A DNA stretch of 64,000 nucleotides, taken from assembly GCF_016107525.1 (NCBI RefSeq), contig NZ_JABASR010000015.1:1-64000 (forward strand), read 5' to 3'. Of this stretch, positions 1-64,000 are shown piece after piece; position 1 is the stretch's first letter; every line of letters begins with the position of its first letter. The translations under genes were made by a program, and so were the position numbers. The notes beneath the pieces were generated by a model. It made no database searches. It was given only the letters and a program-made list of their open reading frames with translations, and was not told the DNA's origin. This DNA is from Psychrobacter aquimaris. GTDB lineage: Bacteria > Pseudomonadota > Gammaproteobacteria > Pseudomonadales > Moraxellaceae.

Positions 1-1
1 A

Positions 2-34
2 GGCGCTGGTGTTGTTGCTAACGTATTGAACTAA
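2..34 (+). CDS. C-terminal tail of an upstream gene (unidentified)
   Basis: An open frame enters from the left edge and ends at a TAA at 32-34, encoding a tail that reads GAGVVANVLN. A strong terminator follows 40 bases later, which supports this as a genuine gene end. The fragment is too short to name the protein. Confidence 0.4.
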   Translation, partial: GAGVVANVLN

Positions 35-72
35 TCCATAAGTCTCAGTAATGAGCTTATGAGTTAGTCATG

Positions 73-107
73 AAAAAGCCATCCTGTTATAGGGTGGCTT
101 TTTTTTG
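73..107 (+). terminator. Rho-independent terminator
   Basis: AAGCCATCC and GGGTGGCTT form a 9-bp stem with one G-T pair around a TGTTATA-type loop, followed by a run of eight T. It ends the gene that enters from the left edge and insulates rimI. Confidence 0.8.
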
Positions 108-211
108 GGCGCAAAACAGGTAGTTGCATAATCAATATCATAATGATAAATATTTGAGATAAAGTAAGTGCTATTGTATTTGGATGTGTATAAATAATAA
201 TAAAAGGATAA

Positions 212-700
212 ATGATGGTGGTGATAGAAAGTCTAACAACCCATATCTCAGATTTTGAACAAGTGCTGCAAGCAGTAGAGGGTATCGAAGCCATAGTCCA
301 GCCGCAAGATGCTTGGAACTATCAGACTTTGCTTGAACTGCTTGAGCAAGACAGTATTAATCTGTTGATAGTTTATGCACCAGCGCAAAATAAAAAGAGT
401 AACGTAATTGGCTACTGTCTATATCAAGTGATTTTTGAACAAGCAGAGATTTTGCGTATTGGCACTCATCCTGATTATCAACGCCAAGGTATCGCCTCAC
501 AAATTTTTGCTAGATTAAATACGGAATTGAAAACTCGTCAGGTAGAGAGCCTTTTATTAGAAGTCCGTGCAGATAATGCGCCTGCGATAGCCTTATATGA
601 GCAGCAAGAATTTGCTCTGATTCATAAGCGTAAAGGGTATTACCAAACTCCCCATCAACCAGCAGTCGATGCCTTAATCATGCAACGCATTTATAATTAA
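212..700 (+). CDS. rimI: Ribosomal protein S18-alanine N-acetyltransferase (RimI-like GNAT)
   Basis: A GNAT-family acetyltransferase of 162 aa, the usual RimI size. The acetyl-CoA pyrophosphate loop is visible as QRQGIA near residues 90-95. The C-terminal signature LEVRADNAPAIALYEQQEF followed by KRKGYY is the standard RimI motif 4. RimI acetylates the N-terminal alanine of ribosomal protein S18, although many bacterial RimI proteins accept other N-terminal peptides. An AGGA at 205-208 precedes two adjacent ATG codons at 212 and 215, and the second has slightly better spacing. The gene stands alone on this strand between a terminator and the converging MerR gene. The family is clear; the exact substrate is inferred. 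Confidence 0.85.
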   Translation: MMVVIESLTTHISDFEQVLQAVEGIEAIVQPQDAWNYQTLLELLEQDSINLLIVYAPAQNKKSNVIGYCLYQVIFEQAEILRIGTHPDYQRQGIASQIFARLNTELKTRQVESLLLEVRADNAPAIALYEQQEFALIHKRKGYYQTPHQPAVDALIMQRIYN

Positions 701-726
701 ACGTATTTATAATTAATGGTACTCAA

Positions 727-745
727 TGCCGTAAAACGGCTTTAT
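727..745 (+). terminator. Weak terminator-like hairpin after rimI
   Basis: GCCGT and ACGGC form a 5-bp GC-rich stem with an AAA loop, followed by only three T. It lies 28 bases after the rimI stop. It may terminate rimI weakly; the short T tract keeps confidence low. Confidence 0.3.
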
Positions 746-817
746 CACAATGATAGATGAATAGAAAACATTTGATGAACTTTATGATGCTTTTTTATAG
801 ATTTCAATATATAGATT

Positions 818-1207
818 TTAGTCATTGCTTGCTTGCATACTTTCAAGCTCCGCAATTCGTTCGCTCAATAGTTCAATCATAATGCTAGTATTGGCTTGCT
901 GTTTTAAAACTTGCTCTAACTTCTTCTGAGTGAAGCTTAACTGTTCATCGAGCCCTATTTTTCCATTATAGTAATCATCGAAACCATCTTTGATTTCGTT
1001 AAGTGTGAAACCCACTGTCTGTGCACTTTTAATCAGCTCAATACGTTCTACACACTCTGGATGAAATTCGGAATATAGGCGTGATCCTGCTTGACGTTTA
1101 CGAGATTTTAGCAAGCCCAGTTGGTCATAATGACGAACGGTATCTTTGGTGGTATTGGCTTTAGTCGCGAGAGTTCCAATTAATAAGAATGATTTGTCGG
1201 ATGCCAT
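818..1207 (-). CDS. MerR-family transcriptional regulator
   Basis: A 129-aa protein with an N-terminal MerR winged helix-turn-helix at about residues 8-75. It contains the typical RHYDQLGLLKSRKR stretch and a GSRLYS turn, followed by a coiled-coil dimerisation helix at about 80-125. The metal-binding cysteines of MerR, CueR or ZntR proteins are absent; the single Cys sits in the DNA-binding half. The effector is therefore probably an organic or redox signal, or none. It lies 51 bases downstream of aat on the same strand and may be co-transcribed with trxB-aat. No obvious target operon with a long 19-bp MerR promoter spacer was recognised nearby. Confidence 0.8.
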   Translation of the reverse strand: MASDKSFLLIGTLATKANTTKDTVRHYDQLGLLKSRKRQAGSRLYSEFHPECVERIELIKSAQTVGFTLNEIKDGFDDYYNGKIGLDEQLSFTQKKLEQVLKQQANTSIMIELLSERIAELESMQASND

Positions 1208-1258
1208 AATGGTCTCATAGGTCTGTAGGTAAATGCTTGTTAGTAGCCATAATGCTCA

Positions 1259-2053
1259 TCATAACTTGAGCTGCCAAGGTTCTACGTTACCAAGTAGTGA
1301 TACTGGTACCGGTTTGTGAGAGTCACTTTGCCATGTGATGGCATCGCCAGCTATTAATGAATCTAACCGAGTGAGAAACTCCACGCGTGGTAATGTAGTT
1401 GCACCTAAGCTCATCAGATGATCGTTTGGTAATTGACAGTCGACCAGCGCCACATGGCTTTGTTCACATAAGCGCATCAGCCCCCAAAAAGCCAGCTTTG
1501 ATGCATTGGAAGCGCGGTGAAACATCGATTCGCCAAAGTAAATGCTACCTATTTTTAATCCATAAAGCCCGCCGATTAATCGTCCTTTATCATCCCAAAC
1601 TTCAATGCTATGAGCAAAGCCTTGAGCATGTAGTTTGGTGTAGGCCTCAATCATTTCATCATGAATCCAAGTGTGCTCACCTTCAGGCAATCCATCACTG
1701 CGTGGCAAACTACAGGCATGTATGACGTCAGCAAATGCTTGATTGAGTGTCAGTTGCCAACGCTCGCGGATTGCTTGCTTACGCAGGGACTTGCTTGGCT
1801 GATAGTCTGTTGGCACCATCACACAGCGCGGTTCAGGACACCACCAAGCGATAGGCTCATTCTCATTAAACCAAGGAAACAAACCCTGCGCGTAAGCAGA
1901 AAGGAGTGTTTCAGGTGCCAAGTCTCCCCCGATGGCGACGATACCAATACCATCAGGATCGACAGAGATAGGATTAGGAAAGTCATAACGCCCAAGACTT
2001 TTTAAGGTCTCAGGCGTGATGTTCTTATCGTTGTATTGAGAGAAATTACCCAT
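1259..2053 (-). CDS. aat: Leucyl/phenylalanyl-tRNA--protein transferase
   Basis: Aat moves Leu or Phe from its aminoacyl-tRNA to the N-terminal Arg or Lys of proteins, marking them for ClpS/ClpAP (N-degron pathway). The 264-aa sequence has the hallmark FPNP block, GGDLAPETLLSAYAQGLFPW with W-CPEPR following, and the downstream GGLYGL and FGESMF motifs of the GNAT-like catalytic half. Its ATG is directly next to the trxB stop codon (no bases between), so translational coupling with trxB is likely. About 30 residues longer than the E. coli enzyme because of N-terminal and internal additions. Confidence 0.95.
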   Translation of the reverse strand: MGNFSQYNDKNITPETLKSLGRYDFPNPISVDPDGIGIVAIGGDLAPETLLSAYAQGLFPWFNENEPIAWWCPEPRCVMVPTDYQPSKSLRKQAIRERWQLTLNQAFADVIHACSLPRSDGLPEGEHTWIHDEMIEAYTKLHAQGFAHSIEVWDDKGRLIGGLYGLKIGSIYFGESMFHRASNASKLAFWGLMRLCEQSHVALVDCQLPNDHLMSLGATTLPRVEFLTRLDSLIAGDAITWQSDSHKPVPVSLLGNVEPWQLKL

Positions 2054-3645
<1,592 letters not shown>

Positions 3646-6600
3646 GTGATATCAGCACCGCTTATTGAGTATTTAAAAAAGGGAATATTTACCCTCCTTG
3701 GGTTAATACTGGCCGTCTATCTATTTGTTATTTTGATGACGTATACCAGTAATGACCCTAGTTGGTCGCATATCAGTAGCGATATGACCACGATTAATAA
3801 TGTAGGCGGCGAATCGGGTGCTTGGTTATCTGACTTGCTTTATAGCTTCTTTGGTTTTGGAGCATGGTGGCTGCTGGCGTTTGTGGTTTATGAGTCTATC
3901 CTTATTTGGTGGGACAACAAGCCAACGTTTTGGCTGATGCGTGTGGTCGCTTATGTGTTTTTATTATTAAGTGCCAGTGCTTTATTTGCGCAATTGGTGG
4001 CTGTAGTGCAGCAATTGACCAATCCAGGAACGATAGGGCTAGAAGGTGTGGCTGGTGGCATTATTGGGCTTGAATTACAGGCGCGCTTGGCACAGCTTTT
4101 ATCGCAGTGGGGGAGTGTGATTTTCTTGACAGCATTCGTCATTATTACTGCGACCTTTGCCTTTAATATTCACTGGCTGGCGATTTATGAGAAGATTAAG
4201 GCGCTATCATGGCTTGGCTCAGGTGTGAAGCGTAAAGGTAGAATGCATGATAGCGTGTCAACCACGCCAGAAAATATTAATGCCAAGCAAAATGATGAAA
4301 ATATAGCCAAAAGTAATGCGAAAAAAGACGCAGCCGATTACGAGCAGTTGCCACTTGAGTTGCAAGTTGCTAGCAGTGCTCGAGCCGTGGACAACAGCGG
4401 TCGGTTCAGCAATGTGTTGTCAGAGTTCTTGGCAACGTCGGGACTGGCTGAGAGCGTTAAAGCCTCTGTGGTCGCCGCAACACAAGCGGCGATGCCTAAT
4501 TCAGCTGTTAAATCTAGTCATGAGAATAATGAGCATGTACCTGTCTCCGTAGAGACACCTAGCAGTACTGTTGAAAATCTAGAAAGTAAGATAAATACAT
4601 CGACGACGACAAGCCCTGCCATGGCTGCTATCCGCAAAGTCGAGCCAAGCTTTGCTTGGAATGATGCCAATACTGTCGATGACTTATTAGCCAGCGAGCA
4701 AATGGCTTATGACGCTAATAACATGAACACTGCTGATTCAGCTTCTACTACTTCTGTATCTTCTGATAACAATACTGGGTTGTTGGAGACAGCAGCACCA
4801 GAATCCACAACGATATCAACCGTAGAGATGTCCGAAGCTCAATCAACAGGGAGCTTGCCGTCAACAGCTCAGCCATCAATGGATGAGCTGGTATACGGTG
4901 AGACGGCTGACGAAACGGGTAATGAGTCTAAATCGTTTGAGTTAGAGGATAAAGTGGAGGCCGTTGATATATTGGCCGATGCATGGTTGGCAGAGCATGC
5001 TGATGTCTCAAAATCTACGGCTATACAGCCTGCAGAAATAGGGCAACCTGCAAAATCAGTGCAAGCAGCCAATATGGCTAAGCTGCCCAGACAAGCAGCA
5101 GCCACAGCGCCTGCGACAGACTCATCTAATAGCGCAATCAATGGCCTTATTGATAGATGGGTTGATGAAGAGCCTGAACCGTCAGACGATTCCGAACTCT
5201 CTTCTATATCTAATGAAGCTAGTGCCGCAAAAACAGTCGACGTGGTTGCCCCAGTCACGAAAGTCGCTGATATGACGCCAACTAATACGCCACCGTCTAA
5301 TCCTAAATTAGCGCCTACGATAGAAAGTAGTGTCTCGACGACAACTGGTGCTGCACCAACTAATAGTGCACCTGCGCCCGCCGCTAAACCAACGGTAAGT
5401 TTTGCAGTACCTGATGGCGATAGTAGCAACCATATCACTGACATGATGCCAGAGGATGATAGCGCTGAGGATGATAATGCGCCCGTTATGCCAGATATTA
5501 GTGATGATGCCGCGTTCAGTCAAAAATCACGCTCGATGCAAACGGCTGCCTATCGCAGTAGCCTAACGCCTATTCCAGAGATTTCTATTCTAGATAAGCC
5601 AGACCCTGATCGTAAGCCCAGTTACACCATCGCCGAGCTTGAGCAATTATCAGAATTATTAGAGATTAAATTACAAGAATTCAATGTAAAGGCGGCTGTG
5701 GTCAATGCTATCCCAGGGCCAGTCGTCACCCGCTTTGAAGTGGAGCTTGCTGCTGGAGTAAAAGCCAGTAAGGTTACGGGTATTTCACGCGATTTGGCGC
5801 GCTCGTTATCCATGGCGTCTTTGCGTGTGGTCGAAGTGATTCCGGGTAAGCCGTATATCGGTATTGAAGTGCCTAATAAGCAGCGCGAAATGGTACGCTT
5901 GATTGAGCTATTGAATACCGAAAAATTCCAAGATCCCAAAGCCCAAATCAGCATGGCGATGGGTAAGGATATCGGTGGTAATGCCATTATTACTGATCTT
6001 GCCCGCGCACCGCATATGTTGGTTGCTGGTACTACAGGTTCGGGAAAATCGGTATTGGTCAACTCCATGCTACTATCGATGCTACTCAAATATACGCCAA
6101 ATGAGCTGCGTCTGATTTTGATTGATCCAAAGCAGCTTGAGCTTGCCAACTATAATGATATTCCGCATCTATTAACACCAGTCGTTACCGATATGACCGA
6201 AGCGGCCAGTGCTTTGTCATGGTGCGTGGCAGAGATGGAGCGCCGTTATCAGCTGATGAGTTTGCTGAAAGTGCGTAAGCTTAATGAGTTTAATAAAAAG
6301 GTCATTGCTGCTGAAAAATCGGGCAATCCGATGCTTGATCCTTTGTGGCGACCTAATGACAGCGTGAGTATCAGCCAAGCACCGAAACTAAAAACTTTAC
6401 CGATGATTGTCATTGTCGCCGATGAGTTTGCTGATATGATTATGCAGGTCGGCAAACAAGCGGAAGAGCTTATCACGCGCTTGGCACAAAAATCACGTGC
6501 TGCAGGGATTCATTTAATGCTTGCTACCCAGCGTCCATCGGTCGATGTGATTACTGGTTTGATTAAAGCCAATATTCCAGTACGTGCAGCGCTGAGGGTG

Positions 6601-7044
6601 AACTCAAAAGTAGATTCGCGGACGATTTTGGATAGTGGTGGTGCTGAAGACATGTTGGGTAACGGTGATATGTTATTCTTAGGGCCTGGGCAAATTGAGC
6701 CAGATCGTGTGCATGGTGCCTATGTCAGCGATGAAGAAGTTAACCGTGTCTGTGACGCGTGGCGCGAACGCGGTGCGCCTGATTATATTGACAACATGGC
6801 AGGCAATTTTGAATTGTCTAGTCCGGGCGGCAGTGGTAGTACGGCTAACGCATCTGGTGAGGACGACGACCTTTATAACGATGCCGTGGCCTTTATTATG
6901 GAGACGCGAAAAGTTTCTGCCTCTAGTATCCAGCGTAAATTTAGCATCGGCTATAACCGTGCCGCACGTATTGTAGATTCTATGGAGGATGCGGGATTGG
7001 TCAGCTCAATGGGCAAAAGCGGTAAGCGTGAGTTGTTAATGTAA
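3646..7044 (+). CDS. ftsK: DNA translocase FtsK
   Basis: FtsK couples septum assembly to chromosome dimer resolution, pumping DNA toward dif for XerCD. The 1132-aa protein has an N-terminal membrane domain with about four helices (residues 10-180). A long Ser/Thr/Ala/acidic linker (about 200-640) and the RecA-like motor follow: Walker A GTTGSGKS at 795-802, the LIDPKQLELANY segment, and Walker B IVIVADEFAD. A C-terminal gamma winged helix has the KOPS-reading SIQRKFSIGYNRAARI. The start is GTG, with AAGG about 14 bases upstream. The linker shows degenerate composition rather than exact repeats. Followed by a clear terminator, so likely monocistronic. Confidence 0.96.
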   Translation: MISAPLIEYLKKGIFTLLGLILAVYLFVILMTYTSNDPSWSHISSDMTTINNVGGESGAWLSDLLYSFFGFGAWWLLAFVVYESILIWWDNKPTFWLMRVVAYVFLLLSASALFAQLVAVVQQLTNPGTIGLEGVAGGIIGLELQARLAQLLSQWGSVIFLTAFVIITATFAFNIHWLAIYEKIKALSWLGSGVKRKGRMHDSVSTTPENINAKQNDENIAKSNAKKDAADYEQLPLELQVASSARAVDNSGRFSNVLSEFLATSGLAESVKASVVAATQAAMPNSAVKSSHENNEHVPVSVETPSSTVENLESKINTSTTTSPAMAAIRKVEPSFAWNDANTVDDLLASEQMAYDANNMNTADSASTTSVSSDNNTGLLETAAPESTTISTVEMSEAQSTGSLPSTAQPSMDELVYGETADETGNESKSFELEDKVEAVDILADAWLAEHADVSKSTAIQPAEIGQPAKSVQAANMAKLPRQAAATAPATDSSNSAINGLIDRWVDEEPEPSDDSELSSISNEASAAKTVDVVAPVTKVADMTPTNTPPSNPKLAPTIESSVSTTTGAAPTNSAPAPAAKPTVSFAVPDGDSSNHITDMMPEDDSAEDDNAPVMPDISDDAAFSQKSRSMQTAAYRSSLTPIPEISILDKPDPDRKPSYTIAELEQLSELLEIKLQEFNVKAAVVNAIPGPVVTRFEVELAAGVKASKVTGISRDLARSLSMASLRVVEVIPGKPYIGIEVPNKQREMVRLIELLNTEKFQDPKAQISMAMGKDIGGNAIITDLARAPHMLVAGTTGSGKSVLVNSMLLSMLLKYTPNELRLILIDPKQLELANYNDIPHLLTPVVTDMTEAASALSWCVAEMERRYQLMSLLKVRKLNEFNKKVIAAEKSGNPMLDPLWRPNDSVSISQAPKLKTLPMIVIVADEFADMIMQVGKQAEELITRLAQKSRAAGIHLMLATQRPSVDVITGLIKANIPVRAALRVNSKVDSRTILDSGGAEDMLGNGDMLFLGPGQIEPDRVHGAYVSDEEVNRVCDAWRERGAPDYIDNMAGNFELSSPGGSGSTANASGEDDDLYNDAVAFIMETRKVSASSIQRKFSIGYNRAARIVDSMEDAGLVSSMGKSGKRELLM

Positions 7045-7068
7045 TTGTCAATCAATCTGATTGATTAA

Positions 7069-7106
7069 TAAAAAAGACGAGTGACGAAAGTGGCTCGTCT
7101 TTTTTA
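7069..7106 (+). terminator. Rho-independent terminator after ftsK
   Basis: AAAAAAGACGAG at 7070-7081 pairs perfectly with CTCGTCTTTTTT at 7094-7105 around a 12-base loop, 25 bases after the ftsK stop. A-rich and T-rich flanks make it potentially bidirectional. Confidence 0.85.
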
Positions 7107-7264
7107 TTCGAAAAAATATGATAATGCTCATGTCGGAGTGACCAATCAGTTTTTTTATCAATTATCAGCAGTGGTTTTTTATACTAAACTGACCCTTGTT
7201 GATAGCATAAATATCACTCAATTTTCAGAAGTCTTAGGTTCATTACTCAGCAAGGATGCAGGTT

Positions 7265-8758
7265 ATGTTTAAAGAATATACCCAATATGATGCCATAGCA
7301 TTGGCGGCATTGGTCAATTCAGGTGAAGTCAGCGCTAAAGAGTTATTAGATGCTGCCGTCTATCAAGCCAATACACTCAATCCCAAATTAAACGCCATCA
7401 TCCATCGTTTCGATGAGCGGGCTTATCATGCTGCACAGGCGGGATTACCCTCAGGTATATTTAATGGTGTGCCTTATTTGCTCAAAGATTTGTCATTTAG
7501 CTTTGCCGGTGAGCCAGTCACGATGGGCAGTCGTAGTGTTAATATCATCTCTGAAAGCGACAGTGAAATCGTCAAGCGTATGAAAGCCACAGGTGTGAAT
7601 ACTTTTGGCAAAACCAATACGCCAGAATTTGGTTTAATTATTACCACCGAACCAAAAGCCCATGGTGCTACTCATAACCCTTTTAAAAAAGGCTACAGTT
7701 CTGGTGGCTCATCGGGTGGTAGTGCAGCAGCAGTGGCGAGTGGTATTGTACCAATGGCCGGCGCTGGTGATGGCGGCGGCTCGATACGGTTTCCGGCTGC
7801 TTGGTGCGGTGCGTTTGGCTTGAAGCCAAGCCGTGGCCGTAATCCATTAGGTCCTAACCTTGGTGAAGGGTGGGATGGGGCAGTTGCCGATCATGTGATT
7901 ACGCGCTCGGTACGTGACAGTGCCGCGATGCTCGATGCCACGAGTGGTGCGGAGATTGGTGCGCCTTATGTCATTGCGCCGCCAGACGGCACGTTTCTGC
8001 AAGCAGCGATGCGTGCACCAAGGCAATTAACCATTGCCTTACAACAACAGCCATTGATTGCCAATACTGTGGTGGATAAAGAGGTGCTGGCTGTATTAGA
8101 GCAAACTGCTAAGCAGCTAGAAGCCATGGGTCATCGTGTCATACCCGCCGAGCCGAATATCAATATCGAGCAGTTTTGGCATGACTTTATGGTTGTGGTC
8201 TGCACTCATACCGCTTTTACCATTGATAATATCGAGCGTGATTTTGGGGCAGAACATATCAAAAACCTAGAGCCGCAAACCTATAATATGGCATTGCTGG
8301 GTCGCTCATTATCAGCAGTGGACTTGGTTCATGCCAAACACGGTTGGCATAACAGTCAGTATCAAACGGGACTGTTATTAGAAACCTATGACATGATTTT
8401 GTGCCCGACCGTGCCGACACCTGCGGTTAAGCATGGTGTACTGCCACCAAGCCGTATGGATGAGATGCTGATGCGTAGCGCAGGAGTGCTCAATAAGGGC
8501 ATCGATATGGGTAAGTATGCCTTTAGTTCGGGCATGATCGAAAAGCTTAGTCAGCCTGTACTGGGCAAAATGGCCTTTACGCTACTGGGTAATATTACAG
8601 GATTGCCAGCGATGTCGGTGCCAGTCGGTATGAGTAAAAAAGGTTTGCCAATTGGGATGCAGCTGATTGGGCGCATGAATGATGAAGCGACATTATTCAG
8701 TGTGGCAGGTGAGATGGAGCGAGCAGGGTTGTTTACCAATGCCGCCTTTGAGAAGTAG
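7265..8758 (+). CDS. Amidase (amidase signature family)
   Basis: A 497-aa amidase-signature hydrolase acting on an unknown carboxamide. The Ser-Ser-Lys triad is visible: Lys in [10 protein letters not shown] near residue 74, Ser in [16 protein letters not shown], and the nucleophile Ser in [11 protein letters not shown]. The overall pattern is nearest to NylA-like or general amidases rather than GatA, because it ends with [10 protein letters not shown] and lacks gatB/gatC neighbours. An upstream in-frame ATG at 7256 lies almost on top of the AGCAAGG ribosome site. The ATG at 7265, nine bases from it, is the better start. Stand-alone gene converging on the dioxygenase gene. Confidence 0.85.
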
Positions 8759-8891
8759 GTTTGCATTCTATCGATTAATTATTACTTACACCATTGCCAA
8801 AATTGTGAATAGCAAAGAAAGCGCGTGCAATGTTTACTTTAGTAGGACTCTCATATATCAAGCTATTCATGTTTTTTGAAACTGATATTAC

Positions 8892-9785
8892 TTAATCAAA
8901 TCGATAAATATCCATGCCTAAGCTATGATGCGCCATGCTTTGATGAACAACTGAGACACGCTGACCTGTACCTAAGGCAAAAAACAATGGCAACAGATGC
9001 TCGTCACTCGGATGAATGTCTTTATAGTCAGGATATTGCTGCCAGTCTAAAGCACTAGGAATGTCTATTTTGAGCTGTTGTAGCAGCCATTGCTTAAATG
9101 CTTTAGCAGTTTGGTCAACACTATCTGCTTGCCAGCGTAATGCTTGCAGATTATGGGTAATGTTACCTGAGCCAATGATGAGTATTTGCTCCTCACGTAG
9201 GCGTGCTAGCTGCGCACCCAATTGATAACAGGCGATACTGTCATAATGCTGCGGCAATGATACTTGTACGATAGGCACATCTGCTTCTGGATAGAGATGT
9301 CTGAGCGGCGCCCATACCCCATGATCGCAAGCCCGCACTGGATTGACACTACAAGTAATACCGCGTGCAGTGAGCTGCTGGGCAAGTGATTCAGCAAGCG
9401 CTGGCTGACCAGCTGCAGGGTATTGAAGCTCATATAGCTCAGGCGGAAAACCTGAAAAGTCGTGCCAAGTCTTGGGTTGCGGATTACTGCTCATCTCGAG
9501 TTTGGCGGATTGCCAATGCGCTGACATAATCAGGATGGCACGTGGCTTGGGTAAGTTTTGCCCAATACGTGCCAGTGCACTGGTCGTGGCTGATTGCTCA
9601 ATGGCAAGTGTGGGTGCGCCATGCGAGATAAACAATGCTGGTAGCTTAGCCAAATTCGACCCTAAAGCAGGTGCATCTGTCCAAACGCCAGTCGCCGTAA
9701 TAGGCGTTGGCGAATGAGTGTACGAATCATCAGACTGATGGAGTGAATGAGAGGCGTTAGGTGTCGCGCGTTTTGGATATTTCAT
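8892..9785 (-). CDS. LigB/DODA-type extradiol dioxygenase family protein (YgiD-like)
   Basis: A 297-aa member of the class III extradiol dioxygenase family, a non-haem iron or zinc enzyme. Diagnostic motifs are PALFISHGAPT, ILIMSAHW, the YPAAGQPALA segment, ACDHGVWAPL, IGSGNITHN, and HPSDEHLLPLFFALG near the C-terminus. His residues in ISHGAP, SAHW and CDHG provide the metal site. Homologues include E. coli YgiD (DOPA 4,5-dioxygenase activity) and plant DODA. The physiological substrate here is unknown and no aromatic catabolism genes surround it. The N-terminal 45 residues are poorly conserved, so the start could be further in. Confidence 0.82.
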   Translation of the reverse strand: MKYPKRATPNASHSLHQSDDSYTHSPTPITATGVWTDAPALGSNLAKLPALFISHGAPTLAIEQSATTSALARIGQNLPKPRAILIMSAHWQSAKLEMSSNPQPKTWHDFSGFPPELYELQYPAAGQPALAESLAQQLTARGITCSVNPVRACDHGVWAPLRHLYPEADVPIVQVSLPQHYDSIACYQLGAQLARLREEQILIIGSGNITHNLQALRWQADSVDQTAKAFKQWLLQQLKIDIPSALDWQQYPDYKDIHPSDEHLLPLFFALGTGQRVSVVHQSMAHHSLGMDIYRFD

Positions 9786-9912
9786 GTAGCGTTTATTAGG
9801 GCGCTCAGTAGTTTTTCAATCCTTTCTATCATTGATATTGTGCCCATAAACTATCAGCACAGAATATTGGTAAAAAATATTAACACAGAGTATAGCAGTG
9901 TTTAATGACTGC

Positions 9913-10401
9913 TTAATTGCCACGATGATAAGGATGGTTGTTATTGATACTCATCGCGCGATACAACTGCTCCATGAGCACAACACGTACCAACGGATGC
10001 GGTAATGTCAGCGCTGATAGTGATAATTTTACATCGGCTTTGGCTAATACTTCTGGTGATACGCCGTCCGCACCGCCGATCACTAGTGCAATATCATCGC
10101 CTTGCTGCATGCCATCAGCTAATTTTTCAGCCAGCCCTTCTGTCGAAATCATTTTACCTTTGACATCCAATACCCATAGTTGCTCACGCCCTGAGGCATT
10201 ATGAGCGGCCAATATTGCCTGTCCTTCTTGCTCACGATACTGTGCCAAATTGGCATCAGAAGGGTTTTTTGCTCGCTTTGCGGCAGCAATTTCCACGATT
10301 TCTGTGCTAAGCATAGGCTGGATACGCTTAAAATACTCATCGAACCCCGTCTGTACCCATTTAGGCATTTTATTACCGACGGTTAAAATCCTTACTTTCA
10401 T
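9913..10401 (-). CDS. rlmH: 23S rRNA (pseudouridine1915-N3)-methyltransferase RlmH
   Basis: A SPOUT-class methyltransferase that methylates pseudouridine 1915 in helix 69 of 23S rRNA on assembled ribosomes. The 162-aa protein has the MKVRILTVGNKMPKW start, the LWVLDVKGKMIS strand, the knot motif ALVIGGADGVSPEV, and the conserved C-terminal LPHPLVRVVLMEQLYRA-YHRG tail that completes the SAM pocket. Length and sequence match the family end to end. No rsfS or nadD neighbour is present, unlike in many gammaproteobacteria. Confidence 0.96.
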   Translation of the reverse strand: MKVRILTVGNKMPKWVQTGFDEYFKRIQPMLSTEIVEIAAAKRAKNPSDANLAQYREQEGQAILAAHNASGREQLWVLDVKGKMISTEGLAEKLADGMQQGDDIALVIGGADGVSPEVLAKADVKLSLSALTLPHPLVRVVLMEQLYRAMSINNNHPYHRGN

Positions 10402-10615
10402 AGCAGTACCATTTCAATTTCAGTCATTAGTAAAATGTAACAAAAAAATTCTATAGTCAAGTGAACGTAACAAACAAGACTCTTAGGACGCTTTTTTATG
10501 CTTTACTATTTTTTGATAAACACTGGTTCTTTGTCCAAGTTTTATTTACCAAATTCTCATCATAGTTAGTTTGATATTCATACATGTATGGCTCGCCATT
10601 TATATTATATCGGTC

Positions 10616-11164
10616 TTACATCAAAGGCTGTATGGTTTGCGAGACACTATCTTCTGTATTTTCGTCATTATCGCCAGCATCAGTCGGGTTAGGTCTTGGA
10701 ATAATAGTAAGCTTAGCATCAGATTCAAAAACGATGGCTTCAACATCATCGAAACTATTCACTCCTTCAGAGCGCATCGCACATTCAATCTCTTGACGAG
10801 TTAGCCGCTCAGCGCGCATCGCATCTGGTAAAAACTGCCCTTGATAAAAAACAATACGTGGCTCTGATAAAATAAAACTGCTAAATTGCGGTGAGATAGA
10901 GGCATATTTGGTGACCAAAAACTGCAATAGATAAAGCACTAAAATCGATGAAACTCCTTCGACAAAGGGAAGGTCTTTAAGCAAAATAGTACTGGCACCA
11001 AGTGAACCGATCATGACGGTGACGATCCAATCAAAGTTATTGAGCTGTGAGGTAGAGCGTTTACCTGAGACTTTGGTCGCCAGCACGACTAACACGTAAA
11101 CCATAACAGTCGTCAAAACGATGCGTCCAAGCTTGTCTATATTGTCAAAAAAAATCAGCTCCAT
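10616..11164 (-). CDS. DUF421 (YetF-type) membrane protein
   Basis: A 182-aa inner-membrane protein of the DUF421/YetF family, function not established. Three hydrophobic helices lie at about residues 15-95 with the conserved KVSGKRSTSQLNNFDWIVTVMIGS stretch split across the first loop. A cytoplasmic alpha/beta domain follows, containing the typical REPRIVFYQG-like SEPRIVFYQG motif and the EAIVFESDAKLTII strand. The C-terminal 20 residues are acidic. Monocistronic as far as can be seen. Confidence 0.85.
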   Translation of the reverse strand: MELIFFDNIDKLGRIVLTTVMVYVLVVLATKVSGKRSTSQLNNFDWIVTVMIGSLGASTILLKDLPFVEGVSSILVLYLLQFLVTKYASISPQFSSFILSEPRIVFYQGQFLPDAMRAERLTRQEIECAMRSEGVNSFDDVEAIVFESDAKLTIIPRPNPTDAGDNDENTEDSVSQTIQPLM

Positions 11165-11302
11165 GATGAATGCTCCTATTAAAATATAAAACCGCTAGTC
11201 ACCCAAAATATTACTCACTCAAGTTAGCCTAACGGATTTTATGCATCAGTAGGGAGAAAAATTTGTAGCACCTTGTAGAGGTTTGGTTGAGGCTATCATG
11301 GC

Positions 11303-11818
11303 TCACATAATTTTGCGCTTAGGATCAAGCAGGCGATTAATCGCCCAAAGACTGATGCGAGCACTGACCAATGTCAGCACCAATATCATCACCAGCGATG
11401 AGAGCAATGGTAATGGCTGCTGAATGGCCATCTCCAGTAAGACTTCACGATTTACCGCATCAAACAACCAAAACCATATGGCTAAGAAATAAATGACAGT
11501 CAGTAGCCAGACCACAGCGACGCCGCCAAACATTAAGCGATTGATCTCACTGCTATTCAATGCGCGCTGCTGATGTTTGACAAATTTATGAACCGCGATA
11601 TAAGCTCCGATAATGATAGATAACACCGTTACCAGTTGCGAGTTCAAAGCAAGCTTGGTTTGAATCATCATAAATATTGCGCTGGCAAGCGTATAGCCAA
11701 TCGCGAAATATCCTACATATTGTGCCAATTTAGGTTGCGCTGACTCATGGTTTTTCGGCAGCGGCTCGCCACTTGAATGAGTCTTGAGTTTATTGAGATT
11801 GGTTGTCTTGCGTGACAT
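11303..11818 (-). CDS. Small multi-pass membrane protein (ABZJ_00895-like)
   Basis: A 171-aa protein with four predicted membrane helices (about residues 32-52, 58-76, 95-120, 138-160) and basic ends. Layout and the FVKHQQRAL loop resemble the uncharacterised ABZJ_00895 family of Moraxellaceae; this is a recollection of the family pattern, not a verified match. The open frame extends upstream to 11893, but an AAGG seven bases before the ATG at 11818 favours this start and removes an overlap with dacB. It lies just downstream of dacB on the same strand and is probably co-transcribed with it. Confidence 0.6.
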   Translation of the reverse strand: MSRKTTNLNKLKTHSSGEPLPKNHESAQPKLAQYVGYFAIGYTLASAIFMMIQTKLALNSQLVTVLSIIIGAYIAVHKFVKHQQRALNSSEINRLMFGGVAVVWLLTVIYFLAIWFWLFDAVNREVLLEMAIQQPLPLLSSLVMILVLTLVSARISLWAINRLLDPKRKIM

Positions 11819-11861
11819 AAGCGAACCTTTATAAAGGTGAAAAGTAGGATGTAAAAAACAC

Positions 11862-13892
11862 TTAATGCTGCGCCGTCCAATCAAGCATCGCATCTAGCAC
11901 GGGTCTGGCCGTATAAGCATTATGCGCGTGCTCACTATTGATGAGTCCAACCACGACATAATCCTGTCCCGACAATCCTTTGACATAGCCTGCCATCGAG
12001 GTGACATTGTTTAAGGTACCCGTTTTTATCCACGCACGACCAATGGCTGCTGATTCTGGTAGGCGTTCACTGTGAGCGGTAATGGTGCCACTAACGCCAG
12101 CGATACCTAACGAGTTGACGTAAGCGTTAAAACTTGGATGGCTATAAGCATAAGTTAGAAGCTCGCTTAAGTTGGCGGCTGTTATGGTACAGTCGCGGCA
12201 GAGTCCTGAACCATTGGTTAAATGGGGCGGCGGTGTGCTTAGATTGGTCTGCCACCATTGATTAATAGTCTGCAATGCTACAGGATAGCCCGTTGTAGTC
12301 GGCTTGCCAAATTGATACAAGCTATATGAATTATTAATAGCTTTATCGACCGTTTTATTATCAAGTTTGTCATAAACACCAATCGATAGTGCCACTTGCT
12401 CAGTCATCACATTGTTTGAGAAATGATTGATATCGTAAATCTGCTGAGTCAAATTTAATGATGGGTAGCTGACAATAGGCAGCGGTGAGATAGGTAGTGC
12501 TGCCAGACCATGCATTGATTTGGCACTTTTTGTTGTAGTATAAGGTGTTTCTTGAGTGATGACATCACCACTCAGCGTATTGCCTAGCTCTTGCCATTTT
12601 GCGGCAATAACGCGTGCTGCAAAATCTTTGGCGTCAGGATAAGCCACATAAAAAGCATGCTCTTGGCAGCTGTTTGGCAAATGAGTATTTAATACTAATT
12701 GTTTTGTTTGCCACTCGGGTGCGAGACTATAACGCGCTTGTCCACAGGCCGCCGAACGCGTATTTATTATGCTGGGCAAATCATAGTTTGCTAATAGCGG
12801 TGTATAAGTCAGATTTGCTTGGTCATCGTTTAATGGATAGCTTTTGATACCGATGGTACTAAAATTCACCAAAAAACCATCAGGGCTAGCGTTATAAGGA
12901 CGCAGTGGCGAGTTATCAAAGGCAGCAGGGTCTTTACTGACATTTTTAAAGACGCCACTGTCAATGAGAATATCACCGTCGATATGACGGATACCGGACG
13001 TCTGTACTTTATAAAGGAGCTGTTTTAAACGCTCGTGGGTCATTTTTGGATCGCCGCTGCCTTGAATAATCAAATCGCCATGGAGACGGTCACCGATGAC
13101 AAGGCCTGTATGATAGACACGGGTATGCCAGACAAAATCAGCGCCTAGGGTATCTAACGCAATAAAGCTGGGAACGAGTTTCATGGTGCTGGCAGGCGTG
13201 CGAGCGACATCAGATTGATGGTTCAGTAGTGGTGAAAATGAAATTTTTATGGAGGTATTATCAGTATTGATGTCACCAGTTTTATTGTTACTGTTACTGT
13301 TACTGGCGTTGTTGTCGTTAATGACAGCTATTTTTGCCTTATCACCCAATATCGTTGGGATGCTTTCTAAGCTTTGATAAGTGTAAGGATCATCGGTGTA
13401 AGCATGCAGTTTTTTCTCATGCTTTTCAATGGTACGCTGCTCAATAGTAATCAGCGTACTTTGTTGGCGCAAATGGTTATTTTGGGTTTTGTCATTATTA
13501 TTTTGCGTGGCTTTTGGAGGATTGCCTGTTATATCAGCAGTTATATTGGCAGTCGGTTTTGGCTGAAGAGCGGGGTTAGATGAGGGTTCCGAGATGCTGC
13601 TATCAATGACCTGAATGGGAGCGGGCAGGCGACTGGCGTTTTTATCACCAACTGGTGTGACGATAATACTAATATCAGCTTCTGTTAAATCGGCTCGTGA
13701 TAATGCTGCTTCGATAGCTTTTGGTAGTACTGCTTGCGCATGGATTGGCAATACTGTCGCCGTTGCTAATAACGCCATGATAGGTACGTATTTAGTAGGC
13801 GGCTTCGACGGTCGCAGATAACGAAAAAAAGGGGATAACTTGGCAGTAAGAGCAGAGGAGTGACGGAGTTTGGAGGTGGGTCGCATGAGCAT
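11862..13892 (-). CDS. dacB: D-alanyl-D-alanine carboxypeptidase/endopeptidase (PBP4, peptidase S13)
   Basis: A periplasmic class C penicillin-binding protein that trims or cleaves peptidoglycan cross-links. The three active-site motifs are visible: S235-T-M-K238 (SxxK), S492-N-N (SxN) and K623-T-G. A signal peptide is expected at about residues 35-54, ending at IHAQA, after an unusually long basic N-region. The ATG two codons in (13886) has better ribosome-site spacing. At 676 aa it is some 200 residues longer than E. coli PBP4, because of a Ser/Asn/Thr-rich, low-complexity stretch at about 75-220 between the signal peptide and the catalytic domain. Confidence 0.92.
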   Translation of the reverse strand: MLMRPTSKLRHSSALTAKLSPFFRYLRPSKPPTKYVPIMALLATATVLPIHAQAVLPKAIEAALSRADLTEADISIIVTPVGDKNASRLPAPIQVIDSSISEPSSNPALQPKPTANITADITGNPPKATQNNNDKTQNNHLRQQSTLITIEQRTIEKHEKKLHAYTDDPYTYQSLESIPTILGDKAKIAVINDNNASNSNSNNKTGDINTDNTSIKISFSPLLNHQSDVARTPASTMKLVPSFIALDTLGADFVWHTRVYHTGLVIGDRLHGDLIIQGSGDPKMTHERLKQLLYKVQTSGIRHIDGDILIDSGVFKNVSKDPAAFDNSPLRPYNASPDGFLVNFSTIGIKSYPLNDDQANLTYTPLLANYDLPSIINTRSAACGQARYSLAPEWQTKQLVLNTHLPNSCQEHAFYVAYPDAKDFAARVIAAKWQELGNTLSGDVITQETPYTTTKSAKSMHGLAALPISPLPIVSYPSLNLTQQIYDINHFSNNVMTEQVALSIGVYDKLDNKTVDKAINNSYSLYQFGKPTTTGYPVALQTINQWWQTNLSTPPPHLTNGSGLCRDCTITAANLSELLTYAYSHPSFNAYVNSLGIAGVSGTITAHSERLPESAAIGRAWIKTGTLNNVTSMAGYVKGLSGQDYVVVGLINSEHAHNAYTARPVLDAMLDWTAQH

Positions 13893-14005
13893 CTTTCATC
13901 AGTTAGCAAAAACAGTCTATGGTAACATGAGTTGCCGTTTTCGCGTAGATGGTAGGTGTGGTTGAAAACCTGTTTTTATCTGAACTTTCAAACTACGGAC
14001 GCACG

Positions 14006-14611
14006 CTAGCGTACATGTAAAAATGCCATGGCAGTCATGATCGCATCGTTATAAGCATCATGGGCGCCTAGCTCGGGTATATTATAATGCGCTAAAATAT
14101 TGGTTAGATGCTGCGCTTGACTAGAGAGGCCTTGGGTTTGACCACTCCTGCGCCGACTATATAAATGGCGCAAATCTATGATTTCGTTGGGCAGCGCTGT
14201 GCCCATATAGCGTTTGACCATAGGGTTTAAAAACGCTGTATCTAAACTTGTACAAAACCCCACAATCGGCCGATTGCCTATAAATGGCAACAGTAGCGCC
14301 AGCATCTCATCGTAGCTCATACCATGCTCAACGTCGGCAGTACGCAGGCCATGAATCACAATGGTGTCACGGTCTGGCATCACAGGTGGTCTGCATACGA
14401 TATGCATGCCATTACCCGTATCGATTGTATTGCCATTAATATGAATCGCGGCGACAGACAATAAATGGTGATTTTTTGGATTGAGTCCCGTCATTTCACA
14501 GTCAATCGCTACCCACTGCTTAGCCAAAGGCTTGGTAAACATCGATGCCAATTCTGGACGCTGTAGCTGCGTTTTTTGCCAAGCGCAGGATAACTGTGTT
14601 AGCCAACTCAT
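14006..14611 (-). CDS. DEDDh 3'-5' exonuclease (DNA pol III epsilon/RNase T-like)
   Basis: A 201-aa exonuclease of the DnaQ-like fold. Acidic residues are visible in VAIDCEMTGL (ExoI, D and E), in GFCTSLDTAFL (ExoII) and in GAHDAYNDAIMTA (ExoIII, H and D), giving the DEDDh set. It starts 34 bases after the stop of the upstream CBS/DUF294 gene. This pairing of a stand-alone exonuclease with a CBS/DUF294 protein recurs in gammaproteobacteria and suggests a shared nucleotide-linked role. It is not the replicative DnaQ, which is longer and lies elsewhere. Confidence 0.85.
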   Translation of the reverse strand: MSWLTQLSCAWQKTQLQRPELASMFTKPLAKQWVAIDCEMTGLNPKNHHLLSVAAIHINGNTIDTGNGMHIVCRPPVMPDRDTIVIHGLRTADVEHGMSYDEMLALLLPFIGNRPIVGFCTSLDTAFLNPMVKRYMGTALPNEIIDLRHLYSRRRSGQTQGLSSQAQHLTNILAHYNIPELGAHDAYNDAIMTAMAFLHVR

Positions 14612-14645
14612 ATTTGTCGCTCATCCATTTATGCGATTGTTGTAC

Positions 14646-16586
14646 TTATGCGAGCTCTAGCTGATAATGCTGACGTAGCTGATTTTTAAAGCTTTTGACG
14701 ACAGCCAAACACTCTTTTAATAAGTCACGCTCAAGTGCGGTCAAGGTCATTGGGTTGACTTGCCGTGCATGTTTATCATCGGTTGATAGGGCGACGGATA
14801 GGCGCTGTGCCATAAAAAATTCCAAGGCTTCTAATAAAGTATCTGCGCGCTCTTGGGTCAAGGCGCGAGCTTGTACCAAAGCTTTAAGACGATTTTTACT
14901 ACTGGGCAGCTCTAAGATATCGTTTTCTAACGCCAAGGTGCGAATACCATGAACCAGTGGAAAGATACCGGCTTTCTTTAGATCAATGTCTTCTGACACG
15001 GGTTTGCCACCGAGCAAAGGCACGAATTTTTGCCACCACTGATTGACATCACCGAACTGTAGCGCGGCACGTGCAAACTGGCGTACAAACATGAGGTCTG
15101 ACTGCCTGTGGGCAACCTTTAAATGTTGGCGCACCTGAGTTAATAATGACTCATCTCCGCAGACGTATTCGCCATCAAGTATGGCGGACAAATAAATACC
15201 ATGCATGGGATCCGTATTTCTAAACCATAAGCCAATCTGGGCGTTAAACTGTTTGAGCGGCTGTCGCCACATAGGATTGGTCATCATGATATTACCCTCA
15301 CACAGTGGATAACCGAGGTCTGCTAAATGGTGATTAAAAGTATCCGCAAATTGCGCCAGATCAGGGTGAGTATAGCCATCACGTAAGATGAGTGCATTGT
15401 CTTGGTCAGTACGCATGATTTGCTCACCGCGCCCCTCGGAGCCCATCACGATCAGGCAGGTATTTGTCATGACCTCATCAGGCACGATAAGTTGCCAGAG
15501 CTTGGTAAATACCTGTGCATTCAAGGTCTGTACCATGCGGCTGATGTTACCGGTTTTGACGCCGTTTTGATGTTGGGCACGAATGTAACGACCGATAAGC
15601 TCGACGGCGGTATCTAAGCTCGATAAGTCTTTTGCTTGCTCGATTTGGATACTTATGAGCTGTGAATGATGACCAATATGCGCAAGCATATCGCTTTGTC
15701 CCAGTATACCAACAACATCACCGTTTTGATCCATCACTGGTAGCCGATGAATGCGATAGCGGGTCATGGTCAATAGTGCATCGCCAATCTCATCACTGGC
15801 TTTGATGGTACGCAAATTGAAATTAGCATAGCGCTGGCAGGGAGTAGTGGCTGGATCTTGCTGGTCACTCACGGCGCGGCAAATATCGGTATCGGTTAAA
15901 ATACCCAATAGATGATCGGTACCATATCGCCCATCTCCAACGTTTTTTAAGTGGCCTGATGGTTGCACCAGTACATGTTTTAGCCCCGCTTTCGTCATGA
16001 TAGCAGCGGCTTCGTACAAGCTGTTATTGGCATCGACGATATGGACTGGCAATAGATTGACGTCAATGACGGGCTGCAACATGATTTGCTGCACTTCTTG
16101 TTGGTCGTTGTAGCTGGCAGAGACTATGGAGTTATTATTGCGGCGTTGCTGTAATGCTTTTAGCCGTTCGGGCAATTTGTCTGACAGCATTTGGCGCACG
16201 AGGTGATTTTGGGCGCTGATTTTATCGACTGCGCTACCAGCGACTTGGAGTAGCAAGGTATCCTCAGCAGCTCGAAACTGATAGGTCTGCAGCGCTTCAG
16301 TATTAGGGCTGTTTTCAGTTAATGATTCAGGCAGACGACGGCTGTCGAACCAGTCGTTACTATTGAGATGGTCGGAGTGGTTACTACCCAAGTAGGTGGC
16401 GACAAACTCACCATCAAGCAATTGCTCAATCTGCCCTTTAATGACCACATACAGATATTGCAACTCTTCGGCAGTAAGATTCTCATTTTTGGCAAGGTAA
16501 CGGATTTGAGTATTTTTTCTGATGCTTTGGCGTTCAGCCAGACTCAATACGTCAAAGGGCGGCTGGGTAAAATCAAGATGGGGCAT
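14646..16586 (-). CDS. cNMP-binding/CBS/DUF294 nucleotidyltransferase-like protein
   Basis: A 646-aa cytoplasmic signalling protein. Domains in order: a cyclic-nucleotide-binding-like beta barrel (about 1-150), a CBS pair (about 175-310, with GILTDTDICR and HRLPVMDQNGDVVGILGQSDML), a DUF294 nucleotidyltransferase core (GSEGRGEQIMRTDQDNALI near residues 390-410), and a helical DUF294 C-terminal domain. The G-S-x-x-R-x-E and D-x-D-N residues of the GlnD-like transferase core are intact, so it may be catalytic; the substrate is unknown. First gene of a two-gene unit with the DEDDh exonuclease. The family is called a putative signal-transduction protein. Confidence 0.88.
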   Translation of the reverse strand: MPHLDFTQPPFDVLSLAERQSIRKNTQIRYLAKNENLTAEELQYLYVVIKGQIEQLLDGEFVATYLGSNHSDHLNSNDWFDSRRLPESLTENSPNTEALQTYQFRAAEDTLLLQVAGSAVDKISAQNHLVRQMLSDKLPERLKALQQRRNNNSIVSASYNDQQEVQQIMLQPVIDVNLLPVHIVDANNSLYEAAAIMTKAGLKHVLVQPSGHLKNVGDGRYGTDHLLGILTDTDICRAVSDQQDPATTPCQRYANFNLRTIKASDEIGDALLTMTRYRIHRLPVMDQNGDVVGILGQSDMLAHIGHHSQLISIQIEQAKDLSSLDTAVELIGRYIRAQHQNGVKTGNISRMVQTLNAQVFTKLWQLIVPDEVMTNTCLIVMGSEGRGEQIMRTDQDNALILRDGYTHPDLAQFADTFNHHLADLGYPLCEGNIMMTNPMWRQPLKQFNAQIGLWFRNTDPMHGIYLSAILDGEYVCGDESLLTQVRQHLKVAHRQSDLMFVRQFARAALQFGDVNQWWQKFVPLLGGKPVSEDIDLKKAGIFPLVHGIRTLALENDILELPSSKNRLKALVQARALTQERADTLLEALEFFMAQRLSVALSTDDKHARQVNPMTLTALERDLLKECLAVVKSFKNQLRQHYQLELA

Positions 16587-16659
16587 GGCATCATCCTTGA
16601 TGGCATATTGAGTAAAAGATAATTGATGATAAAAGACACTTTACTATAGCATTATTAAA

Positions 16660-16715
16660 GCAAAAAGCCTCTAATAACCACAGTAATATTGTGGCTATTA
16701 GAGGCTGCTGTTTTT
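16660..16715 (-). terminator. Long terminator hairpin between dapC and the DUF294 gene
   Basis: AGCCTCTAATAACCACA at 16666-16682 pairs with TGTGGCTATTAGAGGCT at 16690-16706, 17 bp with one mismatch. On the minus strand it is followed by TTTTTG, ending dapC; on the plus strand a seven-T run follows after GCTG. It lies 39 bases past the dapC stop. Confidence 0.85.
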
Positions 16716-16744
16716 TTGGAAGTTTTTGCGTATAAAGCGACTGC

Positions 16745-18013
16745 TTATGCGCCTAGTAATTTCCGAATACGGCTTATTGCTTCACGGCTCTCATCAACAC
16801 TAGCGACTAGCGCAATGCGTACGTAACCTTGCCCAGGGTTTTTGCGATCAATGTCACGTGACAGATAGCGCCCTGCTAATGCGTGAATATTGGCTTGCTC
16901 GTACAGTGCTTTGACAAACCGCTCATCATCACCATCGAACGGCTCAGGGACTTTCACCCAAAAGTAAAATCCAGCATCAGGCATGCGCAAGTCTAATAAC
17001 TCACCAAGCTCAGACATCCACAAGGCAAACTTTTCTTGATACAGAGCGCGATTGTGTGCCACATGCTTTTCATCTTGCCATGCAGCGATCGAGGCGAGTT
17101 GATGTGGTATCGGCATCGCACAGCCTTGATAAGTACGATATTGCAGATAAGCTTGCAAAATATTGGCATCACCTGCCACAAACCCCGAGCGCAAACCAGG
17201 CAAGTTTGAACGCTTAGATAAAGAGTGAAAGACAATGCAGTTTTTGAAATCATGTCGACCGAGGGCAGCGCAGGCTTGTAATAAGCCAATGGGAGCTGTA
17301 TCAAAATACAGCTCGCTATAACACTCGTCACTGGCGATAATAAAATCGTACTGATCTGACAGGCGAATGAGATATTCCCAATCCTCCATGGTCATGACCG
17401 AGCCTGTTGGATTGTTCGGACTACAAACAAACAATAGCTGTGTGCGCATCCAAACGTCTTTTGGTACGGCGCGATAGTTGCCTTTAAAATCATCGTCCAG
17501 TGTGCAAGGCACAAAGTAAGGTTCGGCTTGCGCCAGTATCGCTGCACCCTCGTATATTTGGTAAAAAGGGTTGGGCATGACTATTGTAGGAGCAGTCGTA
17601 GGAGCTGGCATAGGAGAAACACTAGATAGCGGGTCAGAAACAGACAGCGGGCTACTTTCTGTATCGCTCATCTTATGATCAACAACTGCTTGTACCAGAC
17701 TAAAAATCGCTTCGCGTGTGCCCATTACTGGCAATACTTGCGTATTGGCATCGACATGGTGCAAAAAGAAGCGCTTTTCTAGCCAATGCGCGATAGTTTG
17801 ACGCAGCTCAAACATACCATTAGTCGTTGGATAACGACTTATTTTGTCCAAATTTTCACGTAGTACGTCCAGTACAAACGCTGGTGGCTCATGTTTTGGT
17901 TCACCAATACCGAGCTTGATTTCACTGTAGTCATGGGCTGGGACACTGTTAGCAAGCAATGTTGCCATCTTTGCGAAAGGGTAAGGATGCAGGTACGTTA
18001 AGTTGTGATTCAT
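16745..18013 (-). CDS. dapC: Succinyldiaminopimelate transaminase
   Basis: A class I/II PLP aminotransferase that makes N-succinyl-L,L-diaminopimelate in lysine and peptidoglycan-precursor synthesis. Motifs seen: the DapC-type start MNHNLTYLHPYPFAKM, CSPNNPTG (PNNPTG at 199-204), ASDECYSELYF, and the PLP lysine K267 in HSLSKRSNLPGLRSGF. The frame continues eight codons upstream to a TTG, but family alignment and the ATG favour this start. About 30 Ser/Pro/Thr-rich residues (113-143) are inserted between the cofactor-binding segments AIFSLVQAVVD and TIVMPNPFYQIYEG, a surface insertion not usual for DapC. Confidence 0.9.
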   Translation of the reverse strand: MNHNLTYLHPYPFAKMATLLANSVPAHDYSEIKLGIGEPKHEPPAFVLDVLRENLDKISRYPTTNGMFELRQTIAHWLEKRFFLHHVDANTQVLPVMGTREAIFSLVQAVVDHKMSDTESSPLSVSDPLSSVSPMPAPTTAPTIVMPNPFYQIYEGAAILAQAEPYFVPCTLDDDFKGNYRAVPKDVWMRTQLLFVCSPNNPTGSVMTMEDWEYLIRLSDQYDFIIASDECYSELYFDTAPIGLLQACAALGRHDFKNCIVFHSLSKRSNLPGLRSGFVAGDANILQAYLQYRTYQGCAMPIPHQLASIAAWQDEKHVAHNRALYQEKFALWMSELGELLDLRMPDAGFYFWVKVPEPFDGDDERFVKALYEQANIHALAGRYLSRDIDRKNPGQGYVRIALVASVDESREAISRIRKLLGA

Positions 18014-18116
18014 AGGTAGGGTAACTATAATAGACAATTAATAATAAAGTTATAAAGAAAAATTACATTCAAACAGTGTAGCACTTCTCTTGTTTTTTGT
18101 CTTTTTCTTCTCTTAC

Positions 18117-18143
18117 TGCCAAAACGGCTTAGCCGTAATGGCA
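18117..18143. promoter_or_regulatory. Dyad in the dapC/18.3-kb divergent spacer
   Basis: TGCCA-AA-ACGGCT-T-AGCCGT-AA-TGGCA forms an inverted repeat of 6+5 bp with symmetric AA interior loops. It sits between the divergent dapC gene and the gene at 18272. It could be an operator or a short hairpin; the regulator is unknown. Confidence 0.4.
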
Positions 18144-18271
18144 AATTAAGGTAATTATTGAAGCAGCCACAGATTTAAAAATCCTAAGAAAAGCGTGCCG
18201 ATTGATAACTTATAATAATACAAAAAACTGCTGTCAGCCTTAATAATAGAGTGTGGTAAGGATAATTTGAT

Positions 18272-18943
18272 ATGCCTAGTATCTCAAAAGCTAATGATCT
18301 TAACGCGACAGATATTCAATATGAAAACTCTGTTGATACGCGACAGCGTACTAAATTGTACGAGCTATTAAAGCAGCGAGAGCAAAGCTGGTGGCAAGCA
18401 CGCCAGCAACTAATCAGTCATAAAGAACGAAAAATGTTTTGGTACGGTGAAAACAGCTTGATGATGTGGTTACTGTGGCAGTTAGTCAGTTATGTGATCG
18501 TGGCGATGGTGCTGATGGTGCTTAGCAATCTGCTCGGTATTTTACTGCCATTATGGCAATATATTGCTCTATTCGTCTTGCAAACCGCGATTTTTATGGC
18601 CATGTTCGCAGCTAAAGGTCGAATGGCAAATAGTTTGCAACGCAAAATCGATAAAGATGAGTTGATGCGAGAAGAGACGTTCAATGAAATGATTGTTTTG
18701 GCAGAAGACAGCCTTTATCCAGATGTACATGCCAAGTCGCCTATTTCTTTGAGATATTTATATGAGTATCTTGATGGGCATTTTCATTTAGCCAGTTTAC
18801 AGTGTTTGCTCCAAAAAGAAGTCGATGCTGGGCGTCTAATGCTAGGCTATCAGCAGGTGGATGCAAAAATTTTGCCACCAGATCTTGCGGATGATGAGCT
18901 CAATGAGCACGCTAGCGAAATGATATATAAAAGCACCTTATGA
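18272..18943 (+). CDS. Uncharacterised two-helix membrane protein
   Basis: A 223-aa protein not recognised as a named family. A charged, Gln/Arg-rich N-terminal helix (about 25-55) precedes two membrane helices (about 62-88 and 92-112). A cytoplasmic C-terminal half of about 110 residues is mostly helical and acidic toward the end. AAGG lies about 13 bases before the ATG. The gene stands alone between dapC and glnD, and its stop codon region is embedded in a terminator-like hairpin. It looks lineage-restricted to Moraxellaceae, but that is an impression only. Confidence 0.65.
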   Translation: MPSISKANDLNATDIQYENSVDTRQRTKLYELLKQREQSWWQARQQLISHKERKMFWYGENSLMMWLLWQLVSYVIVAMVLMVLSNLLGILLPLWQYIALFVLQTAIFMAMFAAKGRMANSLQRKIDKDELMREETFNEMIVLAEDSLYPDVHAKSPISLRYLYEYLDGHFHLASLQCLLQKEVDAGRLMLGYQQVDAKILPPDLADDELNEHASEMIYKSTL

Positions 18944-18954
18944 AAGGTGCTTTC
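18930..18954 (+). terminator. Terminator-like hairpin overlapping a stop codon
   Basis: AAAGCACCTT at 18930-18939 and AAGGTGCTTT form a 10-bp perfect stem with a very short loop. The hairpin includes the last codons and the TGA of the preceding gene. The T tract is only three long, so efficiency is uncertain. Confidence 0.5.
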
Positions 18955-19094
18955 GATATTAAAGAGTTAAAAAATACAAAGCGTGCCATCGATACATTGA
19001 TGGGTCTATGATTCGTTACAAACACAGAACTATCAATGAATTGATGATACACGCTGAATATTTATCTTAGACCTATCTTTTCAAACCCATTTGT

Positions 19095-21860
19095 TCAATC
19101 ACATTTTCTGTAAGCAGCAGCAGGCTGCTCTCTTTGTACACTGAGACTGGTCATCAAGGCGGATTGTAATGCGTCAAGTCTAGCAGCAGATAGCGGTTCA
19201 TCATTTTGATCGCTGATATAAAACATATCTTCTGCGCGTTCGCCCAAAGTGGTGATACGCGCCGCATGCACCTCAATTTTCTCCTGCAAAAATACCTGCC
19301 CTACGCGTGCCAGTAGCCCTGGCTGATCAAGGGTCTCTAAGCTCATAATATGCTGATCGGACGCCTCATTAAACTCAAAATTAATCACTGTGGTCACTTC
19401 AAAATGTCTGAGCTGACGCGGCATACGCTTATTGGTAAGCTTCAGTACCGTGGGATCTTTAAAGGCATTAATTAGGCGCTGTTTCAGCTCTTGTTGACTG
19501 TCCTCATCCACCAATAGTGTACCACTAGGATCGAGCAGTACATAAGAGTCTAAAGCAAAATCGCGGGTAGCAGTAATGATGCGGGCATCTAAAACATCCA
19601 AGTTCATCTGATCGAATACGGCCATGGTAACGGCAAATAGATTCGTCTGATCTTGGGTGTAAACAAAGACCTGTACCGCATCGAGTGCCAGCTCGCGATG
19701 CTCACGCAGTACCACCAATGGCGGGCTATCCGCATTAGAGGCAAGACCAATCGGCGGATGGTTCAAAATGGCTTCGGTATGCCATAAGATATCTTCAGGA
19801 ATCTCTCTCAAGAAATATTCATCACCCAAATCATCCCATAGCCTCAAGACCTCATCGCGATTCATGTGTTGATTGTTGACATTATCGAGCATCACTAAGG
19901 CTTGGGTGCGGGTGGCACTGATCATATCTTGGCGGTTAGTGGGTGCATCGATATCAGCGCGCAGAATGCGCCGAGTTTGTGAGTATAACTGTTTCATCAA
20001 TGTGGCACGCCAGCTGTTCCACAACTGTGGATTGGTCGCATTCATATCCGCAACGGTGAGCACGTATAAATGATTGAGGTGGGTGACATTACCGACTAAG
20101 TTGGCAAAAATAGTGACCACCTCTGGATCTGAGATGTCCTTTTTCTGAGCAGTCATCGACATTAATAAATGATAGCGAGTGAGCCAACCAACCAATTTGG
20201 CATCTGCCACACTCATGCCATGTGCCAAACAAAAATCAAACGACTCGGTTTGACCAAGCTCACTATGGTTGCCACCGCGACCTTTGGCAATATCATGGAA
20301 CATGGCTGCCAGTACCAAGATTTCTTTGCGCTCGATACGTTGAAAGATAGAGCTGACCAATGGGAAATCTTCATAGAAACGTGGGTCAGTGAAGCGATGC
20401 AAAATTCGAATTAAAAATAAGGTGTGCGCATCAACGGTATAACGGTGAAATAAATCATATTGCATGAGACCAGTTACTTGGGCGAAAGCAGGAATATAAC
20501 TGCCTAAAACGCCGTAGCGATTCATGGCACGCAGGCGATGAAACAGATAATTCTGCTCTTTTAAATTAGCTAAAAAGAGCGCTTGGTGAGTGGGGTTATC
20601 ACGGTAGACTTGATCGATGCCACGCGCGGCGATTTTTAGCGCACGCAACGTATGAGTGCGCACGTTTTTGATACCGTACTGACCCATTAGTAAAAACATC
20701 TCTAAGATAGAGTCAGGATGCTGAGCAAAAACCCGATGATGCGCCATGGCTATTTGATCACCGATTTGGTTAAAGCGGGCATTGATTGGCTGCTTTTTCG
20801 GACGCTCATCATCAGGTAACTGTGGCTCTATAATCGTCTCGTAATAGTGATTGGTCAACATCTCAGACAGCGTCGATATCTGCATGGCACAGCGATAATA
20901 GTCGCGCATAAAACGCTCGACCGCGGCATTTGGTTGATCGTCTGGCTGCGTCTCATAACCCATCAACTGGGCAATCTCACGCTGATAATCAAACAGCAGC
21001 TTGTTTTCGTTGCGACCAGTCAAAACATGCAGGTAATGACGTATTTGCCATAAATAGCCTTCTGCAAAATTCAGTTCATCAAATTCTTTTTCAGTCAAAA
21101 AGTTTTGTTGTACTAAGTCATAGAGCTTACCCACTCGAAAATAACGTTTGGTCACCCAGCCGATGATGTGAATGTCGCGCAGACCACCAGGGGCGGTTTT
21201 TATATTGGGCTCAAGGTTGTACTCTGTGGCATTGTGCTGTAGATGTCGCGCTTTAGCTTCTGCGATTTTTACTTCAAAAAACTCACGTGGCGACCATTGT
21301 TTATTGACAATTTGAACGGGCACATCCTGTAAAGCCTCATTGCCAGTCAGTAGCCGAGCTTCTAGCTGGGCACTGGCAATGGTGTGATCAAGCGCCGCCT
21401 CTAAAGCATCATTGACACTACGTACCGAGAGAGCAGGCTCCAGCCCTATATCCCACAATAGCGCCACCAACCGATCTATTTTGCCACTGGCATCATCACC
21501 AATCTCATCAGGGGAGAGCAATAAAATGTCGATATCTGAATAAAGCGACAGCTCGCCGCGACCATACCCGCCAGTCGCGAACAATGCCAAATCTGTTTTA
21601 TCCAGCTCAAACCAATTGAACAAGGCAATCAGCAATTCGTCGATAGCCCCAGAGCGTGCCGCGACCAATTGACGAATATTGGTACCGCGTTCAAGTGCAC
21701 GGTTAATATCGTGATTAATTTGAGTCAACCATTGAGGAATACCCAGTAGCGACTTTTCAGTGACAGGGGTATCTGCTAGTAGTGACGCATTTGTCGCTAT
21801 ATCATTTGATAGTAGAGGTAAAGGTGTCAGATCGATAGAAGCGACATCACAATTAAACAT
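19095..21860 (-). CDS. glnD: Bifunctional [protein-PII] uridylyltransferase/uridylyl-removing enzyme
   Basis: GlnD is the glutamine sensor that uridylylates or de-uridylylates PII, controlling glutamine synthetase and nitrogen regulation. The 921-aa protein has the nucleotidyltransferase core GGYGRGELSLYSDIDILL (metal ligands D109 and D111), a helical domain, the HD phosphohydrolase with H522-D523 in MFHDIAKGRGGNHSELG, and two C-terminal ACT domains (about 715-790 and 825-900). Length is normal for the family. It runs from just downstream of map on the same strand, separated from it by a terminator, so it probably has its own promoter near 21870-21940. Confidence 0.96.
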   Translation of the reverse strand: MFNCDVASIDLTPLPLLSNDIATNASLLADTPVTEKSLLGIPQWLTQINHDINRALERGTNIRQLVAARSGAIDELLIALFNWFELDKTDLALFATGGYGRGELSLYSDIDILLLSPDEIGDDASGKIDRLVALLWDIGLEPALSVRSVNDALEAALDHTIASAQLEARLLTGNEALQDVPVQIVNKQWSPREFFEVKIAEAKARHLQHNATEYNLEPNIKTAPGGLRDIHIIGWVTKRYFRVGKLYDLVQQNFLTEKEFDELNFAEGYLWQIRHYLHVLTGRNENKLLFDYQREIAQLMGYETQPDDQPNAAVERFMRDYYRCAMQISTLSEMLTNHYYETIIEPQLPDDERPKKQPINARFNQIGDQIAMAHHRVFAQHPDSILEMFLLMGQYGIKNVRTHTLRALKIAARGIDQVYRDNPTHQALFLANLKEQNYLFHRLRAMNRYGVLGSYIPAFAQVTGLMQYDLFHRYTVDAHTLFLIRILHRFTDPRFYEDFPLVSSIFQRIERKEILVLAAMFHDIAKGRGGNHSELGQTESFDFCLAHGMSVADAKLVGWLTRYHLLMSMTAQKKDISDPEVVTIFANLVGNVTHLNHLYVLTVADMNATNPQLWNSWRATLMKQLYSQTRRILRADIDAPTNRQDMISATRTQALVMLDNVNNQHMNRDEVLRLWDDLGDEYFLREIPEDILWHTEAILNHPPIGLASNADSPPLVVLREHRELALDAVQVFVYTQDQTNLFAVTMAVFDQMNLDVLDARIITATRDFALDSYVLLDPSGTLLVDEDSQQELKQRLINAFKDPTVLKLTNKRMPRQLRHFEVTTVINFEFNEASDQHIMSLETLDQPGLLARVGQVFLQEKIEVHAARITTLGERAEDMFYISDQNDEPLSAARLDALQSALMTSLSVQREQPAAAYRKCD

Positions 21861-21943
21861 GAGTGTTATCCAGTTAAGAATTTAAAAGTAGATCGTTAAA
21901 ACTAAAAATGTAGGCAGCATTTACTATATTTAATTATAGTCCA

Positions 21944-21974
21944 AAAAAAAGACCGCCTAGGCGATCTTTTTTGA
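21944..21974 (-). terminator. Bidirectional terminator between map and glnD
   Basis: AAAAAAGACCGCC and GGCGATCTTTTTT form a stem with a two-base loop and one mismatch, directly at the map stop codon. On the minus strand the hairpin is followed by eight T, so it ends map transcription before glnD. Confidence 0.8.
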
Positions 21975-21976
21975 TA

Positions 21977-22771
21977 TTACTGGGTCAAAAAACTTAAATC
22001 TTCTTCAGGGCGCGTGGTAAATACCTCACAGCCATTATCTGTCACGACCATAGTGTGCTCCCACTGCGCAGATAGCTTGCGGTCTTTAGTAATTGCTGTC
22101 CATTCGTCAGGCAAGATCTTGGTTTGCCATGTACCTTGGTTAATCATCGGCTCGATGGTAAAGGTCATGCCTGTTTTTAGCTCAAAGCCCGTGCCTTTTT
22201 TGCCATAATGCATGACTTGCGGCTCGTGATGGAACTCATTACTAATGCCGTGACCACAGAACTCACGAACGATACTAAAGCGTTCAGGTTCGACCACTGC
22301 TTGAATCGCAGCACCAACGTCGCCTAGACGCGCACCGTTTTTGACGACACTCATGCCAGCATATAAGGCATCCTGTGCCACTTTGCAGATACGCTGCGCC
22401 ATGATAGAGCCGTTACCAACGATCCACATCTTTGAGGTATCGCCATAGTAGCCATCTTTTATCACAGTCACATCGATATTGATGATGTCACCATCTTTGA
22501 GTAGCTTGTTTTCGGCTGGAATACCGTGACAAACCACATGGTTAATCGAGGTACAAATTGATTTTGGGAAGCCATTGTAGTTGAGCGGTGCAGGAATAGC
22601 TTGTTGCACATTAACGATATAGTCATGGGCGATTTGGTTAAGTGCCTCGGTACTGATGCCAACTCGAACGTGCTCATCGAGCATGACAAGGACATCACTG
22701 GCAAGTTTACCGGCTACGCGCATTTTTTCTATGGCTTCTGGGGACTGGATAAGGGATTTTTTAGTCATCAT
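21977..22771 (-). CDS. map: Type I methionine aminopeptidase
   Basis: Removes the initiator Met from nascent proteins in the cytoplasm. The 264-aa type I protein carries the five metal ligands in recognisable contexts: D in NIDVTVIKDGYYGD (two Asp), H in EFCGHGISNEFHHEP, E in TFTIEPMI and E in WEHTMVVTDNG. SINHVVCHGIPAENK, which holds the substrate-side His, is also present. No N-terminal extension. Divergent from the lipase operon across about 295 bases. Confidence 0.96.
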   Translation of the reverse strand: MMTKKSLIQSPEAIEKMRVAGKLASDVLVMLDEHVRVGISTEALNQIAHDYIVNVQQAIPAPLNYNGFPKSICTSINHVVCHGIPAENKLLKDGDIINIDVTVIKDGYYGDTSKMWIVGNGSIMAQRICKVAQDALYAGMSVVKNGARLGDVGAAIQAVVEPERFSIVREFCGHGISNEFHHEPQVMHYGKKGTGFELKTGMTFTIEPMINQGTWQTKILPDEWTAITKDRKLSAQWEHTMVVTDNGCEVFTTRPEEDLSFLTQ

Positions 22772-23066
22772 TATATTACTTATAGTTATGGAGTTAATGG
22801 CTTGAATTATAACATAAATGAAGACGTCGCTGTTTTACGTTAAGTGATAGCGAACCTATCATTATTATTGATAATAATTGCTTTACAGCGAAGAAGGGGC
22901 AGTTATGACCCTCTAGTCACGATAATATATTCATATTTTGACAATTTAGTTGAATGTTGCAGACGATATAAGTAATGTAATTTTGCATGCTAAAGGAATT
23001 AGCCGCAATCTTTACCGATGTTATGAGGTAAATATAACCAAAATTAATGATAACAAGGATGTTGTT

Positions 23067-24143
23067 ATGACGCTTTCTTCATACGCTCGTGCAGCTCTCA
23101 CGCCGAGAGCATTTTTACCAATACTGGGTTCCATCAGTACGGGTGTCATCTTGATGACACTGCAAACCACCTCAGCTCAAGCAGCAGGCCAATACTATAA
23201 TTGTGCCAATGCCAATGGCTGTACGCTAGTCGATAGCAAGTATTTTACCTCTAGTTATACCAAAACTCAGTATCCAGTGGTGATGGCTCATGGACTTGGC
23301 GGCTTCACCAAGCTGTTTGGGGTCATTGATTACTTCAATGAGATTCCTCAAGAGTTGATGAAAGGCGGCTCAGAGGTATATAGCACCAAAACGTCAGCGG
23401 TTAATAATAGCGAAGTGCGCGGCGAGCAGCTATTACAGCAAGTCAAAACTATCACTGCCATCTCAGGCGACCCTAAAGTCAATTTGTTTGGGCACAGTCA
23501 AGGCGGTATAGATATTCGCTATGTCGCTGGTGTCGCGCCAAAATACGTCGCATCAGTCACAGCAGTATCAAGCCCAGAGCAAGGCTCAAAAACGGCCGAT
23601 TTTGTCAAAAATACCCTTGAGCCAAACAACACCACAGGCAATCCGTCAAACATCACCACACAGTTAGTATCAGGCGTGTTCAATTTGATTGGTGGCTTTA
23701 CAGATATTGGTTCGGGTATCAGTTTTAAACAGATACAAGAGCAAGATGGCTGGCAAGCGCTCGTGGCTCTATCGACCGATGGCGCTGCTCGTTTCAATGC
23801 TAAATTTCCTGCGGCAATGCCAAAAAACTATTGTGGTCAGCCGACCAGTACTGCCGTCAATGGTATCAAATACTATTCGTTCAGTGGGGTTGGACAAATA
23901 ACCAGCGCACTCGATCCTAGCGATTATCTACTTGCAGCAACAAGTGTACCTTTTGCCGGAGAGTCGAATGATGGGTTGGTATCTGCTTGCTCAAGTCGTC
24001 TTGGTTATGTAATTCGTGATAATTACATCATGAACCATTTGGATTCAGCGGATCAAGTATTAGGTCTGACCGCATGGGGAGAGTCTGAGCCAAAATCTAT
24101 CTATCGTACTCAGGTCAATCGTCTCAAAAATGCTAACCTTTAA
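23067..24143 (+). CDS. lipA: Secreted triacylglycerol lipase (foldase-dependent)
   Basis: An extracellular alpha/beta-hydrolase lipase of 358 aa. The N-terminal 35 or so residues are a long signal peptide ending SAQA-AGQ, pointing to Sec export. The nucleophile S144 sits in GHSQGG, with the oxyanion block VVMAHGLGG upstream. The acid Asp and catalytic His are expected in GESNDGLVSACSSRLG and MNHLDSADQV. The frame is open back to 22950, but AAGGA at 23054-23058 fixes the ATG at 23067. The gene 28 bases downstream encodes its steric chaperone, the arrangement of bacterial lipase families I.1/I.2. Confidence 0.92.
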   Translation: MTLSSYARAALTPRAFLPILGSISTGVILMTLQTTSAQAAGQYYNCANANGCTLVDSKYFTSSYTKTQYPVVMAHGLGGFTKLFGVIDYFNEIPQELMKGGSEVYSTKTSAVNNSEVRGEQLLQQVKTITAISGDPKVNLFGHSQGGIDIRYVAGVAPKYVASVTAVSSPEQGSKTADFVKNTLEPNNTTGNPSNITTQLVSGVFNLIGGFTDIGSGISFKQIQEQDGWQALVALSTDGAARFNAKFPAAMPKNYCGQPTSTAVNGIKYYSFSGVGQITSALDPSDYLLAATSVPFAGESNDGLVSACSSRLGYVIRDNYIMNHLDSADQVLGLTAWGESEPKSIYRTQVNRLKNANL

Positions 24144-24170
24144 GCTGACTTGTAAAAAGAACTCTCATTT

Positions 24171-25283
24171 ATGTCGAATAATCGCCGCCCAGCCTACTTA
24201 CCAATCGCTATAATCGCCGTGGTCATCATAGCTATCACTGCGGCGGTGATTATGTGGTTCAAACCGGACATTACACGTGTGGATCCAGAAAACCCAGTAT
24301 CCAATGCACTTGCTGATGAGTCTGAGAGCACACTATCAACTGCGCTGAATAGTGGCCAAGTAGTGCAAACGACTTCAGCTCAGAACCAGTCTCCATTTGT
24401 CACTGGATTGGAGGGTTTGCCGCGTTCATTAACAGGCACGCAAGTTGACGGCGAAATCATCATTGATGAAAACAAGCAGTTGGTCGTCACTGAAGGTCTA
24501 CGGCGTTTATTCGATTATTTTTTATCATCGTTAGGAGAGGAGGACGAAGCAGTTATTTTTGCGCGTGTCGAAAGTTATATCCGTCACCACACGCCAGAGC
24601 CTGCTGCCAGTCAAGCGGTCGCTATCTTTGACCAATATATTACGTATCTTAAAGCCATTCCTGAAATAGAACAACGTTATGGCAATCTGCAATTACAAGC
24701 GGCAAAAAGCGGTGAGCTGGATCTAAATGTCGTCGCTCAGAAAAAGCAAGATGTAGCCAAGTTGCGTCAGCAGTATTTTACGAAAGAAACCATTACCGCC
24801 TTCTTTAGTGCAGAAGATGAGTATGATGATTATAGTATGGAGATGGTCAGAATTGACCAAAATCAGCAGCTAACAGATGTGCAAAAAGAGGCAACGCGGC
24901 AGAACTACATTAGCCGCATGCCAGACAATACGATCAAAGCCAGTATCACTCAGCAAGCCAATCTGAACGAGCTGATGAATCGCACAACACAGATGCAAGC
25001 AAAAGGGGCAACGGCTCAGGAGTTTTATAACATGCGTCGTGATCTGGTAGGCGCTCCAGCTGCCGCACGTCTCGCGCAAGTCGATGCAGAGGATGCTAAC
25101 TTTGCTCAACGTTTCGACCAATATCAAGCCCAAAAACAGCGTTTATTAAACCAAAGCACGGATAAAGTACAAATACAAAACCAAATCAATCAAGTCGAAC
25201 AGCAATTATTTAATGAGGCTGAGCGCAAGCGTTTGTCAGGATATGCTGCTTTGCAACAACAGAACATCGCCAATCTAGAGTAA
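24171..25283 (+). CDS. lifO: Lipase chaperone / steric foldase
   Basis: A membrane-anchored periplasmic foldase that helps the neighbouring lipase reach its active form before type II secretion. The 370-aa protein starts with one membrane helix (about 9-30), a variable linker, and the foldase signature R111-R-L-F-D-Y116-FLSS. Long helices rich in Gln, Ala and Glu follow, as in the extended alpha-helical scaffold of Lif proteins. It starts 27 bases after the lipase stop. AAGAACTC is the nearest ribosome-site-like stretch. The pairing with lipA confirms both calls. Confidence 0.92.
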   Translation: MSNNRRPAYLPIAIIAVVIIAITAAVIMWFKPDITRVDPENPVSNALADESESTLSTALNSGQVVQTTSAQNQSPFVTGLEGLPRSLTGTQVDGEIIIDENKQLVVTEGLRRLFDYFLSSLGEEDEAVIFARVESYIRHHTPEPAASQAVAIFDQYITYLKAIPEIEQRYGNLQLQAAKSGELDLNVVAQKKQDVAKLRQQYFTKETITAFFSAEDEYDDYSMEMVRIDQNQQLTDVQKEATRQNYISRMPDNTIKASITQQANLNELMNRTTQMQAKGATAQEFYNMRRDLVGAPAAARLAQVDAEDANFAQRFDQYQAQKQRLLNQSTDKVQIQNQINQVEQQLFNEAERKRLSGYAALQQQNIANLE

Positions 25284-25597
25284 TGCCTAGAATGAATGAG
25301 CAAAACGATAGTTTTAATGAGAAATCGTTGATTTTTAGAGGATGTTCGAGAAGTTATATAAAAAGTGTTAGCAGTTAATGTACCGTCTAACAATAGAGGT
25401 TAGCAAAAAGACTATAGAGCGCAACAAATATCAGGGTAATCATACACTCAACCTATAATGACAGTGAGGCATCAGTTGTTCATAATAGCCACATTGTTTA
25501 GGTTAATAAATAAAACAATCAATTAATCATAATAAAAAACTAATATTTAGTATGAAAGCTATTTTTTATTCTAAATTAAACCACTAAAGGAGCTTAT
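25284..25597. other. AT-rich spacer between lifO and a META lipoprotein
   Basis: 314 bases with no open frame of note. It should hold the promoter for the lipoprotein gene at 25598. No convincing terminator for lipA-lifO was found. Confidence 0.4.
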
Positions 25598-26086
25598 ATG
25601 AAAAACATGACTAAAATGATGATGGCAGCGACGCTTGCGGTAGGTACATTGGCTGCTGGTTGCCAAACTACTCCTAGCGTAACCGCCCCAGTGACTCAAC
25701 CAATTACTTCTAATGCACTACAAGCATATGATTGGCAGCTTGTTGATGCTAAGCGTACGAATGGCGAAAAGGTGACTCAGTTATTCTTTAATCCATCTAA
25801 ACCTTTAACGTTGAAATTCTTCAAAGATGCTGGTAATGACCGCGTTACCTTTGTTAATACTTGTAATAACATGGGTGCTGAGTACAAGGTTGTGAATGGC
25901 AATGTCGTATTAGGTAATGTTTTATCTACTATGATGGCCTGCCCTGAGCCGCAAGCGAGTTTCGATACAGCGACTTTAGCGACCGTACAAGGTAAATATA
26001 GCATCAGCAAAAATGCCAATAATACGCCTATCTTAACTATTACCAATAGCAATCAAGTTGCCCATTTCAAAGCCATTGCTAAATAA
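25598..26086 (+). CDS. META-domain lipoprotein (HslJ-like)
   Basis: A 162-aa envelope lipoprotein. The lipobox LAAG-C22 follows a short signal peptide. A META/DUF306 domain fills residues 40-160, with NTCNNMGAEYKVVNGNVVLG and TMMACPEP as the usual conserved segments. HslJ-type META proteins are linked to heat-shock and novobiocin tolerance in E. coli; the exact role here is inferred. An excellent AAAGGAG ribosome site sits seven bases before the ATG. Monocistronic, ended by a terminator at 26175. Confidence 0.85.
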   Translation: MKNMTKMMMAATLAVGTLAAGCQTTPSVTAPVTQPITSNALQAYDWQLVDAKRTNGEKVTQLFFNPSKPLTLKFFKDAGNDRVTFVNTCNNMGAEYKVVNGNVVLGNVLSTMMACPEPQASFDTATLATVQGKYSISKNANNTPILTITNSNQVAHFKAIAK

Positions 26087-26174
26087 TCCAATCATCACAG
26101 ATGATTAAATAGTATTTGCTAAAAGCAATGTTAAATAAAAGCGATGCTATATAAAAGTCAGATGTAATTTGAAG

Positions 26175-26208
26175 AATGCCTCACTATCTAGTGGGGTATT
26201 TTTTTTGT
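26175..26208 (+). terminator. Rho-independent terminator
   Basis: ATGCCTCACTA and TAGTGGGGTAT form an 11-bp stem with two G-T pairs and a two-base loop, followed by nine T. It ends the META lipoprotein transcript. Confidence 0.82.
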
Positions 26209-26354
26209 CCAAAATTTGGCATGGTTTACGCTACACTGTCATTGGCTGCTAAGTAACGTTTTTAGACTACGATATTTTAATGCACTCAATATTTTAACCT
26301 TACTTATCGATATTCTCAGTACGTAATAATCAACGCTTTATTGGACGTTACCTT

Positions 26355-27374
26355 ATGTCAAAAATGCTTGTATCAAAATCATCCGTCAATATACGCATGA
26401 CAAGTAATATCACTGCACTAACGACTTTTATGCTATTAACGGGTTGTCAGACGCTGCCGAATACAATGTCTAAAGCGATTCAAGCGTCTGCTAATCATAT
26501 GAGTGCGAGTCGTCATCCACTAACGGCGCGAATGCCAGCGATAGATCGGCAAGGGCGCATTGCTTACGTCGAGGAGCAAGGGTTGGGAATAGCCAAAGTA
26601 TCGACACTCTATAGTATCCGTCCCGATGGCAGTGATCGTCAGCTTATCGATCAGATCAATGGCTATATCTATGCGCCAGCGTGGTCGACTGATGGGCAAC
26701 TGCTTGCTTATAGCAAACAAGCGCCGCGCCAGCATCCAAAGATTTATATTTACAATCGGGGCAATAGCACGCGCAATCTGGTAGTCAATGTCGAAGGCAG
26801 TAATATGTCAGCGTCATTCTCACCTGATGGTCAACATCTACTCTATAGCTCAACTGTCGGTGGCAATGCGGATATCTATGAGATGCGTTTGAGCGACGGT
26901 AGCACCAAGCAGCTCACGACCTTACCCAGTACAGAGGTTCAACCAAGCTATGCAGCCGATGGTAAAAGCTTTGTCTATACCAGTGATAAAGTTCGCGCGG
27001 GTCGTCCAAGTATCTATCGTTATACCTTTGCCACGGGTAATGCCGTACTCCTATCGACAGGTAGTTATGCCGCCAGTCCGCAGCTGAGTATGGATGGTCA
27101 GCGCATGGCTTACCTAAATGGTCGTAAGGCGGCCGTTATGACGCTGACGACTGGACAAGTCGTGAATCTAGCAGAGACTGGACTCGATGAACCCGCTCGT
27201 CTATCTCCCTCTGGAAACTATGTTGTCTATCCAACACGCCAGTCAAAAGTAGGTGGACAAACAGGGAAGAAAAATGGTGGAGATTTGGTTATACATTCGC
27301 TCTCAGGAAATACAAGTTACGCCATCAATAGTCAAAATGGTGGGGTCGTGCGCTCACCGATATGGGGTCGTTAA
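26355..27374 (+). CDS. TolB-like beta-propeller lipoprotein
   Basis: A 339-aa protein with a lipobox MLLTG-C at about residue 31 and a PD40/WD40-like beta-propeller made of repeated blades. Examples are GRIAYVEEQ-SIRPDGSDRQLI, YAPAWSTDGQLLAYSK, MSASFSPDGQHLLYSS, VQPSYAADGKSFVYTSD and ARLSPSGNYVVYPT. The propeller resembles the C-terminal half of TolB, but the TolB N-terminal domain and the tol-pal neighbours are missing, so it is not TolB itself. It may act as a periplasmic scaffold. A second in-frame ATG at 26397 would give a more standard-length signal peptide. Confidence 0.8.
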   Translation: MSKMLVSKSSVNIRMTSNITALTTFMLLTGCQTLPNTMSKAIQASANHMSASRHPLTARMPAIDRQGRIAYVEEQGLGIAKVSTLYSIRPDGSDRQLIDQINGYIYAPAWSTDGQLLAYSKQAPRQHPKIYIYNRGNSTRNLVVNVEGSNMSASFSPDGQHLLYSSTVGGNADIYEMRLSDGSTKQLTTLPSTEVQPSYAADGKSFVYTSDKVRAGRPSIYRYTFATGNAVLLSTGSYAASPQLSMDGQRMAYLNGRKAAVMTLTTGQVVNLAETGLDEPARLSPSGNYVVYPTRQSKVGGQTGKKNGGDLVIHSLSGNTSYAINSQNGGVVRSPIWGR

Positions 27375-27555
27375 CAGCCACAGCTATATATTATGTAATG
27401 AAATGTATATATAATCATTAATAAAGAAACATAAGTCGATTCTAGAAATATAGATATAACAGCATCAATTCGAGCAAACGTCATTCATGTCATACCAAAT
27501 TGTACAACCGAGTCATTAAGATACTAAATTAAGTGAGCAAGGGAGAGAAGGTTTA

Positions 27556-28212
27556 ATGCAAGAAGCTTTTTTAGTATTCATCACTAAAATCAGTTTATAT
27601 CCCACGATTATTTTTACTGGGCTTGTGATGTTCGTTACCTTATATTGGGTCGTATCTTTACTCGGTATGGCAGATATGGATAGCGTAGAGCTTGGGGAGT
27701 CAGGCGGTGATGCTGATGTTGCTAACTTATCATCGACTGGTTTTTTCACGGGTCTCATGCTCAAGTTTGGTCTTTATGGCGTTCCTTTAATCATCATACT
27801 AAGCTTAGTTAGTTTGATCGGTTGGCTGCTCAGTTACCTATATACCAGTTTTTTACACCAGTATTTTGACTCAGGCATTCTGTATTATTTGTTCGGCACA
27901 GGGGCACTCGTTTTTGTCTTGGTCGTATCGATGTGGTTGACCGGTCTTATCATCTCGCCCATCCGCAAAAATATCGCCAAAATCCCCAAGCGCAATTCGT
28001 CTAGTAATGTGGGTAAAATCGCTGTTGTGCGCACGCTCAGTGTGACCGACAAACATGGCGAAGCAGTGCTCAATGATGGCGGCGCAGGATTGATACTCAA
28101 GATTCGCTCAGACATCAATGATAATTCACTAAAACAAGGCGATAAGGTGGTATTGGTAGAGTATTTGGATGAGGCCAATACCTATCGCGTAACGCCAGTT
28201 AAAGACAAATAA
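27556..28212 (+). CDS. YqiJ/NfeD-like OB-fold membrane protein
   Basis: A 218-aa inner-membrane protein with three hydrophobic helices (about 12-35, 73-95, 112-135) and a C-terminal small beta-barrel (about 150-215, KIAVVRTLSVTDKHGEAVLNDGGAG onward) like the OB domain of NfeD proteins. Proteins of this type are almost always encoded beside a flotillin/SPFH protein, as here and as in E. coli yqiJ-yqiK. They are thought to partner flotillin in membrane microdomains. AGAAGG precedes the ATG by six bases. First gene of the flotillin/AAA block. Confidence 0.82.
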   Translation: MQEAFLVFITKISLYPTIIFTGLVMFVTLYWVVSLLGMADMDSVELGESGGDADVANLSSTGFFTGLMLKFGLYGVPLIIILSLVSLIGWLLSYLYTSFLHQYFDSGILYYLFGTGALVFVLVVSMWLTGLIISPIRKNIAKIPKRNSSSNVGKIAVVRTLSVTDKHGEAVLNDGGAGLILKIRSDINDNSLKQGDKVVLVEYLDEANTYRVTPVKDK

Positions 28213-28330
28213 CGCTCATCAATGATATTGGTCAGTGAATGGTGGCTTAATAACATATAAAAAATAAGCATTTAGTAAATATAGCAAGGGTTTTAAATTC
28301 GCTTGGAATGTTTTAATTAAAGGAATGGAT

Positions 28331-30406
28331 ATGGACATACTCATTATCGTCGGCGTGGTTGTGGTGCTGGCGTTTGTTTTCATTATGGCAGCACTTTTGA
28401 TGCTCAAAGCCTTTTATATTAAGGTGGATCAGGGCACAGCACTTATTATTAACGGCGTCAATAAAATCGCTGTACGCTTTGATGGTGGCTTTGTGTGGCC
28501 AGTCATCAACAAAAAAGAACTCATGAGAATCTCGTTGCTCACTCTAGAGGTGGACAGACGTGGTAAAGAAGGACTGATTTGTGCCGATAATATGCGTGCT
28601 GATATTACGGTGGCATTTTATTTGCGTGTCAATGAAACCGAAGAAGATGTTCTTAAAGTTGCCAAATCAGTTGGCGTAGACAGAGCCTCAGACAAGGTAG
28701 CGGTCAACGAGCTATTTAATGCAAAATTCTCAGAAGCACTAAAGACGGTTGGTAAACAGATTGATTTTGTCAAGTTGTTTGAAAACCGCAGCCAGTTCCG
28801 TGACAGTATCGTCCAAGAAATCGGTAACGATCTAAACGGCTATATCCTAGAAGATGTAGCGATTGACTACTTAGAGCAAACGCCAAAGACATCATTAGAT
28901 TCAAGTAATATCCTAGATGCTGAAGGTATCAAAAAGATTACTCAGCTAACCGCCTTTCAAAATGTCATTACCAATGAGCTTGAGCGTGACGAAGAGCTGG
29001 CTGTTAAGAAAAAGAATGTCGAGACCAGAGAGGCGATGCTGGAGCTGGAGCGTCAACAAGCCGATGCTGAAGCCAAGCAAAAGCGTGAAATCTCGTCAGT
29101 GATTGCGCGTGAAACGGCTGAAACGCGCAAGATCGAAGAAGAAGAGCGCAAAAAGTCAGAAACCGCCGTTATCATGGTTGAGCAAGATTTGGCGATTCAG
29201 CGTGAGAATCAGCAACGTGAGATCGAAGTGGCTGGACAGAATCGCCTGCGTGCCGTGGTCATCGAAGAAGAAAAAGTCACACGTGCTCGTGATTTGGAAA
29301 TCGTCTCGCGTGAGCGTGAAGTTGACTTGCAACGTATCGAAGCGGAGCGTGCGATTGAGCTTGAGAAAAAAGAAATCGCCAATGTCATTCGTGAGCGCAT
29401 CGCGGTAGACAAAACAGTGGCGCAAGAAGAAGAGCGTATCAAAGAAGTTCGCGAAGTCAGCGAAGCCGAACGTTCGAAACAAACGCGCGTACTGGCTGCG
29501 GAAGCGGACGCTGAAGAAATCAAAGTGCGTCAGGTGAAAAAAGCAGAAGCAGAAGAGTTATCTGCCAAGCATAAAGCCGTCGAGATTACCACGCTTGCTA
29601 CTGCCAATCTTGAAGCCTCTGCTAAAGAGTCAGAAGCCAAAATCAAAATGGCTGAAGGTATCAAAGCAGAAGAGTCTGCACATGGCTTTGCTGAAGCCGC
29701 TATCCAAGAAGCCAAGTCGGTCTCTTTGGAAAAAGAGGGTATTGCTAGAGCCAATGTTATTAAAGCGACTGGACAAGCTCAGGCTCAGACAGACCGTGAA
29801 AAAGGGATGGCTGATGCCGAAGTTATTGCAGCTCGCGGCGCCTCTAAAGCAAAAGCTGAGCGTGACATTGGTATGGTAGACGCAGAGATTATCGCTGCTC
29901 GTGGTGAGTCTAACGCCAAAGCCGAGCGTGATGTTGGTATGGCAAATGCGCAGGTCATCGCTGCTCGCGGTGAGTCAAATGCCAAGGCAGAACGTGAAGT
30001 TGGACTGGCAAAAGCCGAAGTGACTCGTGCACATTTCCAAGCCGAAGCAGATGGTTTGGTCGAGAAATTCAATGCCATGGGTAGCATGAGCAAAGAGGCA
30101 CGCGAGCACGAAGAGTTCCGCATGAGTCTTGAGACGGCCTTGCAAGAAGCGCTAGCGTCAATCGAAGCGGGTAAAGAGATTGCCAAAGAAAATGCCGAAG
30201 TCTTGGCAGTGGCGCTACAAAAAGCCAAAATTGATATCGTGGGCGGTGAAGCACACTTCTTTGATAACTTTGCCAAGTCACTGTCGATTGGTAAAGCCAT
30301 TGATGGCCTAGCGGGTAAGTCAGATACATTGAGCGGTATCATCAACGGTGTGATGGCCAATCAAGTCATGAAAGCCAACCAGTCAAATAACGACAAAACT
30401 ATTTAA
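28331..30406 (+). CDS. yqiK: Flotillin family protein (YqiK-like)
   Basis: A 691-aa SPFH protein. An N-terminal membrane helix (about 2-25) is followed by the SPFH/band-7 domain (about 30-190), then about 350 residues of charged, Glu/Ala/Lys/Arg-rich coiled coil, and a short C-terminal region. Flotillins oligomerise under the membrane and organise microdomains. The coiled coil includes four tandem 22-residue units at 29795-30055. ATG codons occur at 28325 and 28331; AAAGGA ends at 28324, so only the second is properly spaced. The repeats make the protein longer than E. coli YqiK (553 aa). Confidence 0.9.
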   Translation: MDILIIVGVVVVLAFVFIMAALLMLKAFYIKVDQGTALIINGVNKIAVRFDGGFVWPVINKKELMRISLLTLEVDRRGKEGLICADNMRADITVAFYLRVNETEEDVLKVAKSVGVDRASDKVAVNELFNAKFSEALKTVGKQIDFVKLFENRSQFRDSIVQEIGNDLNGYILEDVAIDYLEQTPKTSLDSSNILDAEGIKKITQLTAFQNVITNELERDEELAVKKKNVETREAMLELERQQADAEAKQKREISSVIARETAETRKIEEEERKKSETAVIMVEQDLAIQRENQQREIEVAGQNRLRAVVIEEEKVTRARDLEIVSREREVDLQRIEAERAIELEKKEIANVIRERIAVDKTVAQEEERIKEVREVSEAERSKQTRVLAAEADAEEIKVRQVKKAEAEELSAKHKAVEITTLATANLEASAKESEAKIKMAEGIKAEESAHGFAEAAIQEAKSVSLEKEGIARANVIKATGQAQAQTDREKGMADAEVIAARGASKAKAERDIGMVDAEIIAARGESNAKAERDVGMANAQVIAARGESNAKAEREVGLAKAEVTRAHFQAEADGLVEKFNAMGSMSKEAREHEEFRMSLETALQEALASIEAGKEIAKENAEVLAVALQKAKIDIVGGEAHFFDNFAKSLSIGKAIDGLAGKSDTLSGIINGVMANQVMKANQSNNDKTI
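29795..30055 (+). repeat. In-frame tandem 66-bp repeats in the flotillin coiled coil
   Basis: Units begin at 29795, 29861, 29927 and 29993, each exactly 66 bases, the last one degenerate. Each encodes 22 residues of the form R-D-[IV]-G-M-x-[DN]-A-x-[IV]-IAARGESNAKAE. Protein identity between units 2 and 3 is about 85 percent and the DNA is diverged at third positions, so the array is not a very recent duplication. Confidence 0.9.
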
Positions 30407-30499
30407 TAATATGCTCTGTCTTTATAGATTGTGGACATGTCTTATATTTCCTTCATAAGTGCTTATCTAAAGCGCTTATGATTGGATTTTACCCTTAAT

Positions 30500-30534
30500 G
30501 AGTAATCTGTATCTCAGTGGTAGATTACTCCAAT
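30500..30534. repeat. Hairpin upstream of the giant ATPase gene
   Basis: GAGTAATCT at 30500-30508 and AGATTACTC at 30522-30530 form a perfect 9-bp inverted repeat with a 13-base loop. ATTGG and CCAAT flank it as an outer pair. It lies about 95 bases after the flotillin stop. No T run follows. Confidence 0.55.
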
Positions 30535-30563
30535 CCACTTATTCTAAACACCTTAAAGAACGG

Positions 30564-30640
30564 TAGCCAACTCATTATTTATGATGAGTTGGCTAATCTA
30601 AAAAATCTGTCGTGATGACGCGTTTTTTTAGATTAGCCAA
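30564..30640 (+). promoter_or_regulatory. Two mutually exclusive hairpins in the ATPase leader (attenuator-like)
   Basis: Hairpin A pairs TAGCCAACTCAT (30564-30575) with ATGAGTTGGCTA (30584-30595), 12 bp. Hairpin B pairs TTGGCTAATCTAAAAAA (30589-30605) with TTTTTTAGATTAGCCAA (30624-30640), 17 bp perfect. The segment TTGGCTA at 30589-30595 belongs to both, so only one can form at a time. The region lies 60-135 bases before the ATG of the 2072-aa ATPase. The structure is direct sequence; a regulatory role is inference. Confidence 0.55.
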
Positions 30641-30698
30641 GTGCTTCTTTACCTTCAATTATTCCTTATTGCCAAAATATAAAAATGGACGAGCAACG

Positions 30699-33600
30699 AT
30701 GGCGGATACGCAAAACCAAACCAATTCAGATAGTAAAAGTGATCCTAACGCTAACCAAGCAAATCAGGCCGTTGCCTCAGGCAATGCGTATGAGCTCATC
30801 AAAAAACGCCTAACAGAGCAAGGCAGCCGTTTAGAGCAACAAACGGCTACTCTGAACACTGCACGCCTACAAGAGTTCGGCAGTACTCAAATGCAGGTAA
30901 TTGCCCGCACGCGTATCCGTACCGAGCATAACTGTGTGGCGCAGGATATGGTACAAGTCGGCGATTATCTGTTGTTTGGCTACAATGTGTTTATGGGGCT
31001 AAAGCGCGCAAGCAATGTTAAAGATGTGCTGTCGCTATATCGCTTGATAGACCCTGCTAACAAAGAGGATCGTGATGAGAGTCAGCAGGGCGATCTCGGT
31101 AACGATGATAGCATTCATAAGGAAAGCACTGAGCAAGATTATCAGCTTGAAGAGGTCGATTTAAAAGGAACGTTTTTAGATCAAGATGCCTTTGTACAAG
31201 ACTTCAATGAGCTCTATCGCTATTACAAGCAAACACGCCTGATTCAACTGACCGTTAAGGACAGCAAGTTGCTATTGGCGTTTCAGATTGGTGAGCGTAT
31301 CACTGATATTCGCGTGTTTCGTTTTGCGTTGGACTTTAGCCAAGGCACACCAGAGTCTGCTCAAGTCGCCTACGTGGACAATCGAGGCGAGCGTGATATC
31401 GAGTTGCCGCCTGCCTATGACTTTGATTGGATCGAGACCACACGAGAGCAGATGATCAATGGTAAGTATCCGCACATGAATATCTTAGATACGATATTTG
31501 TGGAAACCGTCGGCGGTGATTTGACCATCAAGATTGAAGACAATACGCAGTCAGGGAATGGTATCTATAGCGAGCCTGTCAATGATCGCACCCAGTCTCT
31601 CACCGATGCTGAGATTTCCTATGCTAAAGTCGGTAGCTTAATCCTCCTCAAAATATTGCCTTATCGTGAGGACAGTTACCGTTACTTCGTTTATAACACC
31701 TTGACTGAAGCGGTGCTGCGTTTGGATGCGATCGGTCAGTCCTGTGTACAGTTGCCTGAAGATCACGGCATTATATTTCCGGGTGGTTATTATCTACAGA
31801 CGGGCGAGTATAAGCTGTTCGATGCCAATAGTGTCGGTGCCAAAAACCTAAAGTTTAAGCGTAAGATTATCTCGACCAATGGCGAAGATGTTTTATTCTT
31901 ATTTTATGACAGAGAGCTGGGTATCACGGGGCTGTTTCCTTATAACCTGATCAAAAAACAACTGGCAAACCCGATTTATTGTAATGGTATGGCGTTGGCA
32001 GACAACGGTCGCTTGGTATTGTTCAGTGACCAAAGTGAGCCGTCGCGCATTCACCCGATGCAGATATGGCACACCCCTTATGCCTCCCCTGAATATGTGA
32101 GCGAATTGCCTGAGAGTACCAGTTTTTATGGCAAAATCGGTAACAAAGAGCTGGTGCGCGGCATCTCTGATCTTTATAGCATTACCCGTCTCATTGACAA
32201 CCAAAGCGTGTCGCAAAAACTCTATGAAGAGCTGTCGGACAATACCAGCAGATTGTTTGATAGCTACTATTGGCTGTCTGAGCCTGAGCTGGGCGACGTC
32301 GCCAGTAGTATTAAAGAAGTGACAGCGACCGCTGAGCTGGTCATTGATGAGTTTGCCAAAGTCCAAAGTATCCAAAAGCAAACGCAAACGGCGCTTGCCG
32401 ATGCCGAAGCGCAGCAAAATGAGATTTTGCGGCAGATACGCGTTACGACATTTGAGTCTGCCAGTGATTATGTCGATCAACTGTCGGCATTGAGACGACA
32501 AAAGGGTCGTTTGGTCAGCCTAGAAGATTTACGCTATTTAGACAGTGATAAATTAGAAGCATTGCAGGCACAGCTAGAAGAAGCAGAGAGTGATCTTGCG
32601 GAAAAAACCGTGCTGTTTTTAAGCGGCGACGAAGCACTATCAAGCTATGAAGGGATCTTGGTCGATGTCAGTGAACGCTTAAACACGGCAGAAACCAATG
32701 CCGAACTAAAGCCTGTGTTGGATAAAATTGATGACACGGCGCAAGGGTTAGACTTGTTGACCGAACTGCTTGGTACGTTGGATGTTGCTGATGCCACGGT
32801 ACGCACGCAAATCATCGATGACATATCGACTATTTATGCCAGCCTCAACCAGAGTAAAGCCAAGCTCAATCATAAACGCAAAAATTTAGGATCGGCAGAA
32901 GCGGTCGCGCAATTTGGTGCGCAGTTTAAGCTGTTTGGTCAATCGATTGCCAACGCCTTATCGATTGCCAATACGCCTGAAAAATCAGATGAGCAAATGG
33001 CAAAGCTGCTGGTACAGTTAGAGGAATTAGAAAGCCAATTCGCTGATCCAGAGACCAATAGCGGCGATCAGTTCTTAGCCGATATCATTAGTAAGCGCGA
33101 AGAGATTTACGAAACCTTTGAAAATCATAAGCAGCAACTGCTCGATGCCCGCAATCGCAAAGCGCAAAACCTAGGCGATGGGGCGCTACGGATGCTTGAG
33201 AGTATCAAGAAACGCACACAAAGCACAGGCGTGACTGGCTTTACCGAGGAAGAAGCGCTCAATACTTACTTTGCCTCCGATGGTCTGGTGCAAAAAGTCC
33301 GCAACATCGCAAAAGAGCTACAAGCGATGGGCTTTAGCGTCAAAGCCGATGACATTGATGCGCGTCTAAAAGCTATCCAAATCGAGAGCTATAAGAGTTT
33401 AAAAGATAAGTCGGACTTGTTTGAAGATGGCGGTCAGATCATCAAACTGGGCAAGCATCGCTTTTCGGTCAATACGCAGCCACTAGATTTGACCTTACTC
33501 AGTCGCCAGCAGTCAGATGGCACACGCGTGCTCAATTTGCATCTGACGGGAACAGACTACTATGAAGTGCTCAATGATGCTGAGCTAAATGCCTTGCGTC

Positions 33601-36600
33601 CGTATTGGGAGATGAATATCGCCTCCGAATCCGACAAGGTATACCGCGCCGAGTACTTGGCCTATAGCATCATCGAGAGCGCCAAAAACAGTCAAGATGG
33701 CCTAACCGAAACGCGCCTATACCAAGCATACGACGAAACCGTCATTACGTTAGATATCAATGGCAATATCGATAATGACAGTCCGCTAACGAAACTGGTC
33801 AAGACTTATGCTACTCCTCGCTATCAGCTGGGCTATGACAAGGGCATTCATGACCATGATGCCACGCTGTTATTGATGCAAATACTGCCGACATTACGTG
33901 CGGCAGGGCTACTGATTTATACGCCGCAAGTACGCGCACTGGCGCAGTTATTTTATTGGCAGCTAAATATCGTACAAGCGCTGGGTTTAGAAAGCCTACG
34001 TCAATTTGGTTATGATAATTGGTTAAATGAATCAGTGCTGACCCTCGCAAATAACTGGACGGATAGAGCGGCTACCGCTGAGCAGTTGCGCCGAGCACTT
34101 GGTAGTGACACTGCCAAATCCTTACTGGTCGAGGATATGAGCCAAGTGATGCACCGTTTTGTCGCGGCCTATCGTGACGAGCGTATTGGCAGTAGTAATA
34201 ATGCTAATCAGCCGTCAAACGCCGCATGGGAGTCAGAACCAGATTCAACTCCCCTTGATGTTCACAACACCAATATCTTTAAACCAAGCTATGTACAGCT
34301 TGCCTGCGAATACTTAGTCAGCGTCATGGGGCAGTCAACGGAGCCAAATGCTGCCGCATATAGCACAATGAACTGGCAAACCAGCCAACAAGCCGAGCAG
34401 CTGTGTGAGCAGCTTAGCCAAACGCTGAGTAGCTCTCCCGTCAGTACGCAAAATAATGCCAGTTTTGCGCAGCTACAGTCTTCAATTGGTAAGCTTGGCT
34501 TCCAACCAAAATCAGCCTACGAGCTACTGGCGACATGGTTTCATGCATTGCTTGATAAGACTTATGGTAATCATAAGACAGCTACAGATCAAACCGATGA
34601 TGGCTTGGGTGAGGCAGGTGAGGCGTTCAGTGAAGAGCAGCTTTCTGAACGTCAAGAAAAAGAAGCGCTACGCAAACAGCAACTAGAGAGCGGTCGTCAT
34701 TATGTGCCCGAAGCGATTGCTGTACTACTCACTCAACTAAACGATGCGCAGCGTGAAGCCTTGGTACAGCGACTGATTGATTCAGGTGCGAGCTTTAATA
34801 AAGATGGCGCAAATGAAGGGACAACTGATGCCGCTTCCACTTTGTCGTTCTCTTCACCTTCAACGTCATCATCAACGTCACTGACCAGTATCAATAACCC
34901 GCTCAATCAAGTGCAAAGCTTTGAGCGTAGCACAGGTAAAGTATCGCTTGAAATACAAGTGAATAGTCTACTGGGTGAGCATACGCGTATTCGTCAGCAG
35001 AGCCTAACCTTTGCCGTTGATAATTTCTTAAATCGCTTGCATCACCACGATACCCAAGTTATTCCTGCCTATCGACGCTATCTGGCCATGCGCTCAGAGA
35101 TATTACACGAGTCAAAAGAAACCTTGCGACTGGACGAGTTTATGCCACGCCCGTTGTCCTCATTTGTGCGTAACCGTCTGATTAACGAGAGCTATCTGCC
35201 GCTTATCGGTGACAACCTCGCCAAACAAATGGGTACAATCGGCGAGGATAAGCGGACTGACTTGATGGGTATCCTGATGATGATATCGCCACCAGGGTAT
35301 GGTAAAACGACCTTGATGGAATATGTAGCAAATCGTCTTGGCCTGATATTTATGAAGATTAATTGTCCGTCACTCGGTCATGATGTCACTTCATTAGATC
35401 CCGAAAAAGCGCCCAATGCTACCGCACGGGAAGAGCTGAATAAAATCAACTTAGCCTTTGAGATGGGCAATAACGTCATGCTTTATCTCGATGATATTCA
35501 GCATACGCATGCGGAATTTTTACAGAAATTTATCTCACTCGGCGATGGTACGCGCCGTATCGATGGCGTCTGGCAAGGCAAGACCAAAACCTATGACATG
35601 CGTGGCAAAAAGTTCTGCGTGGTCATGGCGGGTAATCCGTATACCGAGAGCGGCGAGGCCTTTAAAGTGCCTGACATGCTTGCCAACCGTGCCGATATCT
35701 ATAACTTGGGCGATATTATGAGCGGTATGGAAGATATCTTTGCCCTCAGTTATATCGAAAACTCCCTAACCTCTAATACGGTTCTCGCGCCACTGGCAAA
35801 CCGCGATTTGAGCGATGTACATCGCTTGATTAAAATGGCAAAAACGGACAATCCCAACCTCGCCCAAGCGCAAAGCAGCGATCTAATGTATCCGTATAGC
35901 ACCTCAGAAATTAACGAGATTGTCGCCATCCTGCGCCATATGTTTCGAGTGCAAGAAGTCATTTTGGACGTCAACCAAGCCTATATTGCCTCCGCTTCGC
36001 AAGACGATAAATACCGTGTCGAGCCGATATTTAAGCTACAAGGCAGTTATCGCAATATGAATAAAATGACCGAAAAGCTGTCAGCGGTCATGAATGAGAA
36101 TGAGCTAAACCAGCTGATAGACGATCACTATCTGGGCGAGTCGCAGCTATTGACCCAAGGTGCAGAGAGTAACTTGCTCAAGCTTGGCGAGATGCGCGGC
36201 ACCTTAACCGAGGCAGAAAAAGAGCGTTGGGCGCAAATCAAAGCGGACTTCTTACGTAACAAAGCCATGGGCGGTGAAGATGGCGATACAGGCGCACGTA
36301 TCGTTGCGCAGTTGGTCGATTTGGCCAGTGGCTTCAATGCCATCAGTCGTCAGTTTGAGACGTACTTAACCAAAAATGATCCAGAGCAAATCGCCCGCTT
36401 ACGAGAAGCAGAGCGCCAAGCCCAGTTAGAGACTCAGATTGAGGCGCAGTTAGCCTCACAAAAAATCCTTGCCGATAGCGTGATCAATAATGCCAAAGTC
36501 GTCAGCGATAGCATCGATAATGGCTTTGAGAAAAGCGTGAGCCAATTGCTGCAAATATATAAGCACGACCACGAAGCAGAAGGCGAGTACCTCAAGCAAA

Positions 36601-36917
36601 ACCAAGACGTGCAAAAAGTGCTGATGGTGCAGCTGATCGATGCCGTGGAACAACTGGCACACAATATGGCGGACAGCTTATCTCGTAGCTTAGCCGAAAG
36701 CCTAATTAAGAACGATGACAGTAAAGCTGTAGAGAAAAATGCGCCTGATATCCATGAGCAGACCACACTGATGGCGAACGTCCTCAAGCAAGCGCTGGCA
36801 CCACTGACGATGCGCATGGATGAGAAGCTAGCGATTGATAGCAGTACTGATCAATCTGGTAAACTGATCGTCAACAGTCTCAATCGCTTAAATAAAATAT
36901 TTGACGATTATGACTAA
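30699..36917 (+). CDS. Giant DUF3686-type AAA ATPase (DNA repair ATPase family)
   Basis: A 2072-aa protein. The N-terminal 500 residues are a beta-rich DUF3686-type region (family named ATPase involved in DNA repair). Long coiled coils (about 510-850) follow, then an alpha-helical middle, a Ser/Thr-rich low-complexity linker near 1385-1405, and a C-terminal AAA domain. Walker A is SPPGYGKT at 1530-1537 and Walker B is VMLYLDDIQH at 1593-1602. Sensor-like VMAGNPYTESGE and NRADIYNLGDI follow. The last 250 residues are coiled coil again. The frame is open to 30612, but MADTQNQ at 30699 is the more natural start. No transmembrane helix was seen. DNA repair is a database label, not shown here; the flotillin neighbour suggests a membrane-linked role. 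Confidence 0.85.
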   Translation: MADTQNQTNSDSKSDPNANQANQAVASGNAYELIKKRLTEQGSRLEQQTATLNTARLQEFGSTQMQVIARTRIRTEHNCVAQDMVQVGDYLLFGYNVFMGLKRASNVKDVLSLYRLIDPANKEDRDESQQGDLGNDDSIHKESTEQDYQLEEVDLKGTFLDQDAFVQDFNELYRYYKQTRLIQLTVKDSKLLLAFQIGERITDIRVFRFALDFSQGTPESAQVAYVDNRGERDIELPPAYDFDWIETTREQMINGKYPHMNILDTIFVETVGGDLTIKIEDNTQSGNGIYSEPVNDRTQSLTDAEISYAKVGSLILLKILPYREDSYRYFVYNTLTEAVLRLDAIGQSCVQLPEDHGIIFPGGYYLQTGEYKLFDANSVGAKNLKFKRKIISTNGEDVLFLFYDRELGITGLFPYNLIKKQLANPIYCNGMALADNGRLVLFSDQSEPSRIHPMQIWHTPYASPEYVSELPESTSFYGKIGNKELVRGISDLYSITRLIDNQSVSQKLYEELSDNTSRLFDSYYWLSEPELGDVASSIKEVTATAELVIDEFAKVQSIQKQTQTALADAEAQQNEILRQIRVTTFESASDYVDQLSALRRQKGRLVSLEDLRYLDSDKLEALQAQLEEAESDLAEKTVLFLSGDEALSSYEGILVDVSERLNTAETNAELKPVLDKIDDTAQGLDLLTELLGTLDVADATVRTQIIDDISTIYASLNQSKAKLNHKRKNLGSAEAVAQFGAQFKLFGQSIANALSIANTPEKSDEQMAKLLVQLEELESQFADPETNSGDQFLADIISKREEIYETFENHKQQLLDARNRKAQNLGDGALRMLESIKKRTQSTGVTGFTEEEALNTYFASDGLVQKVRNIAKELQAMGFSVKADDIDARLKAIQIESYKSLKDKSDLFEDGGQIIKLGKHRFSVNTQPLDLTLLSRQQSDGTRVLNLHLTGTDYYEVLNDAELNALRPYWEMNIASESDKVYRAEYLAYSIIESAKNSQDGLTETRLYQAYDETVITLDINGNIDNDSPLTKLVKTYATPRYQLGYDKGIHDHDATLLLMQILPTLRAAGLLIYTPQVRALAQLFYWQLNIVQALGLESLRQFGYDNWLNESVLTLANNWTDRAATAEQLRRALGSDTAKSLLVEDMSQVMHRFVAAYRDERIGSSNNANQPSNAAWESEPDSTPLDVHNTNIFKPSYVQLACEYLVSVMGQSTEPNAAAYSTMNWQTSQQAEQLCEQLSQTLSSSPVSTQNNASFAQLQSSIGKLGFQPKSAYELLATWFHALLDKTYGNHKTATDQTDDGLGEAGEAFSEEQLSERQEKEALRKQQLESGRHYVPEAIAVLLTQLNDAQREALVQRLIDSGASFNKDGANEGTTDAASTLSFSSPSTSSSTSLTSINNPLNQVQSFERSTGKVSLEIQVNSLLGEHTRIRQQSLTFAVDNFLNRLHHHDTQVIPAYRRYLAMRSEILHESKETLRLDEFMPRPLSSFVRNRLINESYLPLIGDNLAKQMGTIGEDKRTDLMGILMMISPPGYGKTTLMEYVANRLGLIFMKINCPSLGHDVTSLDPEKAPNATAREELNKINLAFEMGNNVMLYLDDIQHTHAEFLQKFISLGDGTRRIDGVWQGKTKTYDMRGKKFCVVMAGNPYTESGEAFKVPDMLANRADIYNLGDIMSGMEDIFALSYIENSLTSNTVLAPLANRDLSDVHRLIKMAKTDNPNLAQAQSSDLMYPYSTSEINEIVAILRHMFRVQEVILDVNQAYIASASQDDKYRVEPIFKLQGSYRNMNKMTEKLSAVMNENELNQLIDDHYLGESQLLTQGAESNLLKLGEMRGTLTEAEKERWAQIKADFLRNKAMGGEDGDTGARIVAQLVDLASGFNAISRQFETYLTKNDPEQIARLREAERQAQLETQIEAQLASQKILADSVINNAKVVSDSIDNGFEKSVSQLLQIYKHDHEAEGEYLKQNQDVQKVLMVQLIDAVEQLAHNMADSLSRSLAESLIKNDDSKAVEKNAPDIHEQTTLMANVLKQALAPLTMRMDEKLAIDSSTDQSGKLIVNSLNRLNKIFDDYD

Positions 36918-36981
36918 TAATTATGCGTAGTAGGCTATAGTGACAGGTTGCTGATGTTGTAAACAAATTAATGAGAAATGT

Positions 36982-37152
36982 ATGGCGCACAAAAAAAAGA
37001 ACGTTCGAAAAAAACTCTGCCCCGTCTGCGAGCGCGAGTTTAGCTGGACTAAAAAGCTGGATAAAAACTGGGAGAGTATGGTGTATTGCTCAGACCAGTG
37101 CCGACGCATTAAGAAGTATGAAGGGCTGGACCATCAAAAAGAAGATAAATAG
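36982..37152 (+). CDS. DUF2256 small zinc-ribbon protein (first copy)
   Basis: A 56-aa protein with [10 protein letters not shown] near the start and YCSDQCRR later, giving two CxxC-type pairs for one metal ion, probably zinc. The [14 protein letters not shown] core fits the DUF2256 consensus. It starts 64 bases after the giant ATPase. Function of the family is unknown; in many genomes a DUF2256 gene sits beside cryptochrome/photolyase-like genes, which are not present here. Confidence 0.85.
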
Positions 37153-37196
37153 GCGTTAATAGTCAGTTAGAGATATACGGGAAAAAGGAGCAGACA

Positions 37197-37343
37197 ATGG
37201 CACATAAAAAAGTAAACTTACCGCAAAAAACCTGCCCCGTCTGTCAGCGCCCATTTATATGGCGTAAGAAGTGGGAGAAAGATTGGGAGCAGGTGATTTA
37301 TTGTTCGGAGAAGTGTCGGCGGGGGAAGGGTAAAGCAGATTAA
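37197..37343 (+). CDS. DUF2256 small zinc-ribbon protein (second copy)
   Basis: A 48-aa paralogue of the gene just upstream, with [19 protein letters not shown] and YCSEKCRR. This copy is nearer the family consensus ([16 protein letters not shown]) than the first. An AAAAAGGAG ribosome site sits seven bases before the ATG. It lies 44 bases after the first copy, so the two are very likely co-transcribed and arose by duplication. Confidence 0.88.
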
Positions 37344-37369
37344 GTTACTTCAAAATATTAAGGTAAATT

Positions 37370-37589
37370 ATGAGTAAACATTATGAGCAATCAAGCTTCT
37401 GGGAAAAGCTCATTGAGCACTTGTTCATTGGTGAAATGCTAAAATTATCATGGCTGAAAGATGATTGCCAACTAGAGGTCATGAAACCTGAAGTCGATAA
37501 TTCAGGTTGTAACGTTTTCTTTGAAGAATAGTATTATTCGTCGTATTCAGCTTAAAACATTAAAGCTGGGTAGGAAAATCTTAAGTTAG
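37370..37589 (+). pseudogene. Frameshifted remnant of a PD-(D/E)XK-like protein
   Basis: From the ATG at 37370 (AAGG seven bases upstream) the frame reads SSFWEKLIEHLFIGEM, then LEVMKPEVDNSGCNVFFEE and stops at 37529-37531. Moving one base forward, the next frame continues NSIIRRIQLKTLKLGRK and stops at 37587-37589. Joined, these give the D-x-x-G ... E ... I-Q-L-K layout of a PD-(D/E)XK-type fold. The sequence resembles uncharacterised accessory proteins of about 150-180 aa that I recall with this N-terminus. One base was gained or lost near 37526, and the C-terminal part is missing or decayed. Confidence 0.55.
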
Positions 37590-37962
37590 AAGATGAAGAC
37601 GAAATTAGAATTCAAAGAACTCATGTATATTTACTATTTCGCATAGCAAGACTAAAAATTTACTTGTTATTTTAAGAGAGGTAAAAACTATAATTTTCTA
37701 AATTTAATAAGGATGATTAAAAGACTTTATTTTTTTGTTACTAAAAGAGGAAAATTTAAAGTCCTTGAAAAAGTATTATAGAAAAAATAACTTACTACAT
37801 AAATATGTAATAAACAGACTTTCTTATATCTAATCCTACTATACTTCTAACTTCAGATTTTCAGTAATTAATAATATTTGAAAATAGTTTCTACTCTATA
37901 ATATAAAAAACTGCCCAGATTTAGGACAGTTTTTGAAAAATAAATTACTTTTAATTTAGATG
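37590..37962. other. Very AT-rich non-coding stretch
   Basis: About 370 bases of roughly 20 percent GC by eye, with stops in every frame. It is probably decayed coding sequence of the upstream remnant, plus the terminator at 37905. Nothing else was recognised. Confidence 0.5.
37905..37936 (-). terminator. Terminator of the protease unit
   Basis: AAAAACTGCCC and GGACAGTTTTT form an 11-bp stem with one mismatch and a seven-base loop. It lies 27 bases beyond the stop at 37963 and reads into a T run on the minus strand. Confidence 0.75.
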
Positions 37963-38175
37963 TTAGAAACTAGGTGAGCGTTGAGAGTATTGATCGAATA
38001 TAGACGACTCAGCAAATCTTTTAACATCCATTCCTTTAAAAGAACCAGGTATATGTAGATTCCCTTCGTTAGATGATGAAGGTATGGATTTAACACTTAT
38101 AGGAAGTGGTAAAACCACAATTTGTTCCCTATGAATCTTTCTCATCTCATTGATTTCAGTTTTAAAGTCTCTCAT
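37963..38175 (-). CDS. Small protein coupled to the Clp-fold protease
   Basis: A 70-aa protein not recognised as a family. The N-terminal half is charged (RDFKTEINEMRKIHREQ), the middle is Ser/Pro-rich, and no membrane helix or Cys motif is visible. Its ATG lies one base after the stop of the upstream protease gene, so translational coupling is likely. That spacing and the following terminator argue that it is a real gene and a functional partner of the protease. Function unknown. Confidence 0.6.
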   Translation of the reverse strand: MRDFKTEINEMRKIHREQIVVLPLPISVKSIPSSSNEGNLHIPGSFKGMDVKRFAESSIFDQYSQRSPSF

Positions 38176-38176
38176 A

Positions 38177-39085
38177 CTAATTCAACCTTACTAAGTTGTT
38201 GGAGCCATGAAGTGCCATTTGATTTCCGGTCTTAGTTAAATAATCCTTTAATACATCATAGTACATTCTAATAGTAGTATTAAGATCATCCGTGTCAGAA
38301 AAGTTGTTAATCTGTAATTTTATATCATCACCTGTTAGTTCCTTTAGACCAATACCTCTACCATGCATATGCCAGCGGTTAACATCGCCAAGAATGGTTG
38401 CAATATCAGTAGCTCTTTGTTCTTTCATTGTATATGTAACTTTATCTGTTTTTGTTGCAGTTGTATGCCAATCTTTAAATTTATATTTAACAAGCCAGTT
38501 AACAATGAGCGTCTGGGAAAACTTAATATGCTGTTCAATAAAAGCAAGCTTTTCAGGCTGAAAAGAGCTAGTAAGATAGTTTATTTCAGCAATAACTGGT
38601 ATGTTTTGAGATGCTTTTTCATTTATTTCATTTAGTAAACGATTATATTCGTGAAGGTAGCCAGTAGCTGGCAAGTAATGACCATCGCTATTCATTATTT
38701 GAGGATCAATCGGACCTAAGACAGAAAAGTTATCCATGTAGATCTCGTCACCTGATAAGACTAAAACTGTACCAGCTGAAAACGCAAAGCCCGGCACAAT
38801 AAATTTTATATGAGAATAATTGGCTCGGAAAACATTGACGATTTTCTCAACTACTTCAACTGAACCGCCTGGTGTCTCTAGAATAACTACTAAATTATCT
38901 TTCAAAGTGGGCGTGTTTAGAGATCTATCTTTAATATCTTCTATATATTGTCTAACTTTAACGTCAACACCATCTATCATCGGTGAAAATATAGTAATAA
39001 TATCTGCATTAAAAGTTATAGAAAGCGATTTAATTTGTTCACCTAGAAAATTGAAAATAACATCATCTACGGTTGCCTGAAACAT
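38177..39085 (-). CDS. SDH-family Clp-fold serine protease
   Basis: A 302-aa protein of the ClpP-crotonase fold, closest to the serine dehydrogenase proteinase (PF01972-type) group. The oxyanion/substrate strand VVILETPGGSVEVVEKI has TPGGS at 71-75. The nucleophile Ser103 lies in GFAFSAGTVLVLSGDEIYMD, and VLGPIDPQI near 122-130 supplies the acid-side residue. No signal peptide or membrane helix, so cytoplasmic. Codon use and low GC set it apart from the core genes either side. It is the first gene of a two-gene unit. Substrate unknown. Confidence 0.75.
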   Translation of the reverse strand: MFQATVDDVIFNFLGEQIKSLSITFNADIITIFSPMIDGVDVKVRQYIEDIKDRSLNTPTLKDNLVVILETPGGSVEVVEKIVNVFRANYSHIKFIVPGFAFSAGTVLVLSGDEIYMDNFSVLGPIDPQIMNSDGHYLPATGYLHEYNRLLNEINEKASQNIPVIAEINYLTSSFQPEKLAFIEQHIKFSQTLIVNWLVKYKFKDWHTTATKTDKVTYTMKEQRATDIATILGDVNRWHMHGRGIGLKELTGDDIKLQINNFSDTDDLNTTIRMYYDVLKDYLTKTGNQMALHGSNNLVRLN

Positions 39086-39691
39086 ATTTCATACCTCTAA
39101 GAATAATAAGAAACTTTATATTAATCATATTTAAATATATTTGTTTTTATAGAAATACTACAATAATTTTTTGAAATCGAAGTATCTTTTGTTGCAATTA
39201 ATAATCATATTAGAAGTAATCAATGCTTATGATTTATACATAGTAAGATTAGCACTATAAAAATAAGACCTTTAATTTGAATTGTGCTATTAGCATTTGA
39301 AATACTAATTATGCTTAGTATGGTTATCGTATTTGCTGTTATTCTTTATATCTAAGATTGCAAAAGTACTAAAATGACAGTTAAGCTTTATCTCTTAGGT
39401 ACCAATCAGGATGCTAACTTAGCTAAAGCTTTATTCATTGAACTACTAGCTGTTTAGGAAAAGTGTCCTGCATTATAAATCATAACTTCAGCTTCTTCAC
39501 TAACTATCAAACAAATATGAACTATTTGTACATATATGTAAGGTATAGAAGGTTATAATCTATTGTCTACTACTTATAATTCAAACTCCAACTATCTTTA
39601 AATAACCTTCATACTCTAATCTTTGTATTCAACACCACCCTCTAACTAATCTCACCAACCTCAAATCACTTAAAACCAACGAAATCTTTCC
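39086..39691. other. AT-rich spacer right of the accessory patch
   Basis: 606 bases without coding potential, about 27 percent GC by eye. The left part should carry the promoter of the protease unit. No flanking direct repeats, tRNA or integrase was seen that would mark a mobile-element boundary. Confidence 0.45.
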
Positions 39692-40621
39692 TTACCTAGC
39701 CTCTCTCTTCGCAAAGATATTTGCAACCAACGCCCCACTAAAGTTATGCCACACACTAAATATCGCACTCGGTAAGGCAGCGACAGGATTGAAATAAGTT
39801 GCCGCAAGGGCAGCGCCCAGACCAGAGTTTTGCATGCCCACTTCCACCATGATGGCGCGGCGCTGTTTCTCCGTAAATCCAGACAAGCGCGCGATCACAT
39901 ATCCCAAGGTATAACCCAGCATGTTGTGTAGGGCCACGACGACAAAGACGATCGCACCGCTATCTAAGATGGTCGCTTTAGACACCGCCACCACTGCCGC
40001 GATGATAATAGAAATACCTAATACCGACACCATCGGCAATACCTCGGTGACGAACTCGATTTTTTTACCCAAAAATTTATGAAAGATAACGCCCAGTAAG
40101 ATAGGTAAGATGACGATTTTAGTAATGGTTATCATCATACTGGCTAGGTCGATATCGATCAGCTGACCAGCAAACACATTTAATAGAATAGGAGTCAAAA
40201 AGGGTGCAAGTAGGGTAGAGATAGAGGTAATCGCCACACTCAGCGCCACATCCCCTTTGGCCAAAAATGTAATCACATTACTCGATGTACCGCCAGGGCA
40301 ACAACCTACCAAGATAACACCGACCGCGATTAAAGGATCAAGGTTAAAAATGACGGTTAATAGGTAAGCGATCAACGGCATGAGCGTGAACTGTGCCAAC
40401 AGGCCTACTAGTACAGGTTTGGGGCGTTTGACAATCTCTAGGAAATCTTCGGTTTTGAGCGTCATACCCATGCCAAACATGATGATGCCAAGTATCGGTA
40501 CAATCAAAAAAGCCAATGAGGCAAAAAATTCAGGAAATACAAAGCCCAACACGGCACTGACCAATGCCCAGATTGCAAAGGTTTTGCCAATCCAATTAGA
40601 AAGTAATGCAATCTGATTCAT
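39692..40621 (-). CDS. Bile acid:sodium symporter (BASS) family transporter
   Basis: A 309-aa inner-membrane protein with about nine or ten helices. Family motifs: GIIMFGMGMTLKTEDF, the sodium-site loop GCCPGGTSSNVITFLAKGDVALS, and EVGMQNSGLGAALA in the second core repeat. Bacterial members move pantoate, keto acids or other organic anions with sodium, so the substrate is open. The frame runs four codons upstream to a TTG, but the ATG at 40621 is preceded by GAGACAGG and fits better. Downstream of metH with a terminator between them. Confidence 0.85.
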   Translation of the reverse strand: MNQIALLSNWIGKTFAIWALVSAVLGFVFPEFFASLAFLIVPILGIIMFGMGMTLKTEDFLEIVKRPKPVLVGLLAQFTLMPLIAYLLTVIFNLDPLIAVGVILVGCCPGGTSSNVITFLAKGDVALSVAITSISTLLAPFLTPILLNVFAGQLIDIDLASMMITITKIVILPILLGVIFHKFLGKKIEFVTEVLPMVSVLGISIIIAAVVAVSKATILDSGAIVFVVVALHNMLGYTLGYVIARLSGFTEKQRRAIMVEVGMQNSGLGAALAATYFNPVAALPSAIFSVWHNFSGALVANIFAKREAR

Positions 40622-40743
40622 AGCCTGTCTCAAAATAATAGAGTAGCCAATAATTTAGCATGGTTATTACTAGTAAATGATAAAAGTATTTTGCTATGAA
40701 CGTAGCGATAAGTTTGCTGATAGCAAATAAAGGATACGCTATA

Positions 40744-40784
40744 AAAAATGGCTTACTCATATTAAATGAATAAGCCAAAAAATA
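40744..40784 (-). terminator. Terminator after metH
   Basis: TGGCTTACTCAT and ATGAATAAGCCA form a 12-bp stem with one mismatch, followed on the minus strand by six T. It lies about 40 bases past the metH stop. Confidence 0.8.
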
Positions 40785-40822
40785 ACGATAAATGATTTAG
40801 GTATTAGCTGATTTTTGAAAAT

Positions 40823-43800
40823 CTACAAATTCGGATTTAACCATTTCTCAGCAGTTTTCATATCCCAGCCTTTACGCTCCGCATAACTCTCTAACTGGTC
40901 ACGACTGATTTTACCGACGTTGAAGTACTCACTCTCCGGATGCGAGTAATAGAATCCGCTAACCGATGACGCAGGCCACATCGCATAGCTTTCGGTCAAA
41001 GTCGTACCGATAGCCTCTACCGTACCGAGCCAGTTAAACAGTTTGCCTTTTTCGGTATGCTCAGGGCAGGCAGGGTAGCCAGGGGCAGGGCGGATGCCGA
41101 CGTATTTTTCTTTGATCATCTCATCATTGGTGAGTGACTCAGTCGGCTGATAGCCCCAATACTCTTTACGGATCAGCTCGTGTAGATGCTCGGCAAAGGC
41201 TTCTGCCAAGCGGTCAGACAGCGCCTGTACCATGATGGCGTTGTAGTCATCACCTGCCGCTTTATAGTGCTCAGCGAGCGCTTCTGTACCGACGATAGAG
41301 ACGGTAAAGCCGCCCAAGTGATCGGTATGCCTGTCTGATGGAGAGATAAAGTCCGCCAAGCTAAAGTTTGGCTTGCCACTAGCTTTGTCGCTTTGCTGAC
41401 GTAAGTGCTCGAACTCATACGTTGGCTTACCTCTCTTGTCCCCATCAAAAGTAGTATCGTTGTCATACACAGTCACCGTATCCGAGCCAGTACGGCGAGC
41501 CGGCATAAGCTTAAACACCCCTTTGGCCACGAGTGATTTCTCATCGATCATTTTTTGCATCAGCTCATTGGCATTATCAAACAGATCACGGGCTGCTTCG
41601 CCGACCACATCATCTTGCAAGATTTTTGGATATTTGCCCGTCAGACCCCAAGAGATAAAGAACGGTGTCCAGTCAATATACGGAAGTAGGTTGGTAATTG
41701 GATAGTCATCCAATATCACTTGTCCTAGCTTATTGGGCACTGGTGGTACGTAGTTTTCCCAATCATACTGAAAGCCAATCTTGACCGATTCAGCATAGGT
41801 GACCTTGGCGGCTTTTGGTTGGCGTTTGGCAAGACGTTCACGCACTTTGACATACTCTGCACGCGTCTCATCAATGAGCGCTTGTCGATGTTCTTTGGAT
41901 AATAGCTTGGTCACCACACCGACTGAACGTGAGGCGTCTGATACATAGATGACACCATCGTTTTGATATTGCGGCTCGACCTTGACGGCAGTATGCGCTT
42001 TAGACGTGGTTGCACCGCCGATCATCAATGGCAGCGTCATACCGCGCTCTTGCATTTGCTTGGCGACATAGACCATCTCATCGAGACTTGGGGTAATCAA
42101 GCCAGACAGACCGATGATATCGACTTTTTCTGCGATGGCGGTATCGAGGATTTTTTCACATGGCACCATGACGCCCAGATCGACGATATCATAGCCGTTA
42201 CAGCCAAGTACCACGCCGACGATGTTTTTGCCGATATCATGCACATCGCCTTTGACGGTTGCCATGAGGATTTTGCCTTTGACTTCGCCTTCGACTTTTT
42301 CCGCTTCGATATACGGGTTTAGCCATGCGACGGATTGCTTCATCACGCGCGCTGATTTTACGACTTGTGGTAGGAACATCTTGCCCGCACCGAATAAATC
42401 ACCGACGATATTCATACCGTCCATGAGTGGCCCTTCGATGACTTCGAGTGGTTTGGGGTATTTCTCCCACGCTTCTTTGGTATCCGCTTCGATAAAGGTT
42501 GTTACGCCTTTGACGAGTGCGTGGGCGATACGCTCTTCTACCGTGCCCTCACGCCAGCTCATATCGACCGTGCTGTCTTTTTTCTTGCCGCCATCTTGGT
42601 AGTTTTCAGCAACCGTCATGAGACGTTCAGTCGCATCCTGTCCCGTTTCACCTTGATTGCGGTTGAGCATGACATCTTCGATAGCGTCACGCGCTTCCTT
42701 TGGAATATCATCGTACAGCTCAAGCATAGCTGGGTTGACGATACCCATGGTCAGACCGTTTTTGATTGCATGGTAGAGGAATACGGAGTTAATGGCTTCA
42801 CGGATCGGATTACCACGGAAACTAAACGACACGTTAGATACCCCACCTGAGACCATGGCATTTGGCAGGTTTTCAGTGATCCAGCGTGTAGCATTGATAA
42901 AGTCCGCGCCATAGTTGTTATGCTCGGTGATACCTGTAGCGACCGCAAAGATATTCGGGTCAAAGATAATGTCTTCAGAAGGGAAGCCCACTTCGTTGAC
43001 CAGCACATCATAGCTGCGCTTCGATATCTCGATTTTACGCTCATAGGTATCGGCTTGTCCGTCTTCATCAAATGCCATGACGATAACGGCTGCACCGTAG
43101 CGCATGCATAGTTTGGCGCGCTCAACGAACTCAGCGTGACCTTCTTTTAGGGAGATGGAGTTGACGACAGATTTACCCTGAGTACGTTTGAGGCCTTCTT
43201 CGATGATGTCCCATTTAGATGAGTCAATCATAAGTGGCACACGGCTGATATCTGGCTCACCTGATACGAGGTTGACGAAGTGAATCATGGCCTGCTTGGA
43301 GTCGAGCATGCCTTCGTCCATATTGATATCGACGATCTGCGCGCCGCCTTCGACCTGATCGCGCGCGACATCGAGTGCTTCGGTATAGGCTTCGGTCTTA
43401 ATCAAACGGAGGAATTTTTTGGAGCCTGTGACGTTGGTACGCTCGCCGACATTGACAAACAAACTCTCAGGTGTAATCGTAAATGGCTCTAGACCTGATA
43501 AGCGGCAGGCAGGTGCGATTTCAGGAATTACGCGTGGCGCATAGTTTGCCACCATATTAGCGATTTGACGGATATGCTCAGGCGTTGTACCACAGCAGCC
43601 GCCGACGATATTTAAGATACCCGCTTTGGCAAAACCTTCGAGTAGAGCAGCCGTTTCTTCAGCCGTCTCATCATACTCACCAAATTCATTGGGCAGACCC
43701 GCGTTTGGATGCGCAGAGACAAAAGTATCAGCGATGTTCGATAGCGTTTGAATATGTGGGCGTAGCGCATCAGCACCTAGCGCACAGTTAAAGCCAACAC

Positions 43801-44638
43801 TTAAAGGTTTCGCATGACGAATCGAGTTGTAGAACGCTTCCGCCGTTTGACCAGATAGCGTGCGACCTGAGGCATCAGTGATCGTACCAGAAATCATAAT
43901 AGGCAGCTCAAAGCCGATATCTTCAAACACACCCGTGATGGCAAATATTGCCGCTTTGGCATTTAGCGTATCAAAAATCGTCTCAATCAAAATAAGATCG
44001 ACACCGCCTTCTATCAGGCATAAGGTCGCTTCACGGTAGTTTAGGACCAACTCATCAAAGGTAATATTACGAAACGCAGGATCATTGACATCAGGTGAGA
44101 GTGAGCAGGTGCGTGAGGTCGGCCCTACGACACCCGCAACGAATCGTGGTTTATCAGGCGTTTTTGCCGTAAATTCATCAGCTGCTTCGCGCGCAATCTT
44201 GGCCGCTGTCTCATTCAGCTCAGGCACCAAATACTGCATGTCATAGTCAGCCATCGACAGACGCGTACCATTAAAGGTATTGGTCTCGATGATATCCGCA
44301 CCAGCCAATAGATGATCGTGATGAATGTCCTTAATCATATGCGGCTGTGTCAGTACCAGCAGATCATTATTGCCGCGCACATCTTGATCGATATCAGCAA
44401 AACGCTCACCACGATAATCTGCTTCTTCCAGTTTATAGGTCTGAATCTGCGTACCCATCGCACCATCTAACATCAAAATTCGTGACGTCATCTGCTCGGT
44501 GATACGGGCGCGCGCGGTCAGTTGCTGCTCCTTATAAGGAAATACAGCAGGCGGCGTCAATATAAAGTCATCAGCGGATGATGAACTAGAAGCAATATCA
44601 GAGTGAGAAGAGGTCGGTGAGGTCATCGTTTGAGTCAT
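40823..44638 (-). CDS. metH: Cobalamin-dependent methionine synthase
   Basis: Transfers a methyl group from methyl-tetrahydrofolate to homocysteine via cobalamin. The 1271-aa protein contains four modules: the homocysteine domain (zinc Cys in [11 protein letters not shown]), the folate (pterin-binding) domain ([14 protein letters not shown] onward), the B12 domain with the lower-ligand His in [12 protein letters not shown], and the SAM activation domain with [12 protein letters not shown]. An extra Ser-rich stretch of about 20 residues precedes the first domain. No cobalamin or SAM riboswitch was recognised in the 550-base leader side. Confidence 0.97.
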
Positions 44639-45191
44639 AGGTGCGCTGCTTATATCATCAATATTATAAAAGGAAGGAGTAACAAACCAATAGAGTACAA
44701 AGTCTTATAAAGGAAATCGTCAAATTCGAATTATTCTAGCATGAAAAATATAGCACACATGGATACTGCCCATTCTACTTTTACCATAAACAAGTAGATA
44801 CTGATTCACTGAACTGCTGAGCATAGCATTAAATTCTATTTCATAAAGAATATGTGCACAAATGAATATTATTTCGCTTAAAGATTACATAAAGCTTTGT
44901 TTCTAGAAATGAAAGCCAACGATTGTGCTTAAAAGTCAGACAGAGTTTACATCTGTACTACAAAAAGTTGCGTAAAGGAGAATTGATAGAGTTTTGTTAT
45001 ATGTTAATTTAATTTCAGAAGGATTAATGTTTCGTAAGCAATACTTACTAGTAAGTGCTAATGATTTTATTCAATAATACCTAGCATTCATTACGATCAT
45101 TAAAACAAGTATTTGCCATAAGGAAAGACGGTCTAATCTGCAAGACAGTTATAGAATAGTCAATAAATACTCAATCATTAAGGATAATGTT
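44639..45191. other. Divergent metH/fasciclin spacer
   Basis: 553 bases between divergent genes, AT-rich. It contains the perfect 14-bp palindrome ACTTACTAGTAAGT at 45043-45056. No open frame or riboswitch-like motif was recognised. Confidence 0.45.
45043..45056. promoter_or_regulatory. Perfect 14-bp palindrome upstream of the fasciclin genes
   Basis: ACTTACTAGTAAGT reads the same on both strands and lies about 135 bases before the first fasciclin gene. It could be an operator for a dimeric regulator; the binder is unknown. Confidence 0.35.
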
Positions 45192-45746
45192 ATGAAACTT
45201 ACTAAAATTGCTACCATTGGTACATTAGCACTCTCAATCGCTGGTTTAAGCGCTTGTAACAATATGATGCCAACCAAAAGCGCCACAATGAAAGCACCCA
45301 TGCACGGTCAGTCTATGGCGAAAATGAATGTGGTACAAATTGCCCAAAGTAATCCTGACTTCTCGTTGCTGGTCGAAGCAGTGGTAGCGGCAGATCTAGC
45401 GGGTGCGCTATCTAACCCTAATGCTCACTACACGGTGTTTGCGCCAACCAATGCCGCATTTGTACAAGTGCTGCAAGAAACTGGCATGAGCAAAGCGCAA
45501 TTGTTTGCCAACAAGCCACTATTGACTAAAATTTTAGGCTACCACGTGATTAACGGTGCTGCGCCAGTATATGCGAAAGACGTTAAACCAGGCAATATTA
45601 CTATGCTCAGTAAAGATACCTTGATGGTCACCGATCAAGGAAAATTGATGGATGAGAATGGTCGTACTATTGATATTATAAAAACAGATATTGTTGCTAA
45701 TAACGGCGTAGTACATGTTATCGATAGAGTCTTGCTACCCAAATAA
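45192..45746 (+). CDS. Fasciclin-domain lipoprotein 1
   Basis: A 184-aa envelope lipoprotein: lipobox LSA-C22, then one FAS1 domain at about 48-183 with YTVFAPTNAAFVQ (H1 region), YHVINGAAPVYAKDV, and VVHVIDRVLLPK (H2 region). FAS1 domains mediate adhesion or matrix binding. AAGGATAATGTT precedes the ATG by a normal distance. First of three fasciclin genes in a row on the same strand. Confidence 0.9.
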   Translation: MKLTKIATIGTLALSIAGLSACNNMMPTKSATMKAPMHGQSMAKMNVVQIAQSNPDFSLLVEAVVAADLAGALSNPNAHYTVFAPTNAAFVQVLQETGMSKAQLFANKPLLTKILGYHVINGAAPVYAKDVKPGNITMLSKDTLMVTDQGKLMDENGRTIDIIKTDIVANNGVVHVIDRVLLPK

Positions 45747-45932
45747 GCTGTATCTAAAAATATTAATTAAAGAATTATATTCCTATTACTTTGTATGATG
45801 AAGCTGGTCTGAGTATTAGCTGTCGTCTTTGATGACACGATTATTGAATACGCGATATTTTAACTGCCAGTGGTTTAAGATGAATCTGTTGGTATTTAGA
45901 GTTTTTTACGTATTTTTTAAACGTATCATCAT

Positions 45933-45947
45933 TATTGTTTAACAATA
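45933..45947. promoter_or_regulatory. Palindrome between fasciclin genes 1 and 2
   Basis: TATTGTT-T-AACAATA is a perfect 7+7 dyad about 130 bases before the second fasciclin gene, within a 330-base spacer that has no open frame. It is a possible operator; AT richness makes chance occurrence plausible. Confidence 0.3.
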
Positions 45948-46076
45948 CGACAATAAAGGACAGTCATCTGTTTTTTGTTTAAAGCGTTAATTAATTATTT
46001 AATAGCTTCAAGCATTCAACGGATTCTACTGACAAAGTAGATGAGTCCATTTAGACTCATACATAAGGATATAATC

Positions 46077-47027
46077 ATGTTAAAAAGAACTCTACTATCG
46101 TTGGCGCTAGCCATGAGCGTTTTACCGTTAGCCGCTTGTAATGACGATGACGATGATCTTTCAGTTGTTGTAGAAGCACCAACGCAAAATATTGCAGAAA
46201 TTGCTGCTGAGAATAAAGATCTAAGCATTCTTAACGCCGCGTTAAAGGCCACTGGTCTCGACGAAATATTGATGTCCTCAGGCAGTGAATTTACCGTCTT
46301 TGCACCCACTGATGAAGCATTTTCTGAATTATTGGAAGACCTTGGTGTGACGTCAGAAGAATTATTGGCTAACAAAGAGCTACTAACGATGGTCTTAACC
46401 TATCATGTCATTCCTAATATGACTCTCAAAGCTGCTGATATTCCTTATGGCGATAGTATTGAGACAGTCAACGGTCAAGCGTTGTCTATTAGTGATGCCA
46501 ATGTCATCATGGATGCAAGTGGCGATACCTCTGAAATCATTAAGACGGATGTATTGGCTACTAATGGTGTCATTCACCTCATCGATGACGTACTGTTACC
46601 TACTGATAAATCCATAGTCGATTTAGCCGTTGCCACAGAAGATCTCAGTATTCTCAAAGAAGCGGTGGTAGCAGCAGGACTGGCTGACGTGCTCGCCGAT
46701 GAAGCCGCTGATCTTACCGTCTTTGCACCCAACAATACCGCTTTTGCTAAGTTGCTAGCTGAACTTGACATAAGTAAAGAGCAGCTCTTACAGGATAAGA
46801 TGTTATTGACGAAAGTGCTCACTTATCATGTGATTGAAGACGATCGCCTCTTCGCCTCTGAAATTATGGCAGGCAGTCAAGAGATGCTTGAAGGCAGTAG
46901 CATTACGTTTAATGATAAAAAACAAATCATCGATGCAAGAGATCGTACTTCTAATATTTTGACGGCAAATATACAAGCGAACAATGGTGTTGTACACGTG
47001 ATCGATACAGTGTTGCTACCTAAGTAA
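46077..47027 (+). CDS. Two-domain fasciclin lipoprotein 2
   Basis: A 316-aa lipoprotein with lipobox LAA-C22, a short Asp-rich spacer, and two FAS1 domains (about 38-172 and 178-315). Each has FTVFAPTDEAF or LTVFAPNNTAF and ends in a VIHLIDDVLLPT or VVHVIDTVLLPK strand. The frame is open to 46041, but AAGGA at 46064-46068 places the start at 46077. The domains look like an internal duplication relative to the single-domain neighbours. Confidence 0.9.
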   Translation: MLKRTLLSLALAMSVLPLAACNDDDDDLSVVVEAPTQNIAEIAAENKDLSILNAALKATGLDEILMSSGSEFTVFAPTDEAFSELLEDLGVTSEELLANKELLTMVLTYHVIPNMTLKAADIPYGDSIETVNGQALSISDANVIMDASGDTSEIIKTDVLATNGVIHLIDDVLLPTDKSIVDLAVATEDLSILKEAVVAAGLADVLADEAADLTVFAPNNTAFAKLLAELDISKEQLLQDKMLLTKVLTYHVIEDDRLFASEIMAGSQEMLEGSSITFNDKKQIIDARDRTSNILTANIQANNGVVHVIDTVLLPK

Positions 47028-47210
47028 GCATCAATTCGAAATTAATCAGTTAAAATTATAGTTATTGGTATAGCAGCGGCAACACTATCACAACGGTTTG
47101 GTTGCTATCGTTTGCAACAGACAAGCTGTTCGCTGTTATATTCATTATTTGGGTTAAGTGATTTGTTGTACAAATAACTTAATAGATTATCATTCTATAA
47201 GGAAATAATT

Positions 47211-47816
47211 ATGTTGAAGAAGAACTTACTATCTATCGCTGTCGTTACAGCTGCCATGTCATTAGCCGCTTGTAATGATAAAGAAGCAACTACTGATCCT
47301 GTTGAGCCTGAAGTCACTACTGAAGAAGTGGTTGTAGAACCAGTTGCTGAAGTTGAGCCTATGACTGAAGCTGATCCAATGACAGATACTACTGCGACGC
47401 AATCGATTGCTGAAATAGCAGCTGGCAACGAAAATCTAACTATTCTAACCGCTGCATTACAAGCCGCTGGCTTAGATACAATGATGATGGATGCTGGAAC
47501 TTATACTGTATTTGCACCAACTGATGATGCATTTGCTCCTGTGTTAGAAAAGCTAGGCGTTACTAAAGAAGAGCTATTAGCAGATACAGATCTACTGAAA
47601 AAAGTACTTCCGTATCACGTAGTACCTAAGGTTGTTATGGCAGCTGATATCCCTTATGGGACTGACATAGAAACAGCCAATGGCAAAACAATTTCTATCA
47701 GCGATGCGAACGTTATCACTGATGCGACTGGTAACACGGCCAATATTACTAGTACAGATATCATGGCAACGAATGGTGTGGTCCACACTATCGATGCAGT
47801 ATTGATGCCTGAGTAA
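47211..47816 (+). CDS. Fasciclin-domain lipoprotein 3
   Basis: A 201-aa lipoprotein with lipobox LAA-C21, then an acidic Glu/Pro/Val/Thr-rich spacer (about 25-65) and one FAS1 domain (about 66-200) with YTVFAPTDDAFAPV and VVHTIDAVLMPE. The signal peptide and the IPYGDSIETVNGQ-like stretch (here IPYGTDIETANGK) are closer to gene 2 than to gene 1, suggesting a recent duplication of gene 2's first domain. AAGGAAATAATT precedes the ATG. Confidence 0.9.
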   Translation: MLKKNLLSIAVVTAAMSLAACNDKEATTDPVEPEVTTEEVVVEPVAEVEPMTEADPMTDTTATQSIAEIAAGNENLTILTAALQAAGLDTMMMDAGTYTVFAPTDDAFAPVLEKLGVTKEELLADTDLLKKVLPYHVVPKVVMAADIPYGTDIETANGKTISISDANVITDATGNTANITSTDIMATNGVVHTIDAVLMPE

Positions 47817-47875
47817 GTTGTTTTTATAGTCCCTGCTCTATTTATGATTACTTAATTAGTTAAATAACGACATTG

Positions 47876-47907
47876 AAGAAGCCTAGCCATTGAGCTGGGC
47901 TTTTTTG
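47876..47907 (+). terminator. Terminator after the fasciclin cluster
   Basis: AAGCCTAGC and GCTGGGCTT form a 9-bp stem with one G-T pair and a six-base loop, followed by six T. Confidence 0.82.
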
Positions 47908-48087
47908 CGTTTCGGGGCTACTCATATTTACCATACCATTGAAATAAGTCAGTTGCATGAAAACTGTTGAGTATGGTGGGGAGTGAGAAGAATAGACTCT
48001 CATGGGTTCGCATTAACGCAGCTTTAAAGATTAATACCGACTTATGCAAGACATTGACTGAAAATTTATGAATGCAAAAATTAGAAA

Positions 48088-48122
48088 TAAAAAAGCCCGA
48101 AACGATTGTTTCGGGCTTTTGC
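48088..48122 (-). terminator. Terminator after the alanine symporter gene
   Basis: AAAGCCCGAAAC and GTTTCGGGCTTT form a perfect 12-bp stem with a GATT loop. On the minus strand the flank is a T-rich run, ending the gene at 48158. The symmetric A/T flanks make it bidirectional. Confidence 0.88.
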
Positions 48123-48157
48123 TTGAGAGGTTCAAATAATGGCTACGTTAAATAATG

Positions 48158-49705
48158 TTACTTATGCTCTTTACGTAGTGGATCTGCTGCCATTCTTTGT
48201 TGCTCTTTTAGATGACGCTCTTCCCAATAAGGGGCGTTTTTGATGCCGAATTTTGCAGGATCAAAACTGTAGCGCTCAACACCTGCTTTACGCTGTGCTT
48301 CATAGTCTTTCAGCATCGTAAGTGTTGGACGAGCCACAATGAAGATGACCAAAATACCAACGATGTTTAACCAAGCCATAAGCCCAACACCAATATCACC
48401 GATAGCCCAAATGTAGCCAGCTGAGTTTAGGCCACCGTAGGCAACCATCACCATGATTAAGATTTTGACTAAGAATAGACCAGTCTTGTTGGCACCGCGA
48501 CCGACAAAGCGAGTTAGATAAGCAACGTTCACTTCAGCGATGTAGTAGTAAGCCAAGATAGTGGTAAAAGCAAAGAAGAAGACAGCAATCGCGATAAAGG
48601 TGTTACCAAAACCACCATAAACAGATTCCATCGCCATTTGCGTAAATGCTGGTGCGTTGATTTCAGTGGTAGCGGCTACATTCTGTACGATAAATTGACC
48701 GTCTGGTAATGTCCCTTGGATGTTATAAGTACCCATTGTGAGGATCATGAAGGCAGTAGCAGAACAAACTAGCAATGTATCAACATATACTGAGAATGCC
48801 TGAACGAGACCTTGCTGTGATGGATGCTCAACTTCGGCAGCAGCAGCGGCATGAGGACCTGTACCTTGACCTGCTTCATTTGAGTAAATACCACGTTTTA
48901 CACCCCAACCAATCGCTGCACCAAAACCCGCTTGAGCAGTGAAGGCATCGCTAACGATGAGACCGAATACTTGTGGAATCATATCAAAGTTAGTGAACAT
49001 GATGATAAGGGCTAAAGCGATATAGCCTAATGCCATAAAAGGAACGGCATATTCGGTAAACGTTGCGATACGCTTGATACCACCAAAAATGATAATACCT
49101 AATACCACAAGGATAATGGCTAAGGCTACTAGACGCATTGAGCCAACTTCTAAGGCGCCAATGTTTATGACAGACCCTTCGCCCATTACCTGTGCGAAAG
49201 CATTGATAACGCCGTTTGCCTGTACACCTGGTAAAAACATACCACAAGCGAGGATAGATGAGATTGCAAAGAGGATGCCATACCATTTTTGGCCAAGTGC
49301 GCGCTCAAAATAGTAAGCTGGGCCACCGCGATATTCGCCAGTGACGACGTCTTTTTCTTTATAAATCTGTGCGAGTGTAGACTCAACATAAGCAGTAGAT
49401 GCGCCTAAGAAGGCTACGACCCACATCCAAAATACGGCACCTGGGCCACCGAAGCCGATAGCCGCAGCTACCCCAGCGATGTTACCCATACCCACGCGTC
49501 CTGCGAGTGATACGGCAAGTGCCTGAAATGATGAAATACCTTGATCACTAGATTTACCAGTGAATAGTAACTTGATCATTTCACCGAACAGGCGCACTTG
49601 TACGAAGCGCGTCATAATGGAATAAAATAGGCCCGCGCCCAAACACAGGTAGATCAGTGCGGGGCTCCAGATAATTCCGTTTACTAAGTTAACTAAACCT
49701 TCCAT
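48158..49705 (-). CDS. Sodium/alanine (AGCS) symporter
   Basis: A 515-aa inner-membrane amino-acid carrier of the alanine/glycine:cation symporter family, with about 11 helices. Motifs: AVSLAGRVGMGNIAGVAAAIGFGGPGAVFWMW split over the first core helices, PAYYFERALGQKW, and GIYSNEAGQGTGPHAAAAAEV. This fits AlsT/DagA-type proteins for alanine or glycine with sodium. The C-terminal 50 residues are cytoplasmic and basic. A dyad lies 46 bases upstream of the start. Confidence 0.92.
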   Translation of the reverse strand: MEGLVNLVNGIIWSPALIYLCLGAGLFYSIMTRFVQVRLFGEMIKLLFTGKSSDQGISSFQALAVSLAGRVGMGNIAGVAAAIGFGGPGAVFWMWVVAFLGASTAYVESTLAQIYKEKDVVTGEYRGGPAYYFERALGQKWYGILFAISSILACGMFLPGVQANGVINAFAQVMGEGSVINIGALEVGSMRLVALAIILVVLGIIIFGGIKRIATFTEYAVPFMALGYIALALIIMFTNFDMIPQVFGLIVSDAFTAQAGFGAAIGWGVKRGIYSNEAGQGTGPHAAAAAEVEHPSQQGLVQAFSVYVDTLLVCSATAFMILTMGTYNIQGTLPDGQFIVQNVAATTEINAPAFTQMAMESVYGGFGNTFIAIAVFFFAFTTILAYYYIAEVNVAYLTRFVGRGANKTGLFLVKILIMVMVAYGGLNSAGYIWAIGDIGVGLMAWLNIVGILVIFIVARPTLTMLKDYEAQRKAGVERYSFDPAKFGIKNAPYWEERHLKEQQRMAADPLRKEHK

Positions 49706-50816
49706 ATGTATATTCCTAGTACTGTCTCAAAGTGGCTCTGTATGCTAGGAGTAAGCTAACTGGTTAACTTACTTATTTAAGTTAAGCAGTTAAATTATCT
49801 ACATTGACTCATGTATATCAGTTAAGTCTCATACGCGCTTAGCCACTAAGAATGGACTGTAGTTGTCTGTAATTATCCACTTGGCTTATCAGCATCGTTG
49901 CAAGGTTTTTGCTGTCTCAATTACTGCGGCATCCTATCATCACCTAATACATGAGATGAAGGTGCAGTAGACCAGTGGATAAAACAGGCGGTTATAATAT
50001 TAAATACTTATCCTGCCGATAGCATTCAACTTGCTATGAGCAGTATCGATTCACTACACGGCTGGTGTGGCTGATTGAAATGATTGAGCAAGTATTTAAT
50101 AATTGAATAATATTTTTACATAGAAATCAATGACTCGCTAATACTAATCAAACTATAAGTCCACTACCAAATGTATTCAAACCGTACGGCTACGTAACTG
50201 CAATTTGCCATATTTTTGTAGCAATTACTAGAATTTTCTTTGTACAGAAGCATATATATTCGTATTTAGTCAGGGAGATACAGCCATAAATAACGATAGA
50301 ATATTGCATGTTTTGCCCTTTCTTAGATATCAAACCAATATATAAAGGCACATCGAATATGCACAAATAGAATGGTTATTCGTTGCGAATCTATCAGTAC
50401 TCTATGCTGGATAAGCTATGCGCTAAAAGTAATACTAGTGGTGCGATGATATTTGCAATATGAATTTTGCTAATAGCAGGGGATAAAGGGGAGTAATGGT
50501 AATGGAATAGCAGTGTGGTTTTGCGGTTGTGTTTTGGTAACGGTCAATTGTAAAAACGTTGAGATAGCGCCATCATTGTCAAGATATCCTATTATCTGTG
50601 ATACGAGATCATAGAGCGGAAGATGATTGCTATCGTACTCATTAACTGCTGTTTTTATATTCGATGCCCATGTATTTCCATGTACATGTATATTGCTTCA
50701 ATATAAACAGACATACATTTGCATGACCTCATATATCAGCTTCAAAATACAAGCATTCAAAAAATTATTAAAAAGTGTCACTGACTATTTGTTATTTACC
50801 ATTATTAGGAGAAACA
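49706..50816. other. 1.1-kb gene-poor region upstream of lemA
   Basis: No supported coding sequence in 1111 bases. The left end should hold the promoter of the alanine symporter, with a dyad at 49751-49772; the right end should hold the promoter of lemA. The few open frames lack ribosome sites and recognisable composition. A small RNA cannot be excluded; no terminator-like hairpin with a T run was seen inside. Confidence 0.45.
49751..49772. promoter_or_regulatory. Dyad upstream of the alanine symporter
   Basis: GTAAGCTAAC and GTTAACTTAC form a 10-bp inverted repeat with one mismatch and a two-base centre, 46 bases upstream of the symporter ATG. Position fits an operator or promoter-overlapping site. 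Confidence 0.4.
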
Positions 50817-50819
50817 ATG

Positions 50820-51452
50820 ATGACGCGTCAATCAATTGTAAAACCCATATTGCTGGCAGCCGTGTTAGCGACTTCTACCGTTGGTCTAAGCGGTTGTGGT
50901 TACAATAACCTGCAAGCGCAAGATGAGCAGGTTACTGCATCGTGGTCAGAAGTGGTTAACCAATATCAACGCCGCGCTGATTTGGTGCCAAACTTAGTCA
51001 AAGTCGTGCAGCAGTATGCTGAGCAAGAACAAGAAGTGTTTACTCAAGTCGCCGAAGCGCGCTCTCGCGCTGGCAGCATTACTGTGACGCCAGAGGTACT
51101 CAATGATCCAGAAGCGATGGAGCGTTATGCGGCCGCACAGGAACAGATGACAGGTGCATTGTCACGTTTGATGGCTGTCTCTGAACGTTATCCTGAGCTA
51201 AAGTCAGATGCCTTGTTCCAAGACTTACAAGCCCAGCTCGAAGGCACTGAAAACCGTATTGCCGTCGCTCGTAACCGTTATATTCAAGAAGTGCAAAGCT
51301 ATAATACGACGGTGCGCCAGTTCCCAACCAACATTACAGCAAAAGTATTTGGTATGGATGCCAAACCAAACTTTAGCGTGGCGAATGAAGAGGCTATTTC
51401 AACTGCACCAAGTGTTGATTTCGGTGATGATAAGTCAGCGGCAGCTGAGTAA
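50820..51452 (+). CDS. lemA: LemA family lipoprotein
   Basis: A 210-aa protein with lipobox LSG-C26, then the antiparallel helical LemA domain beginning YNNLQAQDEQVTASWSEV and containing NQYQRRADLVPNLVKVVQ, the family signature. The C-terminus has VARNRYIQEVQSYNTTVRQFP. AGGAG at 50807-50811 allows ATG at 50817 or 50820; the second is better spaced. LemA proteins are commonly encoded with TPM-domain proteins, as here, and are thought to act at the cell envelope; function is not settled. Confidence 0.9.
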   Translation: MTRQSIVKPILLAAVLATSTVGLSGCGYNNLQAQDEQVTASWSEVVNQYQRRADLVPNLVKVVQQYAEQEQEVFTQVAEARSRAGSITVTPEVLNDPEAMERYAAAQEQMTGALSRLMAVSERYPELKSDALFQDLQAQLEGTENRIAVARNRYIQEVQSYNTTVRQFPTNITAKVFGMDAKPNFSVANEEAISTAPSVDFGDDKSAAAE

Positions 51453-51713
51453 CGGTGATTGAATAGAGACAGAAATAGAGTAGGGTTTACCGCTCTGTTT
51501 GTTTAGATCTTTATCGTTTAGCTTAGTTAGCTACTGGTTTACTTAGCCATATTTTTAAAGGTATTGATGGATATGACTGCCTATAAACTTAATACCAAAT
51601 CCAAAAAGTACGATTAGCTATGTCAAATTTGGTTTCTTTGCTACGCTAATTTTTGTGAATGGTATCACGTAGATTCACTCAGTACAGATGTCACTTGAGG
51701 TGGTATAGATTAG

Positions 51714-52844
51714 ATGAACAATTCAAAAGCAATCTTATCAGTATTACTATTCACACTCAGCGTCAGTAGTGCGTCTGTGTTGTATGCTGCGCCCAATGAA
51801 GCAGTTGATAGCACATCAGGCATGCAAAGTCGTAGTGTTGAGGATTTGGTAGCGATTGCCAAAGCGGGCGAGTCTAATGAAGCGATCAATGATGCCATTT
51901 TAGGCAATGAGGCGATTAATCCTAATGCGGCTAATAATGAAGCCACAGTTGGGTCAACAGCAGAGAATCGCTCTCCTGTACAGTCAAATGCGCCCAGTGT
52001 TGATGCCGATAAACTCATATTAAATAATCCTGTCATTGATCAGGCTAATATTCTAAATCCACAAGAAAAACAGCGTTTAGAGGCGCAGCTTAGAAGTATT
52101 TATCAGCAAGGTCTTGCCCAAGCAGCAGTGGTTATCGTTCCTACGACCAATGGCGTTCCTATATTTGACTATGCTCTACAAGTAGCTGAGAAGTGGCAGT
52201 TGGGCAATAAAGACATTGATGATGGCTTACTCATGGTAATCGCCGTCAATGACCGTGATATGTACATTTTGACAGGTTATGGACTAGAGGGTGTGTTGCC
52301 AGATGCCGCGGTCAGTCGTATTATTCGTGAAGATATCACACCGTTATTTAAGCAAAATAACTATGGTGCTGGAATAATAGCTGGCGTTGATGCACTCAAA
52401 ACGAGGCTGACTGCTGATCCTGAAGTATTGGCTCGTGCTGATGCGCAAGCTGAGGAGCGTAGTGCGCAACAAGGTTCAGACGAGCTACCATCGCCCATAT
52501 TTTTATTCATTATGGCAATGATATTTGGAAGCTTTATCACTAGTATTTTTGGTCGTGTATTTGGTTCTGTTATTACTGCTGGTGGCTTTTTTGCGGGATC
52601 TTTAGCTTTAGGCGGTGGTTTTTTTATGACCGTGATCATGGCTATATTCTTATGGCTATTTTTGATTTCACGCGGTGGCGGCGGTGGTAAAGGTGGATCT
52701 GGCGGTGGTCGTAGAGGCGGCGGCATGATATTCCTGCCTGGTATGGGCGGTGGCGGTGGATCTAGCGGTGGTGGTTTCGGAGGTGGCGGCTTTGGTGGGG
52801 GCGGCGGCGGTTTTGGCGGTGGTGGTGCTGGTGGCTCGTGGTAG
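51714..52844 (+). CDS. TPM-domain membrane protein with Gly-rich tail (YgcG-like)
   Basis: A 376-aa protein with a signal peptide (about 1-25), a low-complexity spacer, and a TPM domain (about 105-245) with DQANILNPQEKQRLEAQL, VVIVPTTNGVPIFDYA and GLEGVLPDAAVSRII. One or two membrane helices (about 262-315) follow, then a Gly/Phe-rich cytoplasmic tail (about 320-375) ending in W. This is the usual YgcG architecture. Second of three genes in the LemA/TPM cluster; the spacer after lemA is 261 bases. Confidence 0.88.
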   Translation: MNNSKAILSVLLFTLSVSSASVLYAAPNEAVDSTSGMQSRSVEDLVAIAKAGESNEAINDAILGNEAINPNAANNEATVGSTAENRSPVQSNAPSVDADKLILNNPVIDQANILNPQEKQRLEAQLRSIYQQGLAQAAVVIVPTTNGVPIFDYALQVAEKWQLGNKDIDDGLLMVIAVNDRDMYILTGYGLEGVLPDAAVSRIIREDITPLFKQNNYGAGIIAGVDALKTRLTADPEVLARADAQAEERSAQQGSDELPSPIFLFIMAMIFGSFITSIFGRVFGSVITAGGFFAGSLALGGGFFMTVIMAIFLWLFLISRGGGGGKGGSGGGRRGGGMIFLPGMGGGGGSSGGGFGGGGFGGGGGGFGGGGAGGSW

Positions 52845-52918
52845 ACGCTTGGTGGATGCTTAAGTAAGAACGGATACTAAACGACCGTCAGCAATGACGT
52901 ATTTGAGGAAATAGTAAA

Positions 52919-53443
52919 ATGTCAGAAAACAACGCGTCAAATCCCAGTTTTGCCCGCTGGTGGCGTCAAGTCTTATTTATCCCTATATTGCATAGTAAGT
53001 GGTTAACAGCAGCAGCCAAAGCGCGTCTAACAGATGAGGTTACACGCGCAGAGCGAGGGCATCGCGGTGAGGTTTTTTTGATTGTAGAAAACCATCTACC
53101 TATTCAAGAGGCCTATTATACTGGCTGTCGCGAACGTGCAATTGAGCTGTTTAGCGAATATCGCGTGTGGGATACTGAAGAGAATACGGGCGTCTTGGTA
53201 TATGTCAATATTTGCGAGCATCAGTTAGAGATTGTAGCTGATCGTGGTATCAGTGCTCATGTCAGCCCCACCGTTTGGCGCGCTATGTGTGACAAGGCTG
53301 TGTCAGGTATTGCCAATCAAAAAACCGAAGAAAGCCTTGCTGAATTGTTAGATGAAGTTGGGCAAGTGCTGCGTCAGTATTATCATCTGGAGCAGGATCC
53401 AGCGGGTAATGAGTTGTCTGATACTGTGGTGTTTTTGAAGTAA
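52919..53443 (+). CDS. Second TPM-domain protein
   Basis: A 174-aa protein with a shorter TPM domain (about 30-160): RAERGHRGEVFLIVENHLP, YRVWDTEENTGVLVYVNICEH split by a turn, and ELEIVADRG-like QLEIVADRGISAHVS. No signal peptide, so it is probably cytoplasmic. AGGA lies about ten bases before the ATG. It follows the first TPM gene by 74 bases and is probably in the same transcript. LemA plus two TPM proteins, one long and one short, is a recurring set in proteobacteria. Confidence 0.85.
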   Translation: MSENNASNPSFARWWRQVLFIPILHSKWLTAAAKARLTDEVTRAERGHRGEVFLIVENHLPIQEAYYTGCRERAIELFSEYRVWDTEENTGVLVYVNICEHQLEIVADRGISAHVSPTVWRAMCDKAVSGIANQKTEESLAELLDEVGQVLRQYYHLEQDPAGNELSDTVVFLK

Positions 53444-53641
53444 CGTTGATCAGGGAACTTGATGGCTTGTTATTTTGTTCGCATCGTGTTCTTTTATAGG
53501 GTTTTGGCATGAATTACAATATAATAGCGCCTCTAGAAAGAGAGGGCGACCGATATTTTGCTCAAGCGTATATACAGGCTTTGCATTTATAAAGGCACTT
53601 CTCGAAAGCACTCTACTACAAAAAGCCGTCACTGGAACCCT

Positions 53642-54640
53642 ATGATTGATTTAATAAAGAAACTACCAAAAGCTGAGCTGCATTTACATATTGAAGGCTC
53701 ACTAGAACCTGAGCTGATGTTTAGATTGGCTAAAAAGAACCAGATAGAGATCCCCTATAAAGACATAGAAGATGTACGCAATGCCTACAACTTTACCAAC
53801 CTGCAAACTTTTTTAGATATTTATTATGCAGGTGCAAATGTCCTTATCACAAAAGATGATTTCTATGATTTAACGTGGGAATACATACTTAAGTGTGTTG
53901 AAGATAATGTCATCCACACGGAGATATTTTTTGACCCGCAGACGCATACCGAACGAGGCGTATCTTTCGAAGCAGTAATCACAGGCATCAAAGAAGCGCT
54001 CGCAGATGCCAAAGAAAAGTATGGCATCACCTCTTGTATCATCATGTGTTTCTTAAGACATTTATCACAAGAAGCCGCGTTTGAGACCTTAGAGCAAGCA
54101 CTGGCATTCAAAGATGACATCATCGGTGTTGGTCTTGATTCGTCAGAGCTAGGCAATCCGCCATCGAAATTTAAAGAAGTTTTCAAAAAAGCTAAAGAAG
54201 CAGGGTTCAAGCTGGTTGCTCATGCTGGTGAAGAGGCTGATTTTTCGTATATTTATGAAGCATTGGACTTATTAAATATCCATAGAATTGATCATGGTGT
54301 GCAATCGATAACAAGCCCAGAGTTGATGCAACGACTTAAAGATGAGCAAATGCCGCTGACCGTTTGTCCAAACTCAAACATCGAACTAAAAGTCTTTGAT
54401 AATTACAAAGAACACAATATCAAAGAGCTGCTAGATTATGGTCTAAATATCACCGTAAACTCTGATGATCCAGCCTATTTCAAAGGTTACATGAATCAGA
54501 ACTTTATAAATATATGCGAAAACTTACCGCTAACAGAAGATGATGTTGTTACTTTGGTAAAAAACTCCTTTAATGCCTCATTTATTAGTGATGAGTTAAA
54601 AAAAGAGTATTTAGCAAAGGTAGATCTGGCTCTACAATAA
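53642..54640 (+). CDS. Adenine/adenosine deaminase (ADE-type)
   Basis: A 332-aa zinc-dependent purine deaminase. Zinc ligands H14 and H16 lie in AELHLHIEGSLEPELMF; others are in VAHAGEE (His and catalytic Glu), IDHGVQ and NSDDPAYF. The pattern TEIFFDPQTHTERGVSFE and GLDSSELGNPPSKF matches the adenine-deaminase (Aah1-like) branch better than true adenosine deaminases, so adenine to hypoxanthine is the favoured reaction. The frame runs back to 53558 but the first 28 residues lack homology. Ended by a long hairpin at 54669. Confidence 0.87.
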   Translation: MIDLIKKLPKAELHLHIEGSLEPELMFRLAKKNQIEIPYKDIEDVRNAYNFTNLQTFLDIYYAGANVLITKDDFYDLTWEYILKCVEDNVIHTEIFFDPQTHTERGVSFEAVITGIKEALADAKEKYGITSCIIMCFLRHLSQEAAFETLEQALAFKDDIIGVGLDSSELGNPPSKFKEVFKKAKEAGFKLVAHAGEEADFSYIYEALDLLNIHRIDHGVQSITSPELMQRLKDEQMPLTVCPNSNIELKVFDNYKEHNIKELLDYGLNITVNSDDPAYFKGYMNQNFINICENLPLTEDDVVTLVKNSFNASFISDELKKEYLAKVDLALQ

Positions 54641-54666
54641 GCAATGACCGAAAAGATTTTTATTCG

Positions 54667-54712
54667 TTAAGGCTTAACGGTTGATGTCAATCGTTAAGCC
54701 TTTTCTCTTTTA
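54667..54712 (+). terminator. Long hairpin terminator after the deaminase gene
   Basis: AAGGCTTAACGGTTGA at 54669-54684 and TCAATCGTTAAGCCTT at 54687-54702 form a 16-bp stem with one G-T pair and a two-base loop, followed by TTTCTCTTTT. The converging Sir2 gene ends at 54740. Confidence 0.8.
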
Positions 54713-54739
54713 CACGGTATGCTTTTTAGGTTCAAGCGA

Positions 54740-55540
54740 CTACAGCGCAGTGATTTTCTGGATTAATAACGGCATAATCACACCAGCTTTTTCCGCTAAG
54801 GTAATATTCACAATAGTATTCGGCGTTGGATTGGGATTTATCTCAATAATTTTGGCACCATTTTGCTTCGCTAACTGTGCGAGTCCAGCGGCAGGATAGA
54901 CGAGACTAGATGTACCAATACTGATAAACACCTCGCAATTCGCCGCCGCATCTTCTGCTGTTTGCCATGCGTGTACTGGTAATGCTTCGCCAAACCAAAC
55001 GATATCTGGTCTGATATAACTGTCGCAATGTGGACAGGTCATCAGTGTGTCATCAAAATTAATTGTATCCTTACTATGATACGAACCTCTCGATTGATCT
55101 TGGTAGGCTGTCTTGCATTGACTACAGCGGTTGCGCCACAGATTACCATGCAGATGAGTCACCGTACTGCCAGCTTGCTCATGTAAATCATCGACATTTT
55201 GAGTGATCAGCGTCAATGATTGATGAGATGACTGAGTATGGTATTGCCACTGCGCTAAGGCAGTATGTGCAGGATTCGGTGTTTTATCTGCGACCAATTG
55301 CCTGCGCCATTGATACCATGACCATACTAGCTTTGGATCACGAGTGAAAGCCTCGGGTGTGGCCAAGTCTTCCACAGCATAGTTTTCCCACAAGCCCGTT
55401 TGATTATCTCGGAAAGTCGGAATGCCGCTTTCTGCTGAAATCCCTGCACCCGTTAAGATGCAAATATGCTGTCTGGTTGTCAATAATTTAGCAGCAAGTT
55501 CTACTTCTGCTATTAACGCTGGTGATAATTCTGCTAACAT
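54740..55540 (-). CDS. cobB: NAD-dependent Sir2 deacylase
   Basis: A 266-aa sirtuin. NAD-binding GAGIS at 31-35 and the TQNVDDLHEQAGS motif are present; the catalytic H131 lies in LHGNLW. Zinc Cys pairs begin at C139 and C142, with the second pair in MTCPHC. Tyr76 and Arg79 (Y-x-x-R in WYQWRR) are the residues that give class III sirtuins desuccinylase activity, so the enzyme may remove succinyl as well as acetyl groups from lysines. Divergent from the next gene by 35 bases. Confidence 0.92.
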   Translation of the reverse strand: MLAELSPALIAEVELAAKLLTTRQHICILTGAGISAESGIPTFRDNQTGLWENYAVEDLATPEAFTRDPKLVWSWYQWRRQLVADKTPNPAHTALAQWQYHTQSSHQSLTLITQNVDDLHEQAGSTVTHLHGNLWRNRCSQCKTAYQDQSRGSYHSKDTINFDDTLMTCPHCDSYIRPDIVWFGEALPVHAWQTAEDAAANCEVFISIGTSSLVYPAAGLAQLAKQNGAKIIEINPNPTPNTIVNITLAEKAGVIMPLLIQKITAL

Positions 55541-55575
55541 GAGCCAACCCTTGCTAATAATGGATATCTCTTCTA

Positions 55576-55944
55576 ATGATAGATGGAACTTGGTGGCTTG
55601 TCATATTGTTTGCCGTTATTGCTGCCTTATGGTTGTTGGCAAAGTCACGCGGCGTAAAAGTGGGTGAGACAATTCATAATAAATCGTCTAAAAGCTCGAA
55701 AAAGCTTATTAATGACGACCTACAAAAAACCTCCGCGCTGATTAAACAGTATTTCCCTGGTTATCGAGTCACACGCAAGACGAATCATTTATTGCTCAGT
55801 AAACAAGACAAAAAAATTGCCATGATTACGATGGATAAGAAAATTGCCTCAGGTCAGCGCCTGTTGGGTAACGTACCCGTGATTAATTATCATCGTGTAC
55901 CTAGCCGTGCCCAGCTAGCGGCTAACTTGCAGGAGGCAGAGTAG
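55576..55944 (+). CDS. Small single-helix membrane protein, unknown family
   Basis: A 122-aa protein with one N-terminal membrane helix (about 5-22) and a basic, soluble remainder. The segment LIKQYFPGYRVTRKTNHLLLSKQD resembles the core of DUF-type nuclease-like domains only loosely, so no family is assigned. GGATAT about ten bases before the ATG is the only ribosome-site candidate. Divergent from cobB with a very short shared promoter region. Confidence 0.6.
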   Translation: MIDGTWWLVILFAVIAALWLLAKSRGVKVGETIHNKSSKSSKKLINDDLQKTSALIKQYFPGYRVTRKTNHLLLSKQDKKIAMITMDKKIASGQRLLGNVPVINYHRVPSRAQLAANLQEAE

Positions 55945-56107
55945 GCGAGTGCTATAAGCAAAATATCTATCATATAAGAAAAGTGTCTTTCAATAGACGA
56001 GCACGCACGGCGAAATCCGCAAATATTGTTAAGCGCAGAGTTGATGGGTATTCAATATTTAGGGTAATACTAGGGAAGGCTGAAAAAAATATTATCAACA
56101 CGATTAT

Positions 56108-56184
56108 TGGTGCGCTCGGCGGGAATCGAACCCACGACCCTCGGCTTCGGAGACCGATACTCTATCCAACTGAGCTACGAGCGC
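56108..56184 (-). tRNA. tRNA-Arg (anticodon CCG)
   Basis: The minus strand folds as a complete cloverleaf: acceptor GCGCTCG/CGAGCGC, D-arm GCTC, anticodon arm TCGGT-CTCCGAA-GCCGA with anticodon CCG, and T-arm GTGGG-TTCGATT-CCCGC. CCA is encoded. It reads the rare Arg codon CGG. The gene stands alone. Confidence 0.96.
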
Positions 56185-56542
56185 ATAACAACAACAGCGT
56201 ACGGTATTATCAACATCATGCCTAAACGAGCGTTATGAGCAGTAAAGATGTCGAAAAATAAAGACCGCTTAGTCTAACAAATAAAAGTCATAAAGCCAAT
56301 GAATGAAGGCAGTGATTGATGTTTTTTAAGAAAAAACAGGATAGTCATTAAACAGGCATGGCAATTTACCTGCCTTTTCCCTTATAATGTTAGGGAGAAT
56401 TCATATTTATAATCACCGATTACAAGTGTGCTGGTACGCGGGATGGCTGTTTGCTATTGATAACTGTTTGGTTGTCAAAGGAGGACAAGCAGAATGTCTG
56501 AGCCGTATAAGCCTTTGTATATGTAATAAGAGAACGTGACGA
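56185..56542. other. Spacer between tRNA-Arg and the cytochrome gene
   Basis: About 358 bases. The left side should contain the tRNA promoter on the minus strand; the right side the cytochrome promoter. No other feature was recognised. Confidence 0.4.
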
Positions 56543-57145
56543 ATGAGAAAAGTAGTTATGTTATCGGCAGCTGCCATTCTAGGAATCGCTAGTATCGCGG
56601 TGAGCCAAGCTGAAAGTGTTGTAGACACTCCTGTAACTGTCTCTGATGTAGCAAAAGCGCAGAAAGTCGTAGCAAATGCGCCAGAGCAGTTGGGTAATGA
56701 CACCCAAGCTGCTGCAGAAACTGCTGCTGCCGCACCTGCGGTTGATAAAGAGCCTATTCCGCAAGATACGCCGCAAGTGCAAAAGCTGATTGCTTTGTAT
56801 CCTAACTTAATTGCTCGTATTCAGCCAGTTGGTAAAGTGTGCTTTGAAGACGATGAAGTTTGTGATGTGACAGCACGCGCCGCTGGCCCAGCAGCGGGTG
56901 ATGGTCCTCGTGAGGGCAAGGCAGTATACAATGCCGTATGTCATACTTGTCATGCTGCAGGTCTACTTGGCTCACCGATCTTAGGGGACGCTGGTGCATG
57001 GGGCCCACGTATCTCTAAAGGTAAAGAAACGTTATATACTCATGCTATCAATGGTTTTAACGCCATGCCTGCTAAAGGTGGTGCTGATATCCCTGATGAA
57101 GAAGTTCAAAATGCTGTTGATTATATGGTTGGTGAAGCAAGCTAA
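56543..57145 (+). CDS. Cytochrome c5-like periplasmic c-type cytochrome
   Basis: A 200-aa protein with a Sec signal peptide (about 1-23, ending SQA-ES), an Ala/Thr-rich spacer (about 25-75), and one class I cytochrome domain (about 110-200). The haem site CHTCH is at about 133-137 in NAVCHTCHAAGLLGSP, and the distal Met is in GFNAMPAKGG. The GLLGSPILGD and AMPAKGG motifs are typical of cytochrome c5. Electron carrier between the bc1 complex and oxidases; which partner is unknown. AAGAGAA precedes the ATG. Confidence 0.88.
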   Translation: MRKVVMLSAAAILGIASIAVSQAESVVDTPVTVSDVAKAQKVVANAPEQLGNDTQAAAETAAAAPAVDKEPIPQDTPQVQKLIALYPNLIARIQPVGKVCFEDDEVCDVTARAAGPAAGDGPREGKAVYNAVCHTCHAAGLLGSPILGDAGAWGPRISKGKETLYTHAINGFNAMPAKGGADIPDEEVQNAVDYMVGEAS

Positions 57146-57191
57146 TTTATATTGAAAATCTGGCTAAGCCTTTAACGATATATATCAATGG

Positions 57192-57228
57192 AGCGCCTAT
57201 TTCATTAAATGAGATAGGCGCTTTTTTA
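57192..57228 (+). terminator. Terminator after the cytochrome gene
   Basis: AGCGCCTATTTCAT and ATGAGATAGGCGCT form a 14-bp stem with one mismatch and a three-base loop, followed by six T. Confidence 0.88.
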
Positions 57229-57379
57229 ATGATGAGTATTATCAATACGGTACTTCTAAGGCATAGCAGTTGAAATTCACCGACACTAGCCTCACTTTAT
57301 GACATTACACCATCTCTTCTGTCTATTCATATTCTAAAAAACGTTTTTACATAAATTTATAACCAATAAAGAGGTTGTC

Positions 57380-58342
57380 ATGTCTGAGGTACCAGCACTT
57401 GCTATCCAGAATTTATCCAAAACCTATAGCAATGGGTTTTCGGCACTCAAAGATGTCAGTTTAACCGTCCCACAAGGGGGTTTTTTTGCGTTACTGGGGC
57501 CAAATGGTGCTGGTAAATCAACCATGATCGGTATTATTAGCTCGTTGTTTAAACCAACAACTGGCAGCGTAAAGATCTTTGGCACAGACTTACTAGAGAA
57601 CCCGTCTGTCGCTAAACAGTATCTTGGTATCGTCCCACAAGAGTTTAATTTTAATATGTTCGAAAAAGTCGAAGATATTTTAATTACACAGGCAGGTTAC
57701 TTTGGTATTCCTGCCAAAGAAGCACGCCCACGGGCAAAACGATTATTAATGGCGCTAGGTCTGTGGGACAAACGCAATAGCAAGTCACGTGAGCTATCAG
57801 GTGGTATGAAGCGCCGTTTAATGATCGCGCGAGCATTAATTCATAAGCCAAAGCTATTGATTCTCGATGAGCCAACCGCTGGGGTAGATATTGAGTTACG
57901 CCGCTCTATGTGGGAGTTTATGCAGCAGATCAATATCGAAGAAAACACCACGATTATTCTGACCACCCATTATCTTGAAGAAGCAGAGCAGCTGTGTAAA
58001 CGCATTGCGATATTGGATCACGGTGAGATTCGCATCAATACAGAAATGAAAGATTTATTGGCACAGTTGTCAGTAGAGACGTTTGTCTTTGATTTAGAGA
58101 CGCCGCTCAATGAGCAATTGGCTCTGACTGGAGTGACAGATATCTCACAGCCAGATGAGCAGACGCTAGAAGTCACCTTGACAGAAGGCGAGTCATTAAA
58201 TGGTGTATTTGATCAGTTATCCGATAAAGGCATCAAAGTAGGCAGTATGCGTAATAAAGCCAACCGTTTAGAAGAGTTGTTTATGCGCTTGGTCGACAAA
58301 AATATCCAAAGTACAGACAGCATGAAGGAGGCGGGATTGTGA
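57380..58342 (+). CDS. ABC transporter ATP-binding protein (YadG-like)
   Basis: A 320-aa ATPase of the ABC-2 export type. Walker A LLGPNGAGKST, Q-loop VPQEF, signature LSGGMKRRLMIARAL, Walker B LLILDEPTAGVD and H-loop TTHYLEEAEQL are all present, so it is catalytically complete. A C-terminal extension of about 90 residues follows the ATPase fold. The stop overlaps the permease start by three bases. The substrate is unknown; E. coli YadGH is the nearest named relative. Confidence 0.9.
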   Translation: MSEVPALAIQNLSKTYSNGFSALKDVSLTVPQGGFFALLGPNGAGKSTMIGIISSLFKPTTGSVKIFGTDLLENPSVAKQYLGIVPQEFNFNMFEKVEDILITQAGYFGIPAKEARPRAKRLLMALGLWDKRNSKSRELSGGMKRRLMIARALIHKPKLLILDEPTAGVDIELRRSMWEFMQQINIEENTTIILTTHYLEEAEQLCKRIAILDHGEIRINTEMKDLLAQLSVETFVFDLETPLNEQLALTGVTDISQPDEQTLEVTLTEGESLNGVFDQLSDKGIKVGSMRNKANRLEELFMRLVDKNIQSTDSMKEAGL

Positions 58343-59145
58343 GTCAAGAAATGATAGATCCTAATAAAACAATGTCATGGAATAAAAAGTGGATCGCTTT
58401 TCGCACCATTTTGTTAAAAGAAGTTCGCCGAATTTTGCGTATTTGGCCACAGACCTTGCTGCCACCAGTCATTACGATGAGTCTTTATTTTGTCATCTTT
58501 GGTAAGATGATTGGCTCGCGTGTGGGTGAAATGGGCGGCGTGCCATATATGCAGTTTATCGTGCCTGGCCTCATTATGATGTCGATTATTACCAACAGTT
58601 ACTCCAATGTGGTATCGAGCTTTTTTAGCGCCAAATTCACGTCCAGTATCGAAGAGCTTTTGGTTTCACCAGTATCCAAACATGCGATTTTGATGGGCTA
58701 TATTAGTGGTGGTATCTTTCGTGGACTGGCCATTGGTATCATCGTCTCAATAGTCGCGCTATTTTTTACCGACTTGGGTATTGAGCATTTATTTGTGACG
58801 GTATTTACGGTACTGGGTACATCTATCTTGTTTTCACTTGGCGGCTTTATTAATGCTGTCTTTGCTCGCTCATTTGATGATATCTCTATCATTCCAAGTT
58901 TTGTGCTTACGCCATTGACTTATCTAGGCGGGGTATTTTATTCGATGGAAAACTTGTCACCATTTTGGCAAAATATCTCGCTATTAAATCCTATCGTTTA
59001 TATGGTGAACTCGTTCCGTTACGGTATTCTGGGTTATTCTGATGTGAATGTTTGGTATTCGATGGCGGCTATTTTTGTCTTCTGTGCAATATTCTATACC
59101 ATCGCCTACCGCTTACTAAGTAATGGTTCGCGCGTACGTTTGTAG
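58339..59145 (+). CDS. ABC-2 type transporter permease (YadH-like)
   Basis: A 268-aa inner-membrane permease with six helices. The sequences YMQFIVPGLIMMSII, SSIEELLVSPVSK and FVLTPLTYLGGVFYSMENL-SPFW are characteristic of the ABC-2 family. It starts with GTG at 58339, overlapping the ATPase stop (GTGA), and has an AAGGAGG ribosome site in the ATPase coding end. Forms a half-transporter with the upstream ATPase, probably as a 2+2 complex. Confidence 0.9.
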   Translation: MSQEMIDPNKTMSWNKKWIAFRTILLKEVRRILRIWPQTLLPPVITMSLYFVIFGKMIGSRVGEMGGVPYMQFIVPGLIMMSIITNSYSNVVSSFFSAKFTSSIEELLVSPVSKHAILMGYISGGIFRGLAIGIIVSIVALFFTDLGIEHLFVTVFTVLGTSILFSLGGFINAVFARSFDDISIIPSFVLTPLTYLGGVFYSMENLSPFWQNISLLNPIVYMVNSFRYGILGYSDVNVWYSMAAIFVFCAIFYTIAYRLLSNGSRVRL

Positions 59146-59181
59146 ATTAGTTTGTAAAATGTAGCTTGTCACCTTATTATG

Positions 59182-59210
59182 AGAGTCCAACATTGTTGGG
59201 CTTTTTTTAT
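59182..59210 (+). terminator. Terminator after the YadGH-like operon
   Basis: AGTCCAAC and GTTGGGCT form an 8-bp stem with one G-T pair and a three-base loop, followed by seven T. Confidence 0.82.
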
Positions 59211-59724
59211 GTAAAGATCATGGCAAAAAATACTGGGGTAGTGGTCTGCATGCATTGGGGTTGGCAAGTGTGACCCCAATGCATGCCGCGCCGCGAGCAG
59301 CAATGGCAGGTTTTTTTTGTTTGAAATTATTAATAGAAAATAGCATTTTTTCATACAATACTACAATAATGTTAGCTTTACCTTTAGTTTGCCAGCTGTG
59401 TTTGTCTATCGTCAGTCCTACATAAAATATGTGCAAATATTGCAAAGTACCACGGAGACAGTTTTCCTTCCTTTTCTTTAGCGCAATTTGGTATCGTTCT
59501 TTTTCGAATAGGTGCGTATCGGTTGTGGCAATTTCTTGGTGGTGAAAGAACAGGCTAGTCTTATCATGTCTTTTTTCAAATGGAATAGCACTTATTATGT
59601 GAATTCAAAGGGTTAATAAGGGGAAAGATAAGACTATTAATTGCGAATGTCCCTCATTAACACTATAATTCTCATCTTTAAGACAAAAGGTGGCTTAAGT
59701 CTGCCTTAGCAATTGAGATACAAG
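59211..59724. other. Spacer with a palindromic element, upstream of the iron ABC operon
   Basis: About 510 bases without a gene. The left part contains a GC-richer palindromic block at 59248-59286. The right part should hold the promoter of the permease gene; no convincing Fur box was found by eye. Confidence 0.45.
59248..59286. repeat. Palindromic REP-like element
   Basis: GCATGCATTGGGGT at 59248-59261 and ACCCCAATGCATGC at 59273-59286 are perfect 14-bp arms around an 11-base loop, in a GC-rich block inside an AT-rich spacer. It is downstream of one terminator and has no adjacent T run, so it is not a plain terminator. Extragenic palindromes of this type are often repeated across a genome; only one copy was seen here. 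Confidence 0.6.
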
Positions 59725-60762
59725 ATGACCCAATCCGTCAGCGAACAAATCATTCGACAACAACGTCGCATAGAGTCAAAACGCCGAGTGGTGTTATTGG
59801 CGCTGGCGGCAGCGTGTTTATTGGGTCTGGTGCTTGATGTGATGACAGGGCCTTCCATGCTACCGATGGGGGAGGTTGTTAGAACATTACTACAGCTCAG
59901 CGGTGTGGATGATACCTCGCATACCATTGTTTATGATCTGCGGTTGCCTATTGCGTTTATGGCTTTTCTAGTGGGGGCGTCGCTCGGTGCCGGTGGTGCT
60001 GAGATGCAGACATTACTTAATAACCCGATGGCAAGCCCTTATACGCTAGGGCTTGCAGCGGCAGCAGGGTTTGGAGCGTCACTGGTCATTGCGTTTGGTA
60101 GTTTCGGCATGCCACTGCAATATGCCGTGCCTATTGGGGCATTTTCGATGACGATGCTCGCCTCTGCGGTGCTGTTTTTGTTTGCATCATTGCGACAGTT
60201 TGGCGCTTCTACGCTGATATTAGTAGGCATTGCGCTGTTATTTATTTTTCAGTCACTATTGTCGTTGGTACAATTTACTGCATCATCTGAGGTCTCGCAG
60301 CAGATTTTGTTTTGGTTATTTGGTAGTTTAACCAAATCCACTTGGACCAATGTGGTGGTGGTCGCCGTCGTGAGTAGTATTTGTATTACCCTACTGATGC
60401 GAGACAATTGGAAATTAACCGCGCTAAGACTGGGTGAAGAGAGAGCCTCGGCACTTGGTGTCAATATTACGCGTTTACGCATCAAAACCTTGATTTTAGT
60501 GGCGATGATGACGGCAACAGCGATTAGCTTTGTCGGGGTGATTGGCTTTATTGGTTTGGTGGCACCGCACGTTGCAAGGCTGCTCGTTGGCGAAGACCAA
60601 CGTTATTTTTTACCCGCGACCATGCTCGCTGGCGCGGCGTTTTTATCATTCTCATCGGTATTATCGAAAGTGATTATCCCAGGAGCATTATTTCCGGTTG
60701 GGATTGTCACGTCGTTTGTGGGTGTGCCGTTTTTATTCTGGATTATTTGGACTAAGCGATGA
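59725..60762 (+). CDS. Iron/siderophore-type ABC transporter permease (FecCD family)
   Basis: A 345-aa inner-membrane permease with about nine or ten helices. FecCD-family motifs: LRLPIAFMAFLVGASLGAGG (followed by AEMQTLLNNPMASPYTLG), GEERASALGVN (the ATPase-contact loop), and GFIGLVAPHVARLLVG. A single permease gene implies a homodimer. The frame extends to a TTG at 59713, but the ATG at 59725 is the better start. First gene of a three-gene importer operon; stop overlaps the next start as ATGA. Confidence 0.9.
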   Translation: MTQSVSEQIIRQQRRIESKRRVVLLALAAACLLGLVLDVMTGPSMLPMGEVVRTLLQLSGVDDTSHTIVYDLRLPIAFMAFLVGASLGAGGAEMQTLLNNPMASPYTLGLAAAAGFGASLVIAFGSFGMPLQYAVPIGAFSMTMLASAVLFLFASLRQFGASTLILVGIALLFIFQSLLSLVQFTASSEVSQQILFWLFGSLTKSTWTNVVVVAVVSSICITLLMRDNWKLTALRLGEERASALGVNITRLRIKTLILVAMMTATAISFVGVIGFIGLVAPHVARLLVGEDQRYFLPATMLAGAAFLSFSSVLSKVIIPGALFPVGIVTSFVGVPFLFWIIWTKR

Positions 60763-62027
60763 AAAACTGGATTTGCGGGATAGCGGCAGTAGGTATGATG
60801 TTAACGACGTTAACTGCCCAAGCAGAAGTTAAAACCATTAACGATGTGCTAGGACGCGACGTAAAAGTCGATGTACCTGCCAAGCGCGTCGTATTGGGAT
60901 TCTATTATCCTGATTATATTGCGGCGACAGGGGCAGAAAACTTTGGGCAAGTGGTGGGTATTTCTCGAGAGTTTTGGGAAAAATTCAACCCTGGTAGCTG
61001 GGAGTTGTATAATCAAAAATTGCCTAATTTGCAAAGCATTGGTGATATTGGCAATATCGATAGGGGCACGTTCTCGTTTGAAAAAACCTTGGCAATGAAA
61101 CCTGATGTGGTGATACTGGCAAAGCAGCAATACGATACGCTAAAAGCCGAAATACCTCGTTTTGAAGCGGCTAACATCCCAGTGGTGGTAGTTGATTACA
61201 ACGATCAAACAGTGAAAAATCATGTCAAAAGCACCGAAATTTTTGGGCAACTGACGGGCAGCGAGCAACGTGCCAGCCAAGTGGCGCAAGAATATGCTGA
61301 TGGTATCGCGGACATCCAGAAGCGGGTACAAGCGGCACAAAGTCCTAAGCCTAAAATCTACATCGAATTTGGTGATAAAGGACCAAAAGAGCATAGCTTT
61401 ACCTTTGGTAAAAATATGTGGGGTGCGATTGCCGATATTGTAGGCGGTGATAACATCAGTAAACCCTTTATCGAAGACTGGGGCGTCATTAACCCTGAGC
61501 AAGTTTTGGTGAGTAAACCTGACGTTATTATGATCTCAGGCACCGAAGTGGGCATGAAACAGCCTAATGCGATGGCAATGGGCATTGATATCAGTGCCGA
61601 TGAAGCCCAGCGCCGTCTAAAAGGCTTTACTACCCGCAATGGTTGGGAAAATCTGCCCGCAGTGAAGAATAACCGTGTATATGGCATTTATCACACGACT
61701 TCTCGCTCGTTGTCTGATTTGGCAGCCGCACAATTTATGGCAAAAGCGTTATACCCTAAAGCATTTGCCGATGTCGACCCTGAAAAAACCTACATGAATT
61801 TTCACGAAAAATACTTGCCAGTCAAGCCAAACGGTACGTTTTTTATCCAGCTAGGCTGTGGAGAAATTGTTTGTGATGACAGTGCTAAAGACGATGCTAA
61901 AGACCAAGCCAATAACAATGCAGACTCATCGACAGCTGTGACTCAAGCCGATCCTGCTGCCAATACGTCTGAAAATGTGTCGTGGTTTACTAAGCTCATG
62001 AATTGGTTCAGCGGTTTGTTTGCTTAA
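60759..62027 (+). CDS. Iron/siderophore-type ABC transporter substrate-binding protein
   Basis: A 422-aa periplasmic binding protein of the FecB/BtuF-like cluster. A signal peptide (about 1-22, ending AQA-EV) has no lipobox. The ligand-binding fold spans about 25-365, with VVLGFYYPDYIAATGAEN and PDVVILAKQQYD in the two lobes. Unusually, a C-terminal tail follows: GCGEIVC at about 366-372, an Asp/Asn/Ser/Thr-rich linker, and a final amphipathic or hydrophobic segment WFTKLMNWFSGLFA (about 409-422). The tail could anchor the protein in the membrane. ATG overlaps the permease stop. Confidence 0.87.
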   Translation: MKNWICGIAAVGMMLTTLTAQAEVKTINDVLGRDVKVDVPAKRVVLGFYYPDYIAATGAENFGQVVGISREFWEKFNPGSWELYNQKLPNLQSIGDIGNIDRGTFSFEKTLAMKPDVVILAKQQYDTLKAEIPRFEAANIPVVVVDYNDQTVKNHVKSTEIFGQLTGSEQRASQVAQEYADGIADIQKRVQAAQSPKPKIYIEFGDKGPKEHSFTFGKNMWGAIADIVGGDNISKPFIEDWGVINPEQVLVSKPDVIMISGTEVGMKQPNAMAMGIDISADEAQRRLKGFTTRNGWENLPAVKNNRVYGIYHTTSRSLSDLAAAQFMAKALYPKAFADVDPEKTYMNFHEKYLPVKPNGTFFIQLGCGEIVCDDSAKDDAKDQANNNADSSTAVTQADPAANTSENVSWFTKLMNWFSGLFA

Positions 62028-62073
62028 GTAGAGACAAGCCCTAGTTTTTGACAATTTGATAGAAGAAGTCACT

Positions 62074-62850
62074 ATGCTCAAGCTTGACCGTTTAACCATC
62101 CAATATGGCTCGCACACCGTGGCTCACGCCATGGATACCCAGTTTGAATCAGGCAACATTTATACCATTTTGGGAGCGAATGGAGCAGGTAAGTCAAGTT
62201 TGCTTAAGGCGATTTTTGGCGAGTTGGCATTTTCTGGCACTATCGTCTATCAGGGCGCTACGCAGAGCAAAGCCAATCTTAATGCATGGCGAAAACCCAT
62301 TGCTTATATGCCGCAAGATAGTCACACTGACGCCGAGCTGACTACCCTCGAAGTAGTACTGCTCGGGCGCATGGATGCCTTGAGCCGCCATATCAGTGAT
62401 GAGTTATTAACAGAAGCCGTTGAACTATTGGCAGAGTTAAATATTTCCCATTTGGCACATCGCTCTATCCGATCATTGAGTGGTGGCCAGCGGCAACTGG
62501 CGATGTTTGCCCAAGCCTTACTGCGCCGTCCCAAGATTTTATTGCTTGATGAACCCGTCTCAGCACTGGACATGGCCCATCAAATCAATCTATTGGACAA
62601 AGTGAGCCATTACACCAAGCAGCACCAGTTGATTTGTATCATGGTCTTGCATGATCTGAGCCTAGCCGCACAATTTTCGGATGAAGTTTTACTGTTAGCT
62701 GATGGTCACATTCACGCCCAAGGTACACCAAGCGCTGTATTACAATCCGAGATTTTACGCCAAGTGTATCACGTGGATATTGAGATTCTGACGAGTCATC
62801 AAGGCTTACCTGTGATTCATCCGTATAAAAAGCGAAAAACTATAGTTTAA
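62074..62850 (+). CDS. Iron/siderophore-type ABC transporter ATP-binding protein
   Basis: A 258-aa ATPase. Walker A GANGAGKSS, Q-loop YMPQD, signature LSGGQRQLAMFAQALL, Walker B ILLLDEPVSALD and H-loop VLHDLS are intact. It matches FecE/FepC-type ATPases. The frame runs six codons upstream to a TTG at 62056; the ATG at 62074 is the expected start. It follows the binding-protein gene by 46 bases, completing a permease-binding protein-ATPase operon. No TonB-dependent receptor is adjacent. Its stop overlaps the converging EamA gene by 11 bases. Confidence 0.88.
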   Translation: MLKLDRLTIQYGSHTVAHAMDTQFESGNIYTILGANGAGKSSLLKAIFGELAFSGTIVYQGATQSKANLNAWRKPIAYMPQDSHTDAELTTLEVVLLGRMDALSRHISDELLTEAVELLAELNISHLAHRSIRSLSGGQRQLAMFAQALLRRPKILLLDEPVSALDMAHQINLLDKVSHYTKQHQLICIMVLHDLSLAAQFSDEVLLLADGHIHAQGTPSAVLQSEILRQVYHVDIEILTSHQGLPVIHPYKKRKTIV

Positions 62851-63712
62851 CGGTTTTTTTGTCAGGCACGCTGCTGACAATCCCTGCCAAAATGACCGCC
62901 ACAATACCAAGAATCTCTACCCAGCCAATGTGTTCACCTGCAAAAATGACCCCATAAGCCGCCGCAAACACGACCGTTAAATAGGACAATGCCGCGACCG
63001 TGAATTTTTGCCCCACGTGATAGGCATGCGTCATCGCCAATTGAGCGAGCAATCCTGTCACACCAATGCCGATGATGTAAGGCAAACTTGCGCTCGTGAA
63101 AGCGTTCCAACCAAACCATGTTGCGGCTATGGCTGAGACAATGGTCGCCACTGCCGAAAAGTAAAACACAATCCGCCACGCAGGTTCACCCATCAAGGAT
63201 AGCTCTCGCACTTGCAGCAGCGCAAAAGCCGTAAAAATACCGCCGCTTAAGGTAATTAAAGTCTCCAATAATCTATCGGAGGCGAAGGCAGGTTTTAGCA
63301 TCAGACAAATACCCGCCAATCCTATCAGCAGCGCGACCCACGTTTTGAGTGACGGTTTGTCTTTTAGCCAAAAAATAGATAGCAAGGCAATAAAAACGAC
63401 AGAGGTATAGTTCAGCGTCACAGACGTTGCTAGTGGTAAATGACCCAAGCCATAAAATGCCAGTAACAATGCCGTCGTGCCTGCGAGACTACGCTGCATA
63501 TGACCCCAAAAAAATGGTGTTTTAAGGGTTTTTTTTCGCGCAAGTGTGGTGCCAAAAATGACTAGGGCAGGCAACAAGGAGCGCCAAAAGGCCAATTCAT
63601 ATTCATTCATGTGTAAGTGAGTGGCGACATTTTTGACCAAGATACTCATCATGGCAAACAAGAAGGCTGCAATAACCATCCAGCCTGAGCCTAAAGGGAT
63701 TCTTTTTATCAT
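62840..63712 (-). CDS. EamA/DMT-family transporter
   Basis: A 290-aa inner-membrane protein with ten helices, made of two EamA repeats (about 12-140 and 152-285). Family pattern: AFWRSLLPALVIFGTTLARK, LGHLPLATSVTLNYTSVVF and LSYLTVVFAAAYGVIFAGEHIGWVEILG. Substrates of this family include amino acids and nucleotides; the one here is unknown. Converges with the ABC ATPase gene, overlapping by 11 bases, so no terminator fits between them. Confidence 0.88.
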   Translation of the reverse strand: MIKRIPLGSGWMVIAAFLFAMMSILVKNVATHLHMNEYELAFWRSLLPALVIFGTTLARKKTLKTPFFWGHMQRSLAGTTALLLAFYGLGHLPLATSVTLNYTSVVFIALLSIFWLKDKPSLKTWVALLIGLAGICLMLKPAFASDRLLETLITLSGGIFTAFALLQVRELSLMGEPAWRIVFYFSAVATIVSAIAATWFGWNAFTSASLPYIIGIGVTGLLAQLAMTHAYHVGQKFTVAALSYLTVVFAAAYGVIFAGEHIGWVEILGIVAVILAGIVSSVPDKKTVKL

Positions 63713-63946
63713 AGGTAGTGTTAAGCAAAAAGAGGCAATTGTAACATTCTAAGCAGTAGCTTTTTGGCTAATTTAGGGAACGAATGATTATAATATTTGA
63801 AGGTGATTTGACGATATGGCTTACGTTTTAATGATGCCAAAGTAGACCTTGATGGTAAGTAGTAAATTATTCCTGTAAGGTAGTCCCTTACTGTAAAATA
63901 GCGTGTTTTCGTTTTATTATATTTAAGCATGAAAGGTAAGTAACTT

Positions 63947-64000
63947 ATGAGTATTCACGGTATCTTGGGTGAGCAAACCACTGACTATCCAACTGAGTAT
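63947..64000 (+). CDS. queF: NADPH-dependent 7-cyano-7-deazaguanine reductase (5' end only)
   Basis: The first 18 codons, MSIHGILGEQTTDYPTEY, run off the right edge. AAAGG at 63932-63936 precedes the ATG by about ten bases. The start with LGEQTTDYPTEY resembles the LGKETQYPTSY N-terminus of long-type QueF proteins in the Moraxellaceae, which make preQ1 for queuosine. The catalytic domain is outside the window, so the call rests on a short stretch. Confidence 0.6.
   Translation, partial: MSIHGILGEQTTDYPTEY

Follow-up and report, generated by a model that had tools for sequence, protein, structure and literature searches.

The window analyzed here is a 64,000-nucleotide stretch of the Psychrobacter aquimaris contig NZ_JABASR010000015.1. 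All five of the consecutive same-strand genes listed in the initial annotation are open reading frames on the forward strand. The first encodes a YqiJ/NfeD-type membrane protein of 218 amino acids (27556..28212; assigned from its open reading frame, relatives, and hydropathy), the second a flotillin (SPFH protein) of 693 amino acids belonging to an ATPase-linked subtype (28325..30406; assigned from position, subtype, and identity to BacD), and the third a DUF3686 AAA+ ATPase of 2072 amino acids (30699..36917; assigned from Pfam, alignments, and AlphaFold2 half-models). These are counterparts of BacC, BacD, and BacE, respectively, and are referred to here as the triad. The remaining two genes, on the right flank, encode DUF2256 CxxC proteins of 56 and 48 amino acids (36982..37152 and 37197..37343; Pfam E values of 1.2e-12 and 9.1e-22). 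The left flank carries a forward-strand gene for a TolB-like beta-propeller protein (26355..27374) that scores 189.6 bits against NCBIfam TolB, below the cutoff of 343; it also occurs without the triad in Psychrobacter genomes lacking the ATPase, and it marks the site without being a member of the unit. Repeat searching and folding placed a hairpin with exact 17-base arms, single copy genome-wide, in the gap between the flotillin and ATPase genes (30589..30640, forward strand). Rfam gave no match anywhere in 27300-37700.

The 2072-residue ATPase starts at an ATG, and a GTG further upstream would give 2101 residues. An all-beta N-terminal region is followed by a long helical region and a C-terminal AAA+ core, with Pfam matches to DUF3686 (residues 45-524, E=1.4e-191), DUF7902 (645-729), and AAA_5 (1526-1649, E=3.8e-07). 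The Walker motifs had been described as intact, and they are: SPPGYGKT begins at residue 1530 and YLDDIQH at 1596, with their residues constant in 97/97 aligned ATPases. The Walker B motif ends in D-D, not D-E, in the same 97 proteins, a variation that may bear on the rate of ATP hydrolysis and is a point against reading the protein as a remodeling motor. Modeling was done on two separate halves with AlphaFold2. The AAA+ core matched the folds of RuvB (best), ClpB, CbbQ, and NorQ, all modestly (best E value of 9.5e-5, with low TM-scores from half-models); the N-terminal half is all beta at 47-440 and forms long helices at 457-888 in the model's own numbering, and its propeller matches reach a TMt of only about 0.2-0.36. 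A PDB sequence search gave Rix7 at E values of 0.03-0.06, and the AAA region had no match in Escherichia coli at the DNA sensitivity used. CbbQ and NorQ would suggest a comparison with MoxR-type ATPases; a general scan of ten neighbor clusters contained no VWA domain.

The YqiJ-like protein and the flotillin have no Pfam match at E<=0.1 and were both assigned via relatives. The flotillin of pQBR103, 46% identical to the Psychrobacter protein, matches Band_7 at 9.3e-11, and a Deinococcus relative of the YqiJ-type protein matches NfeD at 0.0024, below the curated cutoff. Hydropathy indicates a single N-terminal segment in the flotillin and three hydrophobic regions in the YqiJ-type protein, which together with its relatives are consistent with the three-transmembrane YqiJ/YuaF type. 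Single-sequence PDB searches returned two matches for the flotillin at E values of 0.5-0.6 and none for YqiJ; profile searches returned one weak QmcA match (0.0042) and one match at 0.15, respectively.

Rare co-occurrence of ATPase and flotillin, the outcome that the initial annotation set against a functional link, is not what was found. The ATPase is present in 56 of 100 Psychrobacter genomes, 55 of which carry the close flotillin, and none of the 100 has that flotillin without the ATPase (Fisher P = 9e-28, a value that is not a true probability because the genomes are related). Of 98 loci found through the ATPase, 94 have a same-strand flotillin upstream of it, 92 of them within 700 bp; in the other two (L090 and L097) the distance is 2.0 and 3.4 kb, and the four misses are contig edges where the upstream sequence runs to 201 bp or less. 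YqiJ relatives precede the flotillin at 89 of the 98 loci, and in eight of the nine misses the sequence available upstream is no longer than 1861 bp. In a survey of 398 Pseudomonadota genomes, the ATPase-linked flotillin subtype (at least 759 bits, versus at most 235 for other flotillins) occurred in exactly the eight genomes with the ATPase, and none of the 43 genomes with other flotillins carried the ATPase.

Within Psychrobacter, the triad is a patchy cassette at one site, and the module is also found on plasmid-collection records; the ATPase was not found in phage records. A GlnD tree of 97 genomes requires at least 21 changes in presence of the ATPase, and the flotillin follows all of them except in one genome (G031), where Mu-type transposase genes lie upstream of an ATPase without a close flotillin. 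Two genomes share a deletion scar that took out YqiJ, the flotillin, and the greater part of the ATPase at once. G020 gives a weak indication that the genes decay jointly: its ATPase matches omit residues 1211-1776 and its flotillin contains stops, although GlnD has one stop too. The disrupted triad genes of G056, G058, and G076 were left out as evidence because GlnD is also in pieces in these genomes, pointing to assembly errors. Distance correlation across 37 common loci (0.90 for ATPase and flotillin, 0.83 for ATPase and PspA) was dropped as specific evidence because PspA behaves much alike. The joint action proposed for all five genes is supported for the YqiJ-type protein, the flotillin, and the ATPase, which are co-inherited and ordered, and not for the two DUF2256 proteins. 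The three genes form a unit that is gained and lost jointly in Psychrobacter, and because they are inherited as a unit in the genomes examined, the ATPase very probably works together with its neighboring flotillin scaffold.

Related operons have been described. The available text of PMC10948618 reports that bacABCDEF of P. aeruginosa (PA14_16140 to PA14_16200) is co-transcribed in PA14 as a single operon by reverse transcription-PCR, and that its products rise jointly in a bacA mutant. Two reports count against the module reading given below: deletion of PaFlo3, the flotillin of this operon, is reported to reduce biofilm by about 20% without affecting peroxide tolerance (PMC13086221, in part), and a pa3728 insertion mutant grew well when used as a control strain (PMC12599236, in part). 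The triad corresponds in order to bacC-bacD-bacE of genome G505, taken for P. aeruginosa, with identities of 35% for the YqiJ-type protein, 62% for the flotillin, and 45% and 62% for two segments of the ATPase. The Psychrobacter locus differs in lacking bacA (YjfI), bacB (PspA), and bacF (PLD-like), in having DUF2256 genes after the ATPase gene and a hairpin before it, and in the length of the ATPase (2072 versus 1746 residues). AAA+/flotillin/YqiJ operons, including abbreviated forms without PspA, were described by Ravi et al. in 2024 (PMC11237479, in part); the Psychrobacter locus likewise has a large AAA+ ATPase, an upstream same-strand flotillin, and a YqiJ-type gene, and we infer that the ATPase of those operons is DUF3686.

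For the abbreviated operons, the same text suggests cooperation with a PspA whose gene lies elsewhere. This suggestion fails in Psychrobacter, as does comparison with the phage-shock (Psp) system: no PspA scored above the cutoff in any of the 100 genomes (two gave weak matches below it, neither being the P. aquimaris genome studied), which rules out a PspA helper encoded elsewhere in these genomes, and no YjfI, PspA, or PLD-like gene is among the genes beside the triad. At 90 non-Psychrobacter loci the neighbors include YjfI (40), PspA (39), PLD-like (21), rhomboid (18), and TelA (7) genes; where at least 7.9 kb of upstream sequence was available (73 loci), 37 loci carried PspA and 38 carried YjfI. 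Of the stress or defense machine proposed earlier, the membrane-stress part fits the PspA, YjfI, PLD-like, and rhomboid neighbors; the defense part has no direct support, and no PADLOC family matched the five genes at E<=1.

These observations favor, with a probability of roughly 0.55, a three-gene module for ATP-driven remodeling at a dedicated flotillin scaffold during envelope stress. The flotillin and the NfeD-type protein would form a membrane-bound SPFH scaffold, exposed on the cytoplasmic side, on which the soluble ATPase would dock and form a ring. Contact may run between the propeller/coiled-coil half of the ATPase and the subtype-specific C-terminal part of the flotillin. Under envelope stress, ATP hydrolysis would drive the remodeling, extraction, or disassembly of proteins associated with the membrane. 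In many bacteria the module would operate beside YjfI-PspA, whereas in Psychrobacter it would work without detectable PspA. As in the E. coli yqiJ-yqiK operon (SPFH2/NfeD2; PMC2636767, in part), an NfeD-type gene accompanies a flotillin. The ATPase may relate to its flotillin roughly as FtsH relates to HflKC, also an AAA+ ATPase with an SPFH scaffold in stress, minus the protease: FtsH is a membrane-bound protease (PMC13220708, in part), whereas the DUF3686 ATPase has no peptidase domain (Pfam, E<=0.1) and one marginal hydrophobic segment only. The FloA-NfeD pair of Staphylococcus aureus also combines a flotillin with NfeD; it holds unfolded proteins under stress but is described as ATP independent in the available text of PMC11222466, whereas the Psychrobacter module has a built-in ATPase.

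By the criterion of exact 12-base inverted repeats plus an A-run, the intergenic hairpin recurs at 26 of the 37 Psychrobacter loci; counted by distinct genomes, the figure is 25 of 33. Its left arm can alternatively pair upstream to form a hairpin at 30564-30595, and this competing structure was present in 15 of 16 loci folded. Scans for sigma-70 promoters and terminators were at chance (18 and 11 sites versus 17.6 and 10.6 expected). The hairpin may uncouple transcription of the ATPase from that of the flotillin. A bolder version of the module, held tentatively and with the odds somewhat against it, is a self-contained flotillin machine in which the dedicated subtype and the propeller-AAA+ motor form one membrane complex, an SPFH-AAA+ class beside FtsH-HflKC that remodels rather than degrades its clients. 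In Psychrobacter this machine would be PspA free, with the two-way hairpin fixing the ratio of motor to scaffold.

In a serious but unlikely alternative, the ATPase would resemble Vps4 and take apart the flotillin (or PspA) polymer itself, recycling the scaffold rather than working on clients. The one-to-one pairing with a single flotillin subtype, the PspA and YjfI genes at about half of the 73 loci, and the likening of PspA/AAA+ systems to ESCRT-III/Vps4 in PMC11237479 (in part) all fit this view. The ATPase, however, has no MIT-type domain among its Pfam matches, and PspA is not a required substrate, because no Psychrobacter genome has it above the cutoff and yet 56 carry the ATPase.

That the triad is an exchangeable antiphage cassette appears improbable. 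Its patchy presence at a single site, with the many changes counted above, its occurrence on plasmid-collection records, and the upregulation of PA3728-PA3732 upon phage infection (PMC12041424, in part) would agree with defense, but an operon for membrane stress would also be expected to respond to phage. Against it stand the PADLOC result and the P. aeruginosa counterparts, which match just LmuB (1.2e-4, over the helical stretch of BacE) and, for BacF, PLD-type families (best, DrmC at 9.6e-9).

A role in DNA repair, very unlikely in our estimation, is favored by names ("ATPase involved in DNA repair" and "DNA repair ATPase" in Pfam and sequence records) and by RuvB as the best fold match; ClpB, CbbQ, and NorQ are close behind it, the constant partner of the ATPase is a membrane scaffold, and no repair gene was found in the ten neighbor clusters scanned among 70.

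A five-gene module including both DUF2256 proteins is scarcely credible: these genes are adjacent on the same strand here, DUF2256 occurs in the genomes of 53/56 ATPase carriers, and Zn_ribbon_TFIIB, a different zinc ribbon, lies within the fetched stretch of 12/90 other loci, but DUF2256 also occurs in 39/44 genomes without the ATPase (92/100 overall), directly follows the TolB-like gene in 12/18 stretches from such genomes, and is found at 0/90 non-Psychrobacter loci, 80 of which include at least 1 kb of downstream sequence. DUF2256 is absent from the main text of PMC11237479. The proteins once proposed as zinc-ribbon partners look like mere neighbors of the triad.

For the preferred reading, a flotillin-based remodeling module, the bac operon and the AAA+/flotillin/YqiJ operons were already known (PMC10948618 and PMC11237479, each in part). 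New within the literature searched are the one-to-one flotillin subtype, the PspA-free form, and the two conserved hairpins that precede the ATPase gene; the same searches did not find DUF3686 named, nor flotillin together with "DNA repair ATPase," a family name that is probably misleading. The triad links that family to the bac operon, known for biofilm, and to the AAA+/flotillin operons of the PSP survey. The function of bacterial flotillins is a long-standing question, as deletions are often faint in phenotype. Because one subtype is tied one to one to a large ATPase, flotillin function becomes approachable through the motor, and Psychrobacter, a genus without PspA above the cutoff, offers a clean setting for the triad on its own.

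The window forms the beginning of contig 6 of a genome of 3.43 Mb, and the five open reading frames named in the initial annotation are present on its plus strand. The largest (30699..36917) encodes an ATPase of the DUF3686 family (E = 1.4e-191) that also carries the DUF7902 and AAA_5 domains in Pfam, and the two small proteins (36982..37152 and 37197..37343) both belong to DUF2256. At E ≤ 0.1, Pfam recognized neither the flotillin (28325..30406) nor the YqiJ-like protein (27556..28212) of the window, and both were assigned via relatives: the flotillin through that of plasmid pQBR103, which is 46% identical and matches Band_7, and the YqiJ-like protein through a Deinococcus YqiJ relative whose own NfeD match is below the cutoff. 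Among the matches listed, the closest named relatives of the ATPase are held by Psychrobacter contigs (77 to 91% identical).

The ATPase was present in 56 of 100 Psychrobacter genomes. A flotillin search of the same genomes gave matches in 60, including 55 with a close copy (at least 87% in the best segment), every one of them an ATPase carrier; the remaining five contained only a 28 to 29% relative and lacked the ATPase. The sole carrier without a flotillin, G031, has a fragmented assembly that is 89% complete, and its ATPase was matched end to end. In this genome (L150:13600-19901), a Mu-type transposase and other phage-like open reading frames lie directly upstream of the ATPase, the first within about 300 bp, and occupy the expected place of the flotillin and YqiJ, possibly a natural separation of motor and scaffold. 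In genome G020 (locus L147), residues 1211 to 1776, including the AAA core, are missing from the ATPase matches and the adjoining flotillin has stops, which may represent joint decay.

Gene order was compared in 98 loci, comprising 7 from the Pseudomonadota sample, 11 of 12 plasmid records, and the best 80 GTDB loci from at least 584 stretches of GTDB genomes matched by the ATPase patterns (two patterns were used, so genes are fewer than stretches). All were found via the ATPase and are therefore uninformative on flotillins without it. The co-occurrence expected by the initial annotation was borne out here as well: a flotillin lies upstream of the ATPase on the same strand in 94 of the 98 loci, no more than 700 bp away in 92, whereas in L090 and L097 the distance is 2.0 and 3.4 kb, respectively; in three of the 94, the contig includes no more of the flotillin than a C-terminal piece. 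In the four loci without a flotillin, the upstream sequence amounts to no more than 201 bp. YqiJ/NfeD was found in 89 loci, and eight of the nine misses have at most 1,861 bp upstream; the Streptomyces globosus locus has enough upstream room, yet lacks it. The median flotillin-ATPase gap in loci outside Psychrobacter was 101 bp (≤150 bp in 60 of 87). Neighbors in the 90 non-Psychrobacter loci, each class named via a single representative, included YjfI (40), PspA (39), PLD-like (21), rhomboid (18), Zn_ribbon_TFIIB (12), and TelA (7) proteins. The TFIIB-type zinc ribbon, a family distinct from DUF2256, is on mixed strands in the fetched stretches around the triad (L035, L038, L059, L069, L075, L079, L122, L127, L128, L130, L133, and L141). 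Ten loci (e.g., L133:6183-6515) have, close to the triad, a same-strand gene for a conserved protein of about 110 amino acids that lacks a Pfam match.

The five-gene module originally proposed holds for its YqiJ/NfeD-flotillin-ATPase portion, which is tightly linked, whereas the DUF2256 pair is unrelated. DUF2256 was found in 92 of the 100 Psychrobacter genomes, in 39 of 44 noncarriers as well as 53 of 56 carriers; a profile built from the two window proteins detected it in all eight Psychrobacter loci of the 98 but in none of the 90 loci elsewhere, 80 of which have at least 1 kb downstream. Stretches from 18 of the 44 noncarriers were inspected, 17 picked by DUF2256 position plus G083. In 12, only 31 to 79 bp separate the end of the TolB-like gene (26355..27374 in the window) from DUF2256. 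Two others contain a deletion scar in which ATPase residues 1891 to 2072 (the last 182) persist between these genes while YqiJ and the flotillin are gone (L257:9196-9720 in G036; L258:8786-9344 in G069). A TolB-like match was absent from three stretches, and in G083, which lacks DUF2256, the TolB-like gene is at the edge of the stretch. Among the carriers, three are without DUF2256: in G082 and G088 the triad is not flanked by a TolB-like gene, and G049 lies at a contig edge. The empty sites, the scars, and the DUF2256-less carriers together argue that the triad behaves as a cassette at a TolB-like/DUF2256 site of which DUF2256 is a part. With G056, G058, and G076 omitted (GlnD in pieces), a GlnD tree of the remaining 97 genomes requires at least 21 changes in the presence of the triad. 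The count is rough, as the tree rests on one gene and some of its nodes are weak; when the labels were shuffled 300 times, the mean was 32.2 changes and the lowest value 24. The opposite strand encodes, at 38177-39085 and 0.8 kb downstream of DUF2256, a stand-alone ClpP-like SDH-type serine proteinase (Pfam, 1.7e-15), which was unmatched in the Psychrobacter loci searched, some of which end before that position.

Between the flotillin and ATPase genes is a hairpin with two exact 17-base arms (30589-30605 and 30624-30640); it occurs in full only once in the genome, and no Rfam family matches it. Of 37 Psychrobacter loci scanned for exact inverted repeats of 12 bases, 26 have the hairpin, and these represent 25 of the 33 distinct genomes. 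Because the scan required exact repeats, full pairing in the 25 displayed is partly by construction, but in one genome both sides carry changes, and several have G-T pairs. The left arm is able to pair upstream instead in 15 of 16 folded sequences, and two mutually exclusive hairpins with one common arm (30558-30650) recur in many Psychrobacter carriers. The 17-base-arm hairpin could be a terminator, an attenuator, or both, and the two hairpins together possibly an attenuator or a tandem terminator.

Across 398 Pseudomonadota genomes, DUF3686 was found in 8, including that of the window, and a profile of ATPase-linked flotillins (at most two candidates scored per genome) matched 51. The best flotillin pieces of the 8 scored at least 759 bits; the other 43 genomes reached at most 235 bits, and none contained the ATPase. 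Matches in these 43 stop at position 331 to 534 of the 699 in the profile, and the ATPase-linked subtype is therefore most distinct at its C-terminal end. Twelve plasmid-collection records, some as large as chromosomes, also carry the ATPase; they come from Pseudomonadota, Deinococcota, Actinomycetota, and Bacteroidota. A search of phage records found no ATPase.

Relatives of the ATPase are mostly 1,600 to 1,860 amino acids long, and the window protein has about 327 residues of lineage-specific insert. In an alignment of 97 of the 98 ATPases (the split L086 was omitted), the checked Walker A residues, both Walker B aspartates, and the asparagine of AGNP are constant. The arginine of PDMLANRAD is likewise constant in all 97 and that of LQGSYRNM in 96, with one gap; these two are weak proof, because 80 of the loci were themselves retrieved with the patterns PDMLANRA and LQGSYRNM. 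Residues of this kind are termed sensors or fingers. Two overlapping parts were modeled with AlphaFold2. The first (residues 20 to 1130; mean pLDDT, 79.8) contains a helix, an all-beta region (47 to 440 in the model's own numbering), and long helices (457 to 888), and Foldseek matched it to propeller and long helical proteins with low TM-scores. The second (residues 1031 to 2072; mean pLDDT, 76.8) matched RuvB, ClpB, CbbQ, and NorQ (best E, 9.5e-5). Human flotillins are described as forming a cone-shaped cage on membranes (PMC11260169). From its partners and folds, the triad may act by ATP-driven remodeling at a flotillin scaffold.

The YjfI protein of triad loci matches PDB 8q8o, a DUF2170 family protein that we read as the published BacA structure (PMC10948618). 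One genome, G505 (6.59 Mb), taken as Pseudomonas aeruginosa, contains the 8q8o protein at 99% identity, and its locus of six genes (YjfI, 206 amino acids; PspA, 231; NfeD type, 213; flotillin, 688; DUF3686 ATPase, 1,746; PLD-like, 235) matches the P. aeruginosa bacABCDEF operon. In PA14, bacABCDEF was reported as a single operon by RT-PCR, and in a bacA mutant its products increased by 6.1- to 13.5-fold (8.9-fold for PA14_16190, bacE); the main text of that paper does not contain the word ATPase (PMC10948618). PA3728, which its gene number suggests is bacE of PAO1, was reported among PA3728 to PA3732 as raised in all phage-infected samples (PMC12041424). Deletion of PaFlo3 (PA14_16180, bacD) is described as costing about 20% of biofilm but not peroxide tolerance (PMC13086221), and a pa3728 mutant grew well and was used as a control (PMC12599236); the small effect of the one and the good growth of the other disfavor a strong role for bac. 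Deletion of the Shewanella oneidensis flotillin SO1377, which may not be of the ATPase-linked subtype, reportedly altered iron metabolism and peroxide sensitivity (PMC1468410).

The triad is real, tightly linked, and of an operon kind already published (Ravi et al., PMC11237479), here in a PspA-less form. Ravi et al. propose that shortened operons of this kind rely on PspA from elsewhere in the genome, but in Psychrobacter this helper is missing: PspA scored above the cutoff in none of the 100 genomes, with weak sub-cutoff matches in two. The triad can therefore stand alone.
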